A DNA stretch of 64,000 nucleotides from Thermoleophilia bacterium. Its GTDB lineage: Bacteria > Actinomycetota > Thermoleophilia > Solirubrobacterales > 70-9. The notes beneath the pieces are model-generated. The model did not search any database, was not told where the DNA came from, and worked only from the letters and a program-made list of their open reading frames with translations. The stretch covers positions 62,001 to 126,000 of the forward strand of contig JAENWT010000005.1 of NCBI GenBank assembly GCA_016650125.1, given 5' to 3'. A program made the position numbers and the translations under genes. Shown piece after piece: positions 1 through 64,000 of the stretch (its first letter is position 1; each line of letters starts with the position of its first letter).

Positions 1-978
1 CTGGTCACGATCGCCGCCGTCCCCCTGAACGACAACGAAGAGACGCTCGAGAAGCTCGCCCTGATCGAAGCGATCGTCACCGCTTCTGTCCTGATCGCGA
101 TCGCGCTGCTCGGCTGGTTCGTGATCGGCATCGGCCTGCGCCCGCTGCGGAGGATGGGCGAGACCGCCGACGAGATCGCCCGGGGAGACCTTTCGCGGCG
201 GGTCGAGGACACCAATCCGAAGACCGAGGTCGGGCGACTCGGAATCGCGCTCAACGCGATGCTCGGCCAGATCGAGGAGTCCTTCCAGAAACGCAAGGAG
301 TCCGAGGAGAAGATGCGACGCTTCCTGGCCGACGCCTCGCACGAACTGCGCACCCCGCTCGCTTCGATCCGCGGCTACTCCGAGCTGTTCCGCCTGGGCG
401 CGATGGCCGACCCGGAAGAGACCACCCGGGCGATGACCCGAATCGAGACCGAGTCGCAGCGAATGGGCGAGCTGGTCGACGACCTGCTCGCCCTGGCCCG
501 GCTCGACGAGATGCCGGAGAGGAAGAAGGAGCTGGTCATGCTCGGCCCACTGATCGAGGAGTCGGTCGGCGATTTCCGGGTCACCAGCTCCGACCGGGAG
601 TTCACCTTCGAACCCGGTGGCGATCTGCGACTGAATGGTGACGCCGACCAGCTGCGGCGCGCGATCAACAACCTGCTGCGGAACGCTGTCGTCCACACCC
701 CGGCCGGCAGCCCGATCGACGTGACCGCGGTTCGGGAGGACGGCGAGATCGCCGTTGTGATCCGGGACCACGGCGACGGCCTGCCACCCGGGGCCGAAGA
801 CGCGGTCTTCGACCGCTTCTGGCGCGACAGCAAGTCGCGCAGCCGCGACGGCGGCGGGGCCGGCATCGGCCTGGCGATCGTCGCCGCGGTGGCTGAGAGC
901 CACGGCGGATCCGCCGTAGCCGGGAATGCGCCTGAGGGCGGTGCCGCTTTCACCCTCAGGCTGCCGGCCGCGCCTTGA
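1..978 (+). CDS. Sensor histidine kinase, 5' end outside the window
   Basis: The frame is open from base 1, so the N-terminus is missing. The visible part (325 residues) begins with the end of an extracytoplasmic segment, then a membrane helix at about residues 20-42, a HAMP linker, a HisKA dimerisation domain with the phospho-acceptor motif SHELRTP (His at about residue 114 of the visible part), and a HATPase_c domain with the N box (NNLLRNAVVH) and glycine-rich G boxes (DHGDGLPPG, GAGIGLAI). It is a classical membrane-bound two-component kinase. Its response regulator is probably upstream, off the left edge. The signal it senses cannot be told from what is visible. Confidence 0.93.
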   Translation: MVTIAAVPLNDNEETLEKLALIEAIVTASVLIAIALLGWFVIGIGLRPLRRMGETADEIARGDLSRRVEDTNPKTEVGRLGIALNAMLGQIEESFQKRKESEEKMRRFLADASHELRTPLASIRGYSELFRLGAMADPEETTRAMTRIETESQRMGELVDDLLALARLDEMPERKKELVMLGPLIEESVGDFRVTSSDREFTFEPGGDLRLNGDADQLRRAINNLLRNAVVHTPAGSPIDVTAVREDGEIAVVIRDHGDGLPPGAEDAVFDRFWRDSKSRSRDGGGAGIGLAIVAAVAESHGGSAVAGNAPEGGAAFTLRLPAAP

Positions 979-1047
979 TCCAGGCTCCCAGAGGATTCAC
1001 AGGCTGCTCTTGGTTCAGCCTCAGCGAGGGCCTTCAGTCTTCGCTTC

Positions 1048-2211
1048 ATGGACTACGGAACCTCGACCAAACACCGCGAAGACGAGACTGATGCGCCGAC
1101 TCCTCCGGCCGTCGAGATCGTCATCCCGGTCTACAACGAGGCCTTGGTCCTGGCCGATTCGATCCGTGAACTCGACGGTTACCTGAACCAGGAGTTCCCC
1201 TTGAGCTACTCGATCACGATCGCCGACAACGCCAGTCGCGACGACACTCCCCTCATCAGTCGCGCCCTGGCCGACGACCTCGAATCGGTCAAGTATTTGC
1301 GGCTGGAAGAGAAGGGACGCGGCCGGGCCCTGCGGGCAGCCTGGACGGCGAGCCCCTCCCCGGTCGCCTGTTACATGGACGTCGACCTCTCGACCGACCT
1401 CAAGGCGCTGCTGCCGCTGGTCGCACCGCTGCTTTCCGGGCACAGCGACATCGCGATCGGCAGCCGTCTCGCCGAGGGCTCGAACGTCGTCCGTGGCCCC
1501 AAGCGCGAGTTCATCTCCCACGGTTACAACCGGATCCTGCGCACCGTGCTGCGGGCGAAGTTCAGCGATGCCCAGTGCGGCTTCAAGGCGATCCGGACCG
1601 AGGCAGTCCACGAGCTCCTCGACGACGTCAGTGACCAGGGCTGGTTCTTCGACACCGAGCTCCTGGTCGGCGCCCAGCGCCGCGGCCTCCGGGTCCACGA
1701 GGTGCCGGTCGACTGGGTCGACGACCCCGATTCCCGCGTTGACATCATGAACACGGCCTGGACCGACCTTCAGGGAGTCGGTCGGCTGCTGGCCGCCAGT
1801 TCGATTGCCCGCTTCGCCCTGATCGGCCTCTGCTCGACGATCGCCTACGCCCTGCTGTTCCTCGCCCTGCGCGACCCGGTCGGACCGGGCGCCGCCAACG
1901 CGATCGCGCTCGCCCTGACCGCCGTCGCCAACACTGCCGCGAACCGCCGGTGGACCTTCCGCCTGCGCGGGCCGGAGAGGTTGCTCCGCCAGTACGCGAT
2001 GGGCCTGGTCGTCTACGCGCTGACCCTGGGCCTGACAACCGCCGCGATGGCCGTGCTCTACGGAATCAATCCTTCGCCCGACCGGGCCGTCGAAGTATCG
2101 GTCCTGGTCCTGGCGAGCATCACCGCAACGGTCACGCGTTACCTGGCCCTGCGGAGTTGGGTCTTTGACCCCGCCGCCAGGCTTTGGTCGCAGCCGGAGC
2201 AGAAGCGCTGA
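1048..2211 (+). CDS. GT2 glycosyltransferase fused to GtrA-like membrane domain
   Basis: A 387-residue two-domain protein. The N-terminal GT-A fold begins with VEIVIPVYNEA (about 22-32) and carries the DxD metal-binding motif DVD at 111-113, as in dolichyl/polyprenyl-phosphate mannosyl- and glucosyltransferases. From about residue 250 there is a GtrA-like domain with four predicted membrane helices. In this family such enzymes load a sugar onto a polyprenyl phosphate, and the GtrA part is thought to help flip or position the lipid-linked sugar. The start is ATG at 1048, 69 nt after the kinase. The 3' end meets the next gene tail to tail with 1 nt between the stops. Donor and acceptor are unknown. 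Confidence 0.9.
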   Translation: MDYGTSTKHREDETDAPTPPAVEIVIPVYNEALVLADSIRELDGYLNQEFPLSYSITIADNASRDDTPLISRALADDLESVKYLRLEEKGRGRALRAAWTASPSPVACYMDVDLSTDLKALLPLVAPLLSGHSDIAIGSRLAEGSNVVRGPKREFISHGYNRILRTVLRAKFSDAQCGFKAIRTEAVHELLDDVSDQGWFFDTELLVGAQRRGLRVHEVPVDWVDDPDSRVDIMNTAWTDLQGVGRLLAASSIARFALIGLCSTIAYALLFLALRDPVGPGAANAIALALTAVANTAANRRWTFRLRGPERLLRQYAMGLVVYALTLGLTTAAMAVLYGINPSPDRAVEVSVLVLASITATVTRYLALRSWVFDPAARLWSQPEQKR

Positions 2212-2212
2212 G

Positions 2213-2872
2213 TCAGCCGGCCGGGTTTGAGTCCGGCTGTGGTTTCTTCTTGTAGGCCTCGTCGCGCTTCCGCTGGTAAGGGTCGAACCTGAGGCCGAAC
2301 CAGAGGAAGAACGTGAGAGTTCCGAAAAGGTACGCCACCGGGATGGTCAGAATGAAGACCGCTCCCGTGAACAGGCTCGACTTGAGCGAGAGCTCGGTAT
2401 CCCAGCGGTACTCGGGCTTACCCAGCCCGGCCTTCAACACATGCCGCTGCATCAGTGCCGACGCAATCACGACTGCGAGCATGTTCAAGATGTAGAAAAC
2501 GACGGCGAGCGGCGCTTCGCTCCCGTATTCCCCCAGGAGCTGGCTGGTAAAGGGAATCAGCACGATGAAGAACAGGGCGAGCAAGGTCAGCAGCATCAGC
2601 CCGCGGTCGTACTCGTTCACGGTCCGCATGAAACGGTGGGCGCCCACCCAGTTCATGCCGATCACCAGGAAGCTGAGCGCAAACGCCAGAAGATCGGGAC
2701 CTTCGTCCGAGATGCCCGACCAAAGAGAGGCATCGCCGGTTATCCCGGTCGGCACGTCGATCTGCAGTACGAGCAGCGTGATCGCGATCGCGTACACCCC
2801 GTCGGTGAAGGCGAAGATGCGGGAAAGGTCCTTGCCGCGTTCAAGTCTGGGCAGGTCCTTTTCTTCAGCCAT
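2213..2872 (-). CDS. TMEM175/DUF1211-family membrane protein (putative potassium channel)
   Basis: 219 residues with about six hydrophobic helices. The first helix carries the family signature: an Arg followed by an F-x-DG-V-x-AIAITLL pattern (RIFAFTDGVYAIAITLL, about residues 18-34). Bacterial members with this motif form tetrameric K+ leak channels, so a role in membrane potential is a family-based inference. The C-terminal tail is charged and Pro-rich. The gene is monocistronic and convergent with the glycosyltransferase; its promoter would lie in the 65 nt before the tRNA gene. Confidence 0.85.
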   Translation of the reverse strand: MAEEKDLPRLERGKDLSRIFAFTDGVYAIAITLLVLQIDVPTGITGDASLWSGISDEGPDLLAFALSFLVIGMNWVGAHRFMRTVNEYDRGLMLLTLLALFFIVLIPFTSQLLGEYGSEAPLAVVFYILNMLAVVIASALMQRHVLKAGLGKPEYRWDTELSLKSSLFTGAVFILTIPVAYLFGTLTFFLWFGLRFDPYQRKRDEAYKKKPQPDSNPAG

Positions 2873-2937
2873 GAGCCAATTCTCCCAGCGGCACCGGACG
2901 ATCCAGACAGCGCGGCACCACCTACAATGCCGCCAGC

Positions 2938-3010
2938 GCCGACGTAGCTCAGTTGGTAGAGCACTTCACTCGTAATGAAGGGGTCAGCGGTTCGATTCCG
3001 CTCGTCGGCT
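2938..3010 (+). tRNA. tRNA-Thr (anticodon CGT)
   Basis: A full cloverleaf can be drawn: acceptor stem GCCGACG/CGTCGGC, D arm around AGCTCAGTTGGTAGAGC, anticodon stem CTTCA/TGAAG with loop CTCGTAA (anticodon CGT at 2971-2973, decoding ACG), T arm with GGTTCGATTCC, discriminator U at 3010. CCA is not encoded. Two more copies of its 3' half lie downstream in the same orientation (4208-4255 and 5175-5217), so this tRNA has acted as an integration site. Confidence 0.97.
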
Positions 3011-3011
3011 T
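2964..3011 (+). repeat. tRNA-Thr 3' end, copy 1 (intact att-like site)
   Basis: This is the anticodon-arm-to-3'-end segment of the intact tRNA gene. It matches 4208-4255 at 46 of 48 positions, and its part from 2969 matches 5175-5217 exactly over 43 nt. A restored tRNA followed by displaced 3' tails in direct orientation is the known footprint of tyrosine-recombinase integration into tRNA genes. Confidence 0.85.
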
Positions 3012-3096
3012 GGCGCTTGCGCCCTCTGCTGCTCAGACAGCGCGATGACGACGGCATACACGGCTGGCCAACCGCAAGTCTGAATCCTGGCACAGT

Positions 3097-3117
3097 TATA
3101 GTAAACCTTGCTATAAT
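3097..3117 (+). promoter_or_regulatory. Promoter and putative operator of the HTH-nucleotidyltransferase pair
   Basis: A -10 box TATAAT lies at 3112-3117, six nt before the ATG at 3124, which would put the transcription start at or next to the start codon (leaderless mRNA). An inverted repeat TATAG (3097-3101) / CTATA (3111-3115) overlaps the -10, as expected of an autorepressor site for the HTH protein encoded directly downstream. No good -35 is visible. Confidence 0.5.
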
Positions 3118-3123
3118 TCAAAG

Positions 3124-3642
3124 ATGGCCAACCGAAGCCAGATACTTCGCACAGTGATGCTGGAGACCCGAACCTCCCAGTCTGGCCTGTCGCGGCTTAG
3201 CGGTGTCCACCAGCCGAGCATCAGTCAGTTCCTTTCAGGCAAAGTGGATCTCAGCGACGAGCAGCTCGACAGGTTGCTTTCAAGCATGGGCTATCGCCTG
3301 GAGGTCTCGCGCCGCCCGATCAAGCCTGACCTGACTCGATCGGAGAGACGGTCCTGGCGGCTCCATCGCCAACTCTCAGACAAATTGAGTCGCTCGTCAC
3401 TCAATGAATGGCAACCTACGATTTCAGACAACCTCCTCCGACTTGGCGAACGGGTCACCGGGCAGCCGCACGTTCGCAATCTCGAACGATGGAGGCAGCT
3501 GCTGGACGAAGGTGACGTTTTAGGTTTCCACCGGGTCCTGACCGGCCTCGATCGGAACAGCATCGAAATGCGCGAGGTCTCCCCAATGGGTGGCCTCCTC
3601 ACACAGGACGAACGCACCAAAGTTCTCGAATTGGCTAGCTGA
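3124..3642 (+). CDS. HTH (XRE-like) protein, probable antitoxin/regulator
   Basis: 172 residues. An N-terminal helix-turn-helix spans about residues 15-45 (SQSGLSRLSGVHQPSISQFL), typical of XRE/Cro-type DNA binders. The remaining part is a helical region ending in a segment rich in Glu and Leu that could contact the partner protein. Its stop overlaps the ATG of the next gene (ATGA-type overlap at 3639-3645), so the two are translationally coupled. The pair lies between tRNA-Thr and a displaced tRNA tail. By analogy with other HTH plus nucleotidyltransferase pairs it may be the antitoxin of a toxin-antitoxin module; that function is inferred, not shown. Confidence 0.75.
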   Translation: MANRSQILRTVMLETRTSQSGLSRLSGVHQPSISQFLSGKVDLSDEQLDRLLSSMGYRLEVSRRPIKPDLTRSERRSWRLHRQLSDKLSRSSLNEWQPTISDNLLRLGERVTGQPHVRNLERWRQLLDEGDVLGFHRVLTGLDRNSIEMREVSPMGGLLTQDERTKVLELAS

Positions 3643-4205
3643 TGCGCCGCGATCAATTGGAACATGCCATCAGAACTGCCTGCCAGATCATCGGGCAGAC
3701 CGAAGTGATTGTCGTCGGTTCACAATCGATCCTCGGCACCTACCGGGAAGAAGATCTTCCTGACGAGGCAACCATGTCAATCGAAGTCGACATTCTCCCG
3801 ATCGCCAACGACAACGACGAAACCGCGAGACTGGCCGACCTCATCGAAGGAGTGGCCGGAGAGTTCTCAAGCTTCGAAGAGCTACATGGATTCAGCATCG
3901 ATGGTGTTGACCTGAAAACTTCCGCACTTCCTGTCGGCTGGCGAGATCGACTGGTCAAGGTGCAAAACATCAATACTGCTCCACCCGAGGGTGGACTCGC
4001 TTTCACCGGATGGTGCCTGGAGGCCCATGATCTCTGCGTGGCGAAACTGTGCGTGCTCCGCGAAAAGGACGTCAACTTCGTTGCCGCGTTGCTCGACGCG
4101 GGTCTGGTCAACGCCGAAACGATCGCCGTGCGCCTGCCCACGGTACCCGCCGACCAAAGTGCAAGTGTCGATCGCGGGCTCACCTGGTTGAGCCCCTATC
4201 GCTGA
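3642..4205 (+). CDS. Nucleotidyltransferase-fold protein (DUF6036-like), possible toxin
   Basis: 187 residues. The first third carries VVGSQSIL (about 24-31) and, about 20 residues later, SIEVDIL, which fits the G-S-x(n)-[DE]-h-[DE] pattern of minimal nucleotidyltransferases. The rest resembles proteins annotated DUF6036, with a later helical segment (AHDLCVAKLCVLREKD) seen in AbiEii/MenT-like toxins. Such enzymes in toxin-antitoxin loci transfer nucleotides to tRNA or protein targets. Here the gene is coupled to an HTH gene by a 1-nt overlap, consistent with but not proof of a toxin role. It ends 2 nt before the displaced tRNA-Thr tail. Confidence 0.7.
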   Translation: MRRDQLEHAIRTACQIIGQTEVIVVGSQSILGTYREEDLPDEATMSIEVDILPIANDNDETARLADLIEGVAGEFSSFEELHGFSIDGVDLKTSALPVGWRDRLVKVQNINTAPPEGGLAFTGWCLEAHDLCVAKLCVLREKDVNFVAALLDAGLVNAETIAVRLPTVPADQSASVDRGLTWLSPYR

Positions 4206-4207
4206 CC

Positions 4208-4255
4208 CTTCACTCGCAATGAAGGGTTCAGCGGTTCGATTCCGCTCGTCGGCTT
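4208..4255 (+). repeat. Displaced tRNA-Thr 3' end, copy 2
   Basis: 48 nt matching 2964-3011 with two substitutions: T to C in the anticodon position (CGT becomes CGC) and G to T in the variable region. The T arm and acceptor 3' strand are intact, the 5' half is absent, so it cannot be a functional tRNA. It marks the far end of islet 1. Confidence 0.85.
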
Positions 4256-4323
4256 AAGATTTCCTGACTTGTGGAACGGCTGGACTCGAGAGCGCCCGAC
4301 GATAAGTGTGGTGCCTCAGAACC

Positions 4324-4926
4324 TCAGCCCCGGGGCTTCCATGGGTCGATTGCCTGGGGGCGGTAGAAGATAGCGCCCGCGATTCTCCGCAGCAGCCTGA
4401 AATCCTTGCGCCATGAAGCGTTCGGCGCGTTGATGCCGGCGACCATGAAGCCGTAGCCGACGGATGAGAAGACGTCGATCTTCAGCTCGCCCCGCACTTT
4501 CGCCCGAAGGTCCGCCCTCCGGGCCGTCCACACATAGACCTGCCGTGATCCGCCCCTGAAACCGATCTTCCGACTCTTCCTGATCACCCGGACATTGCGA
4601 AGGGGATGTGAATCGAGACCTCCGGAAGCCTTCAGGTACTTGAAGACGAAAGCGTGGCTCACCGGGTAACCAGACCCGGCGAAGCCGACTCCGACCGACT
4701 TGCGGCCGCTGTCGGGGGAGCTCACGACTATGCCGGACGCCCCTTTCGCAGCAACCCAGCGCCTCGGCGCGTACCAGATCCAGTACTTCGACTGATGCCG
4801 CTTCAGTTTGGCCCGGGTGCTCTGGACCACGGGGTCCCCCGACGGTGCCGGCGAGGCGACCGCCGGCGTCGGGGCACAAAGCCAGGCCGCCAGAATCACC
4901 GCCGCAAACGAAAACCACCTTCTCAC
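4324..4926 (-). CDS. Secreted protein of unknown function
   Basis: 200 residues from a GTG start at 4926, chosen because a strong GGAAGGGG ribosome site precedes it; an ATG nine codons upstream has none. A signal peptide is clear (RRWFSFAAVILAAWLCAP, cleavage around AVASPA). The mature part is basic with many aromatic residues (YWIWYAPRRW) and looks like a small alpha/beta domain. I do not recognise the family. It is the only intact gene in islet 2, between two displaced tRNA tails. Confidence 0.7.
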   Translation of the reverse strand: MRRWFSFAAVILAAWLCAPTPAVASPAPSGDPVVQSTRAKLKRHQSKYWIWYAPRRWVAAKGASGIVVSSPDSGRKSVGVGFAGSGYPVSHAFVFKYLKASGGLDSHPLRNVRVIRKSRKIGFRGGSRQVYVWTARRADLRAKVRGELKIDVFSSVGYGFMVAGINAPNASWRKDFRLLRRIAGAIFYRPQAIDPWKPRG

Positions 4927-5013
4927 AAGACCCCCTTCCACTTCTAACGTCAAAGTCTCAGGGTAAACTACCCCTCCGAGGCTCGCAACTCGCCGAAGTG
5001 TCGAGCGTTCAGC

Positions 5014-5174
5014 TCAGGGCAGCGCGGCCAGCATCTCGAGGCCCGCCTTCTCGCAACGGCGGCAGGCCTGAACACACGCGGCGCAGTGCTCGTGGTCTTC
5101 GGCGTGACGGCCGCCTTCGTCCGCACAGGTGGCACACGCCCGCGCGCAGGCTTCGAGTGCCAGTGCGGTGACGC
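5014..5174 (-). pseudogene. 3' remnant of a DUF326 four-helix cysteine-rich (copper-binding-like) protein
   Basis: The frame encodes ALEACARACATCADEGGRH, then HCAACVQACRRCEKAGLEML and a stop. This is the C-terminal half of the DUF326 family, whose full members are about 105-115 residues with regularly spaced Cys that bind copper. The reading frame continues upstream straight into the antisense of the tRNA tail (5175-5217), which supplies no homologous sequence, so the N-terminal half has been lost at the recombination junction. Any start codon in the tRNA-derived part would be fortuitous. Seen: Cys spacing and the junction. Inferred: origin by integration or deletion at the att-like site. Confidence 0.65.
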
Positions 5175-5217
5175 CTCGTAATGAAGGGGTCAGCGGTTCG
5201 ATTCCGCTCGTCGGCTT
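5175..5217 (+). repeat. Displaced tRNA-Thr 3' end, copy 3
   Basis: 43 nt identical to 2969-3011 of the intact tRNA-Thr gene, same orientation, running from the anticodon loop through the discriminator plus one T. It is the outer boundary of islet 2 and cuts through the DUF326 gene. Being perfect while copy 2 has two changes suggests that copy 2 is older or came from a different tRNA-Thr allele. Confidence 0.85.
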
Positions 5218-5325
5218 CACTGCTCATGCGTCAGGCAACCACGGAGACCCCGCTGTAACAGGGCTTCCGTGAAGAGCCGGTCCGTCACCGATTGCAAACT
5301 CCGGCACACCGGGCCGGGTCCGTCG

Positions 5326-5697
5326 CTATGAGACGTGGGTGGTCGCAGATCGTGCGCCGCCACACCTGACGCCGCTGCCAGCGGGCTTCGGGGCGGTTCG
5401 TGCGTAGTAGTCGCCCGTCCTGGGCTTTCCGGTCCTCAGGTCCCACCTACCGCTACCCGATGATGTGGTGCCACCGATCGAGGGGTCCCTGCCTGGACTC
5501 TTGCGATAGACCAAGACCCTTCGCTTACTCACGCATACATTGCGGGACCGCACCTTGCCGGCGAACCGTCCGCCAGACGCTGACGAGTAGTTCATCGACA
5601 GACTGGTGGGGTAATTGTTTCCGGCCGTCGCGACATTGCCCACACCGAGTGTGAGAAATGCTGCGAGGAGGCCCAGCAAAGCGTTGCATTTTTTCAT
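5326..5697 (-). CDS. Small secreted protein with actinobacterial beta-sandwich-like module
   Basis: 123 residues from ATG at 5697, preferred over two upstream starts because AAGGAG lies 5 nt before it. A Lys-rich signal peptide (MKKCNALLGLLAAFLTLGVG, cleavage near ATAG) is followed by one small domain: RFAGKVRSR, then CVSKRRVLVYRKSPG, then SGSGRWDL. This pattern (F-x-GKV, C-x3-RKV-VYR, G-x-W) is common in secreted Solirubrobacterales proteins of unknown function and resembles a carboxypeptidase-regulatory-like fold. Two Cys could form a disulfide. Location is extracellular; its role is unknown. Confidence 0.65.
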   Translation of the reverse strand: MKKCNALLGLLAAFLTLGVGNVATAGNNYPTSLSMNYSSASGGRFAGKVRSRNVCVSKRRVLVYRKSPGRDPSIGGTTSSGSGRWDLRTGKPRTGDYYARTAPKPAGSGVRCGGARSATTHVS

Positions 5698-5817
5698 GGT
5701 TCTCCTTTTCATGGGTCGGGGGCCGACAGTAGATGGCCGGTCGCAAAGAACGGACAAGGGCCAGGCAAAGATCCAGCAAGGACTATCCGGCGAGGTTCGA
5801 AGCGACGATGCGGGACG

Positions 5818-6192
5818 TCACGGTTCCGGGGGACAGGGGGCTCCTTCGTCCTGCACGCCGATCCATGCGTCCAATCTATCGCTGACCGCCGCCCGGCCAA
5901 AGCCCTGAATAGTGACTTTCCGTCGAAGCTGAGACATCAGCGGACCGCGACAGCCCGCAGGAGTTCGTGGCCTTCCGGGTGCGGGTCGCGGAGCCACCGT
6001 CGCTGCCTCGCTGCGAGCAGCACCCTTCTCGGGAACCGGTGCCGCAGGCCTTCGACGTAGGTGATGAACGGCACGGTCGTCGTGCGGCGCCTCTCCGGAC
6101 GGATAGAACCGCAGGCCGCAGGCGTCGCATTTCAGGTATCCGATCGTGTCGACACGCTCGGATACCGCGGCGTCACACGCCCAGCAGTTCAC
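5818..6192 (-). CDS. Zinc-ribbon protein, probably frameshifted
   Basis: GTG start at 6192, two nt after the stop of the preceding small gene. The first 33 residues form a zinc ribbon (CWAC-x17-CDAC, then GLRFYPSG). After about base 6090 this frame becomes low-quality (Ala/Pro/Arg rich), whereas the +1 frame from the same place reads like real protein (VPFITYVEGLRHRF, then RWLRDPHPEGHELLRAVAVR) and stops at 5937. I infer a single-base frameshift near 6085-6100, so the ancestral product would be about 86 residues ending at 5937. Whether this is a mutation or a sequencing error cannot be decided here. Confidence 0.4.
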   Translation of the reverse strand: MNCWACDAAVSERVDTIGYLKCDACGLRFYPSGEAPHDDRAVHHLRRRPAAPVPEKGAARSEAATVAPRPAPGRPRTPAGCRGPLMSQLRRKVTIQGFGRAAVSDRLDAWIGVQDEGAPCPPEP

Positions 6193-6194
6193 GC

Positions 6195-6356
6195 CTACGC
6201 CTCTTGCGACAACCGGTACTCGATCTCGATCTCTTCCTTGATCTTCGGCGTCAGCTCTTTTCGCAGCTGCGCTTCCAGCTCCGGACGGAGCTCTTCGCGG
6301 ATCTGCTGTTCCAGCTCGGCTCGCGCTTCGGGACTCAGTCCACTCAGTTCAGCCAT
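6195..6356 (-). CDS. 53-residue charged helical protein
   Basis: A short gene with a clear ribosome site (CAGGAGAG) 3 nt before ATG at 6356 and a TAG at 6195. The product is almost entirely Glu, Leu, Arg, Lys and Gln (repeated E-L-x-x-Q/E-I/L-R patterns), predicted as one long amphipathic helix or coiled coil. It is followed after 2 nt by the zinc-ribbon gene, so the two probably form an operon. Family not recognised. Confidence 0.6.
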   Translation of the reverse strand: MAELSGLSPEARAELEQQIREELRPELEAQLRKELTPKIKEEIEIEYRLSQEA

Positions 6357-6391
6357 TTCTCTCCTGCTCCAGGGTGGTCGTGACTCGCAGT

Positions 6392-6700
6392 CTAGAACTG
6401 CAGCAGCCCGGCGACGGCGCGGGCGACGCCTTCACCCCGGGGCGTGAGTGCGTATTCGGTGTGCGGTGGCCGGCCGGCGACGGTGTTCCGCTCGACGATG
6501 CCTGCCGCCTCGAGCTGCTCCAGCCGCTCGGAGAGCGTGGTCGGGGATACCCCCGGCAGGGACTGCCGGAACTCGTTGAAGCGGGTCGCACCGCTGGAAC
6601 AGGCGTAAATCGTGGCCATGGTCCAGCGGCGCTCGAGCACGCCGGCCGCTTCCCGCATCTCCGGCGGGACCGGGCTGCAGTTACGACATCGCGGGGACAT
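6392..6700 (-). CDS. HxlR-family transcriptional regulator
   Basis: 102 residues of winged helix. The family hallmarks are present: W at the start of helix 1 (RRWTMATIYACSSG), RFNEFRQSLPGVSPTTLSER (recognition helix, about 40-59), and a wing with GRPPHTEYALTPRG. HxlR proteins respond to redox or electrophile signals through N-terminal Cys in several cases; here Cys5, Cys8 and Cys34 are candidates. The start at 6700 lies 20 nt inside the end of lon, so it is probably co-transcribed with it. Confidence 0.88.
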   Translation of the reverse strand: MSPRCRNCSPVPPEMREAAGVLERRWTMATIYACSSGATRFNEFRQSLPGVSPTTLSERLEQLEAAGIVERNTVAGRPPHTEYALTPRGEGVARAVAGLLQF

Positions 6701-8978
6701 CTGCCGTGCTCCCGGCCGGTTCGAGGGCCAGATCGATGACTTCCTCCACGCTCATCACGGGATGGAAGTTCATGACGTCGCGAACTTCATCGGGGACCTC
6801 GTCGAGGTCACCCCGGTTGCGGTAGGGCAGGAAGACATCGGTCAGCCCGGCGGCGTGCGCCGCGAGCACCTTCTGCTTGAGTCCGCCGATCGGCAGCACC
6901 CGTCCCTGGAGCGTGACTTCACCGGTCATGCCGACAGTGTGTTTGACCGGTCGGTCGGTCAGCAGGGAGACCAGTGCCGTGGTCATCGCGGTGCCGGCGC
7001 TGGGGCCGTCCTTGGGAATCGCTCCCGCCGGCACGTGCATGTGGAACTCGCGCTGGAAGGCCTCCGGCTCGATGCCCAGCTGTTCGCTGTGCGAGCGCAC
7101 GTAGGAAAGTGCGATCCGCGCCGATTCCTTCATGACGTCGCCGAGCTGGCCGGTCAGGACCAGGCCCTTGTCACCGTCCATGGCGGTCGCCTCGATGAAG
7201 AGCACGTCGCCGCCGGCTCCGGTGACCGCGAGGCCGGTTGAAACGCCCGGGATCGCCGTGCGCTCGACCGACTCCTGGAAGATCTTCTGACGTCCCAGAG
7301 CCTTGCGCAGCGCCGGTTCGTCGAGGACCAGCGGCCGCTCGACCTCTTCCGAGGCGATCCGGGTCGCCGCCGCGCGCAGCAGCTTGCCGAGCTCACGCTC
7401 GAGCTGGCGCACACCGGCTTCCCGGGTGTACTCGGAGATCAGGGCGTTCAGGATCTCGTCGCTGACGTCGACCTCGTCGGCTTCCAGTCCGTTCCGCTTG
7501 ACCTGGCGCGGCAGCAGGTAGCCGCGGGCGATCGCCAGCTTCTCGGCGGTGGTGTAACCGTCGAAGGCGATGATCTCCATGCGGTCCAGCAAAGGCGCCG
7601 GAATCGGGTCGAGCTGGTTGGCGGTGGCGAGGAAGACGACCTCGGAGAGATCGACCTCGACGTCGAGGTAATGGTCCCGGAACGAGTGGTTCTGGGCCGG
7701 GTCCAGAACTTCGAGCAGGGCGGCCGAAGGGTCGCCGCGCCAGTCGGCGCCGACCTTGTCGACTTCGTCGAGGAGGATCACCGGGTTCATCGTCTTCGCG
7801 TCCCGGAGTGCCCGCACGATGCGGCCTGGCAGGGCACCGATGTAAGTGCGGCGGTGACCGCGGATCTCGGCTTCGTCATGGAGTCCGCCCAGGGAGATGC
7901 GGACGAACTCGCGGTCGAGCGCCTTGGCGATCGACTCGCCGATCGAGGTCTTGCCGGTTCCGGGAGGTCCGACCAGGGTCAGGATCGCGCCATCGGCGCG
8001 GCTGTCCTTCTCGACTCCGCGATCCTCACGGAGCTTGCGCACCGCGACGAACTCGGTGATGCGCTTCTTGACGTCGTCGAGGCCGGCGTGATCCTCGTCC
8101 AGTACTTCACGGGTGTGGACCGGGTCGAGGCGACCGTCGGAACGATTCGACCACGGCACCGCGATCAGCCAGTCGAGGTAGCTGCGGATCATCGAACTCT
8201 CGCCGGACTGCTCGCCCTGGCGTTCGAGGCGCCGCAGTTCCTTCTCGGCCTGCTCCTGAACGGCCTCGGGCATGCCGGCGTCACTGATCTTCTGCTCGTA
8301 TTCCTCGATCAGGCTGGCTTCGTCGTCACCCAGTTCCTTGCGGATCGAATCCATCTGCTTGCGCAGAAAGTACTCGCGCTGCTGGGCCTGGGCGCCGGAC
8401 TCGACGTCGTCGCGGATGCGGCTGCGGACCTGGAGCTCGGCCAGGCGCTCGCGCTGCAACTCGACCGCGAGCTCGAGGCGGGCGGTCACGTTGATCGTGT
8501 CGAGCAGGCGGACCTTCTGGTCGACGTTCAGGTCGGGGCTGAGACCGGCCGTGTCGGCCAGCGCGCCCGGCTCTTCGACCGAACGCAGGAAGGCGGCGAT
8601 CCGCCCGTCGGCTCCGCGCAGCTCGAGGATCTCCTCGACGATCGCGCGGTACTCCCGCGCGAGCTCCTTGGTGTGGTCGTCGTCCGGCTGTCCGTCGTGG
8701 ATCTCCTGGACTTCGATGCGGAGTGCTTCGGGATCCTTCTCGTCGGACTGAGCGATGCCGGCCAGGCCGCGGCGCAGGCCGACGACGGTCGCGATCGGCT
8801 CGCCCTGCGGGGTGTGGCCGTGTTCGATCACTTCGGCGACGACGCCGACCCGCTCGAACTCGCCGTCACGGCGGGTGAGCAGGAAGACCTGGTCCTCGTC
8901 GCCGACGTCGATCTGAAGGTTGGCGCTGACTGACGGGAAAACGATTGCTTCATCAAGCGGAACGAGGAGGTATGACAT
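6681..8978 (-). CDS. lon: ATP-dependent protease La (Lon)
   Basis: 765 residues, near the usual 770-820 for LonA. An N-terminal substrate-recognition domain (PLDEAIVFPSV) and a helical linker precede the AAA+ domain with Walker A GPPGTGKTS (Lys343) and Walker B VILLDEVDK. The C-terminal S16 protease has catalytic Ser660 in KDGPSAG and the partner Lys in GLKQKVLAAHAAG. It degrades misfolded and regulatory proteins in the cytoplasm. The region upstream of the start holds a perfect palindrome CTGTATACAG (9007-9016). No Shine-Dalgarno is obvious before ATG 8978. The next gene downstream (HxlR) overlaps its 3' end. Confidence 0.96.
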   Translation of the reverse strand: MSYLLVPLDEAIVFPSVSANLQIDVGDEDQVFLLTRRDGEFERVGVVAEVIEHGHTPQGEPIATVVGLRRGLAGIAQSDEKDPEALRIEVQEIHDGQPDDDHTKELAREYRAIVEEILELRGADGRIAAFLRSVEEPGALADTAGLSPDLNVDQKVRLLDTINVTARLELAVELQRERLAELQVRSRIRDDVESGAQAQQREYFLRKQMDSIRKELGDDEASLIEEYEQKISDAGMPEAVQEQAEKELRRLERQGEQSGESSMIRSYLDWLIAVPWSNRSDGRLDPVHTREVLDEDHAGLDDVKKRITEFVAVRKLREDRGVEKDSRADGAILTLVGPPGTGKTSIGESIAKALDREFVRISLGGLHDEAEIRGHRRTYIGALPGRIVRALRDAKTMNPVILLDEVDKVGADWRGDPSAALLEVLDPAQNHSFRDHYLDVEVDLSEVVFLATANQLDPIPAPLLDRMEIIAFDGYTTAEKLAIARGYLLPRQVKRNGLEADEVDVSDEILNALISEYTREAGVRQLERELGKLLRAAATRIASEEVERPLVLDEPALRKALGRQKIFQESVERTAIPGVSTGLAVTGAGGDVLFIEATAMDGDKGLVLTGQLGDVMKESARIALSYVRSHSEQLGIEPEAFQREFHMHVPAGAIPKDGPSAGTAMTTALVSLLTDRPVKHTVGMTGEVTLQGRVLPIGGLKQKVLAAHAAGLTDVFLPYRNRGDLDEVPDEVRDVMNFHPVMSVEEVIDLALEPAGSTADVPAMS

Positions 8979-9006
8979 GAGCTAAGTCCAGTTTCTGTAG
9001 TTAGTC

Positions 9007-9016
9007 CTGTATACAG
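9007..9016. promoter_or_regulatory. Palindrome in the lon upstream region
   Basis: CTGTATACAG is a perfect 10-nt palindrome, 29-38 nt before the lon start codon, the right distance for an operator over the core promoter. No cognate regulator is identified; canonical HAIR (CTTGAG-N7-CTCAAG) motifs were looked for and not seen. Confidence 0.3.
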
Positions 9017-9065
9017 AGTAGCTGGTCGGGCCTGCGGGCTCCTCCGATTTTGCTCCAGACGCTCA

Positions 9066-9111
9066 TTCTGTGCCGCGTTGAGTGCATATAGAGCCACAAC
9101 GCGGCACAGAA
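9066..9111. repeat. 15-bp perfect inverted repeat between lon and the SpoIIAA-like gene
   Basis: TTCTGTGCCGCGTTG (9066-9080) is repeated exactly as its reverse complement at 9097-9111, with a 16-nt AT-richer spacer containing CATATA. It lies between two divergent genes, so it is not in the position of a terminator. It could be an operator for a dimeric regulator, a structured 5' leader of the plus-strand gene, or the footprint of a small palindromic repeat family. Confidence 0.6.
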
Positions 9112-9161
9112 CCATAGGACCGGGTTGCAGGTCCGCCGGCTTTGGTGGAAGATCGAGGTCG

Positions 9162-9554
9162 ATGATTGAACAACTCGAAAACATGCCAGACGGTGTCCTC
9201 GGTTTCATCTTCACCGGTGAAATCACCCGCACTGACTACGACGACGTACTGATGCCACCGATCCGCAAAGCGATCGAGAGTGGCGACAAGGTGCGGGCCC
9301 TGACCCAGATCGGACCAGGATTCGAAGGCTACGAGGCCGGCGCAGTCTGGGAAGACGTCAAGGCCGGTGTCGAGTGGGGAGTCGGCAAGCATTCATCCTG
9401 GGAGCGCATCGCCGTGGTCACCGACGGCAAGAAGCTCAGCCGGCTGGCTTCGGCGTTCGGCTGGATGGCTCCCGGCGAGGTGAAGGTCTTCAAGCTCGAC
9501 GAGCTCGAAGCCGCCAAGGCCTGGGTCTCAGGCGGCTTCAACCCGCAGGGGTAG
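9162..9554 (+). CDS. SpoIIAA-like (STAS-fold) protein
   Basis: 130 residues from ATG 9162 (GAGGT just upstream). The sequence MIEQLENMPDGVLGFIFTGEI starts the fold, followed by TDYDDVLMPPIRKAIE, a YEAGAVWEDVKAG segment, WERIAVVTD, and a C-terminal VKVFKLDELEAAKAWV. This matches the SpoIIAA-like family (a STAS relative seen next to lipid-binding or stress genes); there is no conserved phosphorylatable Ser that I can assign. Its end overlaps the 3' end of the P450 gene by 27 nt, tail to tail. Confidence 0.85.
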   Translation: MIEQLENMPDGVLGFIFTGEITRTDYDDVLMPPIRKAIESGDKVRALTQIGPGFEGYEAGAVWEDVKAGVEWGVGKHSSWERIAVVTDGKKLSRLASAFGWMAPGEVKVFKLDELEAAKAWVSGGFNPQG

Positions 9555-10757
9555 TTCATCGATGCCGTAGATGCCGCTGACCGTCTGGAGGTCGGGCGGT
9601 CCGGCCAGTTCGAGCGTTTCGATCTTTTCGGCGAGAAAGGTGAGGCCTTCTTCGAGCTCGGCCTTGGCGATGTTGGCGCCGACGCAGTAATGGAAGCCGG
9701 CGCCGAAGGTCAGGTTGCGGGTCTTGCCACGATCGGCGGTGATGTCGAAGTCCATCGGCTCGGAAAATGCTTCCGGATCGCGGTTGCCGGTGAACGAACA
9801 GACCGCCACCACCGTGCCCTCGGGGAAGATGATGCCTTCGTACTCGACCTCTTCCAGCAGCTGGCGGGCGGTGAAGGGCGTGATCGGCTCGAAACGCAGC
9901 GCCTCCATGGCGGCCAGCGGAGCCAGCGTCTCGGGGTCTTCACGAAGCTTCGCCCACTGGTCGGGGCGCTCGGCCAGCAGGCGGACGGCGTGGGCCAGCT
10001 GGTTCTGGGTGGTGTCGACGCCACCGACCAGGATGTTGAGGACGAGGTTCTCGAGCTCGACCCCGGACAGCTTCTCGCCTTCCTCCTCGGTCGCGATCAG
10101 GGATGAGATCAGGTCGTCGGAAGGTGTCGTCCGCCGGCGCTCGATCAGCGGCCTGACCCAGTCGTAGAACTCGCCGACCTTGGCCTGGATCCGCTCGACC
10201 ATCTCCGGATCGGAGAGCGCGATCGGGTCGAACTGGCGCTGGATCCACATCGACCAGTCGTGGAGCTTGGCGGCGTCCTCGGGCGGTGCGCCCATCACCC
10301 GGGAGATGGTCAGCGACGGATACGGCCGGGCGAAAGCGTCGATGAAGTCGAACTCGTCCGCGCCCTCAAGGCCGTCCCACAGCTCCTCGAGGAAGTCGCG
10401 CATCGCCGGCCGGTACAGGTTGGCCGCCCGCGGGGTCAGCGACGGGTTGACCAGGCCGCGCAGCCGACGGTGGGCGTCGCCGTTGACGTTGATGATGTTG
10501 TGCTCGATCTGCTCGAAGAGCGGCCCGTCGTCGATGCCGAAGATCTGGGCGATCAGGAGGCCCGGGAAGACCGCCGACCTGGTCCGCAGGAAGAACTCAC
10601 CGGCCTCGCGTCCGAGGACCACTGTCGCCATCGGCGATTCCGCCAGCCACTCGCCGCTGTCGAGCATCGACTTCATCTCGGCGTGCCAGAGGTCCCCCTT
10701 GAGGCTCGGGTCTGTCATGTCCAGCTTCGGCAGCGTCAGATCGGCTACCTGGGTCAT
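9528..10757 (-). CDS. Cytochrome P450
   Basis: 409 residues, normal for a soluble bacterial P450. The oxygen-binding I helix has LVGGVDTTQNQ, the K helix ExxR motif is EALR, and the heme loop is FGAGFHYCVG with Cys358 as thiolate ligand. No fused reductase or ferredoxin, and none encoded next door. Its ATG (10757) directly abuts the TAG of the upstream response-regulator gene with no spacer, so it is the last gene of a kinase-regulator-P450 operon. Substrate unknown. Confidence 0.95.
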   Translation of the reverse strand: MTQVADLTLPKLDMTDPSLKGDLWHAEMKSMLDSGEWLAESPMATVVLGREAGEFFLRTRSAVFPGLLIAQIFGIDDGPLFEQIEHNIINVNGDAHRRLRGLVNPSLTPRAANLYRPAMRDFLEELWDGLEGADEFDFIDAFARPYPSLTISRVMGAPPEDAAKLHDWSMWIQRQFDPIALSDPEMVERIQAKVGEFYDWVRPLIERRRTTPSDDLISSLIATEEEGEKLSGVELENLVLNILVGGVDTTQNQLAHAVRLLAERPDQWAKLREDPETLAPLAAMEALRFEPITPFTARQLLEEVEYEGIIFPEGTVVAVCSFTGNRDPEAFSEPMDFDITADRGKTRNLTFGAGFHYCVGANIAKAELEEGLTFLAEKIETLELAGPPDLQTVSGIYGIDELPLRVEAA

Positions 10758-11471
10758 CTAGAAATCCGCGAATTTGTAGCCGATGCCGCGTACGGTGAGC
10801 ACCAGCTCGGGTCGCTGGGGATCGGTCTCTACCTTCTGCCGCAGGTTGGAGATGTGTACGTCGCAGGCCCGTTCGTCTCCGTCGAACTCGGTCTGCCAGA
10901 GCTCCTCCATGATCTGGGAGCGCTTGAAGACCTCCCCGGGCCGGGCCGCAAGCAGGCGCAGCAGCTGGAACTCGGAGCGGGTCAGGCTGATCGTGCGACC
11001 GTGGACGGTGACCACGTGGCGGGCGAGGTCGATCGTCACCGGGCCGGCGACGATTCGGGAAACCTCGGGTGCCGGCGACCGGTCGAGCTCACGGCGGCGG
11101 AGCTGGGCCCGGACCCGGCCGAGCAGTTCGCGGACCGAGAAGGGCTTGGTCACGTAGTCGTCGGCGCCGACCTCGAGCCCGACGACCTTGTCGACCTCGG
11201 CGTCCTTCGCGGTCAGGATGATGATCGGCACGGCAGAGCGCGAGCGCACCTCGCGGCAGATGTCGAGACCGCTTCGGCCGGGCATCATGATGTCGAGGAT
11301 CAGCAGGTCGAACTCGAAATCTCCGACCAGTTTCTCTTCGGCTTCAGTGCCGTCGATCGCCGGCGTCACCTCGAATCCCTCCTGGGCCAGGGCGTAGCCG
11401 ACCGAGTCCCTCACCGAGGGCTCGTCGTCTGCGATCAGGATTCGTCCGGCGTTATTCAAGTTCTCAGGCAA
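10758..11471 (-). CDS. OmpR/PhoB-family response regulator
   Basis: 237 residues. The receiver domain has the acidic pair ADDE (14-17), phospho-acceptor Asp60 in LLILDIMMPG, and Lys in YVTKPFS; the C-terminal winged helix includes LTRSEFQLLRLLA and VHISNLRQKVE. TTG start at 11471 overlaps the upstream kinase stop by 8 nt. It is partner of the kinase at 11464-13188 and is followed without spacing by a P450 gene. It probably binds DNA as a dimer when phosphorylated; targets are not visible here. Confidence 0.93.
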   Translation of the reverse strand: MPENLNNAGRILIADDEPSVRDSVGYALAQEGFEVTPAIDGTEAEEKLVGDFEFDLLILDIMMPGRSGLDICREVRSRSAVPIIILTAKDAEVDKVVGLEVGADDYVTKPFSVRELLGRVRAQLRRRELDRSPAPEVSRIVAGPVTIDLARHVVTVHGRTISLTRSEFQLLRLLAARPGEVFKRSQIMEELWQTEFDGDERACDVHISNLRQKVETDPQRPELVLTVRGIGYKFADF

Positions 11472-13188
11472 TCGGGGTTTCTGACTGTTCGATCAACGGG
11501 AGGCGGACCCAAAAGGTACTGCCCTCGCCCTCGACTGAATTCGCGCCCATCTCCCCGCCCATCACATCGGCCATCCGGCGGGCGATCGCGAGGCCGAGAC
11601 CGAAGCCCTCCTGGCGGCGCGATTCGGATCGGCGGTAGAAGCGCTCGAACACGCGGTCAACCTCGGCTTGTGGGATTCCAGTTCCAGTATCGATCACTTC
11701 GAGCAGCATTTCGGCATCACCGATGCGTCTGCCGCGAACCGTAACGGTGCCGGGGGGCGGCGTGTTTTTACAGGCGTTGGTGACCAGGCCGATCAGGACT
11801 TGGCGCAGCAGGGTCGGATCGCCCTTGGCGGCCAGATCCCGCTCGACGTCGAGGATCAGATCCAGGCCGGGCGGCACCTCGACGGCGGCTTCGACGTCGC
11901 GGGCGGCGGCGGTCACGTCGACCACCTCGACCTCCCCGGCCCCGAGGGCCTCGACCCGGGCCAGCGTCAGCAACGACTGGGTGAGGCGGCTCATCCGCTC
12001 GGCGTCGGCCGAAAGCCGGTTGAGGAAATGGTCGCGGGCAGGCGGATCGTCCTTGGCCCCCGACTGGAGGACCTCGATCGCCCCGGAGATCCCGGCGAGC
12101 GGATTTCGAAGCTCGTGGGCGGCGTTGCTGACGAAGTCACGCTCGGCAAACTCCTTGCGCATCTCCTCGGTCCGGTCGCGCACGACCACCAGCACCGCCT
12201 TCTCGTCCGGCAGGGACCGGGCCTGCATCGCGTAGGCGCGGTCACCGATCCGGAGCGCCGGGTGGGCGGCGAAACCTTCGATCGACGCGCGCTTGATCTG
12301 CGGCAGCATCGCCTCGGGCGGCAGGCCGCCCTGGTCGAGGAGGACGGTCGCGGCCGAGTTGTAAAAGCGGATCGGACCTTCGTCGTCGACCACCATCACC
12401 GCGTCGTTCAGGCCGTCGAAGATCGCGGTCAGCTTGTCGCGGTCGGCGGTCAGCACGCCGAAGTTCTCTTTCAGCGAGAGCCGCATCGATTCGAGCGAGC
12501 GCGCCAGGTCCCCGATCTCGTCGCGGCCACCGGTGGGCAGGGTCACGTCGAAGTTCCCGGAGGCGAGGTCATCGGCTTTGGAGGCAAGCCGCTTGATCCG
12601 GACGGCGATCGCCGACGCGATCGCGACCCCGAGCAGGCTGCCGACCAGGACGGCGATCAGGGCCGCCCGCAGGCTTTCCGATCGCAAGGTGTCGAGCGCG
12701 CTGCGCAGGACCTCCGGGCGCGAGTAGCGGCCGACGACCGCGCCGCCCGGCCCGCCGTCTTCGGAGCCGACCGGCACCCCGACCAGAGTCACTTTGCCGC
12801 CCTCGATCTCGTCGGTGGCCCTCACCCCGTCCAGCGCCTGGGCGAGGGTCTCGACGTAGGCGTCGTTGTCGGAGAAGACCTCAGATGACGCCACGGGCGA
12901 GACGAGGTTGCCGTCGGGATCGAAGTACCAGGCCGAGAAGCCCTCGCCGTTGGCCGCGGTCACTTCGGTTTCGATCTTGTTGCCGGGCTCGCCGATCCGG
13001 TCGGCGAGCCGGTAGGTCCGGCCGACCGCCAGCTCGGCCGACCGCTCCGAGAGCACGTCGCGGCTCGAATCGATGACGAAGAAGAACATGATCGAGGCCG
13101 TGATGAATCCGACCGCGGCAAATCCGGCGGCCAGCCAGAGCCGCATTCCGATGTGGCGACGCTGTCGGCGTGGGGGCCGGTTTCTCAT
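11464..13188 (-). CDS. PhoR-like sensor histidine kinase with PAS domain
   Basis: 574 residues from ATG 13188 (AAGG 2-5 nt before; a longer frame upstream would overlap the divergent GT2 gene). Order: membrane helix (about 17-39), extracytoplasmic sensor (40-172), second helix (173-195), HAMP, PAS (about 250-340, with DGLNDAVMVVDDEG), HisKA with His358 in NAAHELRNPL, and HATPase_c ending in FGLGLAIARRM. First gene of the operon with the response regulator and a P450. It probably reports an extracellular or membrane signal, modulated by a cytoplasmic PAS input. Confidence 0.93.
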   Translation of the reverse strand: MRNRPPRRQRRHIGMRLWLAAGFAAVGFITASIMFFFVIDSSRDVLSERSAELAVGRTYRLADRIGEPGNKIETEVTAANGEGFSAWYFDPDGNLVSPVASSEVFSDNDAYVETLAQALDGVRATDEIEGGKVTLVGVPVGSEDGGPGGAVVGRYSRPEVLRSALDTLRSESLRAALIAVLVGSLLGVAIASAIAVRIKRLASKADDLASGNFDVTLPTGGRDEIGDLARSLESMRLSLKENFGVLTADRDKLTAIFDGLNDAVMVVDDEGPIRFYNSAATVLLDQGGLPPEAMLPQIKRASIEGFAAHPALRIGDRAYAMQARSLPDEKAVLVVVRDRTEEMRKEFAERDFVSNAAHELRNPLAGISGAIEVLQSGAKDDPPARDHFLNRLSADAERMSRLTQSLLTLARVEALGAGEVEVVDVTAAARDVEAAVEVPPGLDLILDVERDLAAKGDPTLLRQVLIGLVTNACKNTPPPGTVTVRGRRIGDAEMLLEVIDTGTGIPQAEVDRVFERFYRRSESRRQEGFGLGLAIARRMADVMGGEMGANSVEGEGSTFWVRLPLIEQSETPIA

Positions 13189-13264
13189 ACCTTGAGGGAG
13201 CCTAGAGCAGAACGCCGATGCCGATCGCACAGCCGAAAATATCCCAATCGGACAGAATCGAAGC

Positions 13265-13981
13265 GTGAAGACCCTCGTTTTCATCCCCGCATGGAACGAA
13301 GCAGACTCGATCCGGGCCGTAGTCGAGGACGCCCGGGAACACGTGCCCGGCGCCCACGTGCTGGTGATCGATGACGGCTCCGGGGACGAAACAGCGGTCC
13401 GGGCCCGGCAGGCCGGGGCCCGGGTGGCCTCGCTGCCGTTCAACCAGGGCGTCGGCGCCGCCCACCAGACCGGCTACATCTACGCGATGGCCAACGGCTA
13501 CGAGCTCTGCGGCCAGATCGACGGCGACGGCCAGCATCCGGCGGCCGAGCTGACCCGCCTCCTGGCTGAAGTCGAAGCCGGTCACGCCGACCTCGTGGTC
13601 GGATCCCGCTTCGCCGAGGCCTCCGGTTACAGCACCTCCTGGGCCCGCCGGGCCGGCCAGCGCCTTTTCAGCCTGATCGTCTCGACCGCAACCCGGCAGA
13701 CCCTGACCGACACGACCAGCGGCATGCGCGCCCTGAACCGGCGCGCGATGGCCCTGTTCGCCACCCGCTACTCGTCCGAGTTCGCCGAAGTCGAGTCGCT
13801 GCAACAGGCGGTCCGCGCCGGCCTCACGGTCAAGGAGGTCCCGGTCAGCATGCTGCCGCGCGAGCAGGGCAACTCCTTCATCACGCCGCTCGGCTCGGCC
13901 TTCTACATCTTCAAGACGCTGATCGTCCTGCTGGTCGGCCAGCTGCGGCCGCGGACTCCGGCGCCGGAGGCCGAGAAATGA
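13265..13981 (+). CDS. GT2 glycosyltransferase (polyprenyl-phosphate sugar synthase type)
   Basis: 238 residues, GTG start. A GT-A fold with FIPAWNEADSI, VIDDGSGDET and the metal motif DGDGQHP (about 85-91), as in bacterial dolichyl-phosphate mannose synthase homologues that make polyprenyl-P-sugars at the inner membrane face. There is no membrane domain in this polypeptide; the next gene, overlapping by ATGA, supplies a small membrane protein (DUF2304) often found beside such transferases. Divergent from the sensor kinase gene, with 76 nt between. Confidence 0.9.
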   Translation: MKTLVFIPAWNEADSIRAVVEDAREHVPGAHVLVIDDGSGDETAVRARQAGARVASLPFNQGVGAAHQTGYIYAMANGYELCGQIDGDGQHPAAELTRLLAEVEAGHADLVVGSRFAEASGYSTSWARRAGQRLFSLIVSTATRQTLTDTTSGMRALNRRAMALFATRYSSEFAEVESLQQAVRAGLTVKEVPVSMLPREQGNSFITPLGSAFYIFKTLIVLLVGQLRPRTPAPEAEK

Positions 13982-14394
13982 GCTGGCTCCTGGCAGCGAC
14001 CGGACCGGTGGTCCGGCTCACCCCACAGGCGCGCATCGTCGCGGCGATTCTGGCCGTGCTCTTCATGCTGCTGATCCTCGACCTGATCCGGCGCGACCGG
14101 CTCCTTGAGCGGTACAGCATCGTCTGGTTCCTTCTCGGGCTGGCGATGCTCGCCGGCGCCGCCTTCCCCGGGCTGCTCGAACTGATGGCGAAGGCGATCG
14201 GCGTTCGTGACGTCACAATTGGCCTGTTCTCGGTCGTGCTGCTGATCCTGCTCGCGCTCTCCCTCAACTTCAGCGTGATCGCGTCACGCCAGTCGAAACA
14301 GATCACCCGGCTCGCCCAGCGGAGCGCGATCGAGGGCGTAGACGAGCCGGCCGAGGCCGAGTCCGAGTCGACCCGGCCGGACCCCCCTGCCTGA
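13978..14394 (+). CDS. DUF2304 membrane protein
   Basis: 138 residues with three hydrophobic helices (about 17-36, 45-66 and 78-100) and a charged tail. The RLLERYSIVWFLLGLAML core matches DUF2304, a small family that accompanies GT2 polyprenyl-sugar synthases. Its ATG overlaps the stop of the GT2 gene, so it is translationally coupled. It may be a lipid-sugar flippase or accessory subunit by context; function is not established. Confidence 0.85.
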   Translation: MSWLLAATGPVVRLTPQARIVAAILAVLFMLLILDLIRRDRLLERYSIVWFLLGLAMLAGAAFPGLLELMAKAIGVRDVTIGLFSVVLLILLALSLNFSVIASRQSKQITRLAQRSAIEGVDEPAEAESESTRPDPPA

Positions 14395-14409
14395 ACTGGC
14401 CGCCGCGCG

Positions 14410-15522
14410 TCAGGCCGGGCTGAACCCGGTGGCGAGGCGGAAGCAGAGCGCTTCCAGGGCGAGTTCCTCGGAGACGTTCAGGTCGAAGCGGCGCCGGGTG
14501 TCCGCGATCAGCTCGACCGCGGCGCGGGCCGCCTCCAGACGGATCGGTTCCGCCTGCTGCTCGAGCGTTTCGAGCCGGTCGGTGTTGAAGACGAGCTCGG
14601 GAGCGCCGGCCTTGATCGCCGAGAGGTCACGCGCCCACGAGGCCGCCAGGGACAGCGAAAGGTCGAGGACGCCGGTCCGGGCCCGGCGCTGGGCCCGGCG
14701 CGTCGCCTCCTCGATCTCGGTCTTGGTGTGCTTGATGCCAACCTTCACCTCACCGCCGAGCTCGGCCGTGACCCGCTCGCCGGCCTGATCGCCCGTCTCT
14801 TTGGCGAGGTTCAGCACCGCCAGCCAGGGTGAGTTCTCGAGCCGGTCGTCGATCACGCCGGCCATCATCGTCTCGACGTTTTCCCGGATCCGCTGGCCGC
14901 GGCCCGTGGCCAGGAGCCGGGCGGTATCGAGGTCGCCGCGCGAGAGCCGGGCGGCTGCACGGGTTCGTTCGGGCGGCGCGATGTCGCCCAGCTCGGCCTC
15001 GATCACCGCCTGCGGCAGCGCTTCGAGCTCGATCGTCTGGCAGCGCGAGGCGACGGTCGGCAGCACGGCTTCGGCCTCGGACGAGAGCAGGATCAGGTGG
15101 GCGTGCGCCGGCGGCTCTTCGAGCGTTTTCAGCATCGCGTTCTGGCTCTCTTCGTTCAGCGCGTCGGCCGCTTCGATCACGAACACCCGGTGGCCACCTT
15201 CGAAAGGGCTGAGCGGCGCCCGGTGGATCACCTCTTCCCGGACGTCGGCGACGGCATGGCTCATGCCGACCGGTTTGAGCCAGATCAGGTCGGGATGCGG
15301 CGAAGGATCAAGCAGTGCCCGGCGCCGAGTCTCCCCGGGATCGGGGCTTCCGCTGACCAGGATCTCGGCGGCGAAGGCGCGGGCGATCCGCTTCTTGCCG
15401 GATCCGGCGGGCCCCTGGAACAGGTAGGCGTGCGACGGGCCGTCGCGGAGGGCCGCGGCCAGGGCCAACCCGGCCCGGGCCTGGTGGGCGGTCGCGTCTT
15501 CGAGGGCGGAGGAAGCACTCAC
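14410..15522 (-). CDS. holB: DNA polymerase III subunit delta'
   Basis: 370 residues. AAA+ clamp-loader subunit with Walker A GPAGSGKK (37-44), ALLDPSPHPDLIW, VFVIEAADALNEESQNAML (Walker B-like and sensor region), and the SRC motif ASRCQ. The zinc-module cysteines are not evident in the expected place. It loads the beta clamp together with tau/gamma and delta. Start ATG overlaps the tmk stop (ATGA), third gene in topA-tmk-holB, a known actinobacterial order. Its 3' end faces DUF2304 with 15 nt between stops. Confidence 0.92.
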   Translation of the reverse strand: MSASSALEDATAHQARAGLALAAALRDGPSHAYLFQGPAGSGKKRIARAFAAEILVSGSPDPGETRRRALLDPSPHPDLIWLKPVGMSHAVADVREEVIHRAPLSPFEGGHRVFVIEAADALNEESQNAMLKTLEEPPAHAHLILLSSEAEAVLPTVASRCQTIELEALPQAVIEAELGDIAPPERTRAAARLSRGDLDTARLLATGRGQRIRENVETMMAGVIDDRLENSPWLAVLNLAKETGDQAGERVTAELGGEVKVGIKHTKTEIEEATRRAQRRARTGVLDLSLSLAASWARDLSAIKAGAPELVFNTDRLETLEQQAEPIRLEAARAAVELIADTRRRFDLNVSEELALEALCFRLATGFSPA

Positions 15523-16112
15523 TGGGCGAGTTTCGCTTCGACCACTGCCATGACCCGCGCGTGGACCTCCTCCGGGGTACCGTCACCGTCGATCACGCTG
15601 ACCCGGTGCGGCTCACGGCGGCTGATGTCGTCATAGGCCTCGGCGACTTTCTCCTGGAAGCGCAGGCCTTCGGCTTCGAAGCGGTCGTCGCTCCGGGCCC
15701 GCTGGAGCCCTTTGGCCGGATCGACGCGGATCAGGAGGGTCAGGTCGGGGTCGAGCCCGCCGGTGGCGGCGTCGTTGATCTCCCGGGCCCGGACGATGCC
15801 GAGGTCGCGGGCGACCCCCTGGTACGCGATCGTCGAATCGACGAAGCGGTCGCAGACCACCGTCTGGCCGGTCTCCAGCGCAGGCTTGATCACGCGGCCG
15901 ACCAGGTCGGCGCGGGCGGCACAGAAGAGCAGGAGCTCGGCGATCGGGTCGAGCGGCGTTTCCGGATCGGCGAGCAGGCTGCGGATCTCTTCGGCGGCGG
16001 CGGTGCCGCCGGGCTCACGCAGACGGACCGTGCTCGGCCCGAGCGCCGCGACCAGCAGCTCGGCCTGGGTCGTCTTGCCGGAGCCGTCAACCCCCTCGAG
16101 CGTGATGAACAC
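15519..16112 (-). CDS. tmk: Thymidylate kinase
   Basis: 197 residues. P-loop GVDGSGKTT near the N-terminus, the DRF motif in VVCDRFVDSTIAYQG, and a LID region with Arg residues (LQRARSDDR). It phosphorylates dTMP to dTDP, downstream of ThyX, which is encoded at 41840-43468. It lies 9 nt after topA and overlaps holB by 4 nt. Confidence 0.95.
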   Translation of the reverse strand: MFITLEGVDGSGKTTQAELLVAALGPSTVRLREPGGTAAAEEIRSLLADPETPLDPIAELLLFCAARADLVGRVIKPALETGQTVVCDRFVDSTIAYQGVARDLGIVRAREINDAATGGLDPDLTLLIRVDPAKGLQRARSDDRFEAEGLRFQEKVAEAYDDISRREPHRVSVIDGDGTPEEVHARVMAVVEAKLAQ

Positions 16113-16121
16113 GCCCGGCCT

Positions 16122-18467
16122 CTACTTCTTGTCGGCGCCGGGACCGGAGCGGCTGCCGGCGCGCTTGACCCGGCGGGTGCCGAGATCGGGCTCGCCGGAG
16201 GAGCGCTTCGACGCCGCGACGGTGGTCGAGCGCTTTTTGGCCGGGGCCTTCTTCTTGGCACCTGACTTCTTGCCTTTGGCCGTGGTCTTCTTCTTGCCCT
16301 TGCCGGCGGCCTCGTCCATCTTCTTCTTGGCTTCCTGGGCGGCAAGGCGCTCGGCCTTCTTCTCGCGCATCTCGATCATGGTCGGGCAGTCGTCGTTGAA
16401 GCAGAGCTTCCACGGACGGCCGGCGCGGCCCCGGGCCTTGACGCTGACCCGCGGGGTGCGGTGGCAGATCGAGCAGTTCTCCTCGAGCGGTGTCACTTCG
16501 TAGAAGTTCGGCTGCGGCATCGGGAAGGTCTGGTCGCAGGCATCGGGATCATCGAGCGTCCAGCCGGAGCAGCCGACGAAGGACTTGCCGGACTTCTTGG
16601 CCCGGATGATGCGCAGCTGGTTCGGCGAGCCGTCTTCCTTGACCCGTCCGGCTTCCTTGCAGACGATGCAGGGGCCGAGGATGCGGTCCTTGTCCATGCC
16701 GGCCCAGATGATCTTCGAAAGCTCCTCTTCGCCCTTGCGCAGGTCGTCGAAGGTCGTGTGGACGAGCTTGCGGCTGTCGTTGACCACGTCTTCCTTGGTC
16801 AGCTTCGACTCGGCGATCTGGTCCATCTCGCCTTCGAGCGTGGCGGTCATCTCGGAAGTGGCCATGCCCGGCACGTACTCCTTGAAGGCTTCGTACATCG
16901 CCATACCGGTCGCGGTCGGCTCCGGTGGGTGGTTGCGCACGTACTTGCGGCTGTAGAGCTTCTGAATGATGTCGGGGCGGGTCGCCTTGGTGCCGAGGCC
17001 CTGCTCGTCCATCAGCTGGACCAGCTTCGCTTCGGACAGGCGGGCCGGCGGCTGCGTCTCCTTGTCGACCAGCCACGGCTTGCCGTCGAGTTCCAGCTTC
17101 TGGCCCTCTTCCAGTGCCGGAATCTCCTCGTCGGAAGAGCGGGCGTAGGTGTAGATCGCGGCGTAACCGGGGTCGAGCACGACTTTGCCGCGGACGAAGT
17201 AGGTCTCGCTGCCGGCTTCGATGTCGGCCCGGGTGGACTCGGTGATCATCGGGCTCGAGAAAGTGGCCAGGAAGCGGCGCACGATCAGCTCGTATACCCG
17301 GGCCTTGGGCCCGTCGAGGGCGCTCGGGTAAAGGGCGTGTGTCGGGTAGATCGGCGGATGGGCCGCGTCGAACTTCTTACCCTGGGTCGGCGTGAGCGGC
17401 GCGTCGAGCAGCGGCGCGGCGGCAGCGAAGTCCTTGATCTTGACCAGCGACTCGATCGTCTTCTCGAGCGGCAGCGAATCCGGGTAGATCGTGTTGTCGG
17501 TACGCGGATACGAGATGAAGCCGTCGTCGTAGAGGTCCTGGGCGTAGTTCATCGCCATCTTCGGCGTGATGCCGAGGCGGCTGGACGCGTCCACCTGGAA
17601 GGAGTTCGTGTTGTACGGCGTCGGCGGCTTGCTCTTGCCCTCGCGACTGGTCACCGACTGGACGATGCCGGGGCTGGCGGTCGCGGCGAGGGAGCTGTCG
17701 GCCTCGGTCTTGTCCCAGAACTTGTCCGTGGCGTGATGCGTCTCGAAGCTGTGGCCACTCGGGTGCTCGAACTTGGCGAAGAGCTCCCAGTACGGCTTGA
17801 AGACGTGGGCGCGGCGCTCGAGCTCGCGTTCGACGATCAGGCCGAGCGTCGGGCTCTGGACGCGGCCGACCGAGAGGAAGTTGGCACCGTATGCCTTGGC
17901 GGTCAGGGAGACGGCCCGGGTGAAGGCGGCACCCCAGATCAGGTCGATGTCCTGCCGCGCGCCGGCCGCGTTGGCCAGCGGGTAGGAAAGGTCGTCGAGG
18001 TTCGAGAAGGCGCCTTCGATCTCTTCCCGGGTCAGGGCCGAGTAGCGGGCCCGCTTGATCGTCGGTTCGAGATCGGGGTTGACCTCCAGCGACACTTCGA
18101 GCGCTTCGAGGCCGATCAGTTCGCCCTCGCGGTCGAAGTCGGTCGCGATGATCAGGCTGTCCGCCACCTTGGCTTCCTTCTGGACGGCCTTGATCACGTT
18201 CTTCTTGCCGTCAGAGGCGCGGGTGATCAGCGGCGCGTCGACCAGGCCGTGGATCAGGTCGAGCTTCCACTGCTTGTATTCCTTCTCTTCCGGGAAGGCG
18301 CGCTCGACCATGTGGCCACCGGTTCCGATGACCGAATGGTCGCCATCGGAATCGCTCCATTTAAATACAGGGGTCGTGAAGGACTTCAATTCCTTCGCAT
18401 TCCCCCCGGAGAGGATCTCGGCGATCTTCTGGGCAGAGTTGTTTTTCTCGGTGATGATCAGACGCAT
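16122..18467 (-). CDS. topA: Type IA DNA topoisomerase I, archaeal-like core with Lys-rich tail
   Basis: 781 residues. The TOPRIM domain begins MRLIITEKNNSAQKIAEILS and contains ATDFDREGELIG (metal-binding acidic residues). The active-site Tyr320 sits in GFISYPRTDNT. The opening motif and TOPRIM spacing look more like archaeal topoisomerase I than like the usual actinobacterial enzyme (VIVESPAKAKTI type). Two C-terminal zinc-binding segments follow (CIVC..., CSIC...CFNDDCP), then an about 75-residue Lys/Ala tail (KKKTTAKGKKSGAKKKAPAK) of the kind that gives actinobacterial enzymes processivity. Relaxes negative supercoils. First gene of topA-tmk-holB; divergent from a sugar epimerase gene. 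Confidence 0.93.
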   Translation of the reverse strand: MRLIITEKNNSAQKIAEILSGGNAKELKSFTTPVFKWSDSDGDHSVIGTGGHMVERAFPEEKEYKQWKLDLIHGLVDAPLITRASDGKKNVIKAVQKEAKVADSLIIATDFDREGELIGLEALEVSLEVNPDLEPTIKRARYSALTREEIEGAFSNLDDLSYPLANAAGARQDIDLIWGAAFTRAVSLTAKAYGANFLSVGRVQSPTLGLIVERELERRAHVFKPYWELFAKFEHPSGHSFETHHATDKFWDKTEADSSLAATASPGIVQSVTSREGKSKPPTPYNTNSFQVDASSRLGITPKMAMNYAQDLYDDGFISYPRTDNTIYPDSLPLEKTIESLVKIKDFAAAAPLLDAPLTPTQGKKFDAAHPPIYPTHALYPSALDGPKARVYELIVRRFLATFSSPMITESTRADIEAGSETYFVRGKVVLDPGYAAIYTYARSSDEEIPALEEGQKLELDGKPWLVDKETQPPARLSEAKLVQLMDEQGLGTKATRPDIIQKLYSRKYVRNHPPEPTATGMAMYEAFKEYVPGMATSEMTATLEGEMDQIAESKLTKEDVVNDSRKLVHTTFDDLRKGEEELSKIIWAGMDKDRILGPCIVCKEAGRVKEDGSPNQLRIIRAKKSGKSFVGCSGWTLDDPDACDQTFPMPQPNFYEVTPLEENCSICHRTPRVSVKARGRAGRPWKLCFNDDCPTMIEMREKKAERLAAQEAKKKMDEAAGKGKKKTTAKGKKSGAKKKAPAKKRSTTVAASKRSSGEPDLGTRRVKRAGSRSGPGADKK

Positions 18468-18562
18468 TGGTCGGCGACAGTAGCAGGGCCGGGTAACGGT
18501 GCCGGGGAAATGTCCAGCCGCCGCACAGCCAATCCCTGGGGATTGAACCTAATATCCCTTCC

Positions 18563-19498
18563 ATGAAGACTTTGGTAACCGGCGGCGCCGGATTCATCGG
18601 ATCACACCTGGTCGATGCCCTGACAGGACGCGGCGACGAGGTCGTGGTGCTCGACAATCTGAGTAGCGGCAAGCTGGAGAACCTGGCCCCGGCGACCGCC
18701 GCCGGCGCCCGCCTGGTCGAAGGCGACATCCGCGACACCGAATTCGTCCGGGGGACCCTGGAAGCCGAACGGCCAGGCACGATCTTCCACCTCGCCGGGC
18801 AGAGCGAGGTGCGCAAGTCGATCGACGAGCCGACCTACGACGCCACCGTGAACGTGGTCGGCAGCGTCAACCTGATCGAAGCGAGCCAGCAGATCGGCCT
18901 CGACCGGTTCGTCTTCGCCTCCACCGGCGGCGCCGTCTACGGCGAAGGCGAGCACATCGACCTGCCCGCGGTCGAGACGACCGTGCCCGAACCGATGTGT
19001 CAATACGGGCTCAGCAAGTTCGTCGTCGAAAAGTACCTCGAGCTCTACCGCCGCCTTTATATGTTCAACTCGGTGGCGCTGCGGCTCGGCAACGTCTACG
19101 GCCCGCGGCAGAACCCCAAGGGCGAGGCCGGTGCCGTCGCGATCTTCGCCGGCCAGCTGTTGCGTGGCGAAACCCCGACCGTGTTCGGCGACGGCACCCA
19201 GACCCGCGACTTCGTCTACGTGGCCGACGTGATCGACGCCATGCTGACCGCCTCGCGCACCGACGTCGAAGGCACGATCAACATCGGCTCCGGCAAGGAG
19301 ACCCCCCTGCTCGACCTGATCTCGACGATCGGCGGGCTGGGAGAGAACGGCACCTCCTTCGAGCCCGAGTTCGACACACCGCGAAAAGGCGACGTCCAGC
19401 GCAACGCAATCGACCCCTCGCGCGCCGCAGCCGATCTCGGCTGGAGCGCCACGACCAGCCTCGAAGACGGCCTGCGCAAGACCGTCGACTCCATCTGA
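18563..19498 (+). CDS. NAD-dependent sugar epimerase (UDP-glucose 4-epimerase-like)
   Basis: 311 residues of extended SDR fold: GGAGFIGS nucleotide-binding loop (7-14), FASTGGAVYGE with catalytic Ser/Thr near 120-121, and YxxxK as Tyr148-x3-Lys152. The closest functional group is GalE-like UDP-hexose 4-epimerases, which feed cell-wall polysaccharide synthesis; exact substrate is not certain, so no symbol is given. The start at ATG 18563 is divergent from topA. Confidence 0.88.
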   Translation: MKTLVTGGAGFIGSHLVDALTGRGDEVVVLDNLSSGKLENLAPATAAGARLVEGDIRDTEFVRGTLEAERPGTIFHLAGQSEVRKSIDEPTYDATVNVVGSVNLIEASQQIGLDRFVFASTGGAVYGEGEHIDLPAVETTVPEPMCQYGLSKFVVEKYLELYRRLYMFNSVALRLGNVYGPRQNPKGEAGAVAIFAGQLLRGETPTVFGDGTQTRDFVYVADVIDAMLTASRTDVEGTINIGSGKETPLLDLISTIGGLGENGTSFEPEFDTPRKGDVQRNAIDPSRAAADLGWSATTSLEDGLRKTVDSI

Positions 19499-19567
19499 AG
19501 CGGCCAATCACGCCCTCGACCGCCATTAAAACGGCCGAAATTGCGCGATCCCCTAACCTTTAGTCAT

Positions 19568-20317
19568 ATGCCCGCCCAAGCCTATGCCGGAAAAGAGTGC
19601 GTCTGCCAGTACCGCAAACCGCTCTGTGATCAGACATGTGTCAAAGACATGCTGGACACCCCGTTCTACATCGCCTGCCTGAAACTGACCGGCCGCAAGT
19701 GCCTCGTGGTCGGCGGCGGCGACATCGGTCTCGAGAAGATCGACGGGCTGCTGGCCTGTGACGCCGACGTCGTCCTGATCGCGCCTGAGGCCTGCGAAGC
19801 CGTTCAGGAGTACGCCGCCGAAGGCTCGATCGACTGGATCAGGCGCGCCTACGCCGGACCCGCGGACCTCGAAGGCAAGTTCATGGTGATCGCCGCCACC
19901 GACGACTCCGAAGTCAACATCGGGATCTACTACGACGGCGAGAAGCGGGCGATGCTGGCCAACGTGGTCGATGTGCCGCCGCTCTGCAACTTCATCCTGC
20001 CGGCGATCGTGCGCACAGGCCCCCTCGCGATCGCGATATCGACAGCCGGAGCGTCACCCGCCCTGGCCAAGCGCATGAAGCGGGAGATCAGCGAGCAGTT
20101 CGGCGAGGACTACGCCCGCCTCGCGGTGATCCTCAACGAGGTGCGCGGCTGGGCCAAGGGCACCCTGCCGACCTACCAGGACCGGAAGGTTTTCTTCGAG
20201 GGCATCGTCAACGGAGATCCCGATCCGATCAACCTGATCAGGGACAACCGCGAACCGGAGCTGCTGGACCTGATCGAGGCAGCCAAGATTTCAGCGACCG
20301 CATCGCTCAGCCACTGA
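19568..20317 (+). CDS. Precorrin-2 dehydrogenase (siroheme synthase N-domain type) with Cys-rich N-terminus
   Basis: 249 residues from ATG 19568. A Rossmann domain with [13 protein letters not shown] and [11 protein letters not shown] is followed by [28 protein letters not shown], the hallmark of Met8/CysG-N enzymes that oxidise precorrin-2 to sirohydrochlorin for siroheme. Unusual is a roughly 30-residue N-terminal extension with Cys11, Cys13, Cys20 and Cys24 (C-x-C-x6-C-x3-C), suited to binding a metal or Fe-S centre. The stop overlaps the putative CTG start of rsgA. Confidence 0.85.
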
Positions 20318-21246
20318 CCCCCACCTCAGACGCCGCCGGGCTCAGAATCATCGGATGGCAGTCCACCGACTTCGCCGCCTGGGACGAAGTAACGCGAAAG
20401 GACCTCGTGCCGGCCCGCGTCATCGGCCTCCACCGGAACCACGTGGTCGATCTGCTGACCCCGAACGGGCAGATGCAGGGCAAGCCCGCCGGCAAACTGC
20501 TCAAGGGCCCGACTTCGGCGGTGGCGATGCCGGCGGTCGGCGACTGGGTGGCGGCCGACCTCGAAGGCACCGTCCACCAGATCCTCGAACGGCGGACCAC
20601 CCTCTCCCGCCGCTCGGCGGCCGACCGCGACCGGATTCAGGTACTCGCCGCCAACGTCGACGTCGTGATCGTCGTCAGCTCGCTCAACAAGGACCACGAC
20701 CTCGACCGGCTCGAGCGCATGGTCGCCCTCGGTGAGTCCTCCGGCGCCCGCACGATCGTCGCCCTGTCCAAGTCCGACCTGGTCGAGAACCCCGGCCCGG
20801 CCGTAGACGAGGCCGCGGAACGCTTCCCCGCTTCGCGGGTGCTCGCCTTCAGCTCGAAGTCCGGCGAGAACCTCGACCAGATCAAGAGCTTCCTCAAACC
20901 GACCGAGACCGTGGTGCTGCTCGGCAGCTCCGGTGTCGGCAAATCGACCCTGGCCAACACGCTGCTCGGCCACGACCGGCAGAAGACTTCCGAGATCCGC
21001 GACCGCGACGACCGCGGTCGCCACGTGACGACCAGCCGTGAGCTCTTCAGCCTTCCCGGCGGCGCCCTGATGATCGACACCCCCGGCCTGCGGGCACCCG
21101 GGGCCGCGGACGAGACCGCCGACCGGCGCGCCGAGGAGATTGACCGGCTGGCCGAGTTCTGCAAGTTCCGCGACTGCGGTCACGAGACCGAACCCGGCTG
21201 CGCGGTTACCGCCGCGGTCGAAGCCGGGGACCTTCCAGCCGCTTAA
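20314..21246 (+). CDS. rsgA: Ribosome small-subunit-dependent GTPase A
   Basis: About 310 residues if it starts at CTG 20314. Homology to RsgA clearly extends upstream of the first GTG (20407): [13 protein letters not shown] precedes the OB fold [11 protein letters not shown]. No ATG, GTG or TTG is available in frame there; the CTG overlaps the preceding stop as CTGA. GTPase motifs are permuted as expected: LSKSDL (G4), GSSGVGKST (G1), DTPGLR (G3). A zinc knuckle C-x5-C-x-H-x5-C follows ([14 protein letters not shown]). The protein ends soon after, lacking most of the usual last 25-30 residues. It matures 30S subunits. Its TAA shares bases with the TAA of the convergent ROK gene. Confidence 0.9.
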
Positions 21247-22133
21247 TCGTCGAGAGCTAAACGGGCGGCGCCGATGGCTCCGGCGAAGGCGCCGAGCTCG
21301 GAGATCCTGATCGGGGTCTCGTCGAGTCCGGGGAAGGTAGACCCTTTGAGCCCCGCCTGGATCGCTTCGGCCAGGGGATCGCCCCAGCCACAGGAAAGAC
21401 CGCCGCACAGAACGAAGACATCGGGGTTGAGCAGGTTCACGAGCGTCCTCACCCCACGGACCAGGTAGCCCACGGTGGTCTCAAGCGCCTCCTGCGCCGC
21501 CGTGTCGCCGTTGGCGGCGCGACGGATGATCTCGTCCGTCCGTACCGGTTCCTCGCCGCTCAGGAGCTGGTAGCGCGCTCCGGTCGCGGTGCCGCCGGCC
21601 AGCCGGCCGAGACAGCCGGAGGAGCCGCAGGGGCATTCGGGGCCGTCGGCCAGGGAGATGTGGCCGAACTCGCCGGCCAGACCGTCCGAACCGCTGTAGA
21701 TCCGGCCGTCGATCACCAGGCCGCCACCGACGCCCGTGCCCAAGGTCAGCCCGGCGACCACCGGCTTGCTCTCGCCCGCGCCCAGCCACCATTCGGCGAG
21801 GATCGCGCTGGCGGCGTCGTTCTCGAGCGTGACCGGCATCGCCAGGTGCTGCTCGAGCAGGTCCCGGACCGGGACATCGATCCACCCCGGCAGCGAAGCG
21901 GACTTGGCTATCCGCCCTGTTTCTTTCTCGATCGGCGCACAAATGGCTGCGCCTACCGCGCCGAAGTCGTGCTCTTGCCTCATCTTCTCGACGAGGGCCG
22001 CCATCCGGGCCACCGCCGCCTCGGGACCCTCGGCGACAAGCGACGGTTCAGAAGATGTCGCGACGATACGGCCGTCGGGCTCGACGACCGCAGCTTTGAG
22101 GTTGGTGCCGCCGAGATCTACTCCGAGAACCAC
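21243..22133 (-). CDS. ROK-family sugar kinase (glucokinase-like)
   Basis: 296 residues from GTG 22133. The N-terminal ATP-binding loop is LGVDLGGTNLKAAVV; the sugar-binding and catalytic region includes LENDAASA, and the zinc motif is GHISL...CPCGSSGCLGR. The usual Glu after the last Cys (CGxxGCxE) is replaced by Gly. Glucokinases of this type phosphorylate glucose with ATP. A longer open frame upstream is antisense to the phosphohexomutase gene and is rejected. Divergent from that gene, so the pair may serve sugar phosphate metabolism together. Confidence 0.9.
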   Translation of the reverse strand: MVLGVDLGGTNLKAAVVEPDGRIVATSSEPSLVAEGPEAAVARMAALVEKMRQEHDFGAVGAAICAPIEKETGRIAKSASLPGWIDVPVRDLLEQHLAMPVTLENDAASAILAEWWLGAGESKPVVAGLTLGTGVGGGLVIDGRIYSGSDGLAGEFGHISLADGPECPCGSSGCLGRLAGGTATGARYQLLSGEEPVRTDEIIRRAANGDTAAQEALETTVGYLVRGVRTLVNLLNPDVFVLCGGLSCGWGDPLAEAIQAGLKGSTFPGLDETPIRISELGAFAGAIGAARLALDD

Positions 22134-22211
22134 TGCGCGGATCCTACAGCGCCCGTCCGGTAGATTTGAGCCACCCCGCGCTTCGTCAACAAACCGGATC
22201 GGACCTGAAAA

Positions 22212-23708
22212 TTGCCTGAGAACAACGCCCCGTCCTGGCCCCTGGAACTGCCCCGCAGCGGCAACGACCCGATCTCGTTCGCCGTCGACCATCTCGATCC
22301 GACCCTCTTCCGGGAATACGATGTGCGCGGCACGCTGAAGCCCGACGCACCGACCACCGAAGAGCCGCTGAACGAGTTCGTCGCAAACCGCCTCGGCCGG
22401 GCCTTCGGCACCTTCCTCGACCGCCGCGGCAAGACCGACGTCGTGGTCGGCCACGATTCGCGCAGCTACTCGGAGAAGCTGGCGACCGCCTTCACGCTCG
22501 GCCTGCTCTCGACCGGGCGGAACGTCGTGTTCATCGGCCTGGCGACCACCCCCACGGTCTACTTCGCCCAGCACCTGCTCGGCGGTTTCGCCGGCGTCCA
22601 GGTGACCGCCAGCCACAACCCGAACGGCTGGGCCGGATTCAAACTGGGCGACGAGCCTTCGATCACGCTCGGCCCCGACGGCATCAAGGAACTCCACGAG
22701 ATCGCCGTGAGCCGCGACTTCGCCACGGGCCAGGGCACCTACTCCGAGCGCATCATCATTCCCGAGTATGTCGAGGAACTGACTGAACGCGTCCCCAAGG
22801 GCAAACGCCCGCTGAAGATCGTGGTCGATGGCGGCAACAGCATCTCCGGTCCGGTCCTCAACCAGGCCCTCGAGGCGGCCGGCTACGAGACGATTCCGAT
22901 CAACCTCGAGCTCGACTGGACCTTCCCGAACCACGAGCCCGACCCAGAGTCGGTCGAAGCCCGCAAGCAGATCGGCGACGCGGTCAAGGAGCACGGCGCC
23001 GACGTCGGGCTCTCGATCGACGGCGACGGCGACCGCCTCGGCGTGACCGACGAGAACGGCGGCATCGTCTGGTCCGACATCGTCCTGACGATCTTCGCCG
23101 CCGATTCGCTCGAGCGCCATCCCGGTGGATCGATCGTCTATGACGTCAAGTGCTCACGCGCCGTGGCCGACGTGGTCACCGCCAAGGGCGGGGTGCCGGT
23201 CATGTGGAAGACCGGGCATTCGCACATCAAGACCAAGGCCCGCGAGCTGAACGCCCCCTTCAGCGGCGAGCGCAGCGGCCACTTCTTCGACGCCGGCGAC
23301 TACTACGGCTTCGATGACGCCGTCTATACCGGACTGCGCTTCGCCCAGATCCTGAGCAAGGGCGAGAAGTCGGTCGCCGAGATCGTCGGTGAGCTGCCGC
23401 AGTACGTCTCGACTCCGACCATGCACGTCCACAGCGACGACGCGGTGAAGTACGTCGTGGTCGACACCGTCCTGAAGCAAGCGGCCGAACTGCCCGGGCC
23501 GCCCGAGATCATCGACGTCAACGGCGTGCGCGCCGAGTGGGACGATGGCTGGTTCCTCGTTCGCGCCTCGAGCAACCTGCCGGCCCTGGTCATCGTGATC
23601 GAAGCGAACACCGACGAGCGGCTGCGCGAGCTCTACGACACGGTGCGCTCCCTGCTCGACCCGATGGACGCGGTCGCGAAGGACTGGGAGAACGACCCCT
23701 TCGTCTGA
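22212..23708 (+). CDS. Phosphomannomutase/phosphoglucomutase
   Basis: 498 residues from TTG 22212; no ATG or GTG occurs before the conserved FREYDVRG. The alpha-D-phosphohexomutase signatures are all present: phosphoserine loop VTASHNPNGW, metal loop DGDGDRLG, sugar loop GERSGH, and the phosphate-binding RASSNLPALV near the C-terminus. It interconverts hexose 1- and 6-phosphates, supplying GDP-mannose or UDP-glucose pathways. A perfect bidirectional terminator hairpin follows. Confidence 0.92.
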   Translation: MPENNAPSWPLELPRSGNDPISFAVDHLDPTLFREYDVRGTLKPDAPTTEEPLNEFVANRLGRAFGTFLDRRGKTDVVVGHDSRSYSEKLATAFTLGLLSTGRNVVFIGLATTPTVYFAQHLLGGFAGVQVTASHNPNGWAGFKLGDEPSITLGPDGIKELHEIAVSRDFATGQGTYSERIIIPEYVEELTERVPKGKRPLKIVVDGGNSISGPVLNQALEAAGYETIPINLELDWTFPNHEPDPESVEARKQIGDAVKEHGADVGLSIDGDGDRLGVTDENGGIVWSDIVLTIFAADSLERHPGGSIVYDVKCSRAVADVVTAKGGVPVMWKTGHSHIKTKARELNAPFSGERSGHFFDAGDYYGFDDAVYTGLRFAQILSKGEKSVAEIVGELPQYVSTPTMHVHSDDAVKYVVVDTVLKQAAELPGPPEIIDVNGVRAEWDDGWFLVRASSNLPALVIVIEANTDERLRELYDTVRSLLDPMDAVAKDWENDPFV

Positions 23709-23723
23709 CTCCAGCCGTATCAG

Positions 23724-23764
23724 GATCGTCCTTTTTCATCCACTACCGATGAAAAAGGACGATC
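23724..23764. terminator. Bidirectional Rho-independent terminator
   Basis: A perfect 17-bp stem (GATCGTCCTTTTTCATC, 23724-23740, and its complement at 23748-23764) with a 7-nt loop lies between two convergent genes. The stem holds an internal T5/A5 run, giving U-rich RNA on either strand. Confidence 0.75.
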
Positions 23765-23782
23765 GGGTACTTACCCGGCTGT

Positions 23783-24628
23783 TTACTCGGCGCGCTGAAG
23801 GAACTCGAGTAGCAACCGGCTGACCGCCGGCGGGTCGTCGATGAAGGGCCAGTGGCCGCTTTCGGGCAGGACGTGGACGTCGGCCGAAGGGAAGGCTTCT
23901 TTCTGGCGCTCGGCCAGTTCAACCGGGAGGTACGGATCGCCGGCGCCCCAGATGACCAGGGCCGGCAGATCGGCGGCGGCCAGTGGCGCCACCAGCAGCT
24001 CGTGGTCGCGGCTGATCTTCTTCGAGTCGCGGTAGAGGTCGAGCACGGCCGCCCGGGTGCGGCGGTCGTAGTTGTCGTACATCTGGTCGAGGTACCAGCG
24101 CGGCAGGCCGCGCGGCTCGGCATTACTGGTCACCCGGCGGAAGATCGGCCGGGTGATGATCCCCTGAAGCACCTCGCCGACCACCGGAGTCTGCCAGGCC
24201 CGGGCGGTCCGGTGCCATTTGTAATCGAGGAAGACCCCGGTCGTGATCAGGGTGATGCTGGCGACCATGCCGAGGTTGCCGACCGTCCAGTCGAGGCCGA
24301 TCGGCCCGCCGAAGTCGTGGAGGACGAGATGGACCCGGGATATGCCCAGCGCGTTCAGGGTCTCGCCGATGAAGTCGGAGTACTCGACGACCGTGTGACC
24401 GAAGTCCGGGCCGGCCACGGTCTGGCCGAAGTCGGGCAGGTCGAAGGCGACGGCGCGGCGGTGTTCGCCCACCTGGCCGATCAGATCGACCCAGTCGCCG
24501 GCCGAGCCGGGATTGCCGTGGATGAAGACGACCGCTTCCGATGCCTGGTTCGGCCCGGCCTGGAGCAGCCGCGTGGTGACCGGCCCGATCGTGATCGAAC
24601 TCCATTCAGGCTGGACCGTCGTGCTCAA
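23783..24628 (-). CDS. Alpha/beta hydrolase, haloalkane-dehalogenase-like
   Basis: 281 residues. Oxyanion-region motif HGNPGSAGDW (about 38-46), nucleophile elbow LVLHDFGGPIG with Asp105 instead of Ser, a later acid in WGAGDPYLP, and the base in ESGHWPFIDDP. An Asp nucleophile in the context HD-[WF]-GG is typical of haloalkane dehalogenases and some epoxide hydrolases. The halide-binding Trp next to Asp is Phe here, so activity on haloalkanes is uncertain. Possibly co-transcribed with hemolysin III upstream (24 nt gap). Confidence 0.85.
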   Translation of the reverse strand: MSTTVQPEWSSITIGPVTTRLLQAGPNQASEAVVFIHGNPGSAGDWVDLIGQVGEHRRAVAFDLPDFGQTVAGPDFGHTVVEYSDFIGETLNALGISRVHLVLHDFGGPIGLDWTVGNLGMVASITLITTGVFLDYKWHRTARAWQTPVVGEVLQGIITRPIFRRVTSNAEPRGLPRWYLDQMYDNYDRRTRAAVLDLYRDSKKISRDHELLVAPLAAADLPALVIWGAGDPYLPVELAERQKEAFPSADVHVLPESGHWPFIDDPPAVSRLLLEFLQRAE

Positions 24629-24652
24629 GGGCGGAGCGGTCCGTTCATCGGG

Positions 24653-25534
24653 CTAGAGGGCAAAGAACGCAATCGCGGCGAAGTGAGTCGCGGCCGCGCC
24701 GATGACGAAGACGTGGAAGACCTCGTGGTAGCCGAAGTAAGTCGGGTTCGGGTCCGGACGGCCGGTGGCGTAGACCACAGCGCCGACCGTGTAGAGCAGT
24801 CCGCCGGTGGCGATCAGCAGGCCGGCCGCGATTCCGGCGGTGCCGACGATCTCCGGGAAGGCGAGGGCGCCGATCCAGCCGACTGCGACGTAGATCGCGG
24901 CGCTGACCCATTTCGGTGAACCGGTCCAGATCAGTTCGATCACGATCCCGAGGGCGGCCGCCGACCAGACCGCGACCAGAATCGCCGTGGCCCAGGTCCC
25001 GGTCATGGTGAGCAGGCAGAACGGGGTGATCGTTCCCGCGATCAACAGGAAGATCATCGAATGGTCCAGGCGGCGCATCAGCATGCGGGCCTTCATCGTC
25101 TTCCAGTTGACCCGGTGATAGAGGGCGCTGGTGCCGAAGAGGGCGCAGAGCGAAAGTGTGTAGATGCCGACCGCGAGCAGCTTGCGCGGGGTGTCGGCGA
25201 TGATCAGCAGCGAGATCCCCAGTCCGAGCGAGAGGAAGAACGCCCACTCGTGGGAGACGCCGCGGAACTTGGGTTTGACCGCGTTGAACTTCTCGGCGGC
25301 AGAGTCCTTGATCGCCGCGGCCTTCTCAACCGTGGCGTCGCGGGCGATGCCAGCCCTCTCGACCGTGGCGTCGCGGGCGGTGGTCGCCATCTCGACCGCG
25401 TTCTCGCGGGCGAGGCTCGCCTTTTCGCACGCGGTATCGCGGGCGGCGGTTGCCCGGTCACGGGCGGCGTCGCGCCTCGCACCGGTGTTCTTTTTGCCGT
25501 CGCCCCCGCCGGCTGGTTCTTGTTCCTGGCTCAC
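24653..25534 (-). CDS. Hemolysin III (PAQR-like) membrane protein with 11-residue repeats
   Basis: 293 residues. The C-terminal about 210 form seven helices with family motifs: ALFGTSALYHRVNW, RRLDHSMIFLLIAGT, and HEVFHVFVIGAAATHF, whose Ser/His/Asp residues bind a metal. The N-terminal extension (about 25-85) contains five tandem hendecads (ARDTACEKASL, ARENAVEMATT, ARDATVERAGI, ARDATVEKAAA, IKDSAAEKFNA) that would make a long amphipathic helix, unusual for this family. Function of bacterial members is unclear (membrane homeostasis suggested). Divergent from nrdR. Confidence 0.88.
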   Translation of the reverse strand: MSQEQEPAGGGDGKKNTGARRDAARDRATAARDTACEKASLARENAVEMATTARDATVERAGIARDATVEKAAAIKDSAAEKFNAVKPKFRGVSHEWAFFLSLGLGISLLIIADTPRKLLAVGIYTLSLCALFGTSALYHRVNWKTMKARMLMRRLDHSMIFLLIAGTITPFCLLTMTGTWATAILVAVWSAAALGIVIELIWTGSPKWVSAAIYVAVGWIGALAFPEIVGTAGIAAGLLIATGGLLYTVGAVVYATGRPDPNPTYFGYHEVFHVFVIGAAATHFAAIAFFAL

Positions 25535-25604
25535 CCTTCAATCGTACAGGTGGCGGGGTGTGGCCACCATACGTCGCAAAACCCGCAAACTATTTTCGGG
25601 GGAA

Positions 25605-25655
25605 ACGCTATATATGGTGTACAAAGAAGGTGTCCGACGCCATTCCTAGTATAAT
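25605..25655 (+). promoter_or_regulatory. nrdR promoter with a probable pair of NrdR boxes
   Basis: ACGCTATATATGGTGT (25605-25620) fits the known NrdR-box pattern (ACAC-AT-rich-GTGT). A weaker copy ACGCCATTCCTAGTAT starts 32 nt downstream (25637-25652), the usual three-turn spacing for NrdR box pairs, and overlaps the -10 TATAAT at 25650-25655. The -10 lies 7 nt before the GTG start, so transcription probably starts at the codon. This predicts autorepression of nrdR-nrdJ. Confidence 0.55.
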
Positions 25656-25662
25656 TCCTTAT

Positions 25663-26124
25663 GTGCTTTGCCCCAAATGTGGACATAAAGGTTGCCGGGT
25701 TCTCGAGTCGCGAGGCTCCGAAGGAGGCGCTGCCGTGCGCCGGCGGCGCCAGTGTTCGAGCTGCGAACACCGGTTCACCACCTACGAAAGATACGAGCTC
25801 CAGGCCCTCTTCGTCCGCAAGCGGGACGGCTCGCGCCAACCCTTCGACCGCGCCAAGCTGCGCGGCGGGCTGGAGCGGGCTTCGCACAAACGGCCGGTCC
25901 CGGTCGAGGCGATCGGCAACCTGGTCAGCCGGATCGAATCGGCTGCCGTCCGCTCGGGCGGAGAGATCAGCGCGGCGCGAATCGGCGAGATGTGCCTCAC
26001 CGGCCTGCGGCAGATCGACCAAGTCGCATACCTGCAGTTCGCGGCCGTCTACCGGCAGCTCGACGTCGAAGACGTACAGGCGGAACTCGACCGCCTTTCA
26101 CCAACACCAGTAACCCGAACTTGA
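25663..26124 (+). CDS. nrdR: Transcriptional repressor NrdR
   Basis: 153 residues from GTG 25663. Zinc ribbon CPKCGHKGCRVLESR ... RRQCSSCEHRFTTYER at the N-terminus, then the ATP-cone domain (VRKRDGSRQPFDRAKLRGGL). The zinc ribbon binds NrdR boxes and the ATP cone senses ATP/dATP, repressing ribonucleotide reductase genes. The class II reductase gene follows 71 nt downstream. The start was set by homology; the overlapping ATG at 25661 is in another frame. Confidence 0.95.
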   Translation: MLCPKCGHKGCRVLESRGSEGGAAVRRRRQCSSCEHRFTTYERYELQALFVRKRDGSRQPFDRAKLRGGLERASHKRPVPVEAIGNLVSRIESAAVRSGGEISAARIGEMCLTGLRQIDQVAYLQFAAVYRQLDVEDVQAELDRLSPTPVTRT

Positions 26125-26195
26125 AGCATGAAGGAACTCAGCATCACCAGTCTCAGAAGCACCCGTAACTGTTAAGCACCGAGGAGAGCGAGAGT

Positions 26196-29012
26196 ATGTC
26201 TAAAGTAGTAACCGAGTCACCCCGCGTCAACAAGAAGGGCGTCGTCGTCGAACGGCGGCTCACCCGCGAAGGCGTCCACCCCTTCGATGAAATCGAGTGG
26301 GAACTGCGCGACGCCATCATCGGCGATCCCGCGAAGCCCGCCTTCGAGCAGCGGGGGGTCGAATTCCCGCGCGCCTGGTCTCAGAACGCGACCAACATCG
26401 TCGCCCAGAAGTACTTCCGCGGCCAGCTCGGCACGGACAAGCGTGAGAATTCGGTCAAGCAGATGATCGGCCGCGTCGCCGGCACGATCGCCGGCTGGGG
26501 CAAGGAAGGCGGATATTTCGCCTCCGACGCCGACGGCGATGCCTTCGAGGCCGAGCTCACCGCAATCCTGCTCCACCAGGAAGCCGCCTTCAACTCGCCG
26601 GTCTGGTTCAACGTCGGTTTCGAAGAGACGCCGCAGTGCTCGGCCTGCTTCATCCTCAGCGTCGAGGACACGATGGAATCGATCCTCGGCTGGAACACCA
26701 AGGAAGGCAACATCTTCCGCGGCGGCTCCGGCTCCGGCATCAACCTCTCCAACATCCGCGGCTCGATGGAGCCGCTGAAGAAGGGCGGTACCGCTTCCGG
26801 TCCGGTCAGCTTCATGCGAGGCGCCGACTCCTGGGCCGGCACGATCAAGTCCGGCGGCAAGACCCGCCGCGCAGCCAAGATGGTCGTGCTGGATGTTGAT
26901 CATCCGGACATAGAGCACTTCATCCGCTGCAAGGCCGACGAAGAGAAGAAGGCGGGGGCACTCCGCGACGCCGGCTTCGACATGTCGATCGACGGCGAGG
27001 GCTTCACCTCGATCCAGTACCAGAACGCCAACAACTCGGTCCGCGTCTCCGACGAGTTCATGGAGGCCTGCCGCGACGACGCCGAATGGAACCTGCTTGC
27101 CCGGACCACTGGCGAATCGGTCAAGACCCTGCCGGCCCGCGACCTGATGAACCAGATCGCGAAAGCCGCCTGGGATTGCGCCGACCCGGGCATGCAGTAC
27201 GACACGATCATCAACCGCTGGCACACCTGCCCCGAATCGGGCCGGATCAACGCCTCGAATCCCTGTTCCGAGTACATGCACGTCGACAATTCGGCCTGCA
27301 ACCTGGCTTCGATCAACCTGATGAAGTTCCGCCGCGAGGACGGCAGTTTCGACACCGACGGCTTCAGCGCCGTGGTCGACACCGTCTTCCTGGCCCAGGA
27401 GATCGCGGTCGGCTTCTCGAGCTACCCGACGGAGGAGATTGGCGTCAACGCCAATGCCTTCCGCCAGCTCGGACTCGGTTACGCCAACCTCGGAGCCCTG
27501 CTGATGTCGAACGGCATGCCGTACGACTCGGACGAAGGCCGGAACGTCGCCGCGGCGATCACCGCCCTGATGACCGGTCGTGCCTACCGGCGCTCGGCCG
27601 AAGTCTCGGCCGCCATGGGCCCGTACGAGAAGTACGAGATGAACCGTGAGCCGCACAACAAGGTGATGCGCATGCACCGTGACGCGTCCCACGAGATCGA
27701 TTCGGCCGGAGTCCACGACGAGCTGATGGACGCGGCCCAGGCCGAATGGGACGTCGCGGTCGCCACCGGCGAGCAGCATGGTTACCGCAACGCCCAGGCG
27801 ACGGTTCTGGCCCCGACCGGCACGATCAGCTTCCTGATGGACTGCGACACGACCGGCATCGAGCCGGACTTCTCGCTGGTCAAGTTCAAGGAGCTGGTCG
27901 GCGGCGGCAACATGACCATCGTCAACAAGTCGGTGCCGATGGCTCTGCGCAACCTCAAGTATTCGGAAGCCGAGATCGCCCAGATCGAAGCCCACATCAA
28001 CGAGAACAACACGATCGTCGGAGCTCCCGGACTCAAGCAGGAGCACCTCGAGATCTTCGACGTCGCGGTCGGTGAGCGGGCCATCTCGCACATGGGCCAC
28101 ATCGACATGATGTCGGCGACCCAGCCGTTCCTCTCGGGAGCGATCTCGAAGACCGTCAACATGCCGAGCACGGCGACGGTCGAGGACATCGCCGAGGCTT
28201 ACACCCGCGGCTGGGAAGGCGGCCTCAAGGCGCTCGCGATCTACCGCGACGGCTCGAAGACCGCCCAGGCGCTGCGCACCGATGCCCAGGACGAGAAGAA
28301 GGAGCCGGCCGGCGAGACCTCCGGCGCTCCCGAGGTCCCGGCGCGTCACCGCATGCCGAAGACCCGCCAGTCGGTCACCCACAAGTTCTCGGTCGGCGGG
28401 CACGAGGGCTACATCACGGCCGGCAAGTACAGCGACGATTCGGTCGGGGAGATCTTCCTGACCGACATCGGCAAGGAAGGATCGACGATGCGGGGCATGA
28501 TGAATGCCTTCGCCACGGCGATCTCACTCGGCCTCCAGTACGGGGTGCCGCTCGAGGTGTTCGTCAACAAGTTCAGCTACATGCGGTTCGACCCGGAAGG
28601 CATCACCGGCAACCCGGAGATCCCCTTCGCCAAGTCGATGCCGGACTACATCATGCGCTGGCTCGCCTCGCAGTTCATCGATGACCCCGACTTCCTCGAG
28701 GAGCAGGGCATCATGACCCAGGAGGTTCGCAACCGCAAAGAGGCCGAGAACACCGGTATCAACCTGGAGAACGGCTCGGGCAACGGCAGCGGAAACAGCG
28801 ATCACGCCGAGCCGACCGCGGACACCGGCGGAAGCGCGATGCCGGCAGGAGCCGCACTTACTGAGGACGTCCCGGTGGTCCCGGCCAAACTCCACGTCAC
28901 CAAGGGAGCCGCGGAACTCGGTCCGGCGTGTGACCAATGCGGAGGCATGATGCAGCGGACGGGCAGCTGTTACACCTGCTCGTCATGCGGCAACAACACC
29001 GGCTGCGGCTGA
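26196..29012 (+). CDS. nrdJ: Vitamin B12-dependent (class II) ribonucleoside-diphosphate reductase
   Basis: 938 residues. A good ribosome site (GAGGAGAG) precedes ATG 26196. Catalytic-domain motifs include GGSGSGINLSNIR, NPCSEYMHVDNSACNLASINL (active-site Cys and Asn-Cys-Glu triad), and PTGTISFLMDCDTTGIEP. The C-terminal CDQCGGMMQRTGSCYTCSSC segment is the zinc/redox tail that re-reduces the active site. Uses adenosylcobalamin to make deoxyribonucleotides without oxygen dependence. Coupled with NrdR upstream and followed by a strong terminator. No cobalamin riboswitch fits in the 71-nt gap. Confidence 0.96.
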   Translation: MSKVVTESPRVNKKGVVVERRLTREGVHPFDEIEWELRDAIIGDPAKPAFEQRGVEFPRAWSQNATNIVAQKYFRGQLGTDKRENSVKQMIGRVAGTIAGWGKEGGYFASDADGDAFEAELTAILLHQEAAFNSPVWFNVGFEETPQCSACFILSVEDTMESILGWNTKEGNIFRGGSGSGINLSNIRGSMEPLKKGGTASGPVSFMRGADSWAGTIKSGGKTRRAAKMVVLDVDHPDIEHFIRCKADEEKKAGALRDAGFDMSIDGEGFTSIQYQNANNSVRVSDEFMEACRDDAEWNLLARTTGESVKTLPARDLMNQIAKAAWDCADPGMQYDTIINRWHTCPESGRINASNPCSEYMHVDNSACNLASINLMKFRREDGSFDTDGFSAVVDTVFLAQEIAVGFSSYPTEEIGVNANAFRQLGLGYANLGALLMSNGMPYDSDEGRNVAAAITALMTGRAYRRSAEVSAAMGPYEKYEMNREPHNKVMRMHRDASHEIDSAGVHDELMDAAQAEWDVAVATGEQHGYRNAQATVLAPTGTISFLMDCDTTGIEPDFSLVKFKELVGGGNMTIVNKSVPMALRNLKYSEAEIAQIEAHINENNTIVGAPGLKQEHLEIFDVAVGERAISHMGHIDMMSATQPFLSGAISKTVNMPSTATVEDIAEAYTRGWEGGLKALAIYRDGSKTAQALRTDAQDEKKEPAGETSGAPEVPARHRMPKTRQSVTHKFSVGGHEGYITAGKYSDDSVGEIFLTDIGKEGSTMRGMMNAFATAISLGLQYGVPLEVFVNKFSYMRFDPEGITGNPEIPFAKSMPDYIMRWLASQFIDDPDFLEEQGIMTQEVRNRKEAENTGINLENGSGNGSGNSDHAEPTADTGGSAMPAGAALTEDVPVVPAKLHVTKGAAELGPACDQCGGMMQRTGSCYTCSSCGNNTGCG

Positions 29013-29037
29013 CCGCCTGAGACACACCTCGCTTCAC

Positions 29038-29073
29038 GAAACCCCGGCAAGGTCGCCGGGGTTTCTCTTTTTG
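29038..29073 (+). terminator. Rho-independent terminator of nrdJ
   Basis: An 11-bp perfect stem GAAACCCCGGC/GCCGGGGTTTC with a 6-nt loop is followed by TCTTTTTG, 26 nt after the nrdJ stop. Confidence 0.9.
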
Positions 29074-29107
29074 TGCAGCGGTTCTCCTTTCGTACGATGA
29101 TGCAGGC

Positions 29108-29675
29108 ATGGGTCCCGCCAGACCGGTTCCTTCACCAGGTCGATCGCTCATCGCCGCAATGGTGCTGACAGGACTCTGCTTTGCATTCCTCGTCTTCGCG
29201 ACGCTGCGATCCGACAGCAGCCTGCTGATCGACACCTCCTACTACGGCGTCATGGTTCTTGCCGTCGGCCTCGTTGCTGCGAGGGTCCTCTCCACGTCGG
29301 TCGAGCGCGGAGCCTGGGTCCTCATGACTCTCGTCCTGGTTTGCGATCTGGCCGCCGACCTGACGTGGACCTATCTCGACCTGCCCTTCCCCTCGGTCGC
29401 CGATGCCCTCTGGCTAGCCTCTTACGTCTTCCTGTTCGGCGCGCTGATCCTGCTCGGCCGGGACCGGCTGGGCCGGACCGGAAAGGCCATCTGGCTTGAC
29501 GGCATCATCGTCACACTGACCTTGTCCTCCCTGGGGGCCGCCCTGATACTGCCGGCAGTTCGACCCCGACGTGGTGAAGGTTCTGATCGACGTACTGAAC
29601 GAGGAACCCGCCGACGGCCCACCGGGTAGCGACCCGATCACGATAGCGAGCGACAGTTCATCCCGAAGCGGCTGA
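29108..29675 (+). pseudogene. Deleted cyclic-di-GMP signalling gene: membrane N-terminus joined to HD-GYP-like tail
   Basis: From ATG 29108 about 150 residues encode five or more membrane helices (LIAAMVLTGLCFAFLVFAT, then WLDGIIVTLTLSSLGAAL), the sensor part found before GGDEF/HD-GYP domains in this group. At about 29550 the frame turns into Arg-rich nonsense. In the next frame (from 29556) the sequence reads QFDPDVVKVLIDVLNEEP and stops at 29675, which is how HD-GYP domains end (FDPxVV-x-AL). The signalling domains in between are missing. I infer a large internal deletion with a frameshift at the junction. Confidence 0.6.
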
Positions 29676-29685
29676 CCACTGTCGG

Positions 29686-29979
29686 TCAGCTGTCTGACCG
29701 AGCGCCCGGGTCGGTGAGTATCGCCCGCCGCTCCCGGTAGTCGTCCGGTGAGATTGCCCCTTCGGCAAATCGGCGATCGAGAATACGCAGCGGATCGTCG
29801 TCAGGCTTGGCTTGGGCGGTCCTGGAGCTTCCGATCTCACGCAGCAACCAGATGATCCCGACGATTACAAGGCCCCAGAAGAGGATCATCCCGACAACCA
29901 TAAAAACGTTCCAGCCCCCATCCCAGCCCATGTGACCGTCGTAATCGGCAAACGGAATTGAGAGAATGAGCGAGGCCAT
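29686..29979 (-). CDS. SHOCT-domain small membrane protein
   Basis: 97 residues from ATG 29979 (a start at ATG 29931 is also possible; neither has a clear ribosome site). One membrane helix with GWNVFMVVGMILFWGLVIVG is followed by the SHOCT motif DPLRILDRRFAEGAISPDDY, a short C-terminal oligomerisation-type module. Very common in actinobacteria; function unknown. Confidence 0.75.
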   Translation of the reverse strand: MASLILSIPFADYDGHMGWDGGWNVFMVVGMILFWGLVIVGIIWLLREIGSSRTAQAKPDDDPLRILDRRFAEGAISPDDYRERRAILTDPGARSDS

Positions 29980-30045
29980 CTGGGACCGACCATAGCACAG
30001 GGACTTTTCATCACCCGCAGATTGTGTCGCTGGCACCTCGTCTTC

Positions 30046-30084
30046 GTACCACTATATCGCTATACAGCTAATTAGTGGTACAAT
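30046..30084 (+). promoter_or_regulatory. Operator and promoter of the ArsR-led operon
   Basis: GTACCACTA (30046-30054) and TAGTGGTAC (30073-30081) are perfect inverted arms separated by 18 nt, with CTATA repeats and CTAATTAG between. The right arm overlaps a -10 TACAAT (30079-30084), which lies 6 nt before ATG 30091. Arrangement fits repression by the dimeric ArsR-family protein encoded next, from a leaderless transcript. Confidence 0.65.
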
Positions 30085-30090
30085 GTCTCC

Positions 30091-30432
30091 ATGGACATGC
30101 CAAGACCCCTTCCCGAACCACTTGTTGAACTGATTGCCCAGCGCTTCCGCGTCATCGGAGAGTCAATGCGCATCCGCCTCCTCGACACCCTTCGCGATGG
30201 CGAGATGACCGTCAGCGAGCTCGTTGGCACACTCGGAGGCACGCAGCAGAACGTCTCCAAGCACCTGGGCGTCCTGCATCAGGCGGGGATCGTGAATCGC
30301 CGCAAGGACGGAACGTTCGTCAGGTACAGCATCGGCGACGAAACGATCTTCGCCCTTTGCGACCTGGTCTGCGGCGGCCTCCGCGATCAGGTGTCCGAGC
30401 TTGACCAGATCCTGAGTTCGGGTGCCGCATGA
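30091..30432 (+). CDS. ArsR-family transcriptional regulator with paired Cys in helix 5
   Basis: 113 residues. Winged helix with MRIRLLDTLRDGEMTVSELV and recognition helix TQQNVSKHLGVLHQAGIV; the wing is RRKDGTFVRYSI. Cys90 and Cys94 (ALCDLVCGG) in the C-terminal helix are candidate metal or thiol sensors; the classical alpha-3 ELCVCDL motif of ArsR is absent. It heads a five-gene operon (DUF2892, MMPL, OsmC, AhpD-like) behind a palindromic operator, so it probably represses that operon until a redox or metal signal is sensed. Confidence 0.9.
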   Translation: MDMPRPLPEPLVELIAQRFRVIGESMRIRLLDTLRDGEMTVSELVGTLGGTQQNVSKHLGVLHQAGIVNRRKDGTFVRYSIGDETIFALCDLVCGGLRDQVSELDQILSSGAA

Positions 30433-30689
30433 GCGCCCCGGAAGCATCGTGCTCGAGCCGCAAGAGCGGATGGACGCTTGAACGCGTGTTGTTCGCCATG
30501 GCCGGAACGATGACGCTGATCAGCGTCCTTCTGGTCGCCCTGATCTCGCCCTGGTTTCTGCTGCTCACCGCTTTCGTGGGCATCAACCAGTGGCTCTTCG
30601 TCGTCTTCGGTGCCTGCCCCGCATCACTGATCCTCGGCCGGCTCTTCGGCCTGCGCTCGGCCATCAGCCCCCAGGAAAATGCCCGATGA
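30429..30689 (+). CDS. DUF2892 (YgaP-like) two-helix membrane protein
   Basis: 86 residues with two membrane helices (about 20-40 and 44-66). The core TLERVLFAMAGTMTLISVLL ... NQWLFVVFGACPASLIL matches DUF2892, the membrane part of YgaP rhodanese. The conserved FGxCPAS motif includes a Cys. It overlaps arsR-like by ATGA and the MMPL gene downstream. No rhodanese domain is attached. Confidence 0.85.
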   Translation: MSAPEASCSSRKSGWTLERVLFAMAGTMTLISVLLVALISPWFLLLTAFVGINQWLFVVFGACPASLILGRLFGLRSAISPQENAR

Positions 30690-32809
30690 GCGAAGCCACG
30701 AACGGTAACTACGGTCTGATCGGTCGGCTCGGCCACTACACGGCAACTCATTTCCGCGTGGTCCTGATCGCCTGGATCGTGATCGCCCTCGGGCTCGGAT
30801 TCTTCGCACCGCGTGTCGAGACCGCGCTCTCGGGCGCCGGCTGGGAGGCCACCGGCTCCGAGTCGGTCGACGTACGACAGATGATCGACCAGAACTTCCA
30901 GGGCCTCTCCTCGAGCGCCCTCATGGTCGTCATCCACTCCCCGGACAAGACCTTCAACGACCCGGCGATCAAGCGCACGATCGCCCAGACGGAGTCCACC
31001 CTCAAGGCTGACTCACGGGTGAGCACCGTCGTTCCCCCGCAACCCGGGGTTTCGATCTCGAAGGACGGGCACACTGTGATCGTGCAGGCCGGAGCTGCCG
31101 CCGACTCGAACACGATGGTCCGCGCCGCCGACGACCTGAAGGTCGAGCTTCGGGACCTCCAGACCGAGGGCGTGGAAGTCTCACTGACCGGTGCCAGTGG
31201 CATGTGGTCGGACTTCAACACCGCCAACCGCGAGGCGATGATGAAGAGCGAGCTGATCTCCTGGCCGGTGACCCTGATCATCCTCGTGCTGGCCTTCGGC
31301 TCGCTGGTCGCCGCCGGCCTTCCGCTGATGCTCACCATCATCGGGCTGGTGGCCTCGGCCGGATCGCTCTATCTCGGAACCCAGATCCTCGACATCTCGA
31401 TCTGGGCGATGAACTTCGCGCTCATGTTCGCGCTTGCGCTCGGTATCGATTACGCGCTCTTTGTCGTTTACCGCTTTCGCGGCGCCTTATTCGGCTCCGA
31501 GGAGCCGGTCGAGCACGCCATCGCCGAGACAATGGACACCGCAGGCAAGGCCGTGCTGTTCAGCGGCATAACGGTGCTGATTTCACTGACCGCGGTGATG
31601 CTCGTACCATCGCCGGCATTCCGCTCGATGGCGCTCGGGATCATGATCTCGGTCATCTTCATCCTGGCCGCGACGCTCACTCTGCTGCCCGCCGTGCTGG
31701 GCAAGCTCGGCCCGCGGGTGGACAGGCTGGCATTGCCCTGGGTCCACTCGGGCGAACACCGCTCGCCGCGTTTCGCCGCCTGGGCCGAGCGCCTCTGGCG
31801 CCGCCCCCTTGCCTACGGCGCCGTCTCCCTGATCGTCCTGCTCGCGCTCGCCTACCCCGTGCTCGGGCTGGACACCGGTATGCCTTCGATCAAGGTCGTG
31901 CCGACCGAAGACAGTTCCAGGGTCGGCTATGGCCAAGTGCAGGAAGCGTTCGGTACGGGAGCCCCCGGCTCGGTGCAAATCGTCGCCAAGAAAGCCGATT
32001 CGACTTTGGCCGCCACCAAGGCGCAGAACGACCCGGGCGTGGCGCAGGTGATGGCCCCGATGCCCGGAGCCGACGGCACGAAGCTAATCCAGGTCGTGCC
32101 CACCACCGATCCCTCCGATCCCGCTACTGCAGCCACCATCGACCGGCTGCGTACGGACCTGCCCCCGGGCGCGCTCGTCGGGGGAGCCGTGGCCGAGAAC
32201 CACGACCTCGAGTCGCTGCTGTCCTCGAAGACACCGCTCGTAATTGGAGTGGTGCTGATCCTCGGCTTCCTGCTGCTGCTGGTCGCACTACAGGCACCGA
32301 TCATCGCCGCGGTCGGCGTCCTCACCAGCCTGCTCGGCACTGCCGCGGCCTTCGGGGTCGCCCGCCTGATCTTCCAGCAGGGGCACCTCAGCGGCCTGCT
32401 CGGATTCGAATCCCAGGGCTTCCTGGACGCCTGGGGGCCGGTGTTTTTCTTTGCGATGATCTTCGCCATCTCGATGGACTACACCGTGTTCCTGCTGGCG
32501 AGCGCCAAGGAACAATGGGACAAGAACCACGACGCCAAGGAGGCCATGGTCGACGGCCTCGCCCACAGCGGCAGGGTCATCTTCGCCGCGGCCGCCGTGA
32601 TGGTCGCCGTGTTCTTCACCTTCGCCCTTTCCGGCCCCCTGCCGCCAAAGGAGATGGGCGTCATCCTCGGTGTCGCCGTGCTCCTGGACGCATTCCTGGT
32701 CCGGCTGCTCCTGCTGCCCGTGCTCCTGCGCCTGCTGGGTACGCGTGCCTGGTGGCTGCCGAAGTGGCTTCGGCGCATCCTCCCCGACGTGAAATTCGGA
32801 CACGGCTGA
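30686..32809 (+). CDS. MMPL/RND-family transporter
   Basis: 707 residues from ATG 30686, which overlaps the DUF2892 stop (ATGA). Twelve membrane helices in two sets of six with two extracytoplasmic loops: helix 1 (VVLIAWIVIALGLGF), the first RND core (MNFALMFALALGIDYALFVVYRFR, with the Asp-Tyr proton relay) and the second (FFAMIFAISMDYTVFLLASAKE). MMPL proteins export lipids or hydrophobic molecules using proton force. Cargo here is unknown; context with thiol-peroxidase type proteins suggests an oxidised or toxic small molecule. Confidence 0.93.
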   Translation: MSEATNGNYGLIGRLGHYTATHFRVVLIAWIVIALGLGFFAPRVETALSGAGWEATGSESVDVRQMIDQNFQGLSSSALMVVIHSPDKTFNDPAIKRTIAQTESTLKADSRVSTVVPPQPGVSISKDGHTVIVQAGAAADSNTMVRAADDLKVELRDLQTEGVEVSLTGASGMWSDFNTANREAMMKSELISWPVTLIILVLAFGSLVAAGLPLMLTIIGLVASAGSLYLGTQILDISIWAMNFALMFALALGIDYALFVVYRFRGALFGSEEPVEHAIAETMDTAGKAVLFSGITVLISLTAVMLVPSPAFRSMALGIMISVIFILAATLTLLPAVLGKLGPRVDRLALPWVHSGEHRSPRFAAWAERLWRRPLAYGAVSLIVLLALAYPVLGLDTGMPSIKVVPTEDSSRVGYGQVQEAFGTGAPGSVQIVAKKADSTLAATKAQNDPGVAQVMAPMPGADGTKLIQVVPTTDPSDPATAATIDRLRTDLPPGALVGGAVAENHDLESLLSSKTPLVIGVVLILGFLLLLVALQAPIIAAVGVLTSLLGTAAAFGVARLIFQQGHLSGLLGFESQGFLDAWGPVFFFAMIFAISMDYTVFLLASAKEQWDKNHDAKEAMVDGLAHSGRVIFAAAAVMVAVFFTFALSGPLPPKEMGVILGVAVLLDAFLVRLLLLPVLLRLLGTRAWWLPKWLRRILPDVKFGHG

Positions 32810-32840
32810 TGCCGGTCCCGTCACAGAAACCGAGAACAAC

Positions 32841-33266
32841 ATGAGCTTCACCGCCACCGCCAAACCGATCGGCAACTCTCTCAGGCATGAAATCAATGTG
32901 AATGGACGCCACGTGATCGTCACCGACGAGCCCGAGAGCCTTGGCGGCACCGACACCGGGCCGGCGCCCCACGAACTGCTGCCGGCCACCCTCGCTTCCT
33001 GCATCTCCACGACGGTTGCGTTGTACGCGAAGCGCAAGGACTGGGACCTGAACGGCCTGAGCGTGGACGTCACCTACGACAACGAGGCCGAGCCACGGAG
33101 TTTCGACGTGACCCTGCACCTCCCCGACGGACTCACAGAGAATCAGGTGGAGCGCCTTCGCCGAGTCGCCGACACCTGCCCGGTGCGCCGGGCGCTCGAG
33201 GGCGACTTCGTCTTCGACGAGCGAACCGAGGCCGGCGAAGACCAACAGCCCGTCGGCCTCGTGTGA
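32841..33266 (+). CDS. OsmC-family protein
   Basis: 141 residues. Family fold with the reactive Cys pair at Cys54 (ATLASCIS) and Cys113 (ADTCPVRRAL). OsmC/Ohr proteins reduce organic hydroperoxides with these cysteines, whereas YhfA-like members are uncharacterised; the loose first motif puts this one nearer the OsmC/YhfA side. The gene lies 31 nt after the MMPL gene and overlaps the AhpD-like gene by 4 nt. Confidence 0.88.
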   Translation: MSFTATAKPIGNSLRHEINVNGRHVIVTDEPESLGGTDTGPAPHELLPATLASCISTTVALYAKRKDWDLNGLSVDVTYDNEAEPRSFDVTLHLPDGLTENQVERLRRVADTCPVRRALEGDFVFDERTEAGEDQQPVGLV

Positions 33267-33736
33267 ACTTGAGATCCTTTTCCTCACCAGGGGACGCCGT
33301 CTGGAAGGTCGTCGGCGTGCTTCGGAATGGCCGCGCGCTGGGCGACGTTTACCTGCGCGGGCGGCTGACGCCGCGCGAGCGTGAGCACATCATGGTCGCG
33401 GTAAGCAGGGTCAACGCCTGCCAGGGATGCACCTACGTTCATGAGCGCTGGGCCCTGCGGGCCGGCGCGACGCACGAAGAGCTTCGGAATCTGGAGATCG
33501 GCGATCTGAGCGGCCTTGACGACCGCGGTCGCGCCGCCGTCGCATATGCCACCGCCCGGGCCGAGGCCGACTTCCTCGGGACTCATTCCGCCGATGCCGC
33601 GGCCGCATCAGAAAGGCTGACGCCGCGCGAGATAGCCGCCGTCGAGGCGGTCGCCCGAGCTATGGCCCTTGCAAGCCTGACCGTAAACACGGCCGAGTCG
33701 GCCGTGGCCGGCATCAGGCGTCGCTCGCACTCCTGA
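33263..33736 (+). CDS. AhpD-like carboxymuconolactone-decarboxylase-fold protein
   Basis: 157 residues from GTG 33263, overlapping the osmC-like stop (GTGA). It has the AhpD signature Glu-x(n)-C-x-x-C-x3-H: Cys53, Cys56 and His60 in NACQGCTYVHERWAL. AhpD-type proteins reduce partner peroxiredoxins or act as alkylhydroperoxidases. As last gene of the ArsR-led operon it could recycle the OsmC-like protein; that pairing is an inference from gene order. Confidence 0.85.
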   Translation: MNLRSFSSPGDAVWKVVGVLRNGRALGDVYLRGRLTPREREHIMVAVSRVNACQGCTYVHERWALRAGATHEELRNLEIGDLSGLDDRGRAAVAYATARAEADFLGTHSADAAAASERLTPREIAAVEAVARAMALASLTVNTAESAVAGIRRRSHS

Positions 33737-33886
33737 GGTTCCCCCGCCGCCTGCGCCTGTTGTCCAGGGCTTCGGATTGCTCGTCCTCTTGTGCTGACGC
33801 ATTCCCGTCGCGGCTTGCCCTTGATGCTATCGTCGTTGGCGGTCGCCTCTGCGGAATGTCGGGGTGGCTGCCAACAGAGCGGGTTC

Positions 33887-35851
33887 GTGGTGAAGTCAGG
33901 GGTCTTACGGGTAGTGATCGCTAAAGCAGTGATCGCTGTCTGTCTGCTGTTCGGTGCCGTGGCCGCCGATGGCGCCGCAGCGTCGACCGGGGACCTCACC
34001 CAGAAAGCCGGCACCGCCGGCTGTATCTCAGAGACCGGAGCGGGACCATGCGTGGATGGGACCGCACTCAGCGATTCGAACGCGGTAACGGTCAGCCCCG
34101 ATGGCAAGAGCGCTTACGTTGCATCCAACACCAGCGACGCGGTCGCGGTTTTCGATCGCACCACCGACGGCACACTTACGCAGAAGGCAGGCACTGCTGG
34201 CTGCATCTCCGAGACGGGTGCCGGTCCGTGCGTCGATGGGACTGCTCTCAATGGTGCCGGCTCGGTGACCGTCAGCCCCGATGGCAAGAATGCCTATGTC
34301 GCGTCCTTCGATAGCAACGCGGTTTCGATTTTTGACCGATCACCGGACGGGACGCTCACCCAGAAGGTCGGCACTGCGGGCTGCATCTCGGAGACCGGCG
34401 CCGGTCCCTGCGTAGACGGGACCGCGCTCAGTACTGCCAGATCAGTCGCAGTCAGCCCCGACGGCAAGAGCGCCTACGTCCTGGGTTTTTCCAGTGACGC
34501 TGTCGCGGTGTTCGACCGCGCCGCGGACGGCACACTTACGCAGAAGGCAGGTACGGCGGGCTGCATCTCGGAGACCGGAGCCGGCCCCTGCGCAGACGGG
34601 ACGGCAATCGCCCACCCGATCGTTGTCACGATCAGTTCCGACGGCAAGAACGCCTACATAGCATCCTCAATGAGCGGAGCCGTTTCGGTGTTCGATCGAG
34701 CTTTGGACGGCACGCTAACCCAGAAATCCGGTAACGCGGGCTGTATTTCCAACACCGGAGCCGGCCCCTGCGCAGACGGGACGGCACTTGGCGGTGCCAA
34801 CTCGGTGTCGATCAGCCCCGACGGCAAGAGCGCCTACGCCTCGTCTTTGCTCAGCGATGCTGTGGTGGTGTTCGATCGAGCGGCGGATGGCGAGTTGACC
34901 CAAAAGGCTGGTACGACGGGCTGCTTCTCTGACACCGGAGCTGGACCCTGCTCCGATGGGACGGCACTCGTGGGCGCCACCTCGGTGGCGGTCAGCCCCG
35001 ACGGCAATAGCGCCTACGTTACGGCCTCTGGGAGCTACTCGGTGGCGGAGTTTGATCGCGCCATGGACGGCAGCTTGACTCAGAAGCCCGGGACGGCGGG
35101 CTGCATCTCGGAGACGGGCGCCGGTCCTTGCGGTGACGGAACGGCAATCGCCTACCCCAACTCGGTGGCGGTCAGCCCCGATGGCAGGAACGCCTACGTC
35201 GTATCCCTCATCAGCGATGCCGTCGCCGTCTTCGATCGCGAGCCGGCACCCTCCGGCATCAAGGTCGAGCCTCTGAGCCTCGGATTCGGCACCGTAGAGG
35301 TCGGTCGGCAGAGCGCGACCAAGAGCTTCACGGTGAAGAGCATCGGAACGATCCCGTTGTCTCTCGGAACGATCTCATCCGCGGGTACCAACCCGGCTCA
35401 GTTTTCGGTCGATGCCGACACCTGCTCATCCAGGACACTTCCGGTGAACGCAACCTGTACGGCGACGGTGACGTTCACGCCCTCCAGCGCAGGTTCGAAG
35501 ACCGCCAACCTGAAAGTCATGAACGACTCACCCACCGGAGCCGTTTCAGTGGCGCTGAGCGGCATCGGAAAGGCCAAGTCGGCACCGAAGACCACCTTCA
35601 AGCAGCGACCGAAGAAGAAGTACGTGACCAGGAAGAGGGCCGTCAGGAAGATCAGGGTCGCGTTCAAGAGCAACCAGGCCGGCGCAAAGTTCAAATGCAG
35701 GCTCGACCGCAAGAAGTTCAGGAAATGCAAGTCGCCGCACTTCCTGAAAAAGGTCAAGTCCGGCAGGCACGTGTTCAAGGTCAAGGCCAGCAAGGACGGA
35801 AAGACCGGCAAGCCGGCAGTCACGAAGTTCAGAGTGGTACGCAAGAAGTAG
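33887..35851 (+). CDS. Secreted seven-blade beta-propeller protein with anchor-like and basic C-terminal domains
   Basis: About 654 residues from GTG 33887, chosen since it gives a clean signal peptide (VLRVVIAKAVIAVCLLFGAV, cleavage near DGAAA); GTG 33791 or ATG 33824 are possible. The body is seven tandem repeats of exactly 60 residues, each LTQKxGxxGC-x8-PC-x-DGTA followed by VSPDGxxAYV and VxxFDR. Seven such units fit a closed seven-blade YVTN/lactonase-like propeller, each blade with two Cys for a disulfide. Then a choice-of-anchor/HYDIN-type Ig domain (LGFGTVEVGRQSATKSF), and a Lys/Arg-rich module with two Cys (AKFKCRLDRKKFRKC) typical of Solirubrobacterales surface proteins. Extracellular; ligand unknown. 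Confidence 0.8.
   Translation: MVKSGVLRVVIAKAVIAVCLLFGAVAADGAAASTGDLTQKAGTAGCISETGAGPCVDGTALSDSNAVTVSPDGKSAYVASNTSDAVAVFDRTTDGTLTQKAGTAGCISETGAGPCVDGTALNGAGSVTVSPDGKNAYVASFDSNAVSIFDRSPDGTLTQKVGTAGCISETGAGPCVDGTALSTARSVAVSPDGKSAYVLGFSSDAVAVFDRAADGTLTQKAGTAGCISETGAGPCADGTAIAHPIVVTISSDGKNAYIASSMSGAVSVFDRALDGTLTQKSGNAGCISNTGAGPCADGTALGGANSVSISPDGKSAYASSLLSDAVVVFDRAADGELTQKAGTTGCFSDTGAGPCSDGTALVGATSVAVSPDGNSAYVTASGSYSVAEFDRAMDGSLTQKPGTAGCISETGAGPCGDGTAIAYPNSVAVSPDGRNAYVVSLISDAVAVFDREPAPSGIKVEPLSLGFGTVEVGRQSATKSFTVKSIGTIPLSLGTISSAGTNPAQFSVDADTCSSRTLPVNATCTATVTFTPSSAGSKTANLKVMNDSPTGAVSVALSGIGKAKSAPKTTFKQRPKKKYVTRKRAVRKIRVAFKSNQAGAKFKCRLDRKKFRKCKSPHFLKKVKSGRHVFKVKASKDGKTGKPAVTKFRVVRKK
33995..35254 (+). 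repeat. Seven tandem 180-nt coding repeats
   Basis: The stretch divides into seven consecutive 180-nt units without a single indel, each encoding one 60-residue propeller blade. Conserved blocks recur at the same phase (ctcacccagaa, ggctgcatctc, gtcagccccgacggcaa). Units differ by scattered substitutions, so the array is old enough to have diverged or is under selection for blade number. Confidence 0.9.
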
Positions 35852-35870
35852 CGTCGCGTGGCGTCGCAGG

Positions 35871-36548
35871 TTAAGTAAGGCCGGTTTCCCTGATCGTCAG
35901 GTTTAGCCGGCCGCCGGTCAGGCCGCACTGAGGGCTTGCAGTCCCGGGTCTCAACTTCGTCACTCCATGGAAGGCGTACCGGGAATCTCCTCCGAATACG
36001 AAAAGATCGCCTGACTTCAGCTCGATGTCGGTCCATGGTTTGTTGCGGTTTTCGGTGTTGCCGAAACGGAAGACGCAGGTGTCGCCGAGGCTGAGTGAGA
36101 CCACCGGGGCGTCGGACTGCTCGTCCTTGTCCTGGTGGAGGCCCATCTTTGCGACTTCGTCGTAGAAGTTGATCAGCGCCGCGTCGGGCTCGTAGGCATC
36201 TGCAGCAGCCTGGTCGCCGTGGGCATCGGCGACGCCCCGCTTCGCCATCTCTTTCAGCCAGTCGGGGAATGGCAGTATCTCCTGGCCATCGAGGTCGTCC
36301 GCCGTGCGCGAATACCGGTATGGCAACCAGTGCCAGCCGAGACTGACCATCTTCACCGACATCTGCCCGCCACGCCCGACCTTCGGGTGGCGCATCGGCG
36401 TCGGGCCTTGAGCCCACTGCCGGCAGCTTTCGACCAGCTTGCGCTGTTCCTCCAGGCTCAGCCAGCCGGGAACGTGAACTGCGCCGGGCGCGATCTCGAC
36501 CGGCTCCCCTTTTGCGCGTTCCGGTTCGGACTCAAAGAGCTGATCCAT
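35871..36548 (-). CDS. AlkB-like 2-oxoglutarate/Fe(II) dioxygenase
   Basis: 225 residues. The iron facial triad is His138 and Asp140 (NFYDEVAKMGLHQDKDE) and His194 (RYAFHGVTKL), with the 2-oxoglutarate Arg in the RLNLTIRETG end. The substrate lid region includes FPDWLKEM. AlkB removes methyl lesions from DNA and RNA by oxidation. Monocistronic; converges on the propeller gene with 19 nt between. Confidence 0.92.
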   Translation of the reverse strand: MDQLFESEPERAKGEPVEIAPGAVHVPGWLSLEEQRKLVESCRQWAQGPTPMRHPKVGRGGQMSVKMVSLGWHWLPYRYSRTADDLDGQEILPFPDWLKEMAKRGVADAHGDQAAADAYEPDAALINFYDEVAKMGLHQDKDEQSDAPVVSLSLGDTCVFRFGNTENRNKPWTDIELKSGDLFVFGGDSRYAFHGVTKLRPGTASPQCGLTGGRLNLTIRETGLT

Positions 36549-36579
36549 CCCGTAACGGTCGCACAGGTGGCGAGGTTAC

Positions 36580-37272
36580 TCAGGTACCGGTTGCCGAGAA
36601 GTGTTGGAAGTCCTTGGTGCCGGACCAGTTGCCGCCCCACTCCCAGCCGATCCTGGCGAAGGCACGGACGACCCTGCCGCCGGGGGTGATCATGCCCTTG
36701 CCGTGAGGTCGTCTCTTGGCGAACGGTGCGCCGTTCGGCGGCGACACCGATCCGGACGAGGAGACGTACGGGTTCTCGACCGTGTTGATGTCGATCGCCA
36801 GGCCGTAAGCGTGCTGGGACCAGACCCCGGGCCGGCCCGAGACCTCGCGGCAGTTGAAGGCCGAGGTGTTGTCGGCCCGCATCGACCGGTGGTCGTCGGA
36901 TCCGTACGCGTCAACGAGGCGCATTCGCCGGATCGGATAGTGGAGTTGGAAGAGCCGGCGCATCACCCTCAGCATCGGCCGTGCGGCGATGACGTTGACC
37001 ATCAGGTACCCGCGGCTGACCTCACGGTCGAAGTCCCAGTGCCGGACCCGCAGCAGGCGCAGCTTCGCGATCGGCACCGGGCAGCCGTGATGCCATGAAT
37101 TGCCGGTGATCCGCTTGCGCAGATCGCCGTCGATTTTTTCGATCGATCCGCTGAACTTCGGTGACGCGGCCGAAACGAACCCACCGTCGGCGCCGCCCGG
37201 GCTGAACGAAATCACCGCGATGGTGAGGACCAGGCCGGCCACTCCGAGGGGTTTCCGAACACAGAAATTCAT
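36580..37272 (-). CDS. M15-family D-Ala-D-Ala carboxypeptidase-like peptidase
   Basis: 230 residues with an N-terminal signal peptide (GVAGLVLTIAVISFSPGG). The zinc ligands are His154 and Asp161 in SQHAYGLAIDIN and His224 in DFQHF, the M15 arrangement (H-x6-D ... H). Further family features are the NCREV and GWEWGG segments. Acts on peptidoglycan peptides outside the membrane. Similar proteins occur widely in actinobacteria as single-domain secreted enzymes. Confidence 0.88.
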   Translation of the reverse strand: MNFCVRKPLGVAGLVLTIAVISFSPGGADGGFVSAASPKFSGSIEKIDGDLRKRITGNSWHHGCPVPIAKLRLLRVRHWDFDREVSRGYLMVNVIAARPMLRVMRRLFQLHYPIRRMRLVDAYGSDDHRSMRADNTSAFNCREVSGRPGVWSQHAYGLAIDINTVENPYVSSSGSVSPPNGAPFAKRRPHGKGMITPGGRVVRAFARIGWEWGGNWSGTKDFQHFSATGT

Positions 37273-37326
37273 GTGCGCAGCCTAACGTGGAGGCGAACGG
37301 AACTTCTCCCACAGCTCGAACGGGCC

Positions 37327-37573
37327 TCAACGGCCGGAGAGCGCCATGAACCGTTCAAGCATGTCGTAGTACCGCACTGGCGCCAGCCGGGCCATCAGGT
37401 CCACCGCAACCGCGTCAGCACCGATCCGGATCCGCGGCTTGCCCGCCTCGATCCCGGTCTGGATGACCTTCGCCGCCTTCTCCGGGGTCGCCCGGGCCAG
37501 CGACGCGAACTGCTCCGCTGCGGTATCCCGGTCGGCGTTGCCCGGCTTCGGCAACCGGGTCTCCGCTGCGGCC
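37327..37573 (-). pseudogene. 3' remnant of a short-chain dehydrogenase fused after the BVMO gene
   Basis: In the frame ending at 37327 the sequence reads AAEQFASLARATPEKAAKVI, then GIEAGKPRIRIGADAVAVDLMARL and PVRYYDMLERFM, which is how SDR proteins linked to BVMO clusters end (ATPEKAA...GKPR...GPDA). Everything upstream of this, including the Rossmann motif and YxxxK, is absent: the sequence runs directly into the end of the monooxygenase. A deletion that removed the BVMO stop and most of an SDR gene explains it. Confidence 0.6.
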
Positions 37574-39028
37574 CTCGAACCGGTGTTCGGCGGGGTCGAA
37601 CTTGGCCAGCCGGCGGCGAAACTTTGTCGCGTAAGTCGGCCACAGGGTCGAGTTACGCCCGGTCTCGTCGAGGTACCAGCTCTGGCATCCACCGGAGGTC
37701 CAGACCGTGCCCGTGCTGAGACGGTCGACCTCGTCACGCCAGGCGGTCATCGCCGCCTCCGTCGGTTCAACCGTGTCCGATCCGCCGAGGAGGCGCAGGG
37801 CCTGGGTGACGTAGTCGACCTGGGCCTCGATCATGATCGTCACCGAGGTGTGACCGAGACCCGTGCCAGGTCCCATCAGCATGAAGAAGTTGGGAAAACC
37901 AGCGACCGTGGTCCCGTTGTGGGCGTTGGGACTTCCCTTCCACCCCTCGTGGAGCGTCTGTCCGTTCCGCCCGCGGATCCGGTGACCGATCGGCATGTCA
38001 CTGACCTTGAATCCGGTGCCGAAGATGATCACGTCGGCCGGATGCTCGGCGCCGTCGGCGCTGATCACTCGATCCGACCGGACCTCGCTGATCCCCGAAG
38101 TAATGACGTCGACGTTCTCCCTGACCAGGGCCGGGTAATAGCTATTCGCCTGAATAATCCGTTTGCAGCCGATGCTGTAGTCGGGAGTGAGCGCTTCGCG
38201 AAGTGCGGGGTCCTCGACCTGATGGTGCATGTGGCGCCGGGCGATGTCTTCGGTCCGGCGGGCCAGGCGCGGACGCCGCATCGGCAGTACGAACAGCTCG
38301 CGTCCCCAGTAGATCGCGGTGCGGACCAGCTTCTGCGCGGCGGGGAACGCCTTGAAGAAGCGCCGCTCGAGCCGGGATACCGGCCGGTCACGCCGCGGCA
38401 TGATCCACGGCGGAGTGCGCTGATAGAGGTCGAGCCGGGCCACCTCGGGCTGGATCTCCGGAACGAACTGAATCGCCGAGGCGCCGGTGCCGACCACGGC
38501 CACCTGCTTGCCGGCCAGATCGACGTCGTGGTTCCAGGTCGCCGAATGGAAGGTCGGACCTTCAAAAGACTCAAGGCCCGGAAGGTTGGGGGTCGACGGC
38601 TCACTGAGCCCGCCGACGGCGCTGATGAAAACGTCGGCGGTGCGTGGACCCTGGCTGGTGTCGAGCCGCCAGATACCGGCCTCGTCGTCCCAGGCCGCTT
38701 CGTTCAGACTGTGATGAAAGCGGACCTTCGCGGTGACGCCATGATCGTGCGCCACACGCTTGAGGTAAGCCTGGATCTCGGGCTGGGGCGAGAAGGCGCG
38801 GCTCCAGCCCGGGTTCGGTGCGAAAGAGAACGAATAGAGGTGTGAAGGGATGTCGCAGGCGCAGCCGGGGTACGTATTGTCGCGCCAGGTGCCGCCGACG
38901 TCGCCGGAGCGTTCGTAGAGGACGAAATCATCCTCGCCCTCCTCGAGCAGCTTGACCGCGGCGGCGATGCCGGAAAAGCCGGTGCCGACGATGGCGATTC
39001 GGTTATGGACGGAGGTGGTGTCGTTCAC
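37415..39028 (-). CDS. Flavin monooxygenase (Baeyer-Villiger type), C-terminus read through a deletion scar
   Basis: 537 residues as read. FAD motif GTGFSGIAA (11-19), BVMO fingerprint FEGPTFHSATW (F-x-G-x3-H-x3-W), NADPH motif VVGTGASAIQ, and ATG-type GTGFK later. Homology stops at about residue 485 (FRRRLAKFDPAEHRFE), the normal end of such enzymes. The last 52 residues are out-of-frame sequence derived from a following dehydrogenase gene and end in a chance stop at 37415. The catalytic core is complete so the enzyme may still work. These enzymes oxygenate ketones to esters using NADPH and O2. Confidence 0.85.
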   Translation of the reverse strand: MNDTTSVHNRIAIVGTGFSGIAAAVKLLEEGEDDFVLYERSGDVGGTWRDNTYPGCACDIPSHLYSFSFAPNPGWSRAFSPQPEIQAYLKRVAHDHGVTAKVRFHHSLNEAAWDDEAGIWRLDTSQGPRTADVFISAVGGLSEPSTPNLPGLESFEGPTFHSATWNHDVDLAGKQVAVVGTGASAIQFVPEIQPEVARLDLYQRTPPWIMPRRDRPVSRLERRFFKAFPAAQKLVRTAIYWGRELFVLPMRRPRLARRTEDIARRHMHHQVEDPALREALTPDYSIGCKRIIQANSYYPALVRENVDVITSGISEVRSDRVISADGAEHPADVIIFGTGFKVSDMPIGHRIRGRNGQTLHEGWKGSPNAHNGTTVAGFPNFFMLMGPGTGLGHTSVTIMIEAQVDYVTQALRLLGGSDTVEPTEAAMTAWRDEVDRLSTGTVWTSGGCQSWYLDETGRNSTLWPTYATKFRRRLAKFDPAEHRFEGRSGDPVAEAGQRRPGYRSGAVRVAGPGDPGEGGEGHPDRDRGGQAADPDRC

Positions 39029-39173
39029 GATCTTCTTTCGCTTCGTTTGAGTATCGTCGAAGCCGCGGCCCAGGACCTGCCGAAATGCGGCCGGTGTTAT
39101 TGATCACCGGCCCAGCGGGTAGGGTCAGACCTGTGAACACGAAATCGAACCTGACTTTCCCGAGGGCCGGCCG

Positions 39174-39488
39174 ATGAAGAAGCGGGTCGCGATCGGCATC
39201 GCCGGCGCGTCAGCCGTGCTGATTGCCGGCTGGCGGCTGGTCCAGCAGATGACCGACCGCGACGAAGCGGTCATGGATCCCGTTTCGGTGGCGCCCGGGA
39301 TGCCGGCCGAGCCGTCGAAGAAGAAGGCCGAAACGGCCTCCGGGGTCACCCCGAAACCCGCCGGCAAGGCTCCGTCGGCCAAGGCATCGAAGGCCGAGCT
39401 CTACGAGATCGCCCAGGACTTGGGCATCGAGGGCCGCTCGAAGATGAGCAAGGCCGAACTGATCAAGGCGATCGAAGCAGCCGGCTGA
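39174..39488 (+). CDS. Membrane-anchored protein with Rho-N/SAP-like C-terminus
   Basis: 104 residues: an N-terminal hydrophobic helix (VAIGIAGASAVLIAGWRLV), a Pro/Ala/Lys linker, and a C-terminal 35-residue helix-extended-helix (SKAELYEIAQDLGIEGRSKM, then SKAELIKAIEAAG) typical of the Rho termination factor N-terminal motif, which binds nucleic acid or mediates protein contact. Divergent from the BVMO gene. Its 3' half is antisense to the degenerate end of the acyltransferase frame. Confidence 0.75.
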   Translation: MKKRVAIGIAGASAVLIAGWRLVQQMTDRDEAVMDPVSVAPGMPAEPSKKKAETASGVTPKPAGKAPSAKASKAELYEIAQDLGIEGRSKMSKAELIKAIEAAG

Positions 39489-40088
39489 ACCATCGGCCGG
39501 GGGCCTGGTCAGCCAGGCGCCAGCCCGACCCGAGCCGTGACTTCGCATGGGAATCAGAAATGGCGAGCCGAGACAGCGCCTGAATATTTGATCGATCGCG
39601 GAAGTGATCCGCGATCCCCGCCGCAACACCAGCCAGATTGCCACGGCCGCGACGTTGAAGGCGAGCACGTAGCTCAGGAACCACAGGTGATGGGGCTCCC
39701 AGCCGAAGAGGTTGGCGAGGGTGTAGTCGTAGGCGGTGGAGTCCGACGTCGGATTGTTCTGGTGGAAGAACCAGAAGACGATCAGTTTCTGGGCGGGCAG
39801 AATCGTCAGCATCGCCACGAACAGGGGGATGCCGATCCGCTTGAGGCGCTGCCGGAGCTGGCGGGAGGGTCCCCAGAGCCCGAGTGTCATCGCCGCCAGG
39901 AATCCGGAGACCGCGAAGAAAAGTCCCATGCGCCAGAGGTGCAGCCAGAAGACGGAGAAGTCGAGGCCGAACATCGCGGCATCCGTGTTCTGCAGGAACA
40001 GCAGCCCGTGGTACGGAACCAGGAGCAGCATCACGCTGCCTCGCAGCGCGTCGATGTGGTCCAGCCGGCCGGTCTTCACGTCCGGCAA
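39210..40088 (-). pseudogene. Truncated acyltransferase-3 family membrane protein
   Basis: The first about 180 residues are a good acyltransferase-3 N-terminus: RLDHIDALRGSVMLLLVPYH, FFAVSGFLAAMTL, RQRLKRIGIPLFVA, HHLWFLSYVLAF, with four or five membrane helices. Homology ends around 39530 and the remaining open frame (to 39210) is Arg/Gly-rich and antisense to the Rho-N-like gene, so the last five or so helices are missing. A start at TTG 40088 or GTG 40079 is possible. Likely a deletion remnant that still has an open frame. Confidence 0.6.
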
Positions 40089-40173
40089 AGTAGCCGTCGG
40101 ATCGTGAAGGATGCTGTGGCCCTCGGCCGATTTTCACCTGCTGTTCACGATCTGTTCAGGGTAGCCTTGCCCG

Positions 40174-40959
40174 ATGGCTCTGGCCGATTCCTATGACGGA
40201 TTCCTCTGCGACCTCGACGGCGTGGTCTGGCTCGGTCACGAGTTCCTGACGGGTGCTACCGAGACGATCACCGAGCTCATGTCCCGGGGCAAGCGGGTCT
40301 GTTTCGTGACCAACAACCCGCGGCTCGCGCCGGCCGACCAGGCGAAGCTGCTGCGCGAAGGCGGCATCGAAGTCGAAGACGGGCAGGTGGTGACCGCGGC
40401 CTCAACCCTGATCCGCCTGGCCATAGAGCGGCACGGCGAAGGCGCGCCGGTGCTCGGTATCGGCACTTCTTCCTTCCGGCAGCAGCTGGCCGCCGGCGGA
40501 TTCGACCTGCTCCCGCCTGACAACCCGGGGTCAGCGAAGGCCGTGCTGGTCTCCGGACACCTGGGGTTCGACTACCAGGAGCTAAAGGTCGCTTCGATGC
40601 TGGTCCGCGGCGGGGCCGACCTGATCGCGACCAGCGCCGACCCGACCATGCCGATGCCGGACGGGCTCTGGCCCGGTTCGGGCGCTATCCTCGCCGCGAT
40701 CGAGACCGCCGCCGGGAAGAAAGGCACGACCACCGGCAAGCCGGCCCCGGCCCTGTTCGAGATGGCCCTCGACGCGCTGGGCCGCCCCGGGCGGGTCGCG
40801 ATGATCGGTGACCGCCCCGACACCGACATCGCCGGTGCCCAGGCCTGTGGTCTCGACGGCATCCTGGTCACCGCGGCCGGAGGCGCGTCCCGGGACCCGA
40901 GCACGAAGCACACCGTGCCCGATCACAGCATCGAGTCCCTGGCCGGCCTTCTGGCCTGA
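40174..40959 (+). CDS. HAD-IIA family phosphatase (NagD/phosphoglycolate phosphatase-like)
   Basis: 261 residues. Motif I DLDGVVW with Asp13 and Asp15, motif II VTNNP, Lys in GKPAPALFEMAL, and motif IV MIGDRPDTDIAGAQACG. The C2-cap type places it with NagD and 4-nitrophenylphosphatase/phosphoglycolate phosphatases. Substrate is a small phosphorylated metabolite, not further defined. Stop abuts that of the convergent GH114 gene with no spacer. Confidence 0.92.
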   Translation: MALADSYDGFLCDLDGVVWLGHEFLTGATETITELMSRGKRVCFVTNNPRLAPADQAKLLREGGIEVEDGQVVTAASTLIRLAIERHGEGAPVLGIGTSSFRQQLAAGGFDLLPPDNPGSAKAVLVSGHLGFDYQELKVASMLVRGGADLIATSADPTMPMPDGLWPGSGAILAAIETAAGKKGTTTGKPAPALFEMALDALGRPGRVAMIGDRPDTDIAGAQACGLDGILVTAAGGASRDPSTKHTVPDHSIESLAGLLA

Positions 40960-41781
40960 TTATTTGACGCAGGGCCGGAACGGACGCGCAAAAAGGTCGT
41001 ACTCCTTGCCGATCGAAGCGAACCTGAACTTCTTCGCCAGGCTGCAGAATTCGGAATTCTTCGATTCATACTCGACCGAGAAGACCGCCTTGCCCTTGCG
41101 CACGAACGGGCGGTACTGGCCGCATTCGTCGTACTGGAAACATTGTTCGACCACGGCGAAGTCGAAATTGCCGACCAGCTGCTTCGCCTGCGGGCCGTCG
41201 TTCTTCAGGCCGACCCCGAGCCCCGCTTTGTGGGCTTCGCGGGAGATCCAGCGATTGAACCGGGTCTGATCCTTCGCCGTAAGCGGGAAGCCGGTCCTGT
41301 TCTCGTAGCCATTGATGTTGTCCGGCTCGAGCCCGTCGAAACCCTTGTCGGCGCACATCTGGATCCTCGCCTTGATCGGCTTGGCGAAGAACTTGTACTT
41401 GCGGATGTCGAGCCAGAATTCGTTCGGATAACCCTCATACCGCCTGCCGATCACCGACTTGGGGAACTGGCCTTTGTCCGCGCGGTAGTTCTCCCAGCTG
41501 CCGACGTCGATGTAACAGATGGTCTTCTTGCCTTGCGAGTGGAGTTTGGCGATCGTCTTCTTCGGCACGTCGAATCCGTCCACCTCGAAAACCCTGGCGT
41601 CGATCGACGTGTCGACCTTGCCCTGGATCTGGAACTGCCACGCTTTCGTGGTCGGCTTCGGCTTCCAGATCGAGGCTTCCGCGCTGGCGGTGCCGTCGCT
41701 GGAGCAGCCGACGATCAGCAGCAGTGCGGCGAGCAGCAAGGAAGACACCGCGACCTGCGGCAGGAATCGATTCGTGTGCAT
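40960..41781 (-). CDS. GH114-like lipoprotein (endo-alpha-1,4-polygalactosaminidase family)
   Basis: 273 residues from ATG 41781, chosen because it gives a lipoprotein signal peptide with lipobox LIVGC (lipidated Cys followed by SSDG). The body has the GH114 barrel motifs: WQFQIQGKVD, KKTICYIDVGSWE, FWLDIRKY, GFDGLEPDNINGY and VGLKNDG. GH114 enzymes cut galactosaminogalactan-type polymers. Anchored outside the membrane; its natural substrate in this bacterium is unknown. Confidence 0.87.
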   Translation of the reverse strand: MHTNRFLPQVAVSSLLLAALLLIVGCSSDGTASAEASIWKPKPTTKAWQFQIQGKVDTSIDARVFEVDGFDVPKKTIAKLHSQGKKTICYIDVGSWENYRADKGQFPKSVIGRRYEGYPNEFWLDIRKYKFFAKPIKARIQMCADKGFDGLEPDNINGYENRTGFPLTAKDQTRFNRWISREAHKAGLGVGLKNDGPQAKQLVGNFDFAVVEQCFQYDECGQYRPFVRKGKAVFSVEYESKNSEFCSLAKKFRFASIGKEYDLFARPFRPCVK

Positions 41782-41839
41782 TCCGGGGAATCTAGGCCCG
41801 GAACCTGACCGGGGACTAAAGATCTGCCGGCGGTACAAC

Positions 41840-43468
41840 TCAGCCGAGCTCGGAAAAGCCCGGAGGCGCCTTGGAAGTGGCGGCTGAGGCCAGGCGCTTC
41901 TTGTGGGTCCGGATCTCCGAGAGCATGCGCTCGAGCCGCGGCTCGGTCGAGGTGTCGATGTGTTTCATGGCGCCGGCCACGGCCGGGTGGACCGCCTCGA
42001 TCGAGTCGTGCATCGCGTGCGCGACCGCGCGGTAGGTCGGGTGGCCCTCCCGCCCCGAGCGCAGCTCGATCAGCTGCATCGCCTCGCGGGCGTTGAGATC
42101 GAGGATGTAGCGGATCCGATAGCCGAGGCAGAGTGCGTACGGGGCGAGTTCGGGATGGCCGTCGTCACGAAGGCGCTCGTATTCAGTGCTGGAGATCTCC
42201 AGCGCGCGTTCGTACTCATCGCCGACCCCGGCTTCGCGCACCTCGCCGGGTACACCGGCCCCGAGATCCGGCATGAGGGTCTGCCACTGACAGGTCAGCA
42301 TGCGGTGGCGCTGAAGGTCGCGGAAAGCGCCGTAGTCGGAAACGATCTCGAAGCGGTAGCTGACCGACTCGAAACCGCGGCCGGGACGGTGGCGGCGGTT
42401 CTTCCGCTCGCCGACCATGGCGGCCATCAACTCTGCCCGCTTCTCGGTACCCATCGTCTCGAGGCGGGCGCGGATCTCGGTCTCGGAGACGTCGGCCTGC
42501 TCGAAAAGGCAGGCGGCCAGCAGGTCATCCTCGGTGCCGTGGACCTGAAGCAGCTCGACCGTCGGTCCGGCCGCTTCGGACTCCCGGCTGCCGAGACCGA
42601 GCCGGTCCACCCACTGCTCGGTCGACGAGCGGCGTTCCTCGAGGAAGGAGATCCATTCACCACCGCGATCGGGGCGGCTCACCCTTGAGACGAACGACGG
42701 CATCACCTGGTTGAGCTCGTCGAGGATCATGCCGCCGAACTGCCGGGCTTCGGGCAACGGTGAGGACATCAGCCGGAACAGCAGTTGCTCGTAAGCCTGC
42801 CCGGAGGCGAAGATGCCGACGTGGCTGAGGGTGGCCGCCGGCAGCAGCCCGCGCAGCAGGTCGAGTGCCTTGGCTTTGATCGAGCGGCGCCAGGGTCCTT
42901 CGGGCTCGCCGTCGCCGCGGGGCCACTTACCGGCCGCCCAGGCCTCGGTCTTCGCCAGGGCCTCGGAGTAGACCGTGAAGACCTGGTCCATCGAGTCTTC
43001 GAACTGCGGTCCGAGCACCTCGTCCCTGAAGTAGCGGTAGCCGCCGCCGGGGATCTCCTGGTCGTAGGCGATGTAACGCGTGGACTGTTCGAGGTAGGCG
43101 GCGAGGCGCCCGCGCTGCAGGACCTTGGTCAGGATGTTCGACACCCATTCACAGGCGATGTGGGCGCCACCGACCTGGGCGATCGAATCGTCGCCGTAGC
43201 CGACGAAGATGCGCTCGTATAGATCAGCCGCGCGCTCGCCCTCGTCCCCGTCGAAGGGGCGGGCGCCGCTCGGCATCTCGGCCGCGAACTCGTCGAGGTA
43301 GAGGCGGCGCAGCGTGCCCGGGTAACGCGAATAACGTGCGAAAAGCGCGCCCTTCACGGTCTCGGGAAGGTTGGTCAGGGCGAAGACGGGCCGGTCGAGG
43401 TTGGTGAAATGCGGCGCCAGGAGTTGCTGTTCGGCAGGGGTGAAAGACTCGACTGGATAGCGCACCAA
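41840..43468 (-). CDS. ThyX-like FAD-dependent thymidylate synthase, tandem-domain form
   Basis: 542 residues, about twice a standard ThyX. Two ThyX-like halves are recognisable. The first has GYGDDSIAQVGGAHIA and QRGRLAAYLEQSTRYIAYD (119-121 and Ser129), the second FRDLQRHRMLTCQWQTLMP (RHR 387-389, Thr397). The ThyX signature RHR-x7-S is thus altered in each half: RGR in the first, Thr for Ser in the second. ThyX makes dTMP using FAD, NADPH and methylene-tetrahydrofolate. No ThyA is seen. Whether this form is catalytically a ThyX needs proof, so no symbol is given. Confidence 0.85.
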   Translation of the reverse strand: MVRYPVESFTPAEQQLLAPHFTNLDRPVFALTNLPETVKGALFARYSRYPGTLRRLYLDEFAAEMPSGARPFDGDEGERAADLYERIFVGYGDDSIAQVGGAHIACEWVSNILTKVLQRGRLAAYLEQSTRYIAYDQEIPGGGYRYFRDEVLGPQFEDSMDQVFTVYSEALAKTEAWAAGKWPRGDGEPEGPWRRSIKAKALDLLRGLLPAATLSHVGIFASGQAYEQLLFRLMSSPLPEARQFGGMILDELNQVMPSFVSRVSRPDRGGEWISFLEERRSSTEQWVDRLGLGSRESEAAGPTVELLQVHGTEDDLLAACLFEQADVSETEIRARLETMGTEKRAELMAAMVGERKNRRHRPGRGFESVSYRFEIVSDYGAFRDLQRHRMLTCQWQTLMPDLGAGVPGEVREAGVGDEYERALEISSTEYERLRDDGHPELAPYALCLGYRIRYILDLNAREAMQLIELRSGREGHPTYRAVAHAMHDSIEAVHPAVAGAMKHIDTSTEPRLERMLSEIRTHKKRLASAATSKAPPGFSELG

Positions 43469-43507
43469 CCGAAACTAACAGGCCCGCCGGTTGTGAGTTA
43501 TGTCGCC

Positions 43508-46204
43508 CTAGAAAGGCGAGTAGCTGTCCGGGTCTTTCATGATCTCGGCATGCCTCTTTGCCAGCCTCACCTTTATCTCCAGGGGGTCATGTGCGACTTT
43601 GGCTGGCCAGCCATAAGCCTTGGCGACAGCTTCGTCCAGTTTGCGATGGGCCTTGGCCAGATCCTGCCACGCACCTTCGTCTAGCTGGTTGTAAAGCGTC
43701 GTGAGTCCGATCCGCTTCTCTTGACAGATCTCGCTTCGGCGTGAGAGCAGAGCGTCGGCAAGTTCACCGATCTCAGACTTTCCCTTGGCCGCTGGCATCG
43801 GCCAAGGGAAAGTTTCGAAACAGGTCGATACCGTGTATCTCGGCCTGTCTTCCAAGGTAGACCCTTCGCCCAAGGCCCAGGTTCCGTGCGCAAGTGAAAG
43901 CAATATCCCTATCGAATATTCGTCGTCAAACACGAAAACCGCAGTCAAGTCGCTTGGGCACACGTCACCTTTTGTCCAGCAGAAGTTGAACCGCTTTCCG
44001 ATGCGATTCACAGTCACGAAGTGATCCATCCCTCTGATTGCGTGGCGCATCGCTGGGCGGGGTTCTACGAATCGCCACCAGTACTTCCGATAGGCCTCTC
44101 GATTGTTCTTCTCACGCTCCGGCTTAACTCGCTCTGTGACCAGCTTGAGGCAGGCCGGAAATTCCATTGCTTTCTCTAAGGGCAACGACGAGAAATCTAC
44201 GATGAAGCGCCTCGGGGATTGGGACGGGTCTTCGGCGATATCCCTACCCACTAGAAATGGGCGAACGACCTCTTTGGCCTTCCGACCGTCAACCTTGATC
44301 AGTTCCTCTGCCTCTTCCGAGGTCAAGTAGAAACTGCCTCCGGGAATAGGCCCCTGGAAAGCCCTGCCCGCGTTTGGCGGCAAGGGTTCATACTCCTCAA
44401 TCGGAACGATTGACTCTTGAAGCCGGGTATTGATTCCAGCAACAGGTTCTCCGTCGAGCAGAAACGATTCCGGAAGCGGTTTGGGTTCCTTGGTCCAGTT
44501 GACAATGCTGACGTTGACCACTGCGTCTCCGGGCCATTTGTGCATTGAGACCGCGTCCGTAATCACACCGCCTGCATCGACCAAATAGTTAAGACTCGCG
44601 CCCCTGGCTCGGTTCTGGCTGACCGAATTTGTCCCGACCATCCCGGCTCGATCGCCCGGCCGCATCACGTCGGAGGCCTTTCGGAACCAGTACACGCAAA
44701 GATCTTTCAGGCCAACGTCGAATTCCTGTTCGATGAATTCGATTTGCTCTCCAGTCAGTACGCCCCGGAGATTCTGGGAGCCGTGATAGGGCGGATTGCT
44801 GACGATCGCTTCAACCTCGGGCCAGGCAGCTCGGAGCGCATCGTCGCGCCTGATGCCATCGAGATCAGCAAGCGGGAGCGTTCGCTCAGGAAGACCGAGT
44901 TCCTTTCCCGCAAGCCACTGCGCCATCCAGAGGGAAAGCCGAGCCAGGTCGACCGCGAACGACTCGATTTCGATTCCCAGCATGTTCGAAAGGGGGAAAT
45001 ACGAATCCCGTTCCGCCCCCGTATCCGACCTTCCCTCGGTCTTGGCAAGCTCATCGATTCGGTCGAGTAGCAGTCGTTCGACTCTGCGAATCTCGCGATA
45101 GGCGACCGAAAGAAAGTTGCCGCAACCGCAGGCTGGATCCAGAACCCGGAACGCATGAAGATCCTTGAGCGCCTGATCGGCCTCGTCATATGTCTCGAGA
45201 CTCGCGATCTTCTCTCTCCAGGGGCGCAAAATAGTTGGTTCCACCACGAGCTGAATCTCGGCTTCAGGTGTGTAGTGCGCCCCGAGCTGATGCTGTCGAT
45301 CAGGACCGAAAACGCTCTGCATAAGCGAGCCGAACACGGCGGGCTTGATCTTCGACCAGTCGAACTCACAGGTCTTCCGAAGAAGGTCGAGTTCGTCCGG
45401 CTCGAGGTGAAGCTTTGTCGGTTCGGCAAAGAGCGATCCGTTCACGTACGGCACGGTTGCGTACATGCCGTGCTTTGGCCGGTCCTTCGCTGAGTTGTTC
45501 AACCACTCGAAGAGCCCCCCAATCTCATCTGCGCTCGACCGGTTGGCGGCCGCGATCAGGCCATCGAGTATGCGCGTGAAACCGAGGTCGTTGATCTGGC
45601 CCGTGTCCTCAGCAAACATGCACCAGACGCACTGGAGGAGAAAGCTCCGGCGCTCTCCGGAACTCCCTTCCTCACGATCCTCAAGGCTGGTGAGCAGCTT
45701 TGCCAGCTCGGTCACCGCTTCGACCGTGACTTCCTCGTCGTTAGCGCTGAAGATCGGCTCTTTGCCGAGAAGGAAGCTGAACGCGGCGAAGTGATCAGAC
45801 AACGCGTTCAGCCCGATATCGAGGACCGGCTTCTTCGAGTGAACTCCGGGAACCCAGAGGATGAATCGGGTGAATGCACAGAGCACGAGGAATGGAGGGG
45901 CACCGACCTCAGTTTCTGCGGCCTTCTCCCAGTACCCGAAGAGCTGATCCTGATGCTTCTCCAGCTTGTTCGCTTCCGAGGCCGACTTCATCTCGATGAT
46001 CGCGATGCCGGGCACCGTGCAGTCGATGAAACCGGATCCGTCGAAATCCTCGAACGAGGCCTGATCGGCGAGATCTGGTCCGAAACACTTGAAAAACTCG
46101 TTCAGAAAAGTCTGGGCCTCGCCCTTCTCGTAGCCCTTGCGAACAACCCAGCGGCCAGCAAATTCAGTGAGATTTGCCTTGATTTCTTCGGTCGAGAAAG
46201 CCAT
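43508..46204 (-). CDS. MmeI-like type IIL restriction-modification enzyme
   Basis: 898 residues, close to MmeI (about 920). N-terminal PD-(D/E)xK nuclease region with Asp61 and Glu71-x-Lys73 (GFIDCTVPGIAIIEMKSA), a helical spacer, an N6-adenine methyltransferase with motif I DPACGCGNF (Asp356) and motif IV SNPPYHG (about 469-475), a target-recognition region (about 620-820) and a short C-terminal helical domain. One protein thus cuts and methylates, usually at an asymmetric site with one-strand methylation. Lower GC than the flanking genes, suggesting transfer. It follows a small helical gene by 6 nt. Confidence 0.9.
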   Translation of the reverse strand: MAFSTEEIKANLTEFAGRWVVRKGYEKGEAQTFLNEFFKCFGPDLADQASFEDFDGSGFIDCTVPGIAIIEMKSASEANKLEKHQDQLFGYWEKAAETEVGAPPFLVLCAFTRFILWVPGVHSKKPVLDIGLNALSDHFAAFSFLLGKEPIFSANDEEVTVEAVTELAKLLTSLEDREEGSSGERRSFLLQCVWCMFAEDTGQINDLGFTRILDGLIAAANRSSADEIGGLFEWLNNSAKDRPKHGMYATVPYVNGSLFAEPTKLHLEPDELDLLRKTCEFDWSKIKPAVFGSLMQSVFGPDRQHQLGAHYTPEAEIQLVVEPTILRPWREKIASLETYDEADQALKDLHAFRVLDPACGCGNFLSVAYREIRRVERLLLDRIDELAKTEGRSDTGAERDSYFPLSNMLGIEIESFAVDLARLSLWMAQWLAGKELGLPERTLPLADLDGIRRDDALRAAWPEVEAIVSNPPYHGSQNLRGVLTGEQIEFIEQEFDVGLKDLCVYWFRKASDVMRPGDRAGMVGTNSVSQNRARGASLNYLVDAGGVITDAVSMHKWPGDAVVNVSIVNWTKEPKPLPESFLLDGEPVAGINTRLQESIVPIEEYEPLPPNAGRAFQGPIPGGSFYLTSEEAEELIKVDGRKAKEVVRPFLVGRDIAEDPSQSPRRFIVDFSSLPLEKAMEFPACLKLVTERVKPEREKNNREAYRKYWWRFVEPRPAMRHAIRGMDHFVTVNRIGKRFNFCWTKGDVCPSDLTAVFVFDDEYSIGILLSLAHGTWALGEGSTLEDRPRYTVSTCFETFPWPMPAAKGKSEIGELADALLSRRSEICQEKRIGLTTLYNQLDEGAWQDLAKAHRKLDEAVAKAYGWPAKVAHDPLEIKVRLAKRHAEIMKDPDSYSPF

Positions 46205-46210
46205 CCAGGC

Positions 46211-46555
46211 TTATGCGGCGAGGGTGTCGTCTCCGGATTCACCGAAAAGGCTGGCTTGGTCTTCGTCTTCCGGCCGGACGTCGACCTCCGGCAAGTGCCC
46301 GTTCCGGGCCTCAGCAGCCTGTTCGCCCGGCTCCTGTGGCCTGTAGTAGGCCTCGGACATCATCTGCTTGAGCATCACACGCAGCTCATTCGAGTACTTG
46401 TCAAGAAGGTCAACCAGGCGTTGCTCGCCTCCGTTTGCCTCGATCGAACGTGCTTCCCTCTCAATGTTCCGGGCGGCACGCTGAAGCTCGTCGAAGGATC
46501 CTTCAACCTTGCGATGGCTCGACTCGTCGAGGGCCTGTTCCGGACTCAGTGACAT
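46211..46555 (-). CDS. Small helical protein upstream of the MmeI-like enzyme
   Basis: 114 residues: a helical N-terminal part (about 5-72, Glu/Arg/Leu rich) and a disordered acidic tail. Residues 100-104 are QASLF, matching the beta-sliding-clamp binding pattern Q-x-[SD]-L-F near the C-terminus. It ends 6 nt before the start of the restriction-modification gene, so the two are almost certainly co-transcribed. I do not recognise the family. A role as modulator or recruiter of the enzyme is speculation from context. Confidence 0.65.
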   Translation of the reverse strand: MSLSPEQALDESSHRKVEGSFDELQRAARNIEREARSIEANGGEQRLVDLLDKYSNELRVMLKQMMSEAYYRPQEPGEQAAEARNGHLPEVDVRPEDEDQASLFGESGDDTLAA

Positions 46556-46717
46556 GAAGTCTCATGCTAGGGGTGGGGTGGGACGCCCATGTGTGAAGAA
46601 GCCGGTATCTCCGCAACTTTTGGCTCAGGGAAGCGTCAAAAACAGCCCGGGTGAAAACTTTCAGGCCACGGATTGATGTTCGCCGAATTCGAGTCAGATC
46701 CCAAGCCTCACCATCGT

Positions 46718-47089
46718 TCACCCCAAGGTCCCGAGCTCGCGGGCGAAAGTCCGGACCGCGCGGAGGCCCTCAAGCCGGGATACCTCTGCGATCAGGTCGA
46801 GTAGCGCCTGGGCATCAACAGATCGAAGCTGGCCGTCCGCCCGGTTCGGACCCAGAACCAACAACCGGCCTTGCGCCTTTTCATCATCGACGAAGAGCAC
46901 GAGCGGGGTCGCGCCGTTGCCACGCCGCCTTTTCCAAACTGCCCGCAACGAACGTTCGGGAGCTGTTCGCGCCTGCGCGAACTCGATTCCTGAGAGCAAA
47001 ATACCGTCAACGATGCCACCAACCTCAACGCCACTCTGACCTGCGCCATCGAAGGTGGAAAGCCGCTCCAGAACCTGCGAAGCACTCAT
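46718..47089 (-). CDS. Possible N-terminal remnant of an Eco57I-type methyltransferase/restriction protein
   Basis: 123 residues. The segment GNGATPLVLFVDDEKAQGRL, then LLVLGPNRADGQLRSVDAQA and AVRTFARELGTL, resembles the N-terminal module of large class I DNA methyltransferase/helicase-type defence proteins in actinobacteria (ATPLVLV-x-DD ... VLGP ... VRSV ... AVR-x-LA-EL). Those continue for several hundred residues, but here a stop follows at once. Either it is a remnant or a stand-alone small protein. It lies upstream of the MmeI-like pair and shares its orientation, 13 nt from the end of the sulfatase-fold gene side. Confidence 0.5.
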   Translation of the reverse strand: MSASQVLERLSTFDGAGQSGVEVGGIVDGILLSGIEFAQARTAPERSLRAVWKRRRGNGATPLVLFVDDEKAQGRLLVLGPNRADGQLRSVDAQALLDLIAEVSRLEGLRAVRTFARELGTLG

Positions 47090-47102
47090 TGCAGATTCGA
47101 TG

Positions 47103-48641
47103 CTAGGCGCGGGATATCCGGCGGAGCTTGCCCGTCGGGCCGACCGCGTAGACCGTGATCCGGTTGGCTCCCCGGCGAATCGAGGAGGGCGAGGTCATCG
47201 TGCCGAAGCGCATCGGTCCTTCGTAGGTGAACGTGCGCGTCGTGCCCGTGATGCGGCCGTTCACGGCGACCGCGACGAGCTGGTCCGCCTCGACGCCAGT
47301 GAGTTCACCCGAGATCAGCGACGGCACGTAGCCGGCGCGGGGCTTGTAGTCAACGAGCCGCCTGGGCGAATCGATGGTGACGGAGGCACCGCCGAGGACC
47401 CGGGTCCGGCCGGGCCGGGTGCCGATCAGTTCGGACTGCGGACCGAGCTTCCAGAGCCCACTGGTGCCGAGGCGGCGCTCGCTCGTTTTGACCAGTCCAG
47501 CACGTTCCGCGCGGATGTCGCTGGTGGAAAAATTGATCTTTTCCATCTCGTACTTGTTGGCGAACATCTCGCGATCTTCGGAAAGCTGATCGATCGGCTG
47601 TCCGTCGGTCGAGTACATGTTCTTCACTCCAAGGACCTCGGCGATGGTCGGCACGATGTCGATCGCCTGGGTTGCCTTGCGGGAGATCTCGCCGGTCTGC
47701 TGCCCGGGGTACTTGATCATGAGAGGCGGGTTGAGGGTCGCGGCGATGTTGCCCGGGCGCGCGTCACGGCGCGGTTGTCCGTTTCCGAACGAATCTCCGT
47801 GGTCGGCGGTCAGAACCACCATCGAGCGGTCCCATGCACCGTTGCTCCTGATCTTCTTCATGACGCGACCGACGAGGCGGTCGGCGTATCCGACCTGCAT
47901 CATGTGCCGCTGCTGGGCCAGTGAGATGCCCGCATCGCTGATCGACCAGGCGCTGTGGTTCCTCGGAACAGTGAAGTAGAGCGGTCCACCGGGGTACTTC
48001 TGGCCCTTCGGCAGGTACTGCAGGGGCTCATGGGGAAGGATCAGATGGAGGACCGAGAGCGTCCGGCCCCCGGCCGGCATCGTGCCGATCCACCGATTGA
48101 TCTCCGGAATGTTGATCAGTTTGAACTTGGCCTTGACAAACTCGCCGGAGTCCGTCTCGTCCGGGGCCTCCCCCTGGTGGCCGTCGGGGCAGAGCGCCCT
48201 TGAACAAAGCTCGGTCACCTCTTCGTGAGAGTGGACCTTGCGCCCCGGCCCCAGGAGATTGAAGATGTTGTCCGGCTGCGCGTCGCTGGTCGGAAGGATC
48301 TGTGCGTCCGCGTGGTTGCCCGTCAGGATCGGCGGCACGGCCCAGGCAGTGAAGTCGCCGGCCGCGGCGTTGTTGCGATACCAGGTGGACTGCGAGCTGA
48401 AGCTGGCTATGTTCGGATATCGGTTCGCGTCGATCTCCTGATCGGCGTTCATCAGGGTCGAGCTCGGGAGCTCGTCGAGGATGATCAGTACCACAGGGGT
48501 AGTCGGATCGACTTCGACCGCCGGCTCGGCAGCGCCACTGCTGCCAGTACCGAACAGGCGGGGACCGAGGACCACAACGAGCAGGAGGAGCAGGGCAAGC
48601 GCGATGACCGCGCCGCCGGAGGTCAGGGCTTTGCCGCTCAG
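47103..48641 (-). CDS. Membrane-anchored sulfatase/phosphoethanolamine-transferase-fold protein
   Basis: About 512 residues if started at CTG 48641, which overlaps the VOC-gene stop as CTGA. The first GTG (48575) falls in the middle of the membrane helix (GGAVIALALLLLLVVVLG), so it is not a credible start. The alkaline-phosphatase-like domain begins TPVVLIILDELPSSTLM, where the nucleophile Thr/Ser region follows, and includes LILPHEPLQYL and VVLTADHGDSFGNGQPRRDA with metal-binding Asp-His. Sequences of this group are sulfatases or lipid-headgroup transferases outside the membrane. Related proteins usually have several membrane helices; this one has one. Confidence 0.8.
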   Translation of the reverse strand: MSGKALTSGGAVIALALLLLLVVVLGPRLFGTGSSGAAEPAVEVDPTTPVVLIILDELPSSTLMNADQEIDANRYPNIASFSSQSTWYRNNAAAGDFTAWAVPPILTGNHADAQILPTSDAQPDNIFNLLGPGRKVHSHEEVTELCSRALCPDGHQGEAPDETDSGEFVKAKFKLINIPEINRWIGTMPAGGRTLSVLHLILPHEPLQYLPKGQKYPGGPLYFTVPRNHSAWSISDAGISLAQQRHMMQVGYADRLVGRVMKKIRSNGAWDRSMVVLTADHGDSFGNGQPRRDARPGNIAATLNPPLMIKYPGQQTGEISRKATQAIDIVPTIAEVLGVKNMYSTDGQPIDQLSEDREMFANKYEMEKINFSTSDIRAERAGLVKTSERRLGTSGLWKLGPQSELIGTRPGRTRVLGGASVTIDSPRRLVDYKPRAGYVPSLISGELTGVEADQLVAVAVNGRITGTTRTFTYEGPMRFGTMTSPSSIRRGANRITVYAVGPTGKLRRISRA

Positions 48642-49006
48642 GCGGACTTGGCGCTCCTCGATGGGGCGGCGGCCATGATCTCCACCTTGTGGCCGCTGGG
48701 GCTGGACAGCTTGACGCGGCGGGCTCCCCAGAGTTCGCGCCGTTCATCTGCCTCAAAGCCGCCGTCGACCAGGCGCTTGAGGGTCTCTTCGAAGTCCCGG
48801 GCGACGATCGCGACGTGTCCAACAACCGGGATCACGGGATTCTCCGTCTGGACCAGATGGATCTGGGTGCCGGCCTTCTCAAACCACGTGTAACTGTCGC
48901 GGAGGGCCTCGGGCACATCGACCTCCTCGAACCCGGCAAGGGTCCAGAACCGGCTGTCGTCGGCGACGTGATCCGGGCTGATTTCCAAAGCAGCGTGATG
49001 GAGCAT
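48638..49006 (-). CDS. VOC (glyoxalase/bleomycin-resistance) family protein
   Basis: 122 residues with one VOC module pair: LHHAALEISPDHVADDSRFW, then AGTQIHLVQ, VVGHVAIVARDFEETLKRL and SSPSGHKVEIM. Metal-ligand His and Glu positions (HHAAL, HLVQ, GHVAI, KVEIM) are kept. Could be a lyase or epimerase acting on a small molecule; substrate unknown. The stop overlaps the presumed CTG start of the next gene. Confidence 0.85.
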   Translation of the reverse strand: MLHHAALEISPDHVADDSRFWTLAGFEEVDVPEALRDSYTWFEKAGTQIHLVQTENPVIPVVGHVAIVARDFEETLKRLVDGGFEADERRELWGARRVKLSSPSGHKVEIMAAAPSRSAKSA

Positions 49007-49078
49007 GCACCCATGGTCTCAGCTTCGATGAACCGTGGCTGCATGCCCCACCACATTGGCCTACCGGCGCAGAAGGGC

Positions 49079-50183
49079 CTACCGGCGGCCCTTCTTGCCT
49101 TTCTTGTTCTTCTTCTGCTTGGGCAGCTCGCACTTGGCGAGCTTGTCCTTGGCTGTGGCGCCGAGGCAGTTGTCCTTGCCGGGGCCGCCGTCCAGACCAT
49201 CCTTGCCGGGGCCGCCTCCGAGCACGTCCGGGCCCTTGCCTCCGCAGAGGCCGTCGTTGCCTCCGAGGCCGCGCAGCGTGTCCTGACCACCGAGGCCGAG
49301 GATGCCGTCGCGCCCGGAGGTGCCGGTCAGGAGGTCGGCCGATTCGGTACCGATGCGATTGATTACCGCGCCCTGGCAGTACGCCAGTTCCCAGGCGCCG
49401 ATGTCGCACTTGCTGGTGCGCTCTACTCCGCGCTGGTCCTTCGGCGGGCAGCCGGCGCCCTTGTTGATCGCCGGACTTATGCTCTTCAGGGCGTTGGTCC
49501 AGGTGGGGCCACCGTTGTAATTCAGGCCGAGCAGCCCGGCTTCACGGTTGATGATGTCGCCCGTCGCCGAGACGTAGTCGCAGCCGTTCGCGTTGCTGAC
49601 CAGGTTGTGGCCCTGCGAGGTGATCGTGCCGCCGAGCTTGGCGCAATCGCTGGCCTCGAAACCGTTGTCCTGGTTGTCGGCGATCAGAGCGTTCCGCAAC
49701 TCGAGACGCTTTCACCGGCGGTCGAGATGCCTCCGCCGTAGATCGCGCGGTTGCCAACGATCGTGCTCGAACGCACGGTCAGGCCACCTTCGTTGAGGAT
49801 TCCGCCGCCGTGATCGTTGACGTCACCGGCGCGGTGAGGTCGAGGTCACCGGTCTCGCCGAGGTCCTCGATCTTGGGCGCCGGCAGAAGTTCTTCGCCTT
49901 CGAGCGGTACGGGGGCGACGTTGCGCCGGGTCAGGTTGAAGCGACCGGACGGCACGACGACCTTGTCCTTGCCGCTGCCGGCCTTGCAGCCGACGGCCTT
50001 GATCACGTCGTCGTTGTTGGCCGACCAGAGCGCTTCCCGGAGTGAGCAGCGGTTGCCGGATTCAAATTCGTCGATGGTCGTGGTCACGTTGATCGTCGCG
50101 GCGGACGAGCCCGATACCCCGGCGAGCATGGCGATGGCAATCGCGATCCCCCCGATTGCAATGCGCAGACTTACTTTTCCCAC
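49079..50183 (-). pseudogene. Broken secreted beta-helix protein with CSLREA and Ca-binding repeats
   Basis: GTG 50183 with GGGAGA ahead of it starts a signal peptide (IAIGGIAIAIAMLAGVSG) and a CSLREA N-terminal module (NRCSLREALWSANND). That frame stops at about 49779. A second frame then reads HGGGILNEGGLTVRSSTIVG and GNRAIYGGGIS, and a third, to 49079, reads LRNALIADNQDNGFEA plus a choice-of-anchor Q-type segment, RTX-like repeats (GRDGILGLGGQDTL, GGNDG) and a Lys-rich end. Two frame changes and a shortened beta-helix core show it is no longer a whole gene. Intact relatives are large surface proteins. Confidence 0.65.
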
Positions 50184-50265
50184 GGTGTCTCCCCTGATTC
50201 GTCTTGATGCCCGGAACGGCAGGCAAACGAAGGAAACCCGGATCAGCGAAGCAGTTGCGGTGCCC

Positions 50266-51186
50266 TCACAGCAGAACGGCCCAGCCGACGGCACCGACCA
50301 CGACTATCGCGGTCGTGTAAACGACCGCTTCGGCCGTGGTCCTCAAGTCGAGGCCGTAGGTGTGGCCGACGATCACCGCGTTGAGCCCCGTGGGCATCGC
50401 CGCCATCAGGTAGTACGAATGCGGGATGCCGGTGAAGGGCATCGAGAGGACGAAGAGCAGGGCCGGGGAGAGCATCAGGCGGATCGCGATGATGCCGCCG
50501 ATCTGCCGGTGGATCCGCGGCGGCAGCTTGATCGCCCCGATTCTCTCCTCCTCGGCCAGCACCGCCCCCACGGCGAAGAAACCGACCGGCAGGATCAGCA
50601 TGACGAGGACGCGCGAGATGTCGACCAGGATCTCCGGCGCCAGCCAGCTCGGCGCGAGGATCCCCAGCACGCCGGCCAGCAGCAGCGGGTTCTTGAGGAA
50701 GAACGCACGCAAGCGCTGCTTGAAGCCCTCCCCCGCCCGCGTGCCGAAGGCGGCGCCTACACCGAAGGCGAGCAGCATCAGGGCGGTGCCGCTGACCACG
50801 ACGTCGTAAATCACACCCTGGCTCAGCGCATCTCCGCCCATCAGGGTCAGGACCATCGGATACCCCAGGTAACCGGTGTTACTGGTGATCACGCAGCAGA
50901 TCACCGCGCCGGCGACCGGCCGCGGCAGCTTCAGGATCGGAACCGCCAGCACCCAGCCGGCACAACCGACCAATGAGACGGCGATCAGCCCGAGGACCAG
51001 CCCGATCCCGGCACCGGCGTCGAGGTGGGCGTGAGCCAGGTTGAGGAAGATGATCGGCGGCATGACGCCGAACAGCAGGATGGTCAGCGAGGTCCGTGAT
51101 CCCTGGCCCGCCTGGTCGGGCCAGCGGCGCTCGGCGTAAATCCCGACCAGCGTCGAGATGACGATGGCAAGGAGGATCCAGATCAC
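50266..51186 (-). CDS. AEC-family transporter
   Basis: 306 residues and about ten membrane helices in two inverted halves (IWILLAIVISTLVGIY, PPIIFLNLAHAHLD, VICCVITSNTGYLGYPMVL, PTGLNAVIVGHTYGLD). The N-G-Y and P-x-G-x-N motifs of the auxin-efflux/malonate carrier family are kept. It moves small organic acids or amino acids, type unknown. Its stop lies 83 nt from the start of the downstream broken gene; the 216 nt upstream (51187-51402) hold no gene I can support, only a weak GC-rich inverted repeat near 51350-51380. Confidence 0.88.
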   Translation of the reverse strand: MIWILLAIVISTLVGIYAERRWPDQAGQGSRTSLTILLFGVMPPIIFLNLAHAHLDAGAGIGLVLGLIAVSLVGCAGWVLAVPILKLPRPVAGAVICCVITSNTGYLGYPMVLTLMGGDALSQGVIYDVVVSGTALMLLAFGVGAAFGTRAGEGFKQRLRAFFLKNPLLLAGVLGILAPSWLAPEILVDISRVLVMLILPVGFFAVGAVLAEEERIGAIKLPPRIHRQIGGIIAIRLMLSPALLFVLSMPFTGIPHSYYLMAAMPTGLNAVIVGHTYGLDLRTTAEAVVYTTAIVVVGAVGWAVLL

Positions 51187-51402
51187 GCGGGAACCTTATT
51201 CGCTGGCGTCACTCAGAACCCGGCCCGCGGCGTGGCCGCTTTCAGGCGAAGGCTCGGCGATCGTGAGTTACCTCATCAATGCGGTCCGGATCGATGCCCG
51301 GTTCAGGCGTCCACCGTTACCGGAGACCACCCTTACCGAGAGGATCGAGACCCCTATTTCGGGGAACACCCCTGGGGGGGTTGTCGCAGGAACGGCAGTC
51401 GC

Positions 51403-51759
51403 CTATGCCCCGGTGATGTGATCGAGGACGGGCTGGAACTCGCGGGTCGGTGAGAAGTCGACGTATTCGCTGTCCTCGAGAGCCTCGGGTGCGTGACCCG
51501 GAGCCCAGTAAAAGGCCTCGCCGGCAACGAAGTCCTGCTGACCGTCGCTCGTGTGCATGCGAACGCACCCCTTGAGCATGTAGCCCCAGTGCGGACAGGG
51601 ACACAGGTCATCGGGCAGGCCTTTGGTGGCGGGGCGAAGGTCGGCACCGGCAGGCAATCGGACGAACCCGACCATCAGACCTTCCTGATCCAGAACACGG
51701 ACCTCGAGATCGCCGTCGGCGATGGCTACGGGAACGTCCTGACGTTTGATGGAACGCAT
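51403..51759 (-). CDS. Small cupin protein
   Basis: 118 residues with one cupin barrel: LEVRVLDQEGLMVGFVRLP, then HWGYMLKGCVRMHTSDGQQD and FVAGEAFYWAPGHAPEALED. Metal-ligand positions are only partly canonical (one clear His in HWG and one in GHAPEAL), so it may be a binding rather than catalytic cupin. It lies 92 nt after the SARP-type regulator gene on the same strand and may be regulated by or with it. Confidence 0.8.
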   Translation of the reverse strand: MRSIKRQDVPVAIADGDLEVRVLDQEGLMVGFVRLPAGADLRPATKGLPDDLCPCPHWGYMLKGCVRMHTSDGQQDFVAGEAFYWAPGHAPEALEDSEYVDFSPTREFQPVLDHITGA

Positions 51760-51851
51760 TGGAGACCTCCTGGGTCATGGGTGTTTCGTTTCCGTCGCCG
51801 GTTTGCGACGACTCGAACCAGCTTCCCGCTGCGGCGTTCCCGAGACGTTCC

Positions 51852-54800
51852 CTAGTCGCAGGAGTGCTTCGCGCAGCGCTCGGCGTCGAGCGGCTGACCC
51901 CATGCTGTAAAGCCATCCGCTGCCGCGCCGAAGTGCCGACGGGCGGCGTCGGGATGTGCGCCGGCGTGCGCGACCCAGCCGCGTGCTTCCTCGACGGCGG
52001 CTTGCCAGGCTGGCGGAAGCGCGACGATCTCGAGTGCCGTCTGGCATTCCTGCGCGTACCTTTCTGCGCGGTCGAGGTCGCCGGCCCGGGCCGAAGCGAT
52101 CGTCGCCGGAACGATGAAAGCGATGCGGCAGGTCGGACAGGTTTCTGCCGGCCCCTGGATGGATGTTTCCGCCTCGCGCACCAGACAGGCGGCACTCACC
52201 GGATCCGGGGCGGCCTCAACCATGGCACCGTAGATGCGATCGAGGGTGTGATGGCCGATCTCGGACTCGCGTGCCATGAGCAGAGCATCGGCCAGCAGGG
52301 GCTGTGCGTACTTCGGCTGGCCGCGATATATGGCGACCTGAGCGCTTCCCAGCAGCGAGAGCGCCTCGCCGGCAACCGCACCGATCCGGCCGTGCAGGCG
52401 TGCGCCCTCGGTGAAGTCGCGGTCGGCCTCCTCGAGCCTCCCGGCGAGCAGGCCGGCTTCCCCCCGCAGCGTCAGCGCGAACGCGAGGCCGCGGGCTGCG
52501 CCGATCCGGCTTGCCTCTGAGGCGAGTTCGTCGGCGAAGGCGATGATCTCGTCGTTGGGCAGCCCGCCGTAAAGCATCCGCTCGGTGACGCACAGCTGTC
52601 CGTCGAAGACCCGGGTCGCGAGCTCAGGCAGATCCTGGGTGGAACGCAGAAACTCGCGAAGCCGCGCCGGCAGCTCTCCTTTGGCATGTGCCGCCAGCGC
52701 CTGCGCCCAGGCGGCGTCAAGAATGAATCCGGGGTCACCGAGTTCGATGGCGAGTCTGCCTGCCACCTCTGCCTTCTCTGCGGCTGTGTCGGCGTCGGCG
52801 TAGCGCCCGATGGCCGCGGCCGCACTCAGGGTCAGGGCCTCGGCGAGACGACCCGCCGTTGTCTTCGGGTTGACTCCCTCAAGCGTGCGCAGAGCGCTGT
52901 TCGGGTCGCTGGCTTTCAGCTGCGCGAGGGCCTGTCGTGCTCGCAACTCCTGAGCCTCGGGGTCGCCGAGCGCTGTCGCAGCGGCGGCGTAGGCTTCGGG
53001 TGCCCGGCCATCACCCAGCGCATCGAGGACTTCTGCGCGCAGGCAGAGACCGTCGTGATGTGCCGGCTCCACGATGAGCAGCTTCTCGACCTGCACCAGC
53101 GCGTCGGCGAAAGCTCCGATACTGACCGCACGGCGCGCGGCCGCCAGTAGCCAGTCGACCGCCTCCTCGGGCTTCTCTCCCTTCATCCAGTGATACGCGA
53201 TCAACTCCGGGGCGCCACCCGCAGCATCCAGGCGTCCGGCGGCGTCACGGTGCAGGTCCACTCGGCGGTGCGCCGGCAGCTCGTCGGTCAGTACCTGCCG
53301 GACGAGTGCATGCCGGAAGCGGTAGCGCGTGCCGGCAACTACGAGAACTCCGAGATCCAGCGCGGCATCGAGCATCGCGAACGCGGACTGCTCCCGCAAG
53401 CCCGTGAGGGCCAATACGCTGGCCAAGTCCAGTTCGTCCTCGACCACGGCCAGAGACGTCAACGCCTCCAGGGTTGCCGGGTCCAGTCCGGCGAGGCTTG
53501 TGCCTATGGCCTGCCGCACCGTCTCGGGCAGCGGTTCCCGCTCGGCGGAGGTCAATCCGCGAGCGAGCTCAACCGCAAAGAAGGGACTGCCCTGGGCCGC
53601 GGTGACAATCCTTGCGACCACCTCAGGACTCGGGTTCACCGCAGCAGCCAGCGCGACAAGCTCCGAGAGCTGGTCGTCGGCGAGCGGACCGAGTCGCAGA
53701 GACAGGGTCCGGTCGCCGCTGGCAAGCTCGGTAATTCCGCGCGGCAGGCTCGTCCGGATCCACTCCGCTCGACAGGCAAGCAAGATGAGCAGCGGGTCTT
53801 GGCCGCCGCCTGCCACAATCTGATGCAGAACATCTGCGGTCGCCTCGTCAAGGAGGTGAGCATCCTCGACCAGAATGACGGTCGGGGTGTCGGCCGTCGG
53901 CGAAGTGAGGGCGCGTCGCAGCGCTGCGACGACCTGGTGGCGGGTCACGGGCCCCGCCAGAGGAGCCGCCGGACCGGCGAGGGGGGACAGCTCAGTCAGA
54001 ATCGATCGCAAGCGCGCCGGGAGTGTGTCCAGCCAACCGCGCCCGTCGACCAGTAGTTGTTCAACAGCGTCGCCGACCGGACCGTACGGCACCCCGGCCC
54101 CCGAGGCCGCGACGGAGATCACCCGCCAGCCGTCGTCTCGCGCCGAGTCAACGACCCTGCGGCAGAACGCCGACTTGCCGATGCCGCTTGAGCCTCGGAC
54201 GATCAGGGCCGACGCAGTACCGCCCGCTACCGACTTCAGAAGCACCCGGGCCTCCCCCAGCTCCGTATCTCGGCCGACGAACGCCTGCTCATCCAGTCGG
54301 ACGCCGGAGGTACAGCGGTCGTGCAGTACGAGCGTCTCGAGGCTCGGTCGCGTCCCCAGATCGCGGATCAACGCGATTCTGAGACGCTCGTAGCAGCGAA
54401 TCGCAACATGCCGCTCACCGGCATCGATCGCCGCGCGCATAAGTTCCCGGCATGCTGCCTCGTCAGTCGGCTCGATCTCCACGAGATGCTCCCACTCGCC
54501 GGCGCGGCGCAACAGCTCCGCGAGGCGGGCATGTACCTGCCGTCCCGGCTCCTGGGTCCACGCTTCATACCGGGCATGCGGGAGCAGCTCTCCGCCGTAA
54601 GCCCCGGCTACCCTCGCACACGCCAGATCGTCAGGGCTCTCAAGTGCCAGTCTTGCATCAAGAAGGAAGCGTTCGACGTCGACGATAAGGTGGTGGTCCG
54701 GATACAGCTCGACGCGTCCTGCCCGCAGCACGACCGCCTCCGGTTTCCCGAGCACTCGCCGGGCGTGATGGGCCGCCTTGCGGAGGTTGGCCGCACCAGC

Positions 54801-54998
54801 CTTTTCGTCGAGGTGCGGCCAGAGCTGCTCGATCACCTGATCGCGAAAAAGAACGTGACCATCGGAGAGAGCCAGCAGCTCGACCAGCTCCCGGGGTCGG
54901 CGAGCCGGCCAGTCGCCAAGCGCGACCACGCGGTCGCCATCGGCAATGCGAAACTGGCCGAGCATCTCAATGCGAACGCTGTCGAGTCCTGCCTCCAT
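51852..54998 (-). CDS. SARP/AfsR-type regulator with AAA ATPase and TPR-like C-terminus
   Basis: 1048 residues. An OmpR-type winged helix (about 5-95, MLGQFRIADGDRVVALGDWP ... LRKAAHHARRVLG) and a BTAD domain (to about 240) precede a signal-transduction ATPase with Walker A GSSGIGKS (Lys275), Walker B TVILVEDAHLLDE, then about 550 residues of helical TPR-like repeats. Such proteins work as ATP-gated activators of secondary-metabolism or stress genes. The C-terminal Cys-x-x-Cys (CPTCRIAF) and final CAKHSCD are unusual. Upstream (54999-55079) there is little space for a promoter; the next genes downstream are a cupin and, beyond a gap, an AEC transporter. Confidence 0.9.
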   Translation of the reverse strand: MEAGLDSVRIEMLGQFRIADGDRVVALGDWPARRPRELVELLALSDGHVLFRDQVIEQLWPHLDEKAGAANLRKAAHHARRVLGKPEAVVLRAGRVELYPDHHLIVDVERFLLDARLALESPDDLACARVAGAYGGELLPHARYEAWTQEPGRQVHARLAELLRRAGEWEHLVEIEPTDEAACRELMRAAIDAGERHVAIRCYERLRIALIRDLGTRPSLETLVLHDRCTSGVRLDEQAFVGRDTELGEARVLLKSVAGGTASALIVRGSSGIGKSAFCRRVVDSARDDGWRVISVAASGAGVPYGPVGDAVEQLLVDGRGWLDTLPARLRSILTELSPLAGPAAPLAGPVTRHQVVAALRRALTSPTADTPTVILVEDAHLLDEATADVLHQIVAGGGQDPLLILLACRAEWIRTSLPRGITELASGDRTLSLRLGPLADDQLSELVALAAAVNPSPEVVARIVTAAQGSPFFAVELARGLTSAEREPLPETVRQAIGTSLAGLDPATLEALTSLAVVEDELDLASVLALTGLREQSAFAMLDAALDLGVLVVAGTRYRFRHALVRQVLTDELPAHRRVDLHRDAAGRLDAAGGAPELIAYHWMKGEKPEEAVDWLLAAARRAVSIGAFADALVQVEKLLIVEPAHHDGLCLRAEVLDALGDGRAPEAYAAAATALGDPEAQELRARQALAQLKASDPNSALRTLEGVNPKTTAGRLAEALTLSAAAAIGRYADADTAAEKAEVAGRLAIELGDPGFILDAAWAQALAAHAKGELPARLREFLRSTQDLPELATRVFDGQLCVTERMLYGGLPNDEIIAFADELASEASRIGAARGLAFALTLRGEAGLLAGRLEEADRDFTEGARLHGRIGAVAGEALSLLGSAQVAIYRGQPKYAQPLLADALLMARESEIGHHTLDRIYGAMVEAAPDPVSAACLVREAETSIQGPAETCPTCRIAFIVPATIASARAGDLDRAERYAQECQTALEIVALPPAWQAAVEEARGWVAHAGAHPDAARRHFGAAADGFTAWGQPLDAERCAKHSCD

Positions 54999-55079
54999 AG
55001 TTACTACCTTCGCGCATAGACGATCAGTGAAACGGGCAGCGAGGGCTGGTACCGGCGAGCGTCGCCACGACGATCGAAA

Positions 55080-56624
55080 TCAGGTGACGTAGCCGGATAC
55101 CGCGTGCTGGGCGAACTCGACCAGCGGCTGCGGGATCACGCCGAAGAAGACCGTGGCCGCGGCGCCGAGTACCGCGGGCAGGACCAGGTACCAGCGTCGG
55201 TGCGCCTCGGGGTCGTAAAACTCGTCGACCGGGGCGCCGGCGACGGCGGTTGGCAAGCCGGCGGTGTTGATTTCATCCGCGGGCGAAGCCTCGGGTTCGG
55301 GGTTCATCCAGACCGCGGCGACCACCCGCAGGTAATAGACCAGCGAGATCATCGTGCCGACGGCGATCATCACACCAAGCCAGGTCCAGTCGGCGTCGAC
55401 CAGGGCCTCGATCAGGTAGAGCTTGCCGATGAAGCCGGCGGTCGGTGGCAGCCCGGCCAGGGCCAGCATCGCGATCGTCAGCGGCCACGCCAGCAGCGGC
55501 TTGCTGCGCCCGAGTCCGCGGAGCGAAGAGATGTCGTCGCTGAATCCGTTCTGACGCTCGTGGACGACCAGCACGGCGAAAGCAGCCAAATTCATCGCCA
55601 CGTAGGCGGCGAGATAGAAGACCAGCGCCGAAATTCCGTCCTGGCTGGCGACGACGATGCCGCACAGCATGTAGCCGGCCTGGGCAATCCCGGAGTATCC
55701 GAGCATGCGCTTGAGCGAGTTCTGGGTCAGGGCACCGACGTTGCCGACGACGATCGAGAGTGCGGCCAGCGCCGCGAGCATGACGTCCCAACCGTCGACC
55801 AGGCCGATCAGGGCGACCAAGAAGAAGCGGATGAAGATCGCGAAGGCGGCCGCCTTGGTGGCGACGGCCATGAAAGCGGTGATCGGTGTCGGTGCGCCCT
55901 GGTAGACGTCCGGGGTCCATTGGTGGAACGGAGCGATCGATACCTTGAAGGCGAGGCCCACCGTGACCATGCCGACGCCGACCAGGGCCAGGGGATCGGA
56001 GACCAGCTTGTTGATCTGCTCGGTCGAACCGTCGCCGAGGAAGCCGGCCGCGATCTGGGGGAATTCGGTGGCGCCGGACACGCCGTAGATCAAGGCCAGG
56101 CCGTAGAGCAGCGTGGCCGAGCCGAGCGACCCGATGATCAAGTACTTGAGCCCCGACTCGAGCGAGTCGCGTTTTCTCAGGTTGGTTGCGCAGAGCGCGT
56201 AGAGCGGGATCGAGAGCAGTTCGAGCGCCACGAAGAAGGTGATGATGTTGTTGGCCTGGGTGAGCATCACCATGCCGAGGACGGATCCCATCAGGAGGGC
56301 GAGGTAGTCACTGCGGCCCGTCTGCTTCTCGGCGGGGTCCCCGATCGAGAGCAGCACGGCCACCGCGGCCGAGACCACGCAGAGCAGCGACAGCGTCACG
56401 GTGATGCCGTCGAAGTGGAGCGATCCGGCGACCAGGTCGGTGTTGGTGTCCCACTGCCAGATCAGGCAGCCCGCGGTCACGGCGAGGGTCAGCAGCGCGA
56501 GGCCGGAACCGAAGCGCTTGAGTGAATCGAAGACGGCGACCAGAACCAGCATGACCAGCCCGGCAGTCAAGGCGATGATCGGCGAGAGTGCCGCGTAGTC
56601 GATTGACGGGGCCTCGAAGGTCAC
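55080..56624 (-). CDS. nuoN: NADH-quinone oxidoreductase subunit N
   Basis: 514 residues, about 14 membrane helices, MrpA/NuoN-type antiporter fold with the key motifs SLRGLGRSKPLLAWPLTIAM and FHQWTPDVYQGAPTP (conserved Lys/His/Pro on the proton path). Proton-pumping membrane-arm subunit of complex I. Last gene of the nuo operon; the start overlaps the stop of nuoM by 4 nt. Confidence 0.95.
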   Translation of the reverse strand: MTFEAPSIDYAALSPIIALTAGLVMLVLVAVFDSLKRFGSGLALLTLAVTAGCLIWQWDTNTDLVAGSLHFDGITVTLSLLCVVSAAVAVLLSIGDPAEKQTGRSDYLALLMGSVLGMVMLTQANNIITFFVALELLSIPLYALCATNLRKRDSLESGLKYLIIGSLGSATLLYGLALIYGVSGATEFPQIAAGFLGDGSTEQINKLVSDPLALVGVGMVTVGLAFKVSIAPFHQWTPDVYQGAPTPITAFMAVATKAAAFAIFIRFFLVALIGLVDGWDVMLAALAALSIVVGNVGALTQNSLKRMLGYSGIAQAGYMLCGIVVASQDGISALVFYLAAYVAMNLAAFAVLVVHERQNGFSDDISSLRGLGRSKPLLAWPLTIAMLALAGLPPTAGFIGKLYLIEALVDADWTWLGVMIAVGTMISLVYYLRVVAAVWMNPEPEASPADEINTAGLPTAVAGAPVDEFYDPEAHRRWYLVLPAVLGAAATVFFGVIPQPLVEFAQHAVSGYVT

Positions 56625-58093
56625 TTGGCCGCCTCCGCGTTGCTCAGCGTGACGACCGTGTCGACCGCCGGCTCGGAGCCGTGGATGATCAGCTGCGGGC
56701 AGAAGGCGAGCACCACGGTGACCAGCACCATCGGCACGATCATCAGCCCGTCACGTACGGAGATCTCCCGGGAATCGGCACCCCCGGACAACGGATTGTG
56801 CATCGAGAGCTGGTACATCCGCAGCGCGTAGAAGGCGGCGAACACGACTCCGCTCGAAGCGATGATCGCCAGGGCGACATCAGTCTGGAGGATCCCGTTC
56901 AGGATGAAGAACTCACCGATGAAGTTGGGCGAGCCGGGGAGCGCCAGGGTGGACATGGTGACGATCAGGAAGATCACGGCGAAGACCGGTGCCTTCTTCG
57001 CCAGCCCGCCCATTCGGGAGATGTCCTCGCTGCCGGTCCGCTCGGCGATCAGCGCGACGATCAGGAAGGCCGGGACGACGACGAGACCGTGGTTCACCAT
57101 CTGGAAGACGGCTCCCTCCGCACCGGAAGTATTCAGGGCAAAGATGCCGGCGGTGATGAAACCGAGCTGGGCGACCGACGAGAAGCCGAGGATCAGCCGG
57201 AGGTCGGTCTTGGTGAAGGCCATGACCGAGCCGTAGATGATCGTTGCGACTCCGAGGATGAGCATCACAGTCTGGAAGAGCTCGGTCGCGTCGGGCATGA
57301 GCGGCAGGACCACCCGCAGGAAGCCGTAGGCGCCCACCTTGGAGAGGACCCCCGAGAAGACGGCGAGGGCCGGCAGCGGCGCCGCCCGGTAGGCGTCCGG
57401 CATCCAGCCGTGGAGGGGGAAGGCCGGCATCTTGACCAGGAAGGCGGCGGCAAAGAACCAGAAGATCCAGTTCTGCGAGCCGCTCGGCAGCCCCCGGGCC
57501 GCCAGCTCGGTCATGTTGAAGGTCAGGTCCCCACCGTCGGCCGAAATCACCGCGAGGGCGATCGCGCCGACCAGCATCAGGAGCGACCCGATCAGGGTGA
57601 AGACGATCATCTTCAGCGTCGCCGACGAGGCCGTGACTCCGTCCCGGTCCTTGCCCCAGATGCCGAAGAGGAAGTAGAACGGCACGATCATCAGGTCGAA
57701 GAAGAGGACGAAGAGCAGCAGGTCCTGAGAGAGGAAGGCGCCGAGTGTTGCCGTCTCGCCGGCGAGCAGCATCAGGAAGTAAAGCCCGCTGCGCTCGGTG
57801 CCGCGGCTCGCGGTGAAGGCGATCGCGGGGACCCAGGCGACCGCGGTCAGCAGGACCAGGAATATCGAGAGGCCGTCGATGCCGAGGTTGTAGTCCACGC
57901 CGAGGCCGGGGATCCAGGTGACGTCGGTGACGTACTGCATGCCGCCGTCCGGGTCGAATCCGATGAGGACAGCGATGACCAGCGCAAGGGTTGCGGTGGC
58001 ACCGGTGCCGGCGATCCAGGGTGCGAAGCGGCGCGGCGCCAGGGCAGCGATGAGCCCGGCGACGAGTGGGATCCAGATGATCAGACTCAGCAT
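56621..58093 (-). CDS. nuoM: NADH-quinone oxidoreductase subunit M
   Basis: 490 residues. Antiporter-like subunit with PAFPLHGWMPDAYRAAPLPA, TLALPGSPNFIGEF and the discontinuous helix with conserved Lys/Glu. It pumps protons with NuoL and NuoN. Its 5' end meets nuoL at a 1-nt overlap (58093). Confidence 0.95.
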   Translation of the reverse strand: MLSLIIWIPLVAGLIAALAPRRFAPWIAGTGATATLALVIAVLIGFDPDGGMQYVTDVTWIPGLGVDYNLGIDGLSIFLVLLTAVAWVPAIAFTASRGTERSGLYFLMLLAGETATLGAFLSQDLLLFVLFFDLMIVPFYFLFGIWGKDRDGVTASSATLKMIVFTLIGSLLMLVGAIALAVISADGGDLTFNMTELAARGLPSGSQNWIFWFFAAAFLVKMPAFPLHGWMPDAYRAAPLPALAVFSGVLSKVGAYGFLRVVLPLMPDATELFQTVMLILGVATIIYGSVMAFTKTDLRLILGFSSVAQLGFITAGIFALNTSGAEGAVFQMVNHGLVVVPAFLIVALIAERTGSEDISRMGGLAKKAPVFAVIFLIVTMSTLALPGSPNFIGEFFILNGILQTDVALAIIASSGVVFAAFYALRMYQLSMHNPLSGGADSREISVRDGLMIVPMVLVTVVLAFCPQLIIHGSEPAVDTVVTLSNAEAAK

Positions 58094-60102
58094 CAGATGC
58101 TCCTGATCAGGAAGTAGAGAATGAGGCCGACCACGCCGAACAGCATCAGCACCGCGTAGCCGCGCAGCAGGCCGGACTGGAGGTCACGGACCGTGCCGCC
58201 GGCCGAACGGATCACGCCGGCCGTACCACTGGTCAGGCCGTCGATCACGTAGCGCTCGAAGACGTTGCTGCTGAAACGACCAAACGCCTTTACCGGGTTG
58301 ACGATCAGGAAATCGATTATTTCGTCGAAGTACCACTTGTTGAAAAGCAGGGAGTGAACGCCCGGGAATCGCTTTTGGAGGGCCGGCGGGATCCCGGGCT
58401 TCTTCATGTAGGCAACCCAGGCCACGAAGAGGCCGAACACCGAGATGATGCCGCCCTTAGTCAGGCCGAGCCAGGCTTCGTGGGTCGTCGGATGGATGTG
58501 GCTGAGCGGTGCCGCCTCGAAGGTCGGCTCCAGGAAATTGGTGACCACTTCGTCCACCCCGGGGACCTGGAGCAGTCCGCCCACCAGGGCGAGGAAGCCG
58601 AGTACTGCCATGCCGATCTTCATCCCCGGGGCCTGCTCCGCGATGTGATGCTCCTTCCCGGGGTACCCGACTTCCGTGTCCTCGGGTTCGAGGGTGTGCG
58701 GATTCCTGGGTTTACCGTGAATCACGTGGCCGTTGTCGATCAGGTACTGGGCCTCGTCGCAGGGCTTGCCCGGCAGGATCCGGAAGAGGATCCGGTAGGA
58801 GTAGATCGCGGTGAGGAAGGCGCCGATCAGCATCCCAACCGCCATTACTTCGTAGATCCCGCCGCGGAAACTGGCGTAGTCGATGATCTCGTCCTTGGAG
58901 AACCAGCCCGAGGTACCGGGGAAGGCGGCCAGCGCGAAGGCACCGATGATCAGCATTGCCGAGGTGAACGGCATCGCCTTGCCGAAGCCCTTCATCCGGT
59001 CGATGTTCTGCATGTTGGCCATCGCCGAGATGATCGAACCGGCCGCCATGAAGAGCAGGGCCTTGAAGAAGGCGTGGGTCATCAGGTGGAAGAGGCCGGC
59101 CGAGTAGGCGCCGATCGAAACGCCGACGACCATGTAGCCGATCTGACTCATGGTCGAGTAGGCGATGATCCGCTTGAGGTCGACCACGACGACCGCGATC
59201 GTGCCGGCAATCAGCAAGGTCGCCAGGCCGACGAAGGCGGAGATGTCGGCCGCGGTCGGAGCCAGTTCGAACAGGGGGTGGGTCCGGGCGATCAGGTAGA
59301 CGCCGGCGGTGACCATGGTCGCCGCGTGGATCAGTGCGGAGACCGGGGTCGGGCCTTCCATGGCGTCGGCGAGCCAGGTGTGGAACGGCATCTGCGCAGA
59401 CTTCGCGAAGGCGCCGACCAGCAGGCAGAGGCAGATCGCGACGATGCTCCACTCGTTCGCCTGGAAGGCATCGGGCGCCTTTTCGAAAACCGCACCGTAG
59501 TCGACCGTTCCGAGCTCGCGAAAAATGAGGATCGCCGCGATGTAAAGCCCGACGTCGCCGATCACGTTGATCACAAATGCCTTCATGCCGGCCTTGGTCG
59601 CGGTTTCGCGGCGGTACCAGTAGCTGATCAACGCGTACGAGGCGAAACCGACGAAAGCCCAGCCGACGATCAGCAGGACGAAGTTGCCGGCCAGCACCAG
59701 CAGCAACATCGAGAATACGAAGAAGTTGAGGTAGCTGAAAAACCGGTGATAACCCTCGTCCGACTGCATGTACGAGAAGGAGTAGATGTGGATGAGGGTC
59801 GAGACGCCGGTGACGACGAGCACCATGAAGACTGAAAGCGGATCGACATAGATGCCGAGGTCGATCTTGAAATCACCGATTGTCGCGTACTCCCAGAGGC
59901 TCGAAGCGACGTGACGCGACTCGGATGGCTCGCCCTGGATAGCAATCAGGGCACCGATGCCGCAGAGGAAGGCGGCGGCGATCGCGCCGATCCCGATCGC
60001 TCCGGCAGCCTTCGGCGGGATCTTCCGGAAGGTGAACCCGATCAGTACCGAGCCGAGCAGCGGGAAGAGCAGGACGAGCCACCCCCAGGTTGCCGCGCTC
60101 AT
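58093..60102 (-). CDS. nuoL: NADH-quinone oxidoreductase subunit L
   Basis: 669 residues, the largest membrane-arm subunit. Core motifs SAQMPFHTWLADAMEGPTPVSA, TMSQIGYMVVG and FPGTSGWFSKDEI, then a long amphipathic C-terminal helix (FGRFSSNVFERYVIDGLTSG) that braces the membrane arm. The start overlaps the nuoK stop by 4 nt. Confidence 0.96.
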   Translation of the reverse strand: MSAATWGWLVLLFPLLGSVLIGFTFRKIPPKAAGAIGIGAIAAAFLCGIGALIAIQGEPSESRHVASSLWEYATIGDFKIDLGIYVDPLSVFMVLVVTGVSTLIHIYSFSYMQSDEGYHRFFSYLNFFVFSMLLLVLAGNFVLLIVGWAFVGFASYALISYWYRRETATKAGMKAFVINVIGDVGLYIAAILIFRELGTVDYGAVFEKAPDAFQANEWSIVAICLCLLVGAFAKSAQMPFHTWLADAMEGPTPVSALIHAATMVTAGVYLIARTHPLFELAPTAADISAFVGLATLLIAGTIAVVVVDLKRIIAYSTMSQIGYMVVGVSIGAYSAGLFHLMTHAFFKALLFMAAGSIISAMANMQNIDRMKGFGKAMPFTSAMLIIGAFALAAFPGTSGWFSKDEIIDYASFRGGIYEVMAVGMLIGAFLTAIYSYRILFRILPGKPCDEAQYLIDNGHVIHGKPRNPHTLEPEDTEVGYPGKEHHIAEQAPGMKIGMAVLGFLALVGGLLQVPGVDEVVTNFLEPTFEAAPLSHIHPTTHEAWLGLTKGGIISVFGLFVAWVAYMKKPGIPPALQKRFPGVHSLLFNKWYFDEIIDFLIVNPVKAFGRFSSNVFERYVIDGLTSGTAGVIRSAGGTVRDLQSGLLRGYAVLMLFGVVGLILYFLIRSI

Positions 60103-60398
60103 CCCTTGAGCTCCTTCATGTCATCGACGTCAAGCGGCAAACGGCGGCGGAACATCGCGACGACGATTCCGAGGCCGACCACAACTTCGCAGGCGGCCAC
60201 GACGAGCACGATCAGGACCATGACCTGGCCGTCCTGGTCGCCGAGCATCCGGCTGAAGGCCAGCATCGCCAGGGCGCCGGCACCCAGCATTAGTTCGAGG
60301 CAGAGCAGGATGACCACCGGGTTACGGCGGATCAGCACGCCGATGAACCCGATCGAGAAGAGCAGGGCGGAAAGGACGAGGTACCACTCGATGTCCAT
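60099..60398 (-). CDS. nuoK: NADH-quinone oxidoreductase subunit K
   Basis: 99 residues with three membrane helices, including the conserved Glu in LLCLELMLGAGALAML (proton-path Glu) and a second in VAACEVVVGLGIVV. Start ATG 60398 overlaps the nuoJ stop by 1 nt. Confidence 0.95.
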   Translation of the reverse strand: MDIEWYLVLSALLFSIGFIGVLIRRNPVVILLCLELMLGAGALAMLAFSRMLGDQDGQVMVLIVLVVAACEVVVGLGIVVAMFRRRLPLDVDDMKELKG

Positions 60399-60922
60399 CA
60401 GGCGGCTTCCTTTTCTGCCTTTTTGCGCCCGGCGAGGATGATCGCGGCGACGGCCGCGACCAGCAGCAGGAGCGAGGCCGCCTCGAAGGCGACCAGGAAG
60501 TCCTCGAGCATCAGCTTGCCGACCGCTTCGGGTGTGCCGAAACCACCATTGATCTCCTCCGTCCCAGTGCTGGAGAGTGCGGTCAGGGACGAGCCGAGTA
60601 CGGCGATCGAGATCTCGACGAACAGCGCCACGGCCAGGATCGGCCCGATGATCTTCAGCATCGGTGAGGAATCGAACATCGGTTCTTCGATCCCGCCGAC
60701 GTAGGCCGCGACGAAGACGTAGATGACCATGACCGCGCCGGCGTAGACGACGATCTGGGCGGCGGCGATGAACTGGGCCCGTAGCAGCAGGAAGATCCCG
60801 GCCAGGAAGACGAGGTGAACGACCAGCGCCAACACGCTGTAGAACGGGTTGCGCAGGGCGACCACGGCGACGGCACCGCCGATCGCTCCGATCGCTCCGA
60901 CAAAGAAGGCGACTTCGACCAC
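60398..60922 (-). CDS. nuoJ: NADH-quinone oxidoreductase subunit J
   Basis: 174 residues from GTG 60922, which overlaps the nuoI stop by one base (TAGTG). A longer frame upstream is antisense-like and out of frame with nuoI. Five membrane helices, with the pi-bulge helix QFIAAAQIVVYAGAVMVIYVF typical of NuoJ. C-terminal tail is Lys/Glu rich. Confidence 0.92.
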   Translation of the reverse strand: MVEVAFFVGAIGAIGGAVAVVALRNPFYSVLALVVHLVFLAGIFLLLRAQFIAAAQIVVYAGAVMVIYVFVAAYVGGIEEPMFDSSPMLKIIGPILAVALFVEISIAVLGSSLTALSSTGTEEINGGFGTPEAVGKLMLEDFLVAFEAASLLLLVAAVAAIILAGRKKAEKEAA

Positions 60923-61452
60923 TACTCGCCCTCTCCCCTCAGTGGTGTGCGCTCGATCGGCTCGGCCAGCAGCATCTCCTTGGTGAAAATCAGGTCGCTG
61001 CGGTTGTAGTCGGCCATCTCGTAGTCGTGGCCCATGGTGATCGCGTCGAACGGACAGGCCATCTCGCAGTAACCGCAGAAGATGCATCGCGAGAGGTTGA
61101 TCTCGTAGACCGCGGCGTAACGCTCGCCGGCGGAGACCCGCTCGCCGGGGATGTTCTCGGCAGCGACGACCCGGATGCATTCGGCCGGGCAGGCGGCGGC
61201 GCAAAGTGAACAGCCGACGCATTTCTCGAGATCCGAGTCTTCGAACTTGTGAAGCTTGTGGCGGCCGCGGAAGCGCGGGTAGACCGGGGTCTTCTCTTCC
61301 GGGTACTGGATCGTCACCGGGGCGTCGAACAGCCGGCCCATGGTCGTGCGCAGCCCGCGCAACGTCTCGCCGAAGGCGCGGTAGGCGCCGCCCCAGCCGC
61401 CGGGTTCGGGGCCGCGCGGGACGACTTTGATCTCTTCGGGACGAATGCTCAT
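60922..61452 (-). CDS. nuoI: NADH-quinone oxidoreductase subunit I
   Basis: 176 residues. Two [4Fe-4S] motifs: CVGCSLCAAACPAECI and CIFCGYCEMACPFDAI (clusters N6a and N6b) that pass electrons toward N2. Pro- and Arg-rich N-terminus. The start overlaps the nuoH stop (ATGA). Confidence 0.96.
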   Translation of the reverse strand: MSIRPEEIKVVPRGPEPGGWGGAYRAFGETLRGLRTTMGRLFDAPVTIQYPEEKTPVYPRFRGRHKLHKFEDSDLEKCVGCSLCAAACPAECIRVVAAENIPGERVSAGERYAAVYEINLSRCIFCGYCEMACPFDAITMGHDYEMADYNRSDLIFTKEMLLAEPIERTPLRGEGE

Positions 61453-62450
61453 GCGACTACCACCAGAATTGCCGTGACCAGCACGTTGAGGGTTGCGAGC
61501 GGAAGGAGGATCTTCCAGCCGAAGCTCATCAGCTGGTCGTAACGGAAACGCGGCAGCGTTGCCCGGATCCAGATGAAGAATCCGGTCAGCAGCAGCATCT
61601 TGGCAAGCATCCAGACCGGATCGAGCCAGGCCGGGCCCGGGCCCATCCAGCCGCCGAGGAACATGGTCGAGGCGATACCGGAGACGATCAGGATCTCCAT
61701 GTATTCGGCGAACATGTACGAGCCGAAACGCATGCCGCCGTACTCGGTCTGGTAGCCGGCGACGAGTTCGGCGTCGGCTTCGGGCAGGTCGAAGGGCGGG
61801 CGGTTGGTCTCGGCGAAGCCGGCGACCAGGAAGATCAGGAAGCCGACGAACTGCGGCACGACGTACCAGATCTCACCCTGGGCCTTGACGATGTCGACCA
61901 GCGACAGCGACCCGGCCATCATCACCACGCCGAGCAGCGAGAGGCCCATCGCGATTTCGTACGAGATCAGCTGCGCGGCCGAGCGCATCGCTCCGAGGAA
62001 GCTGAACTTCGAGCCTGAGGCCCAGCCGCCTAGCAATAGGCCGTAGAAACCGATCGAGCTGAAGGCGAAGAAGTAGAGGATGCCGATCGACACATCGATG
62101 CCGTAGAGGCCCCAGCCGCCCTGCACGTCCCCGAACGGCAGGATCGCGAGCGTGATCACCGCCGAGAAGATGCTCAGCGCCGGCGCGATCTCGTAGAGGA
62201 ACGGCACCGCACCCTTTGGCCGGAAGCTCTGCTTGGAGAGCAGCTTGCCGACGTCGGCGAGCGGCTGGATTGCGCCATACGGGCCGACCCGGTTCGGTCC
62301 GTACCGCTGCTGGAAACGGCCGAGCAGCTTGCGTTCCACGAGCAGCACGACGGGCACGATCGAGAGGATCACGATGAAGATGATCAGCGACTTGACGACC
62401 AGGATCCAGGTCGCCTCGACGTAACTGGTGTCGGCCAGAAGCGCTGTCAC
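61449..62450 (-). CDS. nuoH: NADH-quinone oxidoreductase subunit H
   Basis: 333 residues with about eight membrane helices. Quinone-site motifs GRFQQRYGPNRVGPYGAIQP and AETNRPPFDLPEADAELVAGY are intact. It binds quinone at the junction with the peripheral arm. It lies 5 nt downstream of nuoG. Confidence 0.96.
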   Translation of the reverse strand: MTALLADTSYVEATWILVVKSLIIFIVILSIVPVVLLVERKLLGRFQQRYGPNRVGPYGAIQPLADVGKLLSKQSFRPKGAVPFLYEIAPALSIFSAVITLAILPFGDVQGGWGLYGIDVSIGILYFFAFSSIGFYGLLLGGWASGSKFSFLGAMRSAAQLISYEIAMGLSLLGVVMMAGSLSLVDIVKAQGEIWYVVPQFVGFLIFLVAGFAETNRPPFDLPEADAELVAGYQTEYGGMRFGSYMFAEYMEILIVSGIASTMFLGGWMGPGPAWLDPVWMLAKMLLLTGFFIWIRATLPRFRYDQLMSFGWKILLPLATLNVLVTAILVVVA

Positions 62451-62455
62451 TTCGG

Positions 62456-64000
62456 TTACTGGTCTCCGTCCGAAGCCGAATCGCTGCCCGCCATGACGAC
62501 TTCCAGCGGTGCCGTGGGCTTGCCGATCTCGACCTGCTTCGGCACGCCATTCGAAAACACGTTGGCGTTGCCTTCCAGGGTACCTTCCATCAGGAAGACG
62601 GTCCCTTCGGGCATCGCTCCACGAATTGCCACATGAGCGACGACTTCGGTGTCTCCAGACTTCACTCCGACGACGTCGCCTCGACTCAGCCCAAGACGCT
62701 TCGCATCAGCGACAGAAATCTCGAGTCGCTGCGCTGGGATCAAATAATTAAGGGCAGGACTGAGATCAGTAACTGGACTCGCCCAAAGGTCTCGGTAGGT
62801 CCCCAGCGTCAGCCCATCTTTCACGGCCGCCACCGACATCGAATCTTCCGCCGGGACGGCGGCTCCAGATTCGATATCGGTACCGACCGAGGCCGGGGAG
62901 TATCCGCCGGATGAGGCGCCCTGGGATGTTGCCTCTGTGCTGGCCGAATCGGGCGTCATCTCCTCCGCCGGGACGTCGGCTCCGGAGGTGACGCCCGGTC
63001 CGGCTGACGTCGCTGCGCCCGTGGTGAATGCTGAAGCCTGAGGACGTTCCTGCCAACGGATGCCTCGTCCTCCTATTTCCTTGTCGGTCAGACCGGCGTA
63101 GAAGGGGACTGCCTTTGTGATCGCTTCCAGGGCCTGTGGTCCTGAGTGGATGTCGGTCTCGTGGCCGAGGGCTGCTGACAGTTCGGCGAGGACCAGCCAT
63201 CCTGGGCGGATGTCGCCCGGACGCTCCGCTGAGGGACGGACTCGTTGGAGACGGCCCTCTGTGTGTGTGACTGTTCCGTCTTTTTCCGCGTGTGATTCTG
63301 TTGGGAAGACTACGTTTGCGTATTCGGATGAATCTGTTGCTGTCATTGAGAAGCAGACCACGTGGTCGGCGTTCTCCAGAGCGCGGCGCCAGCCTTCTGT
63401 GTCTGGGAAGTCTCGGATTGGATCGACCCCAAAGAGGACCAGGGACTTGACTTCTCCTGATTCGAGTCCGGCCCTGATTTCTTCTACGTCTCTTCCGTTT
63501 GTTACTTCCGTCAGACCTGGGCCCGAGTCAGGTAGGCACCCGACTTCTCTCAGTCCTCTGGCGTTTGAGATGTCGGGGATTTCGATCAGGCCCGAGTCCT
63601 CTTTGGCGGCGAGGCCGAGGGCTTCGGTCAGTTCGAGCAGGCTGTCGATCGCCGCGGGGCCGTCGTTGCCGCGGCCGAGGCGCTCGCCCCAGATGATCAC
63701 GGCGTGCTCGGCCTGGCGCAGCAGGGCGGCCATGCCGGAGTCGGCGCCGTCCTTGACCTCGGCAGTCAGCTGGCGCAGGTAGGCGAGCTGCTGTCCCGGG
63801 GCGTAACGGTCTACTTCTGTTGCTCCTCCGTCGAGGGCGCTCGGCCGGTCGGTCGCAACGCCGAGCACGGTGCCGTTCCGGCGGACTGCCTTCCGGACGC
63901 GCAGGTCAAAGGTCGGTGCCGAGTGGATCGGGTCGGTGCCGACCATGAGCACGACATCGGCGGTGTCGATGTCGACCACCGTGGCCTGGATCGCCGGGTC
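62456..64000 (-). CDS. nuoG: NADH-quinone oxidoreductase subunit G, 5' part outside the window
   Basis: The frame is open to the right edge, so only the C-terminal about 514 residues are seen. They belong to the molybdopterin-oxidoreductase-like domain: VVDIDTADVVLMVGTDP, FSMTATDSSEYANVVFPTES and EKDGTVTHTEGRLQRV, and a C-terminal beta-barrel (LEISVADAKRLGLSRGDVVGV). The N-terminal Fe-S part is missing. An about 60-residue Ser/Thr/Gly-rich stretch (around 62870-63040) interrupts conserved regions. Codon choice between about 63030 and 63560 is A-rich at third positions (TCA, ACA, GAA), unlike the rest of the operon. Confidence 0.9.
   Translation of the reverse strand, partial: DPAIQATVVDIDTADVVLMVGTDPIHSAPTFDLRVRKAVRRNGTVLGVATDRPSALDGGATEVDRYAPGQQLAYLRQLTAEVKDGADSGMAALLRQAEHAVIIWGERLGRGNDGPAAIDSLLELTEALGLAAKEDSGLIEIPDISNARGLREVGCLPDSGPGLTEVTNGRDVEEIRAGLESGEVKSLVLFGVDPIRDFPDTEGWRRALENADHVVCFSMTATDSSEYANVVFPTESHAEKDGTVTHTEGRLQRVRPSAERPGDIRPGWLVLAELSAALGHETDIHSGPQALEAITKAVPFYAGLTDKEIGGRGIRWQERPQASAFTTGAATSAGPGVTSGADVPAEEMTPDSASTEATSQGASSGGYSPASVGTDIESGAAVPAEDSMSVAAVKDGLTLGTYRDLWASPVTDLSPALNYLIPAQRLEISVADAKRLGLSRGDVVGVKSGDTEVVAHVAIRGAMPEGTVFLMEGTLEGNANVFSNGVPKQVEIGKPTAPLEVVMAGSDSASDGDQ

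What the first reader, a model, noticed from the sequence alone, without database searches (positions are those of the whole stretch)
30046..33736. ArsR-led DUF2892-MMPL-OsmC-AhpD cassette: a candidate thiol-stress export system
Five genes in one operon (overlaps of 4 nt at three of four junctions), behind a 9-bp inverted repeat over the promoter. The ArsR protein has a Cys pair (90, 94) outside the usual site. Two proteins carry redox Cys pairs (OsmC Cys54/113, AhpD Cys53/56), DUF2892 carries one conserved Cys, and MMPL gives export. Together they could sense, detoxify and expel an electrophile, peroxide or persulfide.
Basis: partly seen in the sequence, partly recalled or inferred. Interest (0 to 1): 0.6.

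Follow-up and report, generated by a model that had tools for sequence, protein, structure and literature searches.

The report
Sulfur-stress operon with lipid-type exporter
A soil or freshwater actinobacterium carries a conserved gene module in which a cysteine-bearing repressor controls a lipid-type exporter, a small membrane protein and thiol enzymes, and the same DNA switch in its relatives controls sulfur-handling genes, so the module most likely senses and clears excess reactive sulfur, a role not previously reported for this exporter family.

Summary
The five-gene operon is real: ArsR, YgaP-TM/DUF2892, MMPL, OsmC and AhpD-like, with 4-nt overlaps at three of four junctions and the 9-bp inverted repeat. 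The exact five-gene set was seen only here. Its core, ArsR-DUF2892-MMPL, is conserved across Thermoleophilia (119 non-redundant MMPL loci: ArsR near 83, DUF2892 near 86; 0 of 56 control loci). OsmC and AhpD fill a variable slot that elsewhere holds rhodanese, persulfide-dioxygenase-type MBL-rhodanese, TauE, SQR, DsrE, thioredoxin or DUF302. In 15 loci a CstR-like CsoR regulator (no copper His) replaces ArsR; the two never co-occur. The family operator is ACAACT-N4-AGTTGT (72/83 promoters match at least 10/12; 0.8 expected). Off-locus copies precede rhodanese, DsrE, glutaredoxin, CMD-DUF302 and ArsR-paralogue genes. Every family ArsR has C90-x3-C94, both in helix alpha5; this matches neither the SqrR/BigR pair nor the metal CxC site.

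Best reading: a reactive-sulfur (persulfide/sulfane sulfur) derepression system. Export of sulfur by MMPL is inferred only. Sensing chemistry and substrate are untested. New variant of a known kind.

The parts
30046..30081 (.). Operator region: phased 8-bp half-sites ACCACT (30048-30053), weak ATCGCT (30056-30061), ACAGCT (30064-30069) and inverted AGTGGT (30074-30079); core dyad ACAGCT-AATT-AGTGGT at 30064-30079
   Evidence: family consensus ACAACT-N4/12/20-AGTTGT in 72 of 83 promoters at 10/12 or better versus 0.8 expected
30079..30084 (+). Candidate -10 element TACAAT, 6 nt before the ArsR start codon, so the mRNA may be leaderless; it abuts the operator
   Evidence: read from the sequence; inference, and no sigma-70 site was called
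30091..30432 (+). ArsR/SmtB-family repressor, 113 aa, Cys90-x3-Cys94 in helix alpha5 (residues 85-112)
30429..30689 (+). DUF2892 / YgaP-like two-helix membrane protein, 86 aa, conserved Cys63
30686..32809 (+). MMPL (RND superfamily) transporter, 707 aa; Asp-Tyr pairs D255/Y256 and D598/Y599 invariant in 13 orthologues
32841..33266 (+). OsmC-family thiol protein, 141 aa, Cys54/Cys113 kept in relatives
33263..33736 (+). AhpD-like CMD-domain protein, 157 aa, Cys53-x2-Cys56, GTG start

Best explanation
The operon is a reactive-sulfur-species (persulfide / sulfane sulfur) stress module. ArsR binds ACAACT-N4-AGTTGT-type half-sites overlapping its own promoter and represses the operon (operator: shown comparatively; binding and repression: inferred). 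Sulfane sulfur reacts with the paired Cys90/Cys94 in helix alpha5 and releases the DNA (inferred). Derepression yields a constant membrane pair, the two-helix YgaP-type protein (with a membrane Cys) plus an MMPL proton-coupled transporter, which together remove a sulfur-stress product from the cell or its membrane (pairing shown, transport direction and substrate inferred). It also yields a lineage-variable set of sulfane-sulfur or thiol enzymes: here OsmC and an AhpD-like protein, elsewhere rhodanese, MBL-rhodanese (persulfide dioxygenase type), TauE, SQR, DsrE, thioredoxin, glutaredoxin or DUF302.
For: Conserved core: ArsR within 5 kb of 83 and DUF2892 within 5 kb of 86 of 119 MMPL-orthologue loci, and of 0 of 56 control loci. 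At least one of SQR/TauE/MBL-rhodanese/rhodanese/DsrE lies near 37 of 119 loci versus 2 of 56 controls (p about 1e-5); SDR, ABC, MFS, response regulators and acyl-CoA dehydrogenases are not enriched. Regulator exchange: 15 loci carry a CsoR-family regulator, never together with ArsR; all 16 proteins have G or S where copper sensors have His, and the PDB best hit of one is 7mq1. A CsoR-like regulator with PDO, rhodanese and TauE is a proven sulfane-sulfur circuit in Streptomyces coelicolor (PMC7533328). Regulon: perfect operator matches away from the MMPL locus precede rhodanese beside sat-cysC-cysH-sir, ArsR paralogues, DsrE, CMD-DUF302 and glutaredoxin genes. Cys90/Cys94 are in 82 of 82 family ArsRs and in one helix of the model.
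Against: No biochemical or expression data. In the window genome only the MMPL operon shows a convincing operator; its two rhodanese genes lack one, and no MBL-rhodanese enzyme of this type was found near them. About half of the 119 loci have none of the scored accessory genes nearby. A Cys-x3-Cys pair in alpha5 could also bind a metal or As(III). No study linking an MMPL protein with persulfide was found. The neighbourhood HMMs were built from the same loci, and relatedness among genomes was not corrected for.
Confidence: 0.68

Rival explanations
1. Organic-hydroperoxide / oxidative-stress operon: OsmC and AhpD-like proteins are peroxidases, ArsR senses peroxide, and MMPL exports damaged lipids.
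For: OsmC and CMD families include peroxide-reducing enzymes; both keep a Cys pair. In Pseudomonas, OhrR/ohr responds to both organic peroxide and sulfane sulfur (PMC9495516), so the two themes overlap.
Against: OsmC and AhpD occur in a minority of related operons, where the slot otherwise holds sulfane-sulfur genes. The OsmC protein is far below the curated Ohr cut-off (22.5 vs 88.85 bits). The regulon holds rhodanese and DsrE.
Confidence: 0.14
2. Metal or metalloid resistance operon: Cys90/Cys94 bind As(III), Cd or Zn, and the MMPL/DUF2892 pair protects the envelope.
For: ArsR/SmtB family match. Atypical As(III) sensors use Cys ligands from alpha5 (PMC10509353). Some plasmid relatives lie near cation P-type ATPases or alkylmercury lyase.
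Against: Only two Cys per protomer, no alpha3 CxC site, and the alpha5 As(III) sensors use three Cys. The operons' accessory families are sulfur genes, and off-locus operators precede rhodanese, DsrE, glutaredoxin, CMD-DUF302 and ArsR-paralogue genes rather than metal exporters. The replacing CsoR-type regulators lack the copper His.
Confidence: 0.08
3. ArsR senses reactive sulfur, but MMPL/DUF2892 do not move sulfur: MMPL exports a lipid or other hydrophobic molecule that adapts the envelope or respiration to sulfide.
For: Closest solved relatives of MMPL are MmpL3 (trehalose monomycolate) and MmpL4/MmpL5 (siderophore) exporters. MMPL itself has no Cys.
Against: Recurrent pairing with a YgaP-type Cys membrane protein, whose E. 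coli homologue is fused to a rhodanese, points to sulfur at the membrane.
Confidence: 0.35

Closest known systems
Streptomyces coelicolor ScCsoR-PDO-rhodanese-TauE sulfane-sulfur circuit (PMC7533328)
   Same: A thiol repressor controls persulfide dioxygenase, rhodanese and TauE, the same enzyme set that accompanies many relatives of this operon; in 15 related loci the regulator is a CsoR-family protein without the copper His.
   Different: Here the regulator is an ArsR with a different operator; the constant genes are MMPL and DUF2892, not reported in that circuit; the window copy has OsmC and AhpD instead of PDO and TauE.
E. coli ygaVP (ArsR YgaV + rhodanese-TM YgaP) and SqrR/BigR persulfide sensors (PMC9774250, PMC10509353)
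   Same: An ArsR repressor leads an operon that includes a YgaP-type membrane segment with a conserved Cys; small auto-regulated operon.
   Different: YgaV/SqrR use Cys in alpha2 and alpha5 (Cys31/Cys98 in YgaV) and SqrR sites are ATTC-N8-GAAT. Here both Cys are in alpha5 four residues apart, Asp stands at the alpha2 position, the operator is ACAACT-N4-AGTTGT, DUF2892 has no rhodanese domain, and an MMPL transporter follows.
Arthrobacter plasmid SUL module (PMC6305408) and Bacillus licheniformis yrkD cluster (PMC9918477)
   Same: CsoR/CstR-type regulator with sulfur dioxygenase, rhodanese, TauE, DsrE, thioredoxin or DUF302: the same accessory repertoire.
   Different: No MMPL/DUF2892 pair is described in them (SUL lists an MFS transporter).
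MmpL3 and MmpL4/5 (RND/MMPL exporters)
   Same: MMPL fold family; Asp-Tyr pairs in the transmembrane repeats are kept.
   Different: A separate orthologue clade (61-79% identity within the order versus 46% or less for the others), shorter (707 aa), tied to DUF2892 and sulfur genes.

Membership tests
SqrR/BigR/YgaV-type ArsR persulfide sensors (SSN cluster 4 of PMC10509353) | Cys in alpha2 plus Cys in alpha5 | tested here: not met
   Only Cys90 and Cys94, both in alpha5; Asp32 stands near YgaV Cys31
SqrR/BigR/YgaV-type ArsR persulfide sensors (SSN cluster 4 of PMC10509353) | Controls at least one sulfide/sulfane-sulfur metabolism gene | tested here: met
   Comparative: operators precede rhodanese, DsrE and operons with MBL-rhodanese/TauE in relatives; not shown in the window genome
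SqrR/BigR/YgaV-type ArsR persulfide sensors (SSN cluster 4 of PMC10509353) | SqrR-type operator ATTC-N8-GAAT | tested here: not met
   Family operator is ACAACT-N4-AGTTGT
SqrR/BigR/YgaV-type ArsR persulfide sensors (SSN cluster 4 of PMC10509353) | Persulfide forms a polysulfide bridge and releases DNA | not testable with these tools
   Needs protein chemistry
ArsR metal/metalloid sensors | alpha3 CxC site, or three Cys in alpha5 for atypical As(III) sensors | tested here: not met
   No Cys before residue 90; two Cys in all; compared with the description in PMC10509353
CstR-type regulators (the CsoR-family proteins in related loci, not in the window) | CsoR fold with the Cys pair but without the copper-ligand His four residues before the second Cys | tested here: met
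   16 of 16 proteins have G or S at that position; best PDB hit 7mq1, which I recall as pneumococcal CstR; the paper itself was not held
MMPL transporters (PF03176) | MMPL domain over curated cut-off, two repeats, conserved Asp-Tyr pairs | tested here: met
   246.4 bits vs 20.5; D255/Y256 and D598/Y599 invariant
YgaP-like TM domain (PF11127, DUF2892) | Profile match over the gathering score | tested here: inconclusive
   20.1 bits vs 25.3; aligns with YgaP incl. the membrane Cys; homologues are annotated DUF2892/YgaP-like
Ohr/OsmC peroxiredoxins | Curated Ohr or OsmC equivalog score | tested here: not met
   OsmC Pfam domain met, but Ohr 22.5 vs 88.85 bits; peroxidase activity untested
AhpD / CMD | CMD domain and Cys-x2-Cys | tested here: met
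   43.6 vs 23 bits; ahpD_dom 41.9 vs 27.8; Cys53/Cys56. The full AhpD proton-relay residue set was not tested

The most novel reading that the evidence does not exclude
A dedicated bacterial exporter of sulfane sulfur: the MMPL transporter with its YgaP-type Cys subunit removes persulfidated thiols, polysulfide or membrane-dissolved S0 from the cell, switched on by a new class of ArsR persulfide sensor that uses a Cys-x3-Cys dithiol within helix alpha5.
Probability: 0.33. Interest if true: 0.85.

Novelty: new variant of a known kind. Interest (0 to 1): 0.62.

Why it matters
Persulfide-sensing regulons were known to control enzymes and a sulfite exporter; how cells handle sulfane sulfur in or across the membrane is open. 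This work ties a large, conserved and uncharacterised MMPL clade to that stress. It gives an exact operator and regulon, and points to an ArsR dithiol geometry outside the group that, per PMC10509353, holds all known ArsR persulfide sensors. Each step can be tested in cultured Patulibacter, Conexibacter or Nocardioides.

Tried and rejected
Literature searches for MMPL with OsmC, DUF2892, ArsR or persulfide found nothing describing this module; PMC6305408 holds MMPL and a SUL module, but as separate modules. Operator search in the window genome with 2 mismatches gave 24 sites against 11 for the reversed control pattern; apart from the operon's own site, those examined lay inside coding sequence and looked like chance. 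The rhodanese that carries the operator in three genomes of the same genus has no close orthologue in the window genome, and the window genome's rhodanese and TauE regions have no operator. CRISPR-regulator hits of ArsR in PADLOC (Csa3) are generic winged-helix matches and were rejected. The sigma-70 promoter scan found nothing.

Full report
OBSERVATION. The operon is as described. The window lies on a contig of a 2.8-Mb draft genome. The closest named loci are Solirubrobacterales/Thermoleophilia MAGs (two records titled Bifidobacterium breve are probably mislabelled). The five proteins are: ArsR (HTH_5 39.8 bits; Cys90 and Cys94 only), an 86-aa two-helix protein resembling the YgaP membrane domain (sub-threshold PF11127), MMPL (246 bits), OsmC (57 bits) and a CMD/AhpD-like protein (44 bits).

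CONSERVATION. MMPL orthologues form a clear clade in the order: 61-79% identity, against at most 46% for the rest. DUF2892 relatives occur in 69 of 201 genomes of the order, with MMPL next to most of those mapped. I collected 119 non-redundant MMPL-orthologue loci. Two kinds of control came from the same order: 16 paralogous-MMPL loci and 40 arbitrary stretches. Within 5 kb: ArsR 83 vs 0, DUF2892 86 vs 0, DUF302 18 vs 0, TauE 18 vs 0, rhodanese 17 vs 0, MBL-rhodanese 16 vs 0, CsoR-family 15 vs 0, SQR 17 vs 2, OsmC (two kinds) 15 vs 0, thioredoxin 11 vs 0, CMD 9 vs 0, DsrE 5 vs 0. SDR, ABC, MFS, response-regulator and acyl-CoA dehydrogenase families show no enrichment. DUF2892 is probably undercounted, being short and overlapping. 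The exact five-gene set was seen only in the window; gene maps show the core ArsR-DUF2892-MMPL followed or flanked by alternative modules: OsmC; CMD-DUF302; rhodanese, MBL-rhodanese, TauE; SQR-DsrE; thioredoxin.

REGULATOR. Across the family, Cys90-x3-Cys94 is present in 82 of 82 ArsRs; the three non-matching proteins in that set were other ArsRs. The AlphaFold2 model (pLDDT 91.8) puts both in helix alpha5 (85-112), one turn apart; the fold is ArsR/SmtB, nearest Rv0081, HlyU, CadC and SmtB. By PMC10509353 all known ArsR persulfide sensors have Cys in alpha2 and alpha5, H2O2-sensing RexT has two Cys in alpha3, and atypical As(III) sensors have trigonal Cys in alpha5. The present family fits none of these exactly. 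In alignment with E. coli YgaV, Asp32 falls near YgaV Cys31, and an ungapped reading by eye puts Cys98 one turn beyond Cys94. In 15 loci (Rhodococcus, Nocardia, Tsukamurella, Nocardioides, Kitasatospora and others) a CsoR-family regulator takes its place; no locus has both. All 16 of those proteins lack the copper-ligand His, as CstR does; the best PDB hits are 7mq1-7mq3. My identification of those entries as pneumococcal CstR is from memory.

OPERATOR AND REGULON. Gapped-dyad counting in 83 ArsR upstream regions found ACAACT-N4-AGTTGT, with half-sites phased by 8 bp, so that spacers of 4, 12 and 20 all occur. 72 of 83 promoters match at 10 of 12 or better against 0.8 expected in dinucleotide shuffles. 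A perfect-match search of 121 genomes of the order and 399 of the class gave about 41 distinct sites, with very few hits of the reversed control pattern. By my own tally from the coordinates, about 29 lie at ArsR/DUF2892/MMPL loci (one of them inside the 5' end of an MMPL gene). Off-locus sites lie: in front of a rhodanese at the end of a sir-cysH-sat-cysC cluster (three genomes of the window's genus); between an ArsR paralogue and a rhodanese; before another ArsR paralogue; before DsrE genes (two); before CMD-DUF302 pairs (two, which ties the AhpD-like family to the regulon); before glutaredoxin-like genes (two); and between an ArsR and a bona fide YgaP-like_TM gene (53 bits; counted above among the ArsR loci). 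One site, at a contig edge, is unassigned.

MECHANISM. The parsimonious reading is an auto-regulated, dithiol-based ArsR repressor of sulfane-sulfur homeostasis. Shown comparatively: operator, core gene set, regulator exchange, regulon content. Inferred: repression, persulfide as inducer, chemistry at Cys90/94, and transport by MMPL. The operator abuts a plausible -10 (TACAAT, 30079-30084) 6 nt before the start codon, so bound repressor would block RNA polymerase and the mRNA may be leaderless (inference). DUF2892 Cys63 aligns with YgaP Cys159, which lies in the predicted second membrane helix (PMC3551814). YgaP carries a cytoplasmic rhodanese domain and its operon is derepressed by sulfide through YgaV (PMC9774250), which suggests that the YgaP-type helix pair handles sulfane sulfur at the membrane. 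MMPL keeps the Asp-Tyr pairs that I recall as the proton relay of MmpL3. The window genome's only detected operator-bearing unit is this operon, so OsmC and the AhpD-like protein would be its enzymatic arm; whether they act on persulfides or peroxides is open.

RIVALS. Peroxide stress rests only on the OsmC/AhpD family names, and these two are the replaceable part of the operon. Metal sensing is not excluded by the Cys pair but has no support in the regulon. A lipid-export role for MMPL under sulfide stress is the strongest alternative to sulfur export and differs from the best explanation only in the transporter's substrate; its stated confidence therefore overlaps with that of the best explanation.

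LIMITS. Gene calls in the neighbourhood survey are heuristic; HMMs were built from the loci themselves; loci are phylogenetically related, so p values are indicative; CstR chemistry and all functions are transferred from other organisms; absence from the literature refers to the held open-access library only.

Noticed in passing
L078, L084: Two metagenome contigs titled Bifidobacterium breve carry 75-78% identical MMPL operons and look like Thermoleophilia; the titles are probably wrong.
   Followed up: no
window 33791-35851: 686-aa secreted-looking beta-propeller (Pfam Lactonase) made of near-identical repeats around 'GTAGCISETGAGPC(V/A/S/G)DGTA', with an Ig-like domain and a basic C-terminus, directly downstream of the operon.
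   Followed up: no
window 29108-29629: 173-aa membrane-like ORF without any Pfam match between a ribonucleotide-reductase-like gene (26196-29012) and the operon; its C-terminus looks truncated, possibly a gene remnant.
   Followed up: no
L267, L268, L269 (same genus as the window): A rhodanese with the perfect ArsR operator sits at the end of a sir-cysH-sat-cysC sulfate-assimilation cluster; the window genome lacks a close orthologue of this rhodanese.
   Followed up: partly
L295 4084-4588, L299 3883-4378: CMD-DUF302 gene pairs stand alone under the perfect operator; DUF302 is a recurrent, uncharacterised companion of sulfane-sulfur genes.
   Followed up: partly
L034, L035, L036, L037: On Rhodococcus, Nocardia and Tsukamurella plasmids the same MMPL clade travels with CstR-like regulators, DUF302, TauE and MBL-rhodanese, in some cases beside metal-resistance genes, so the module is mobile.
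   Followed up: partly
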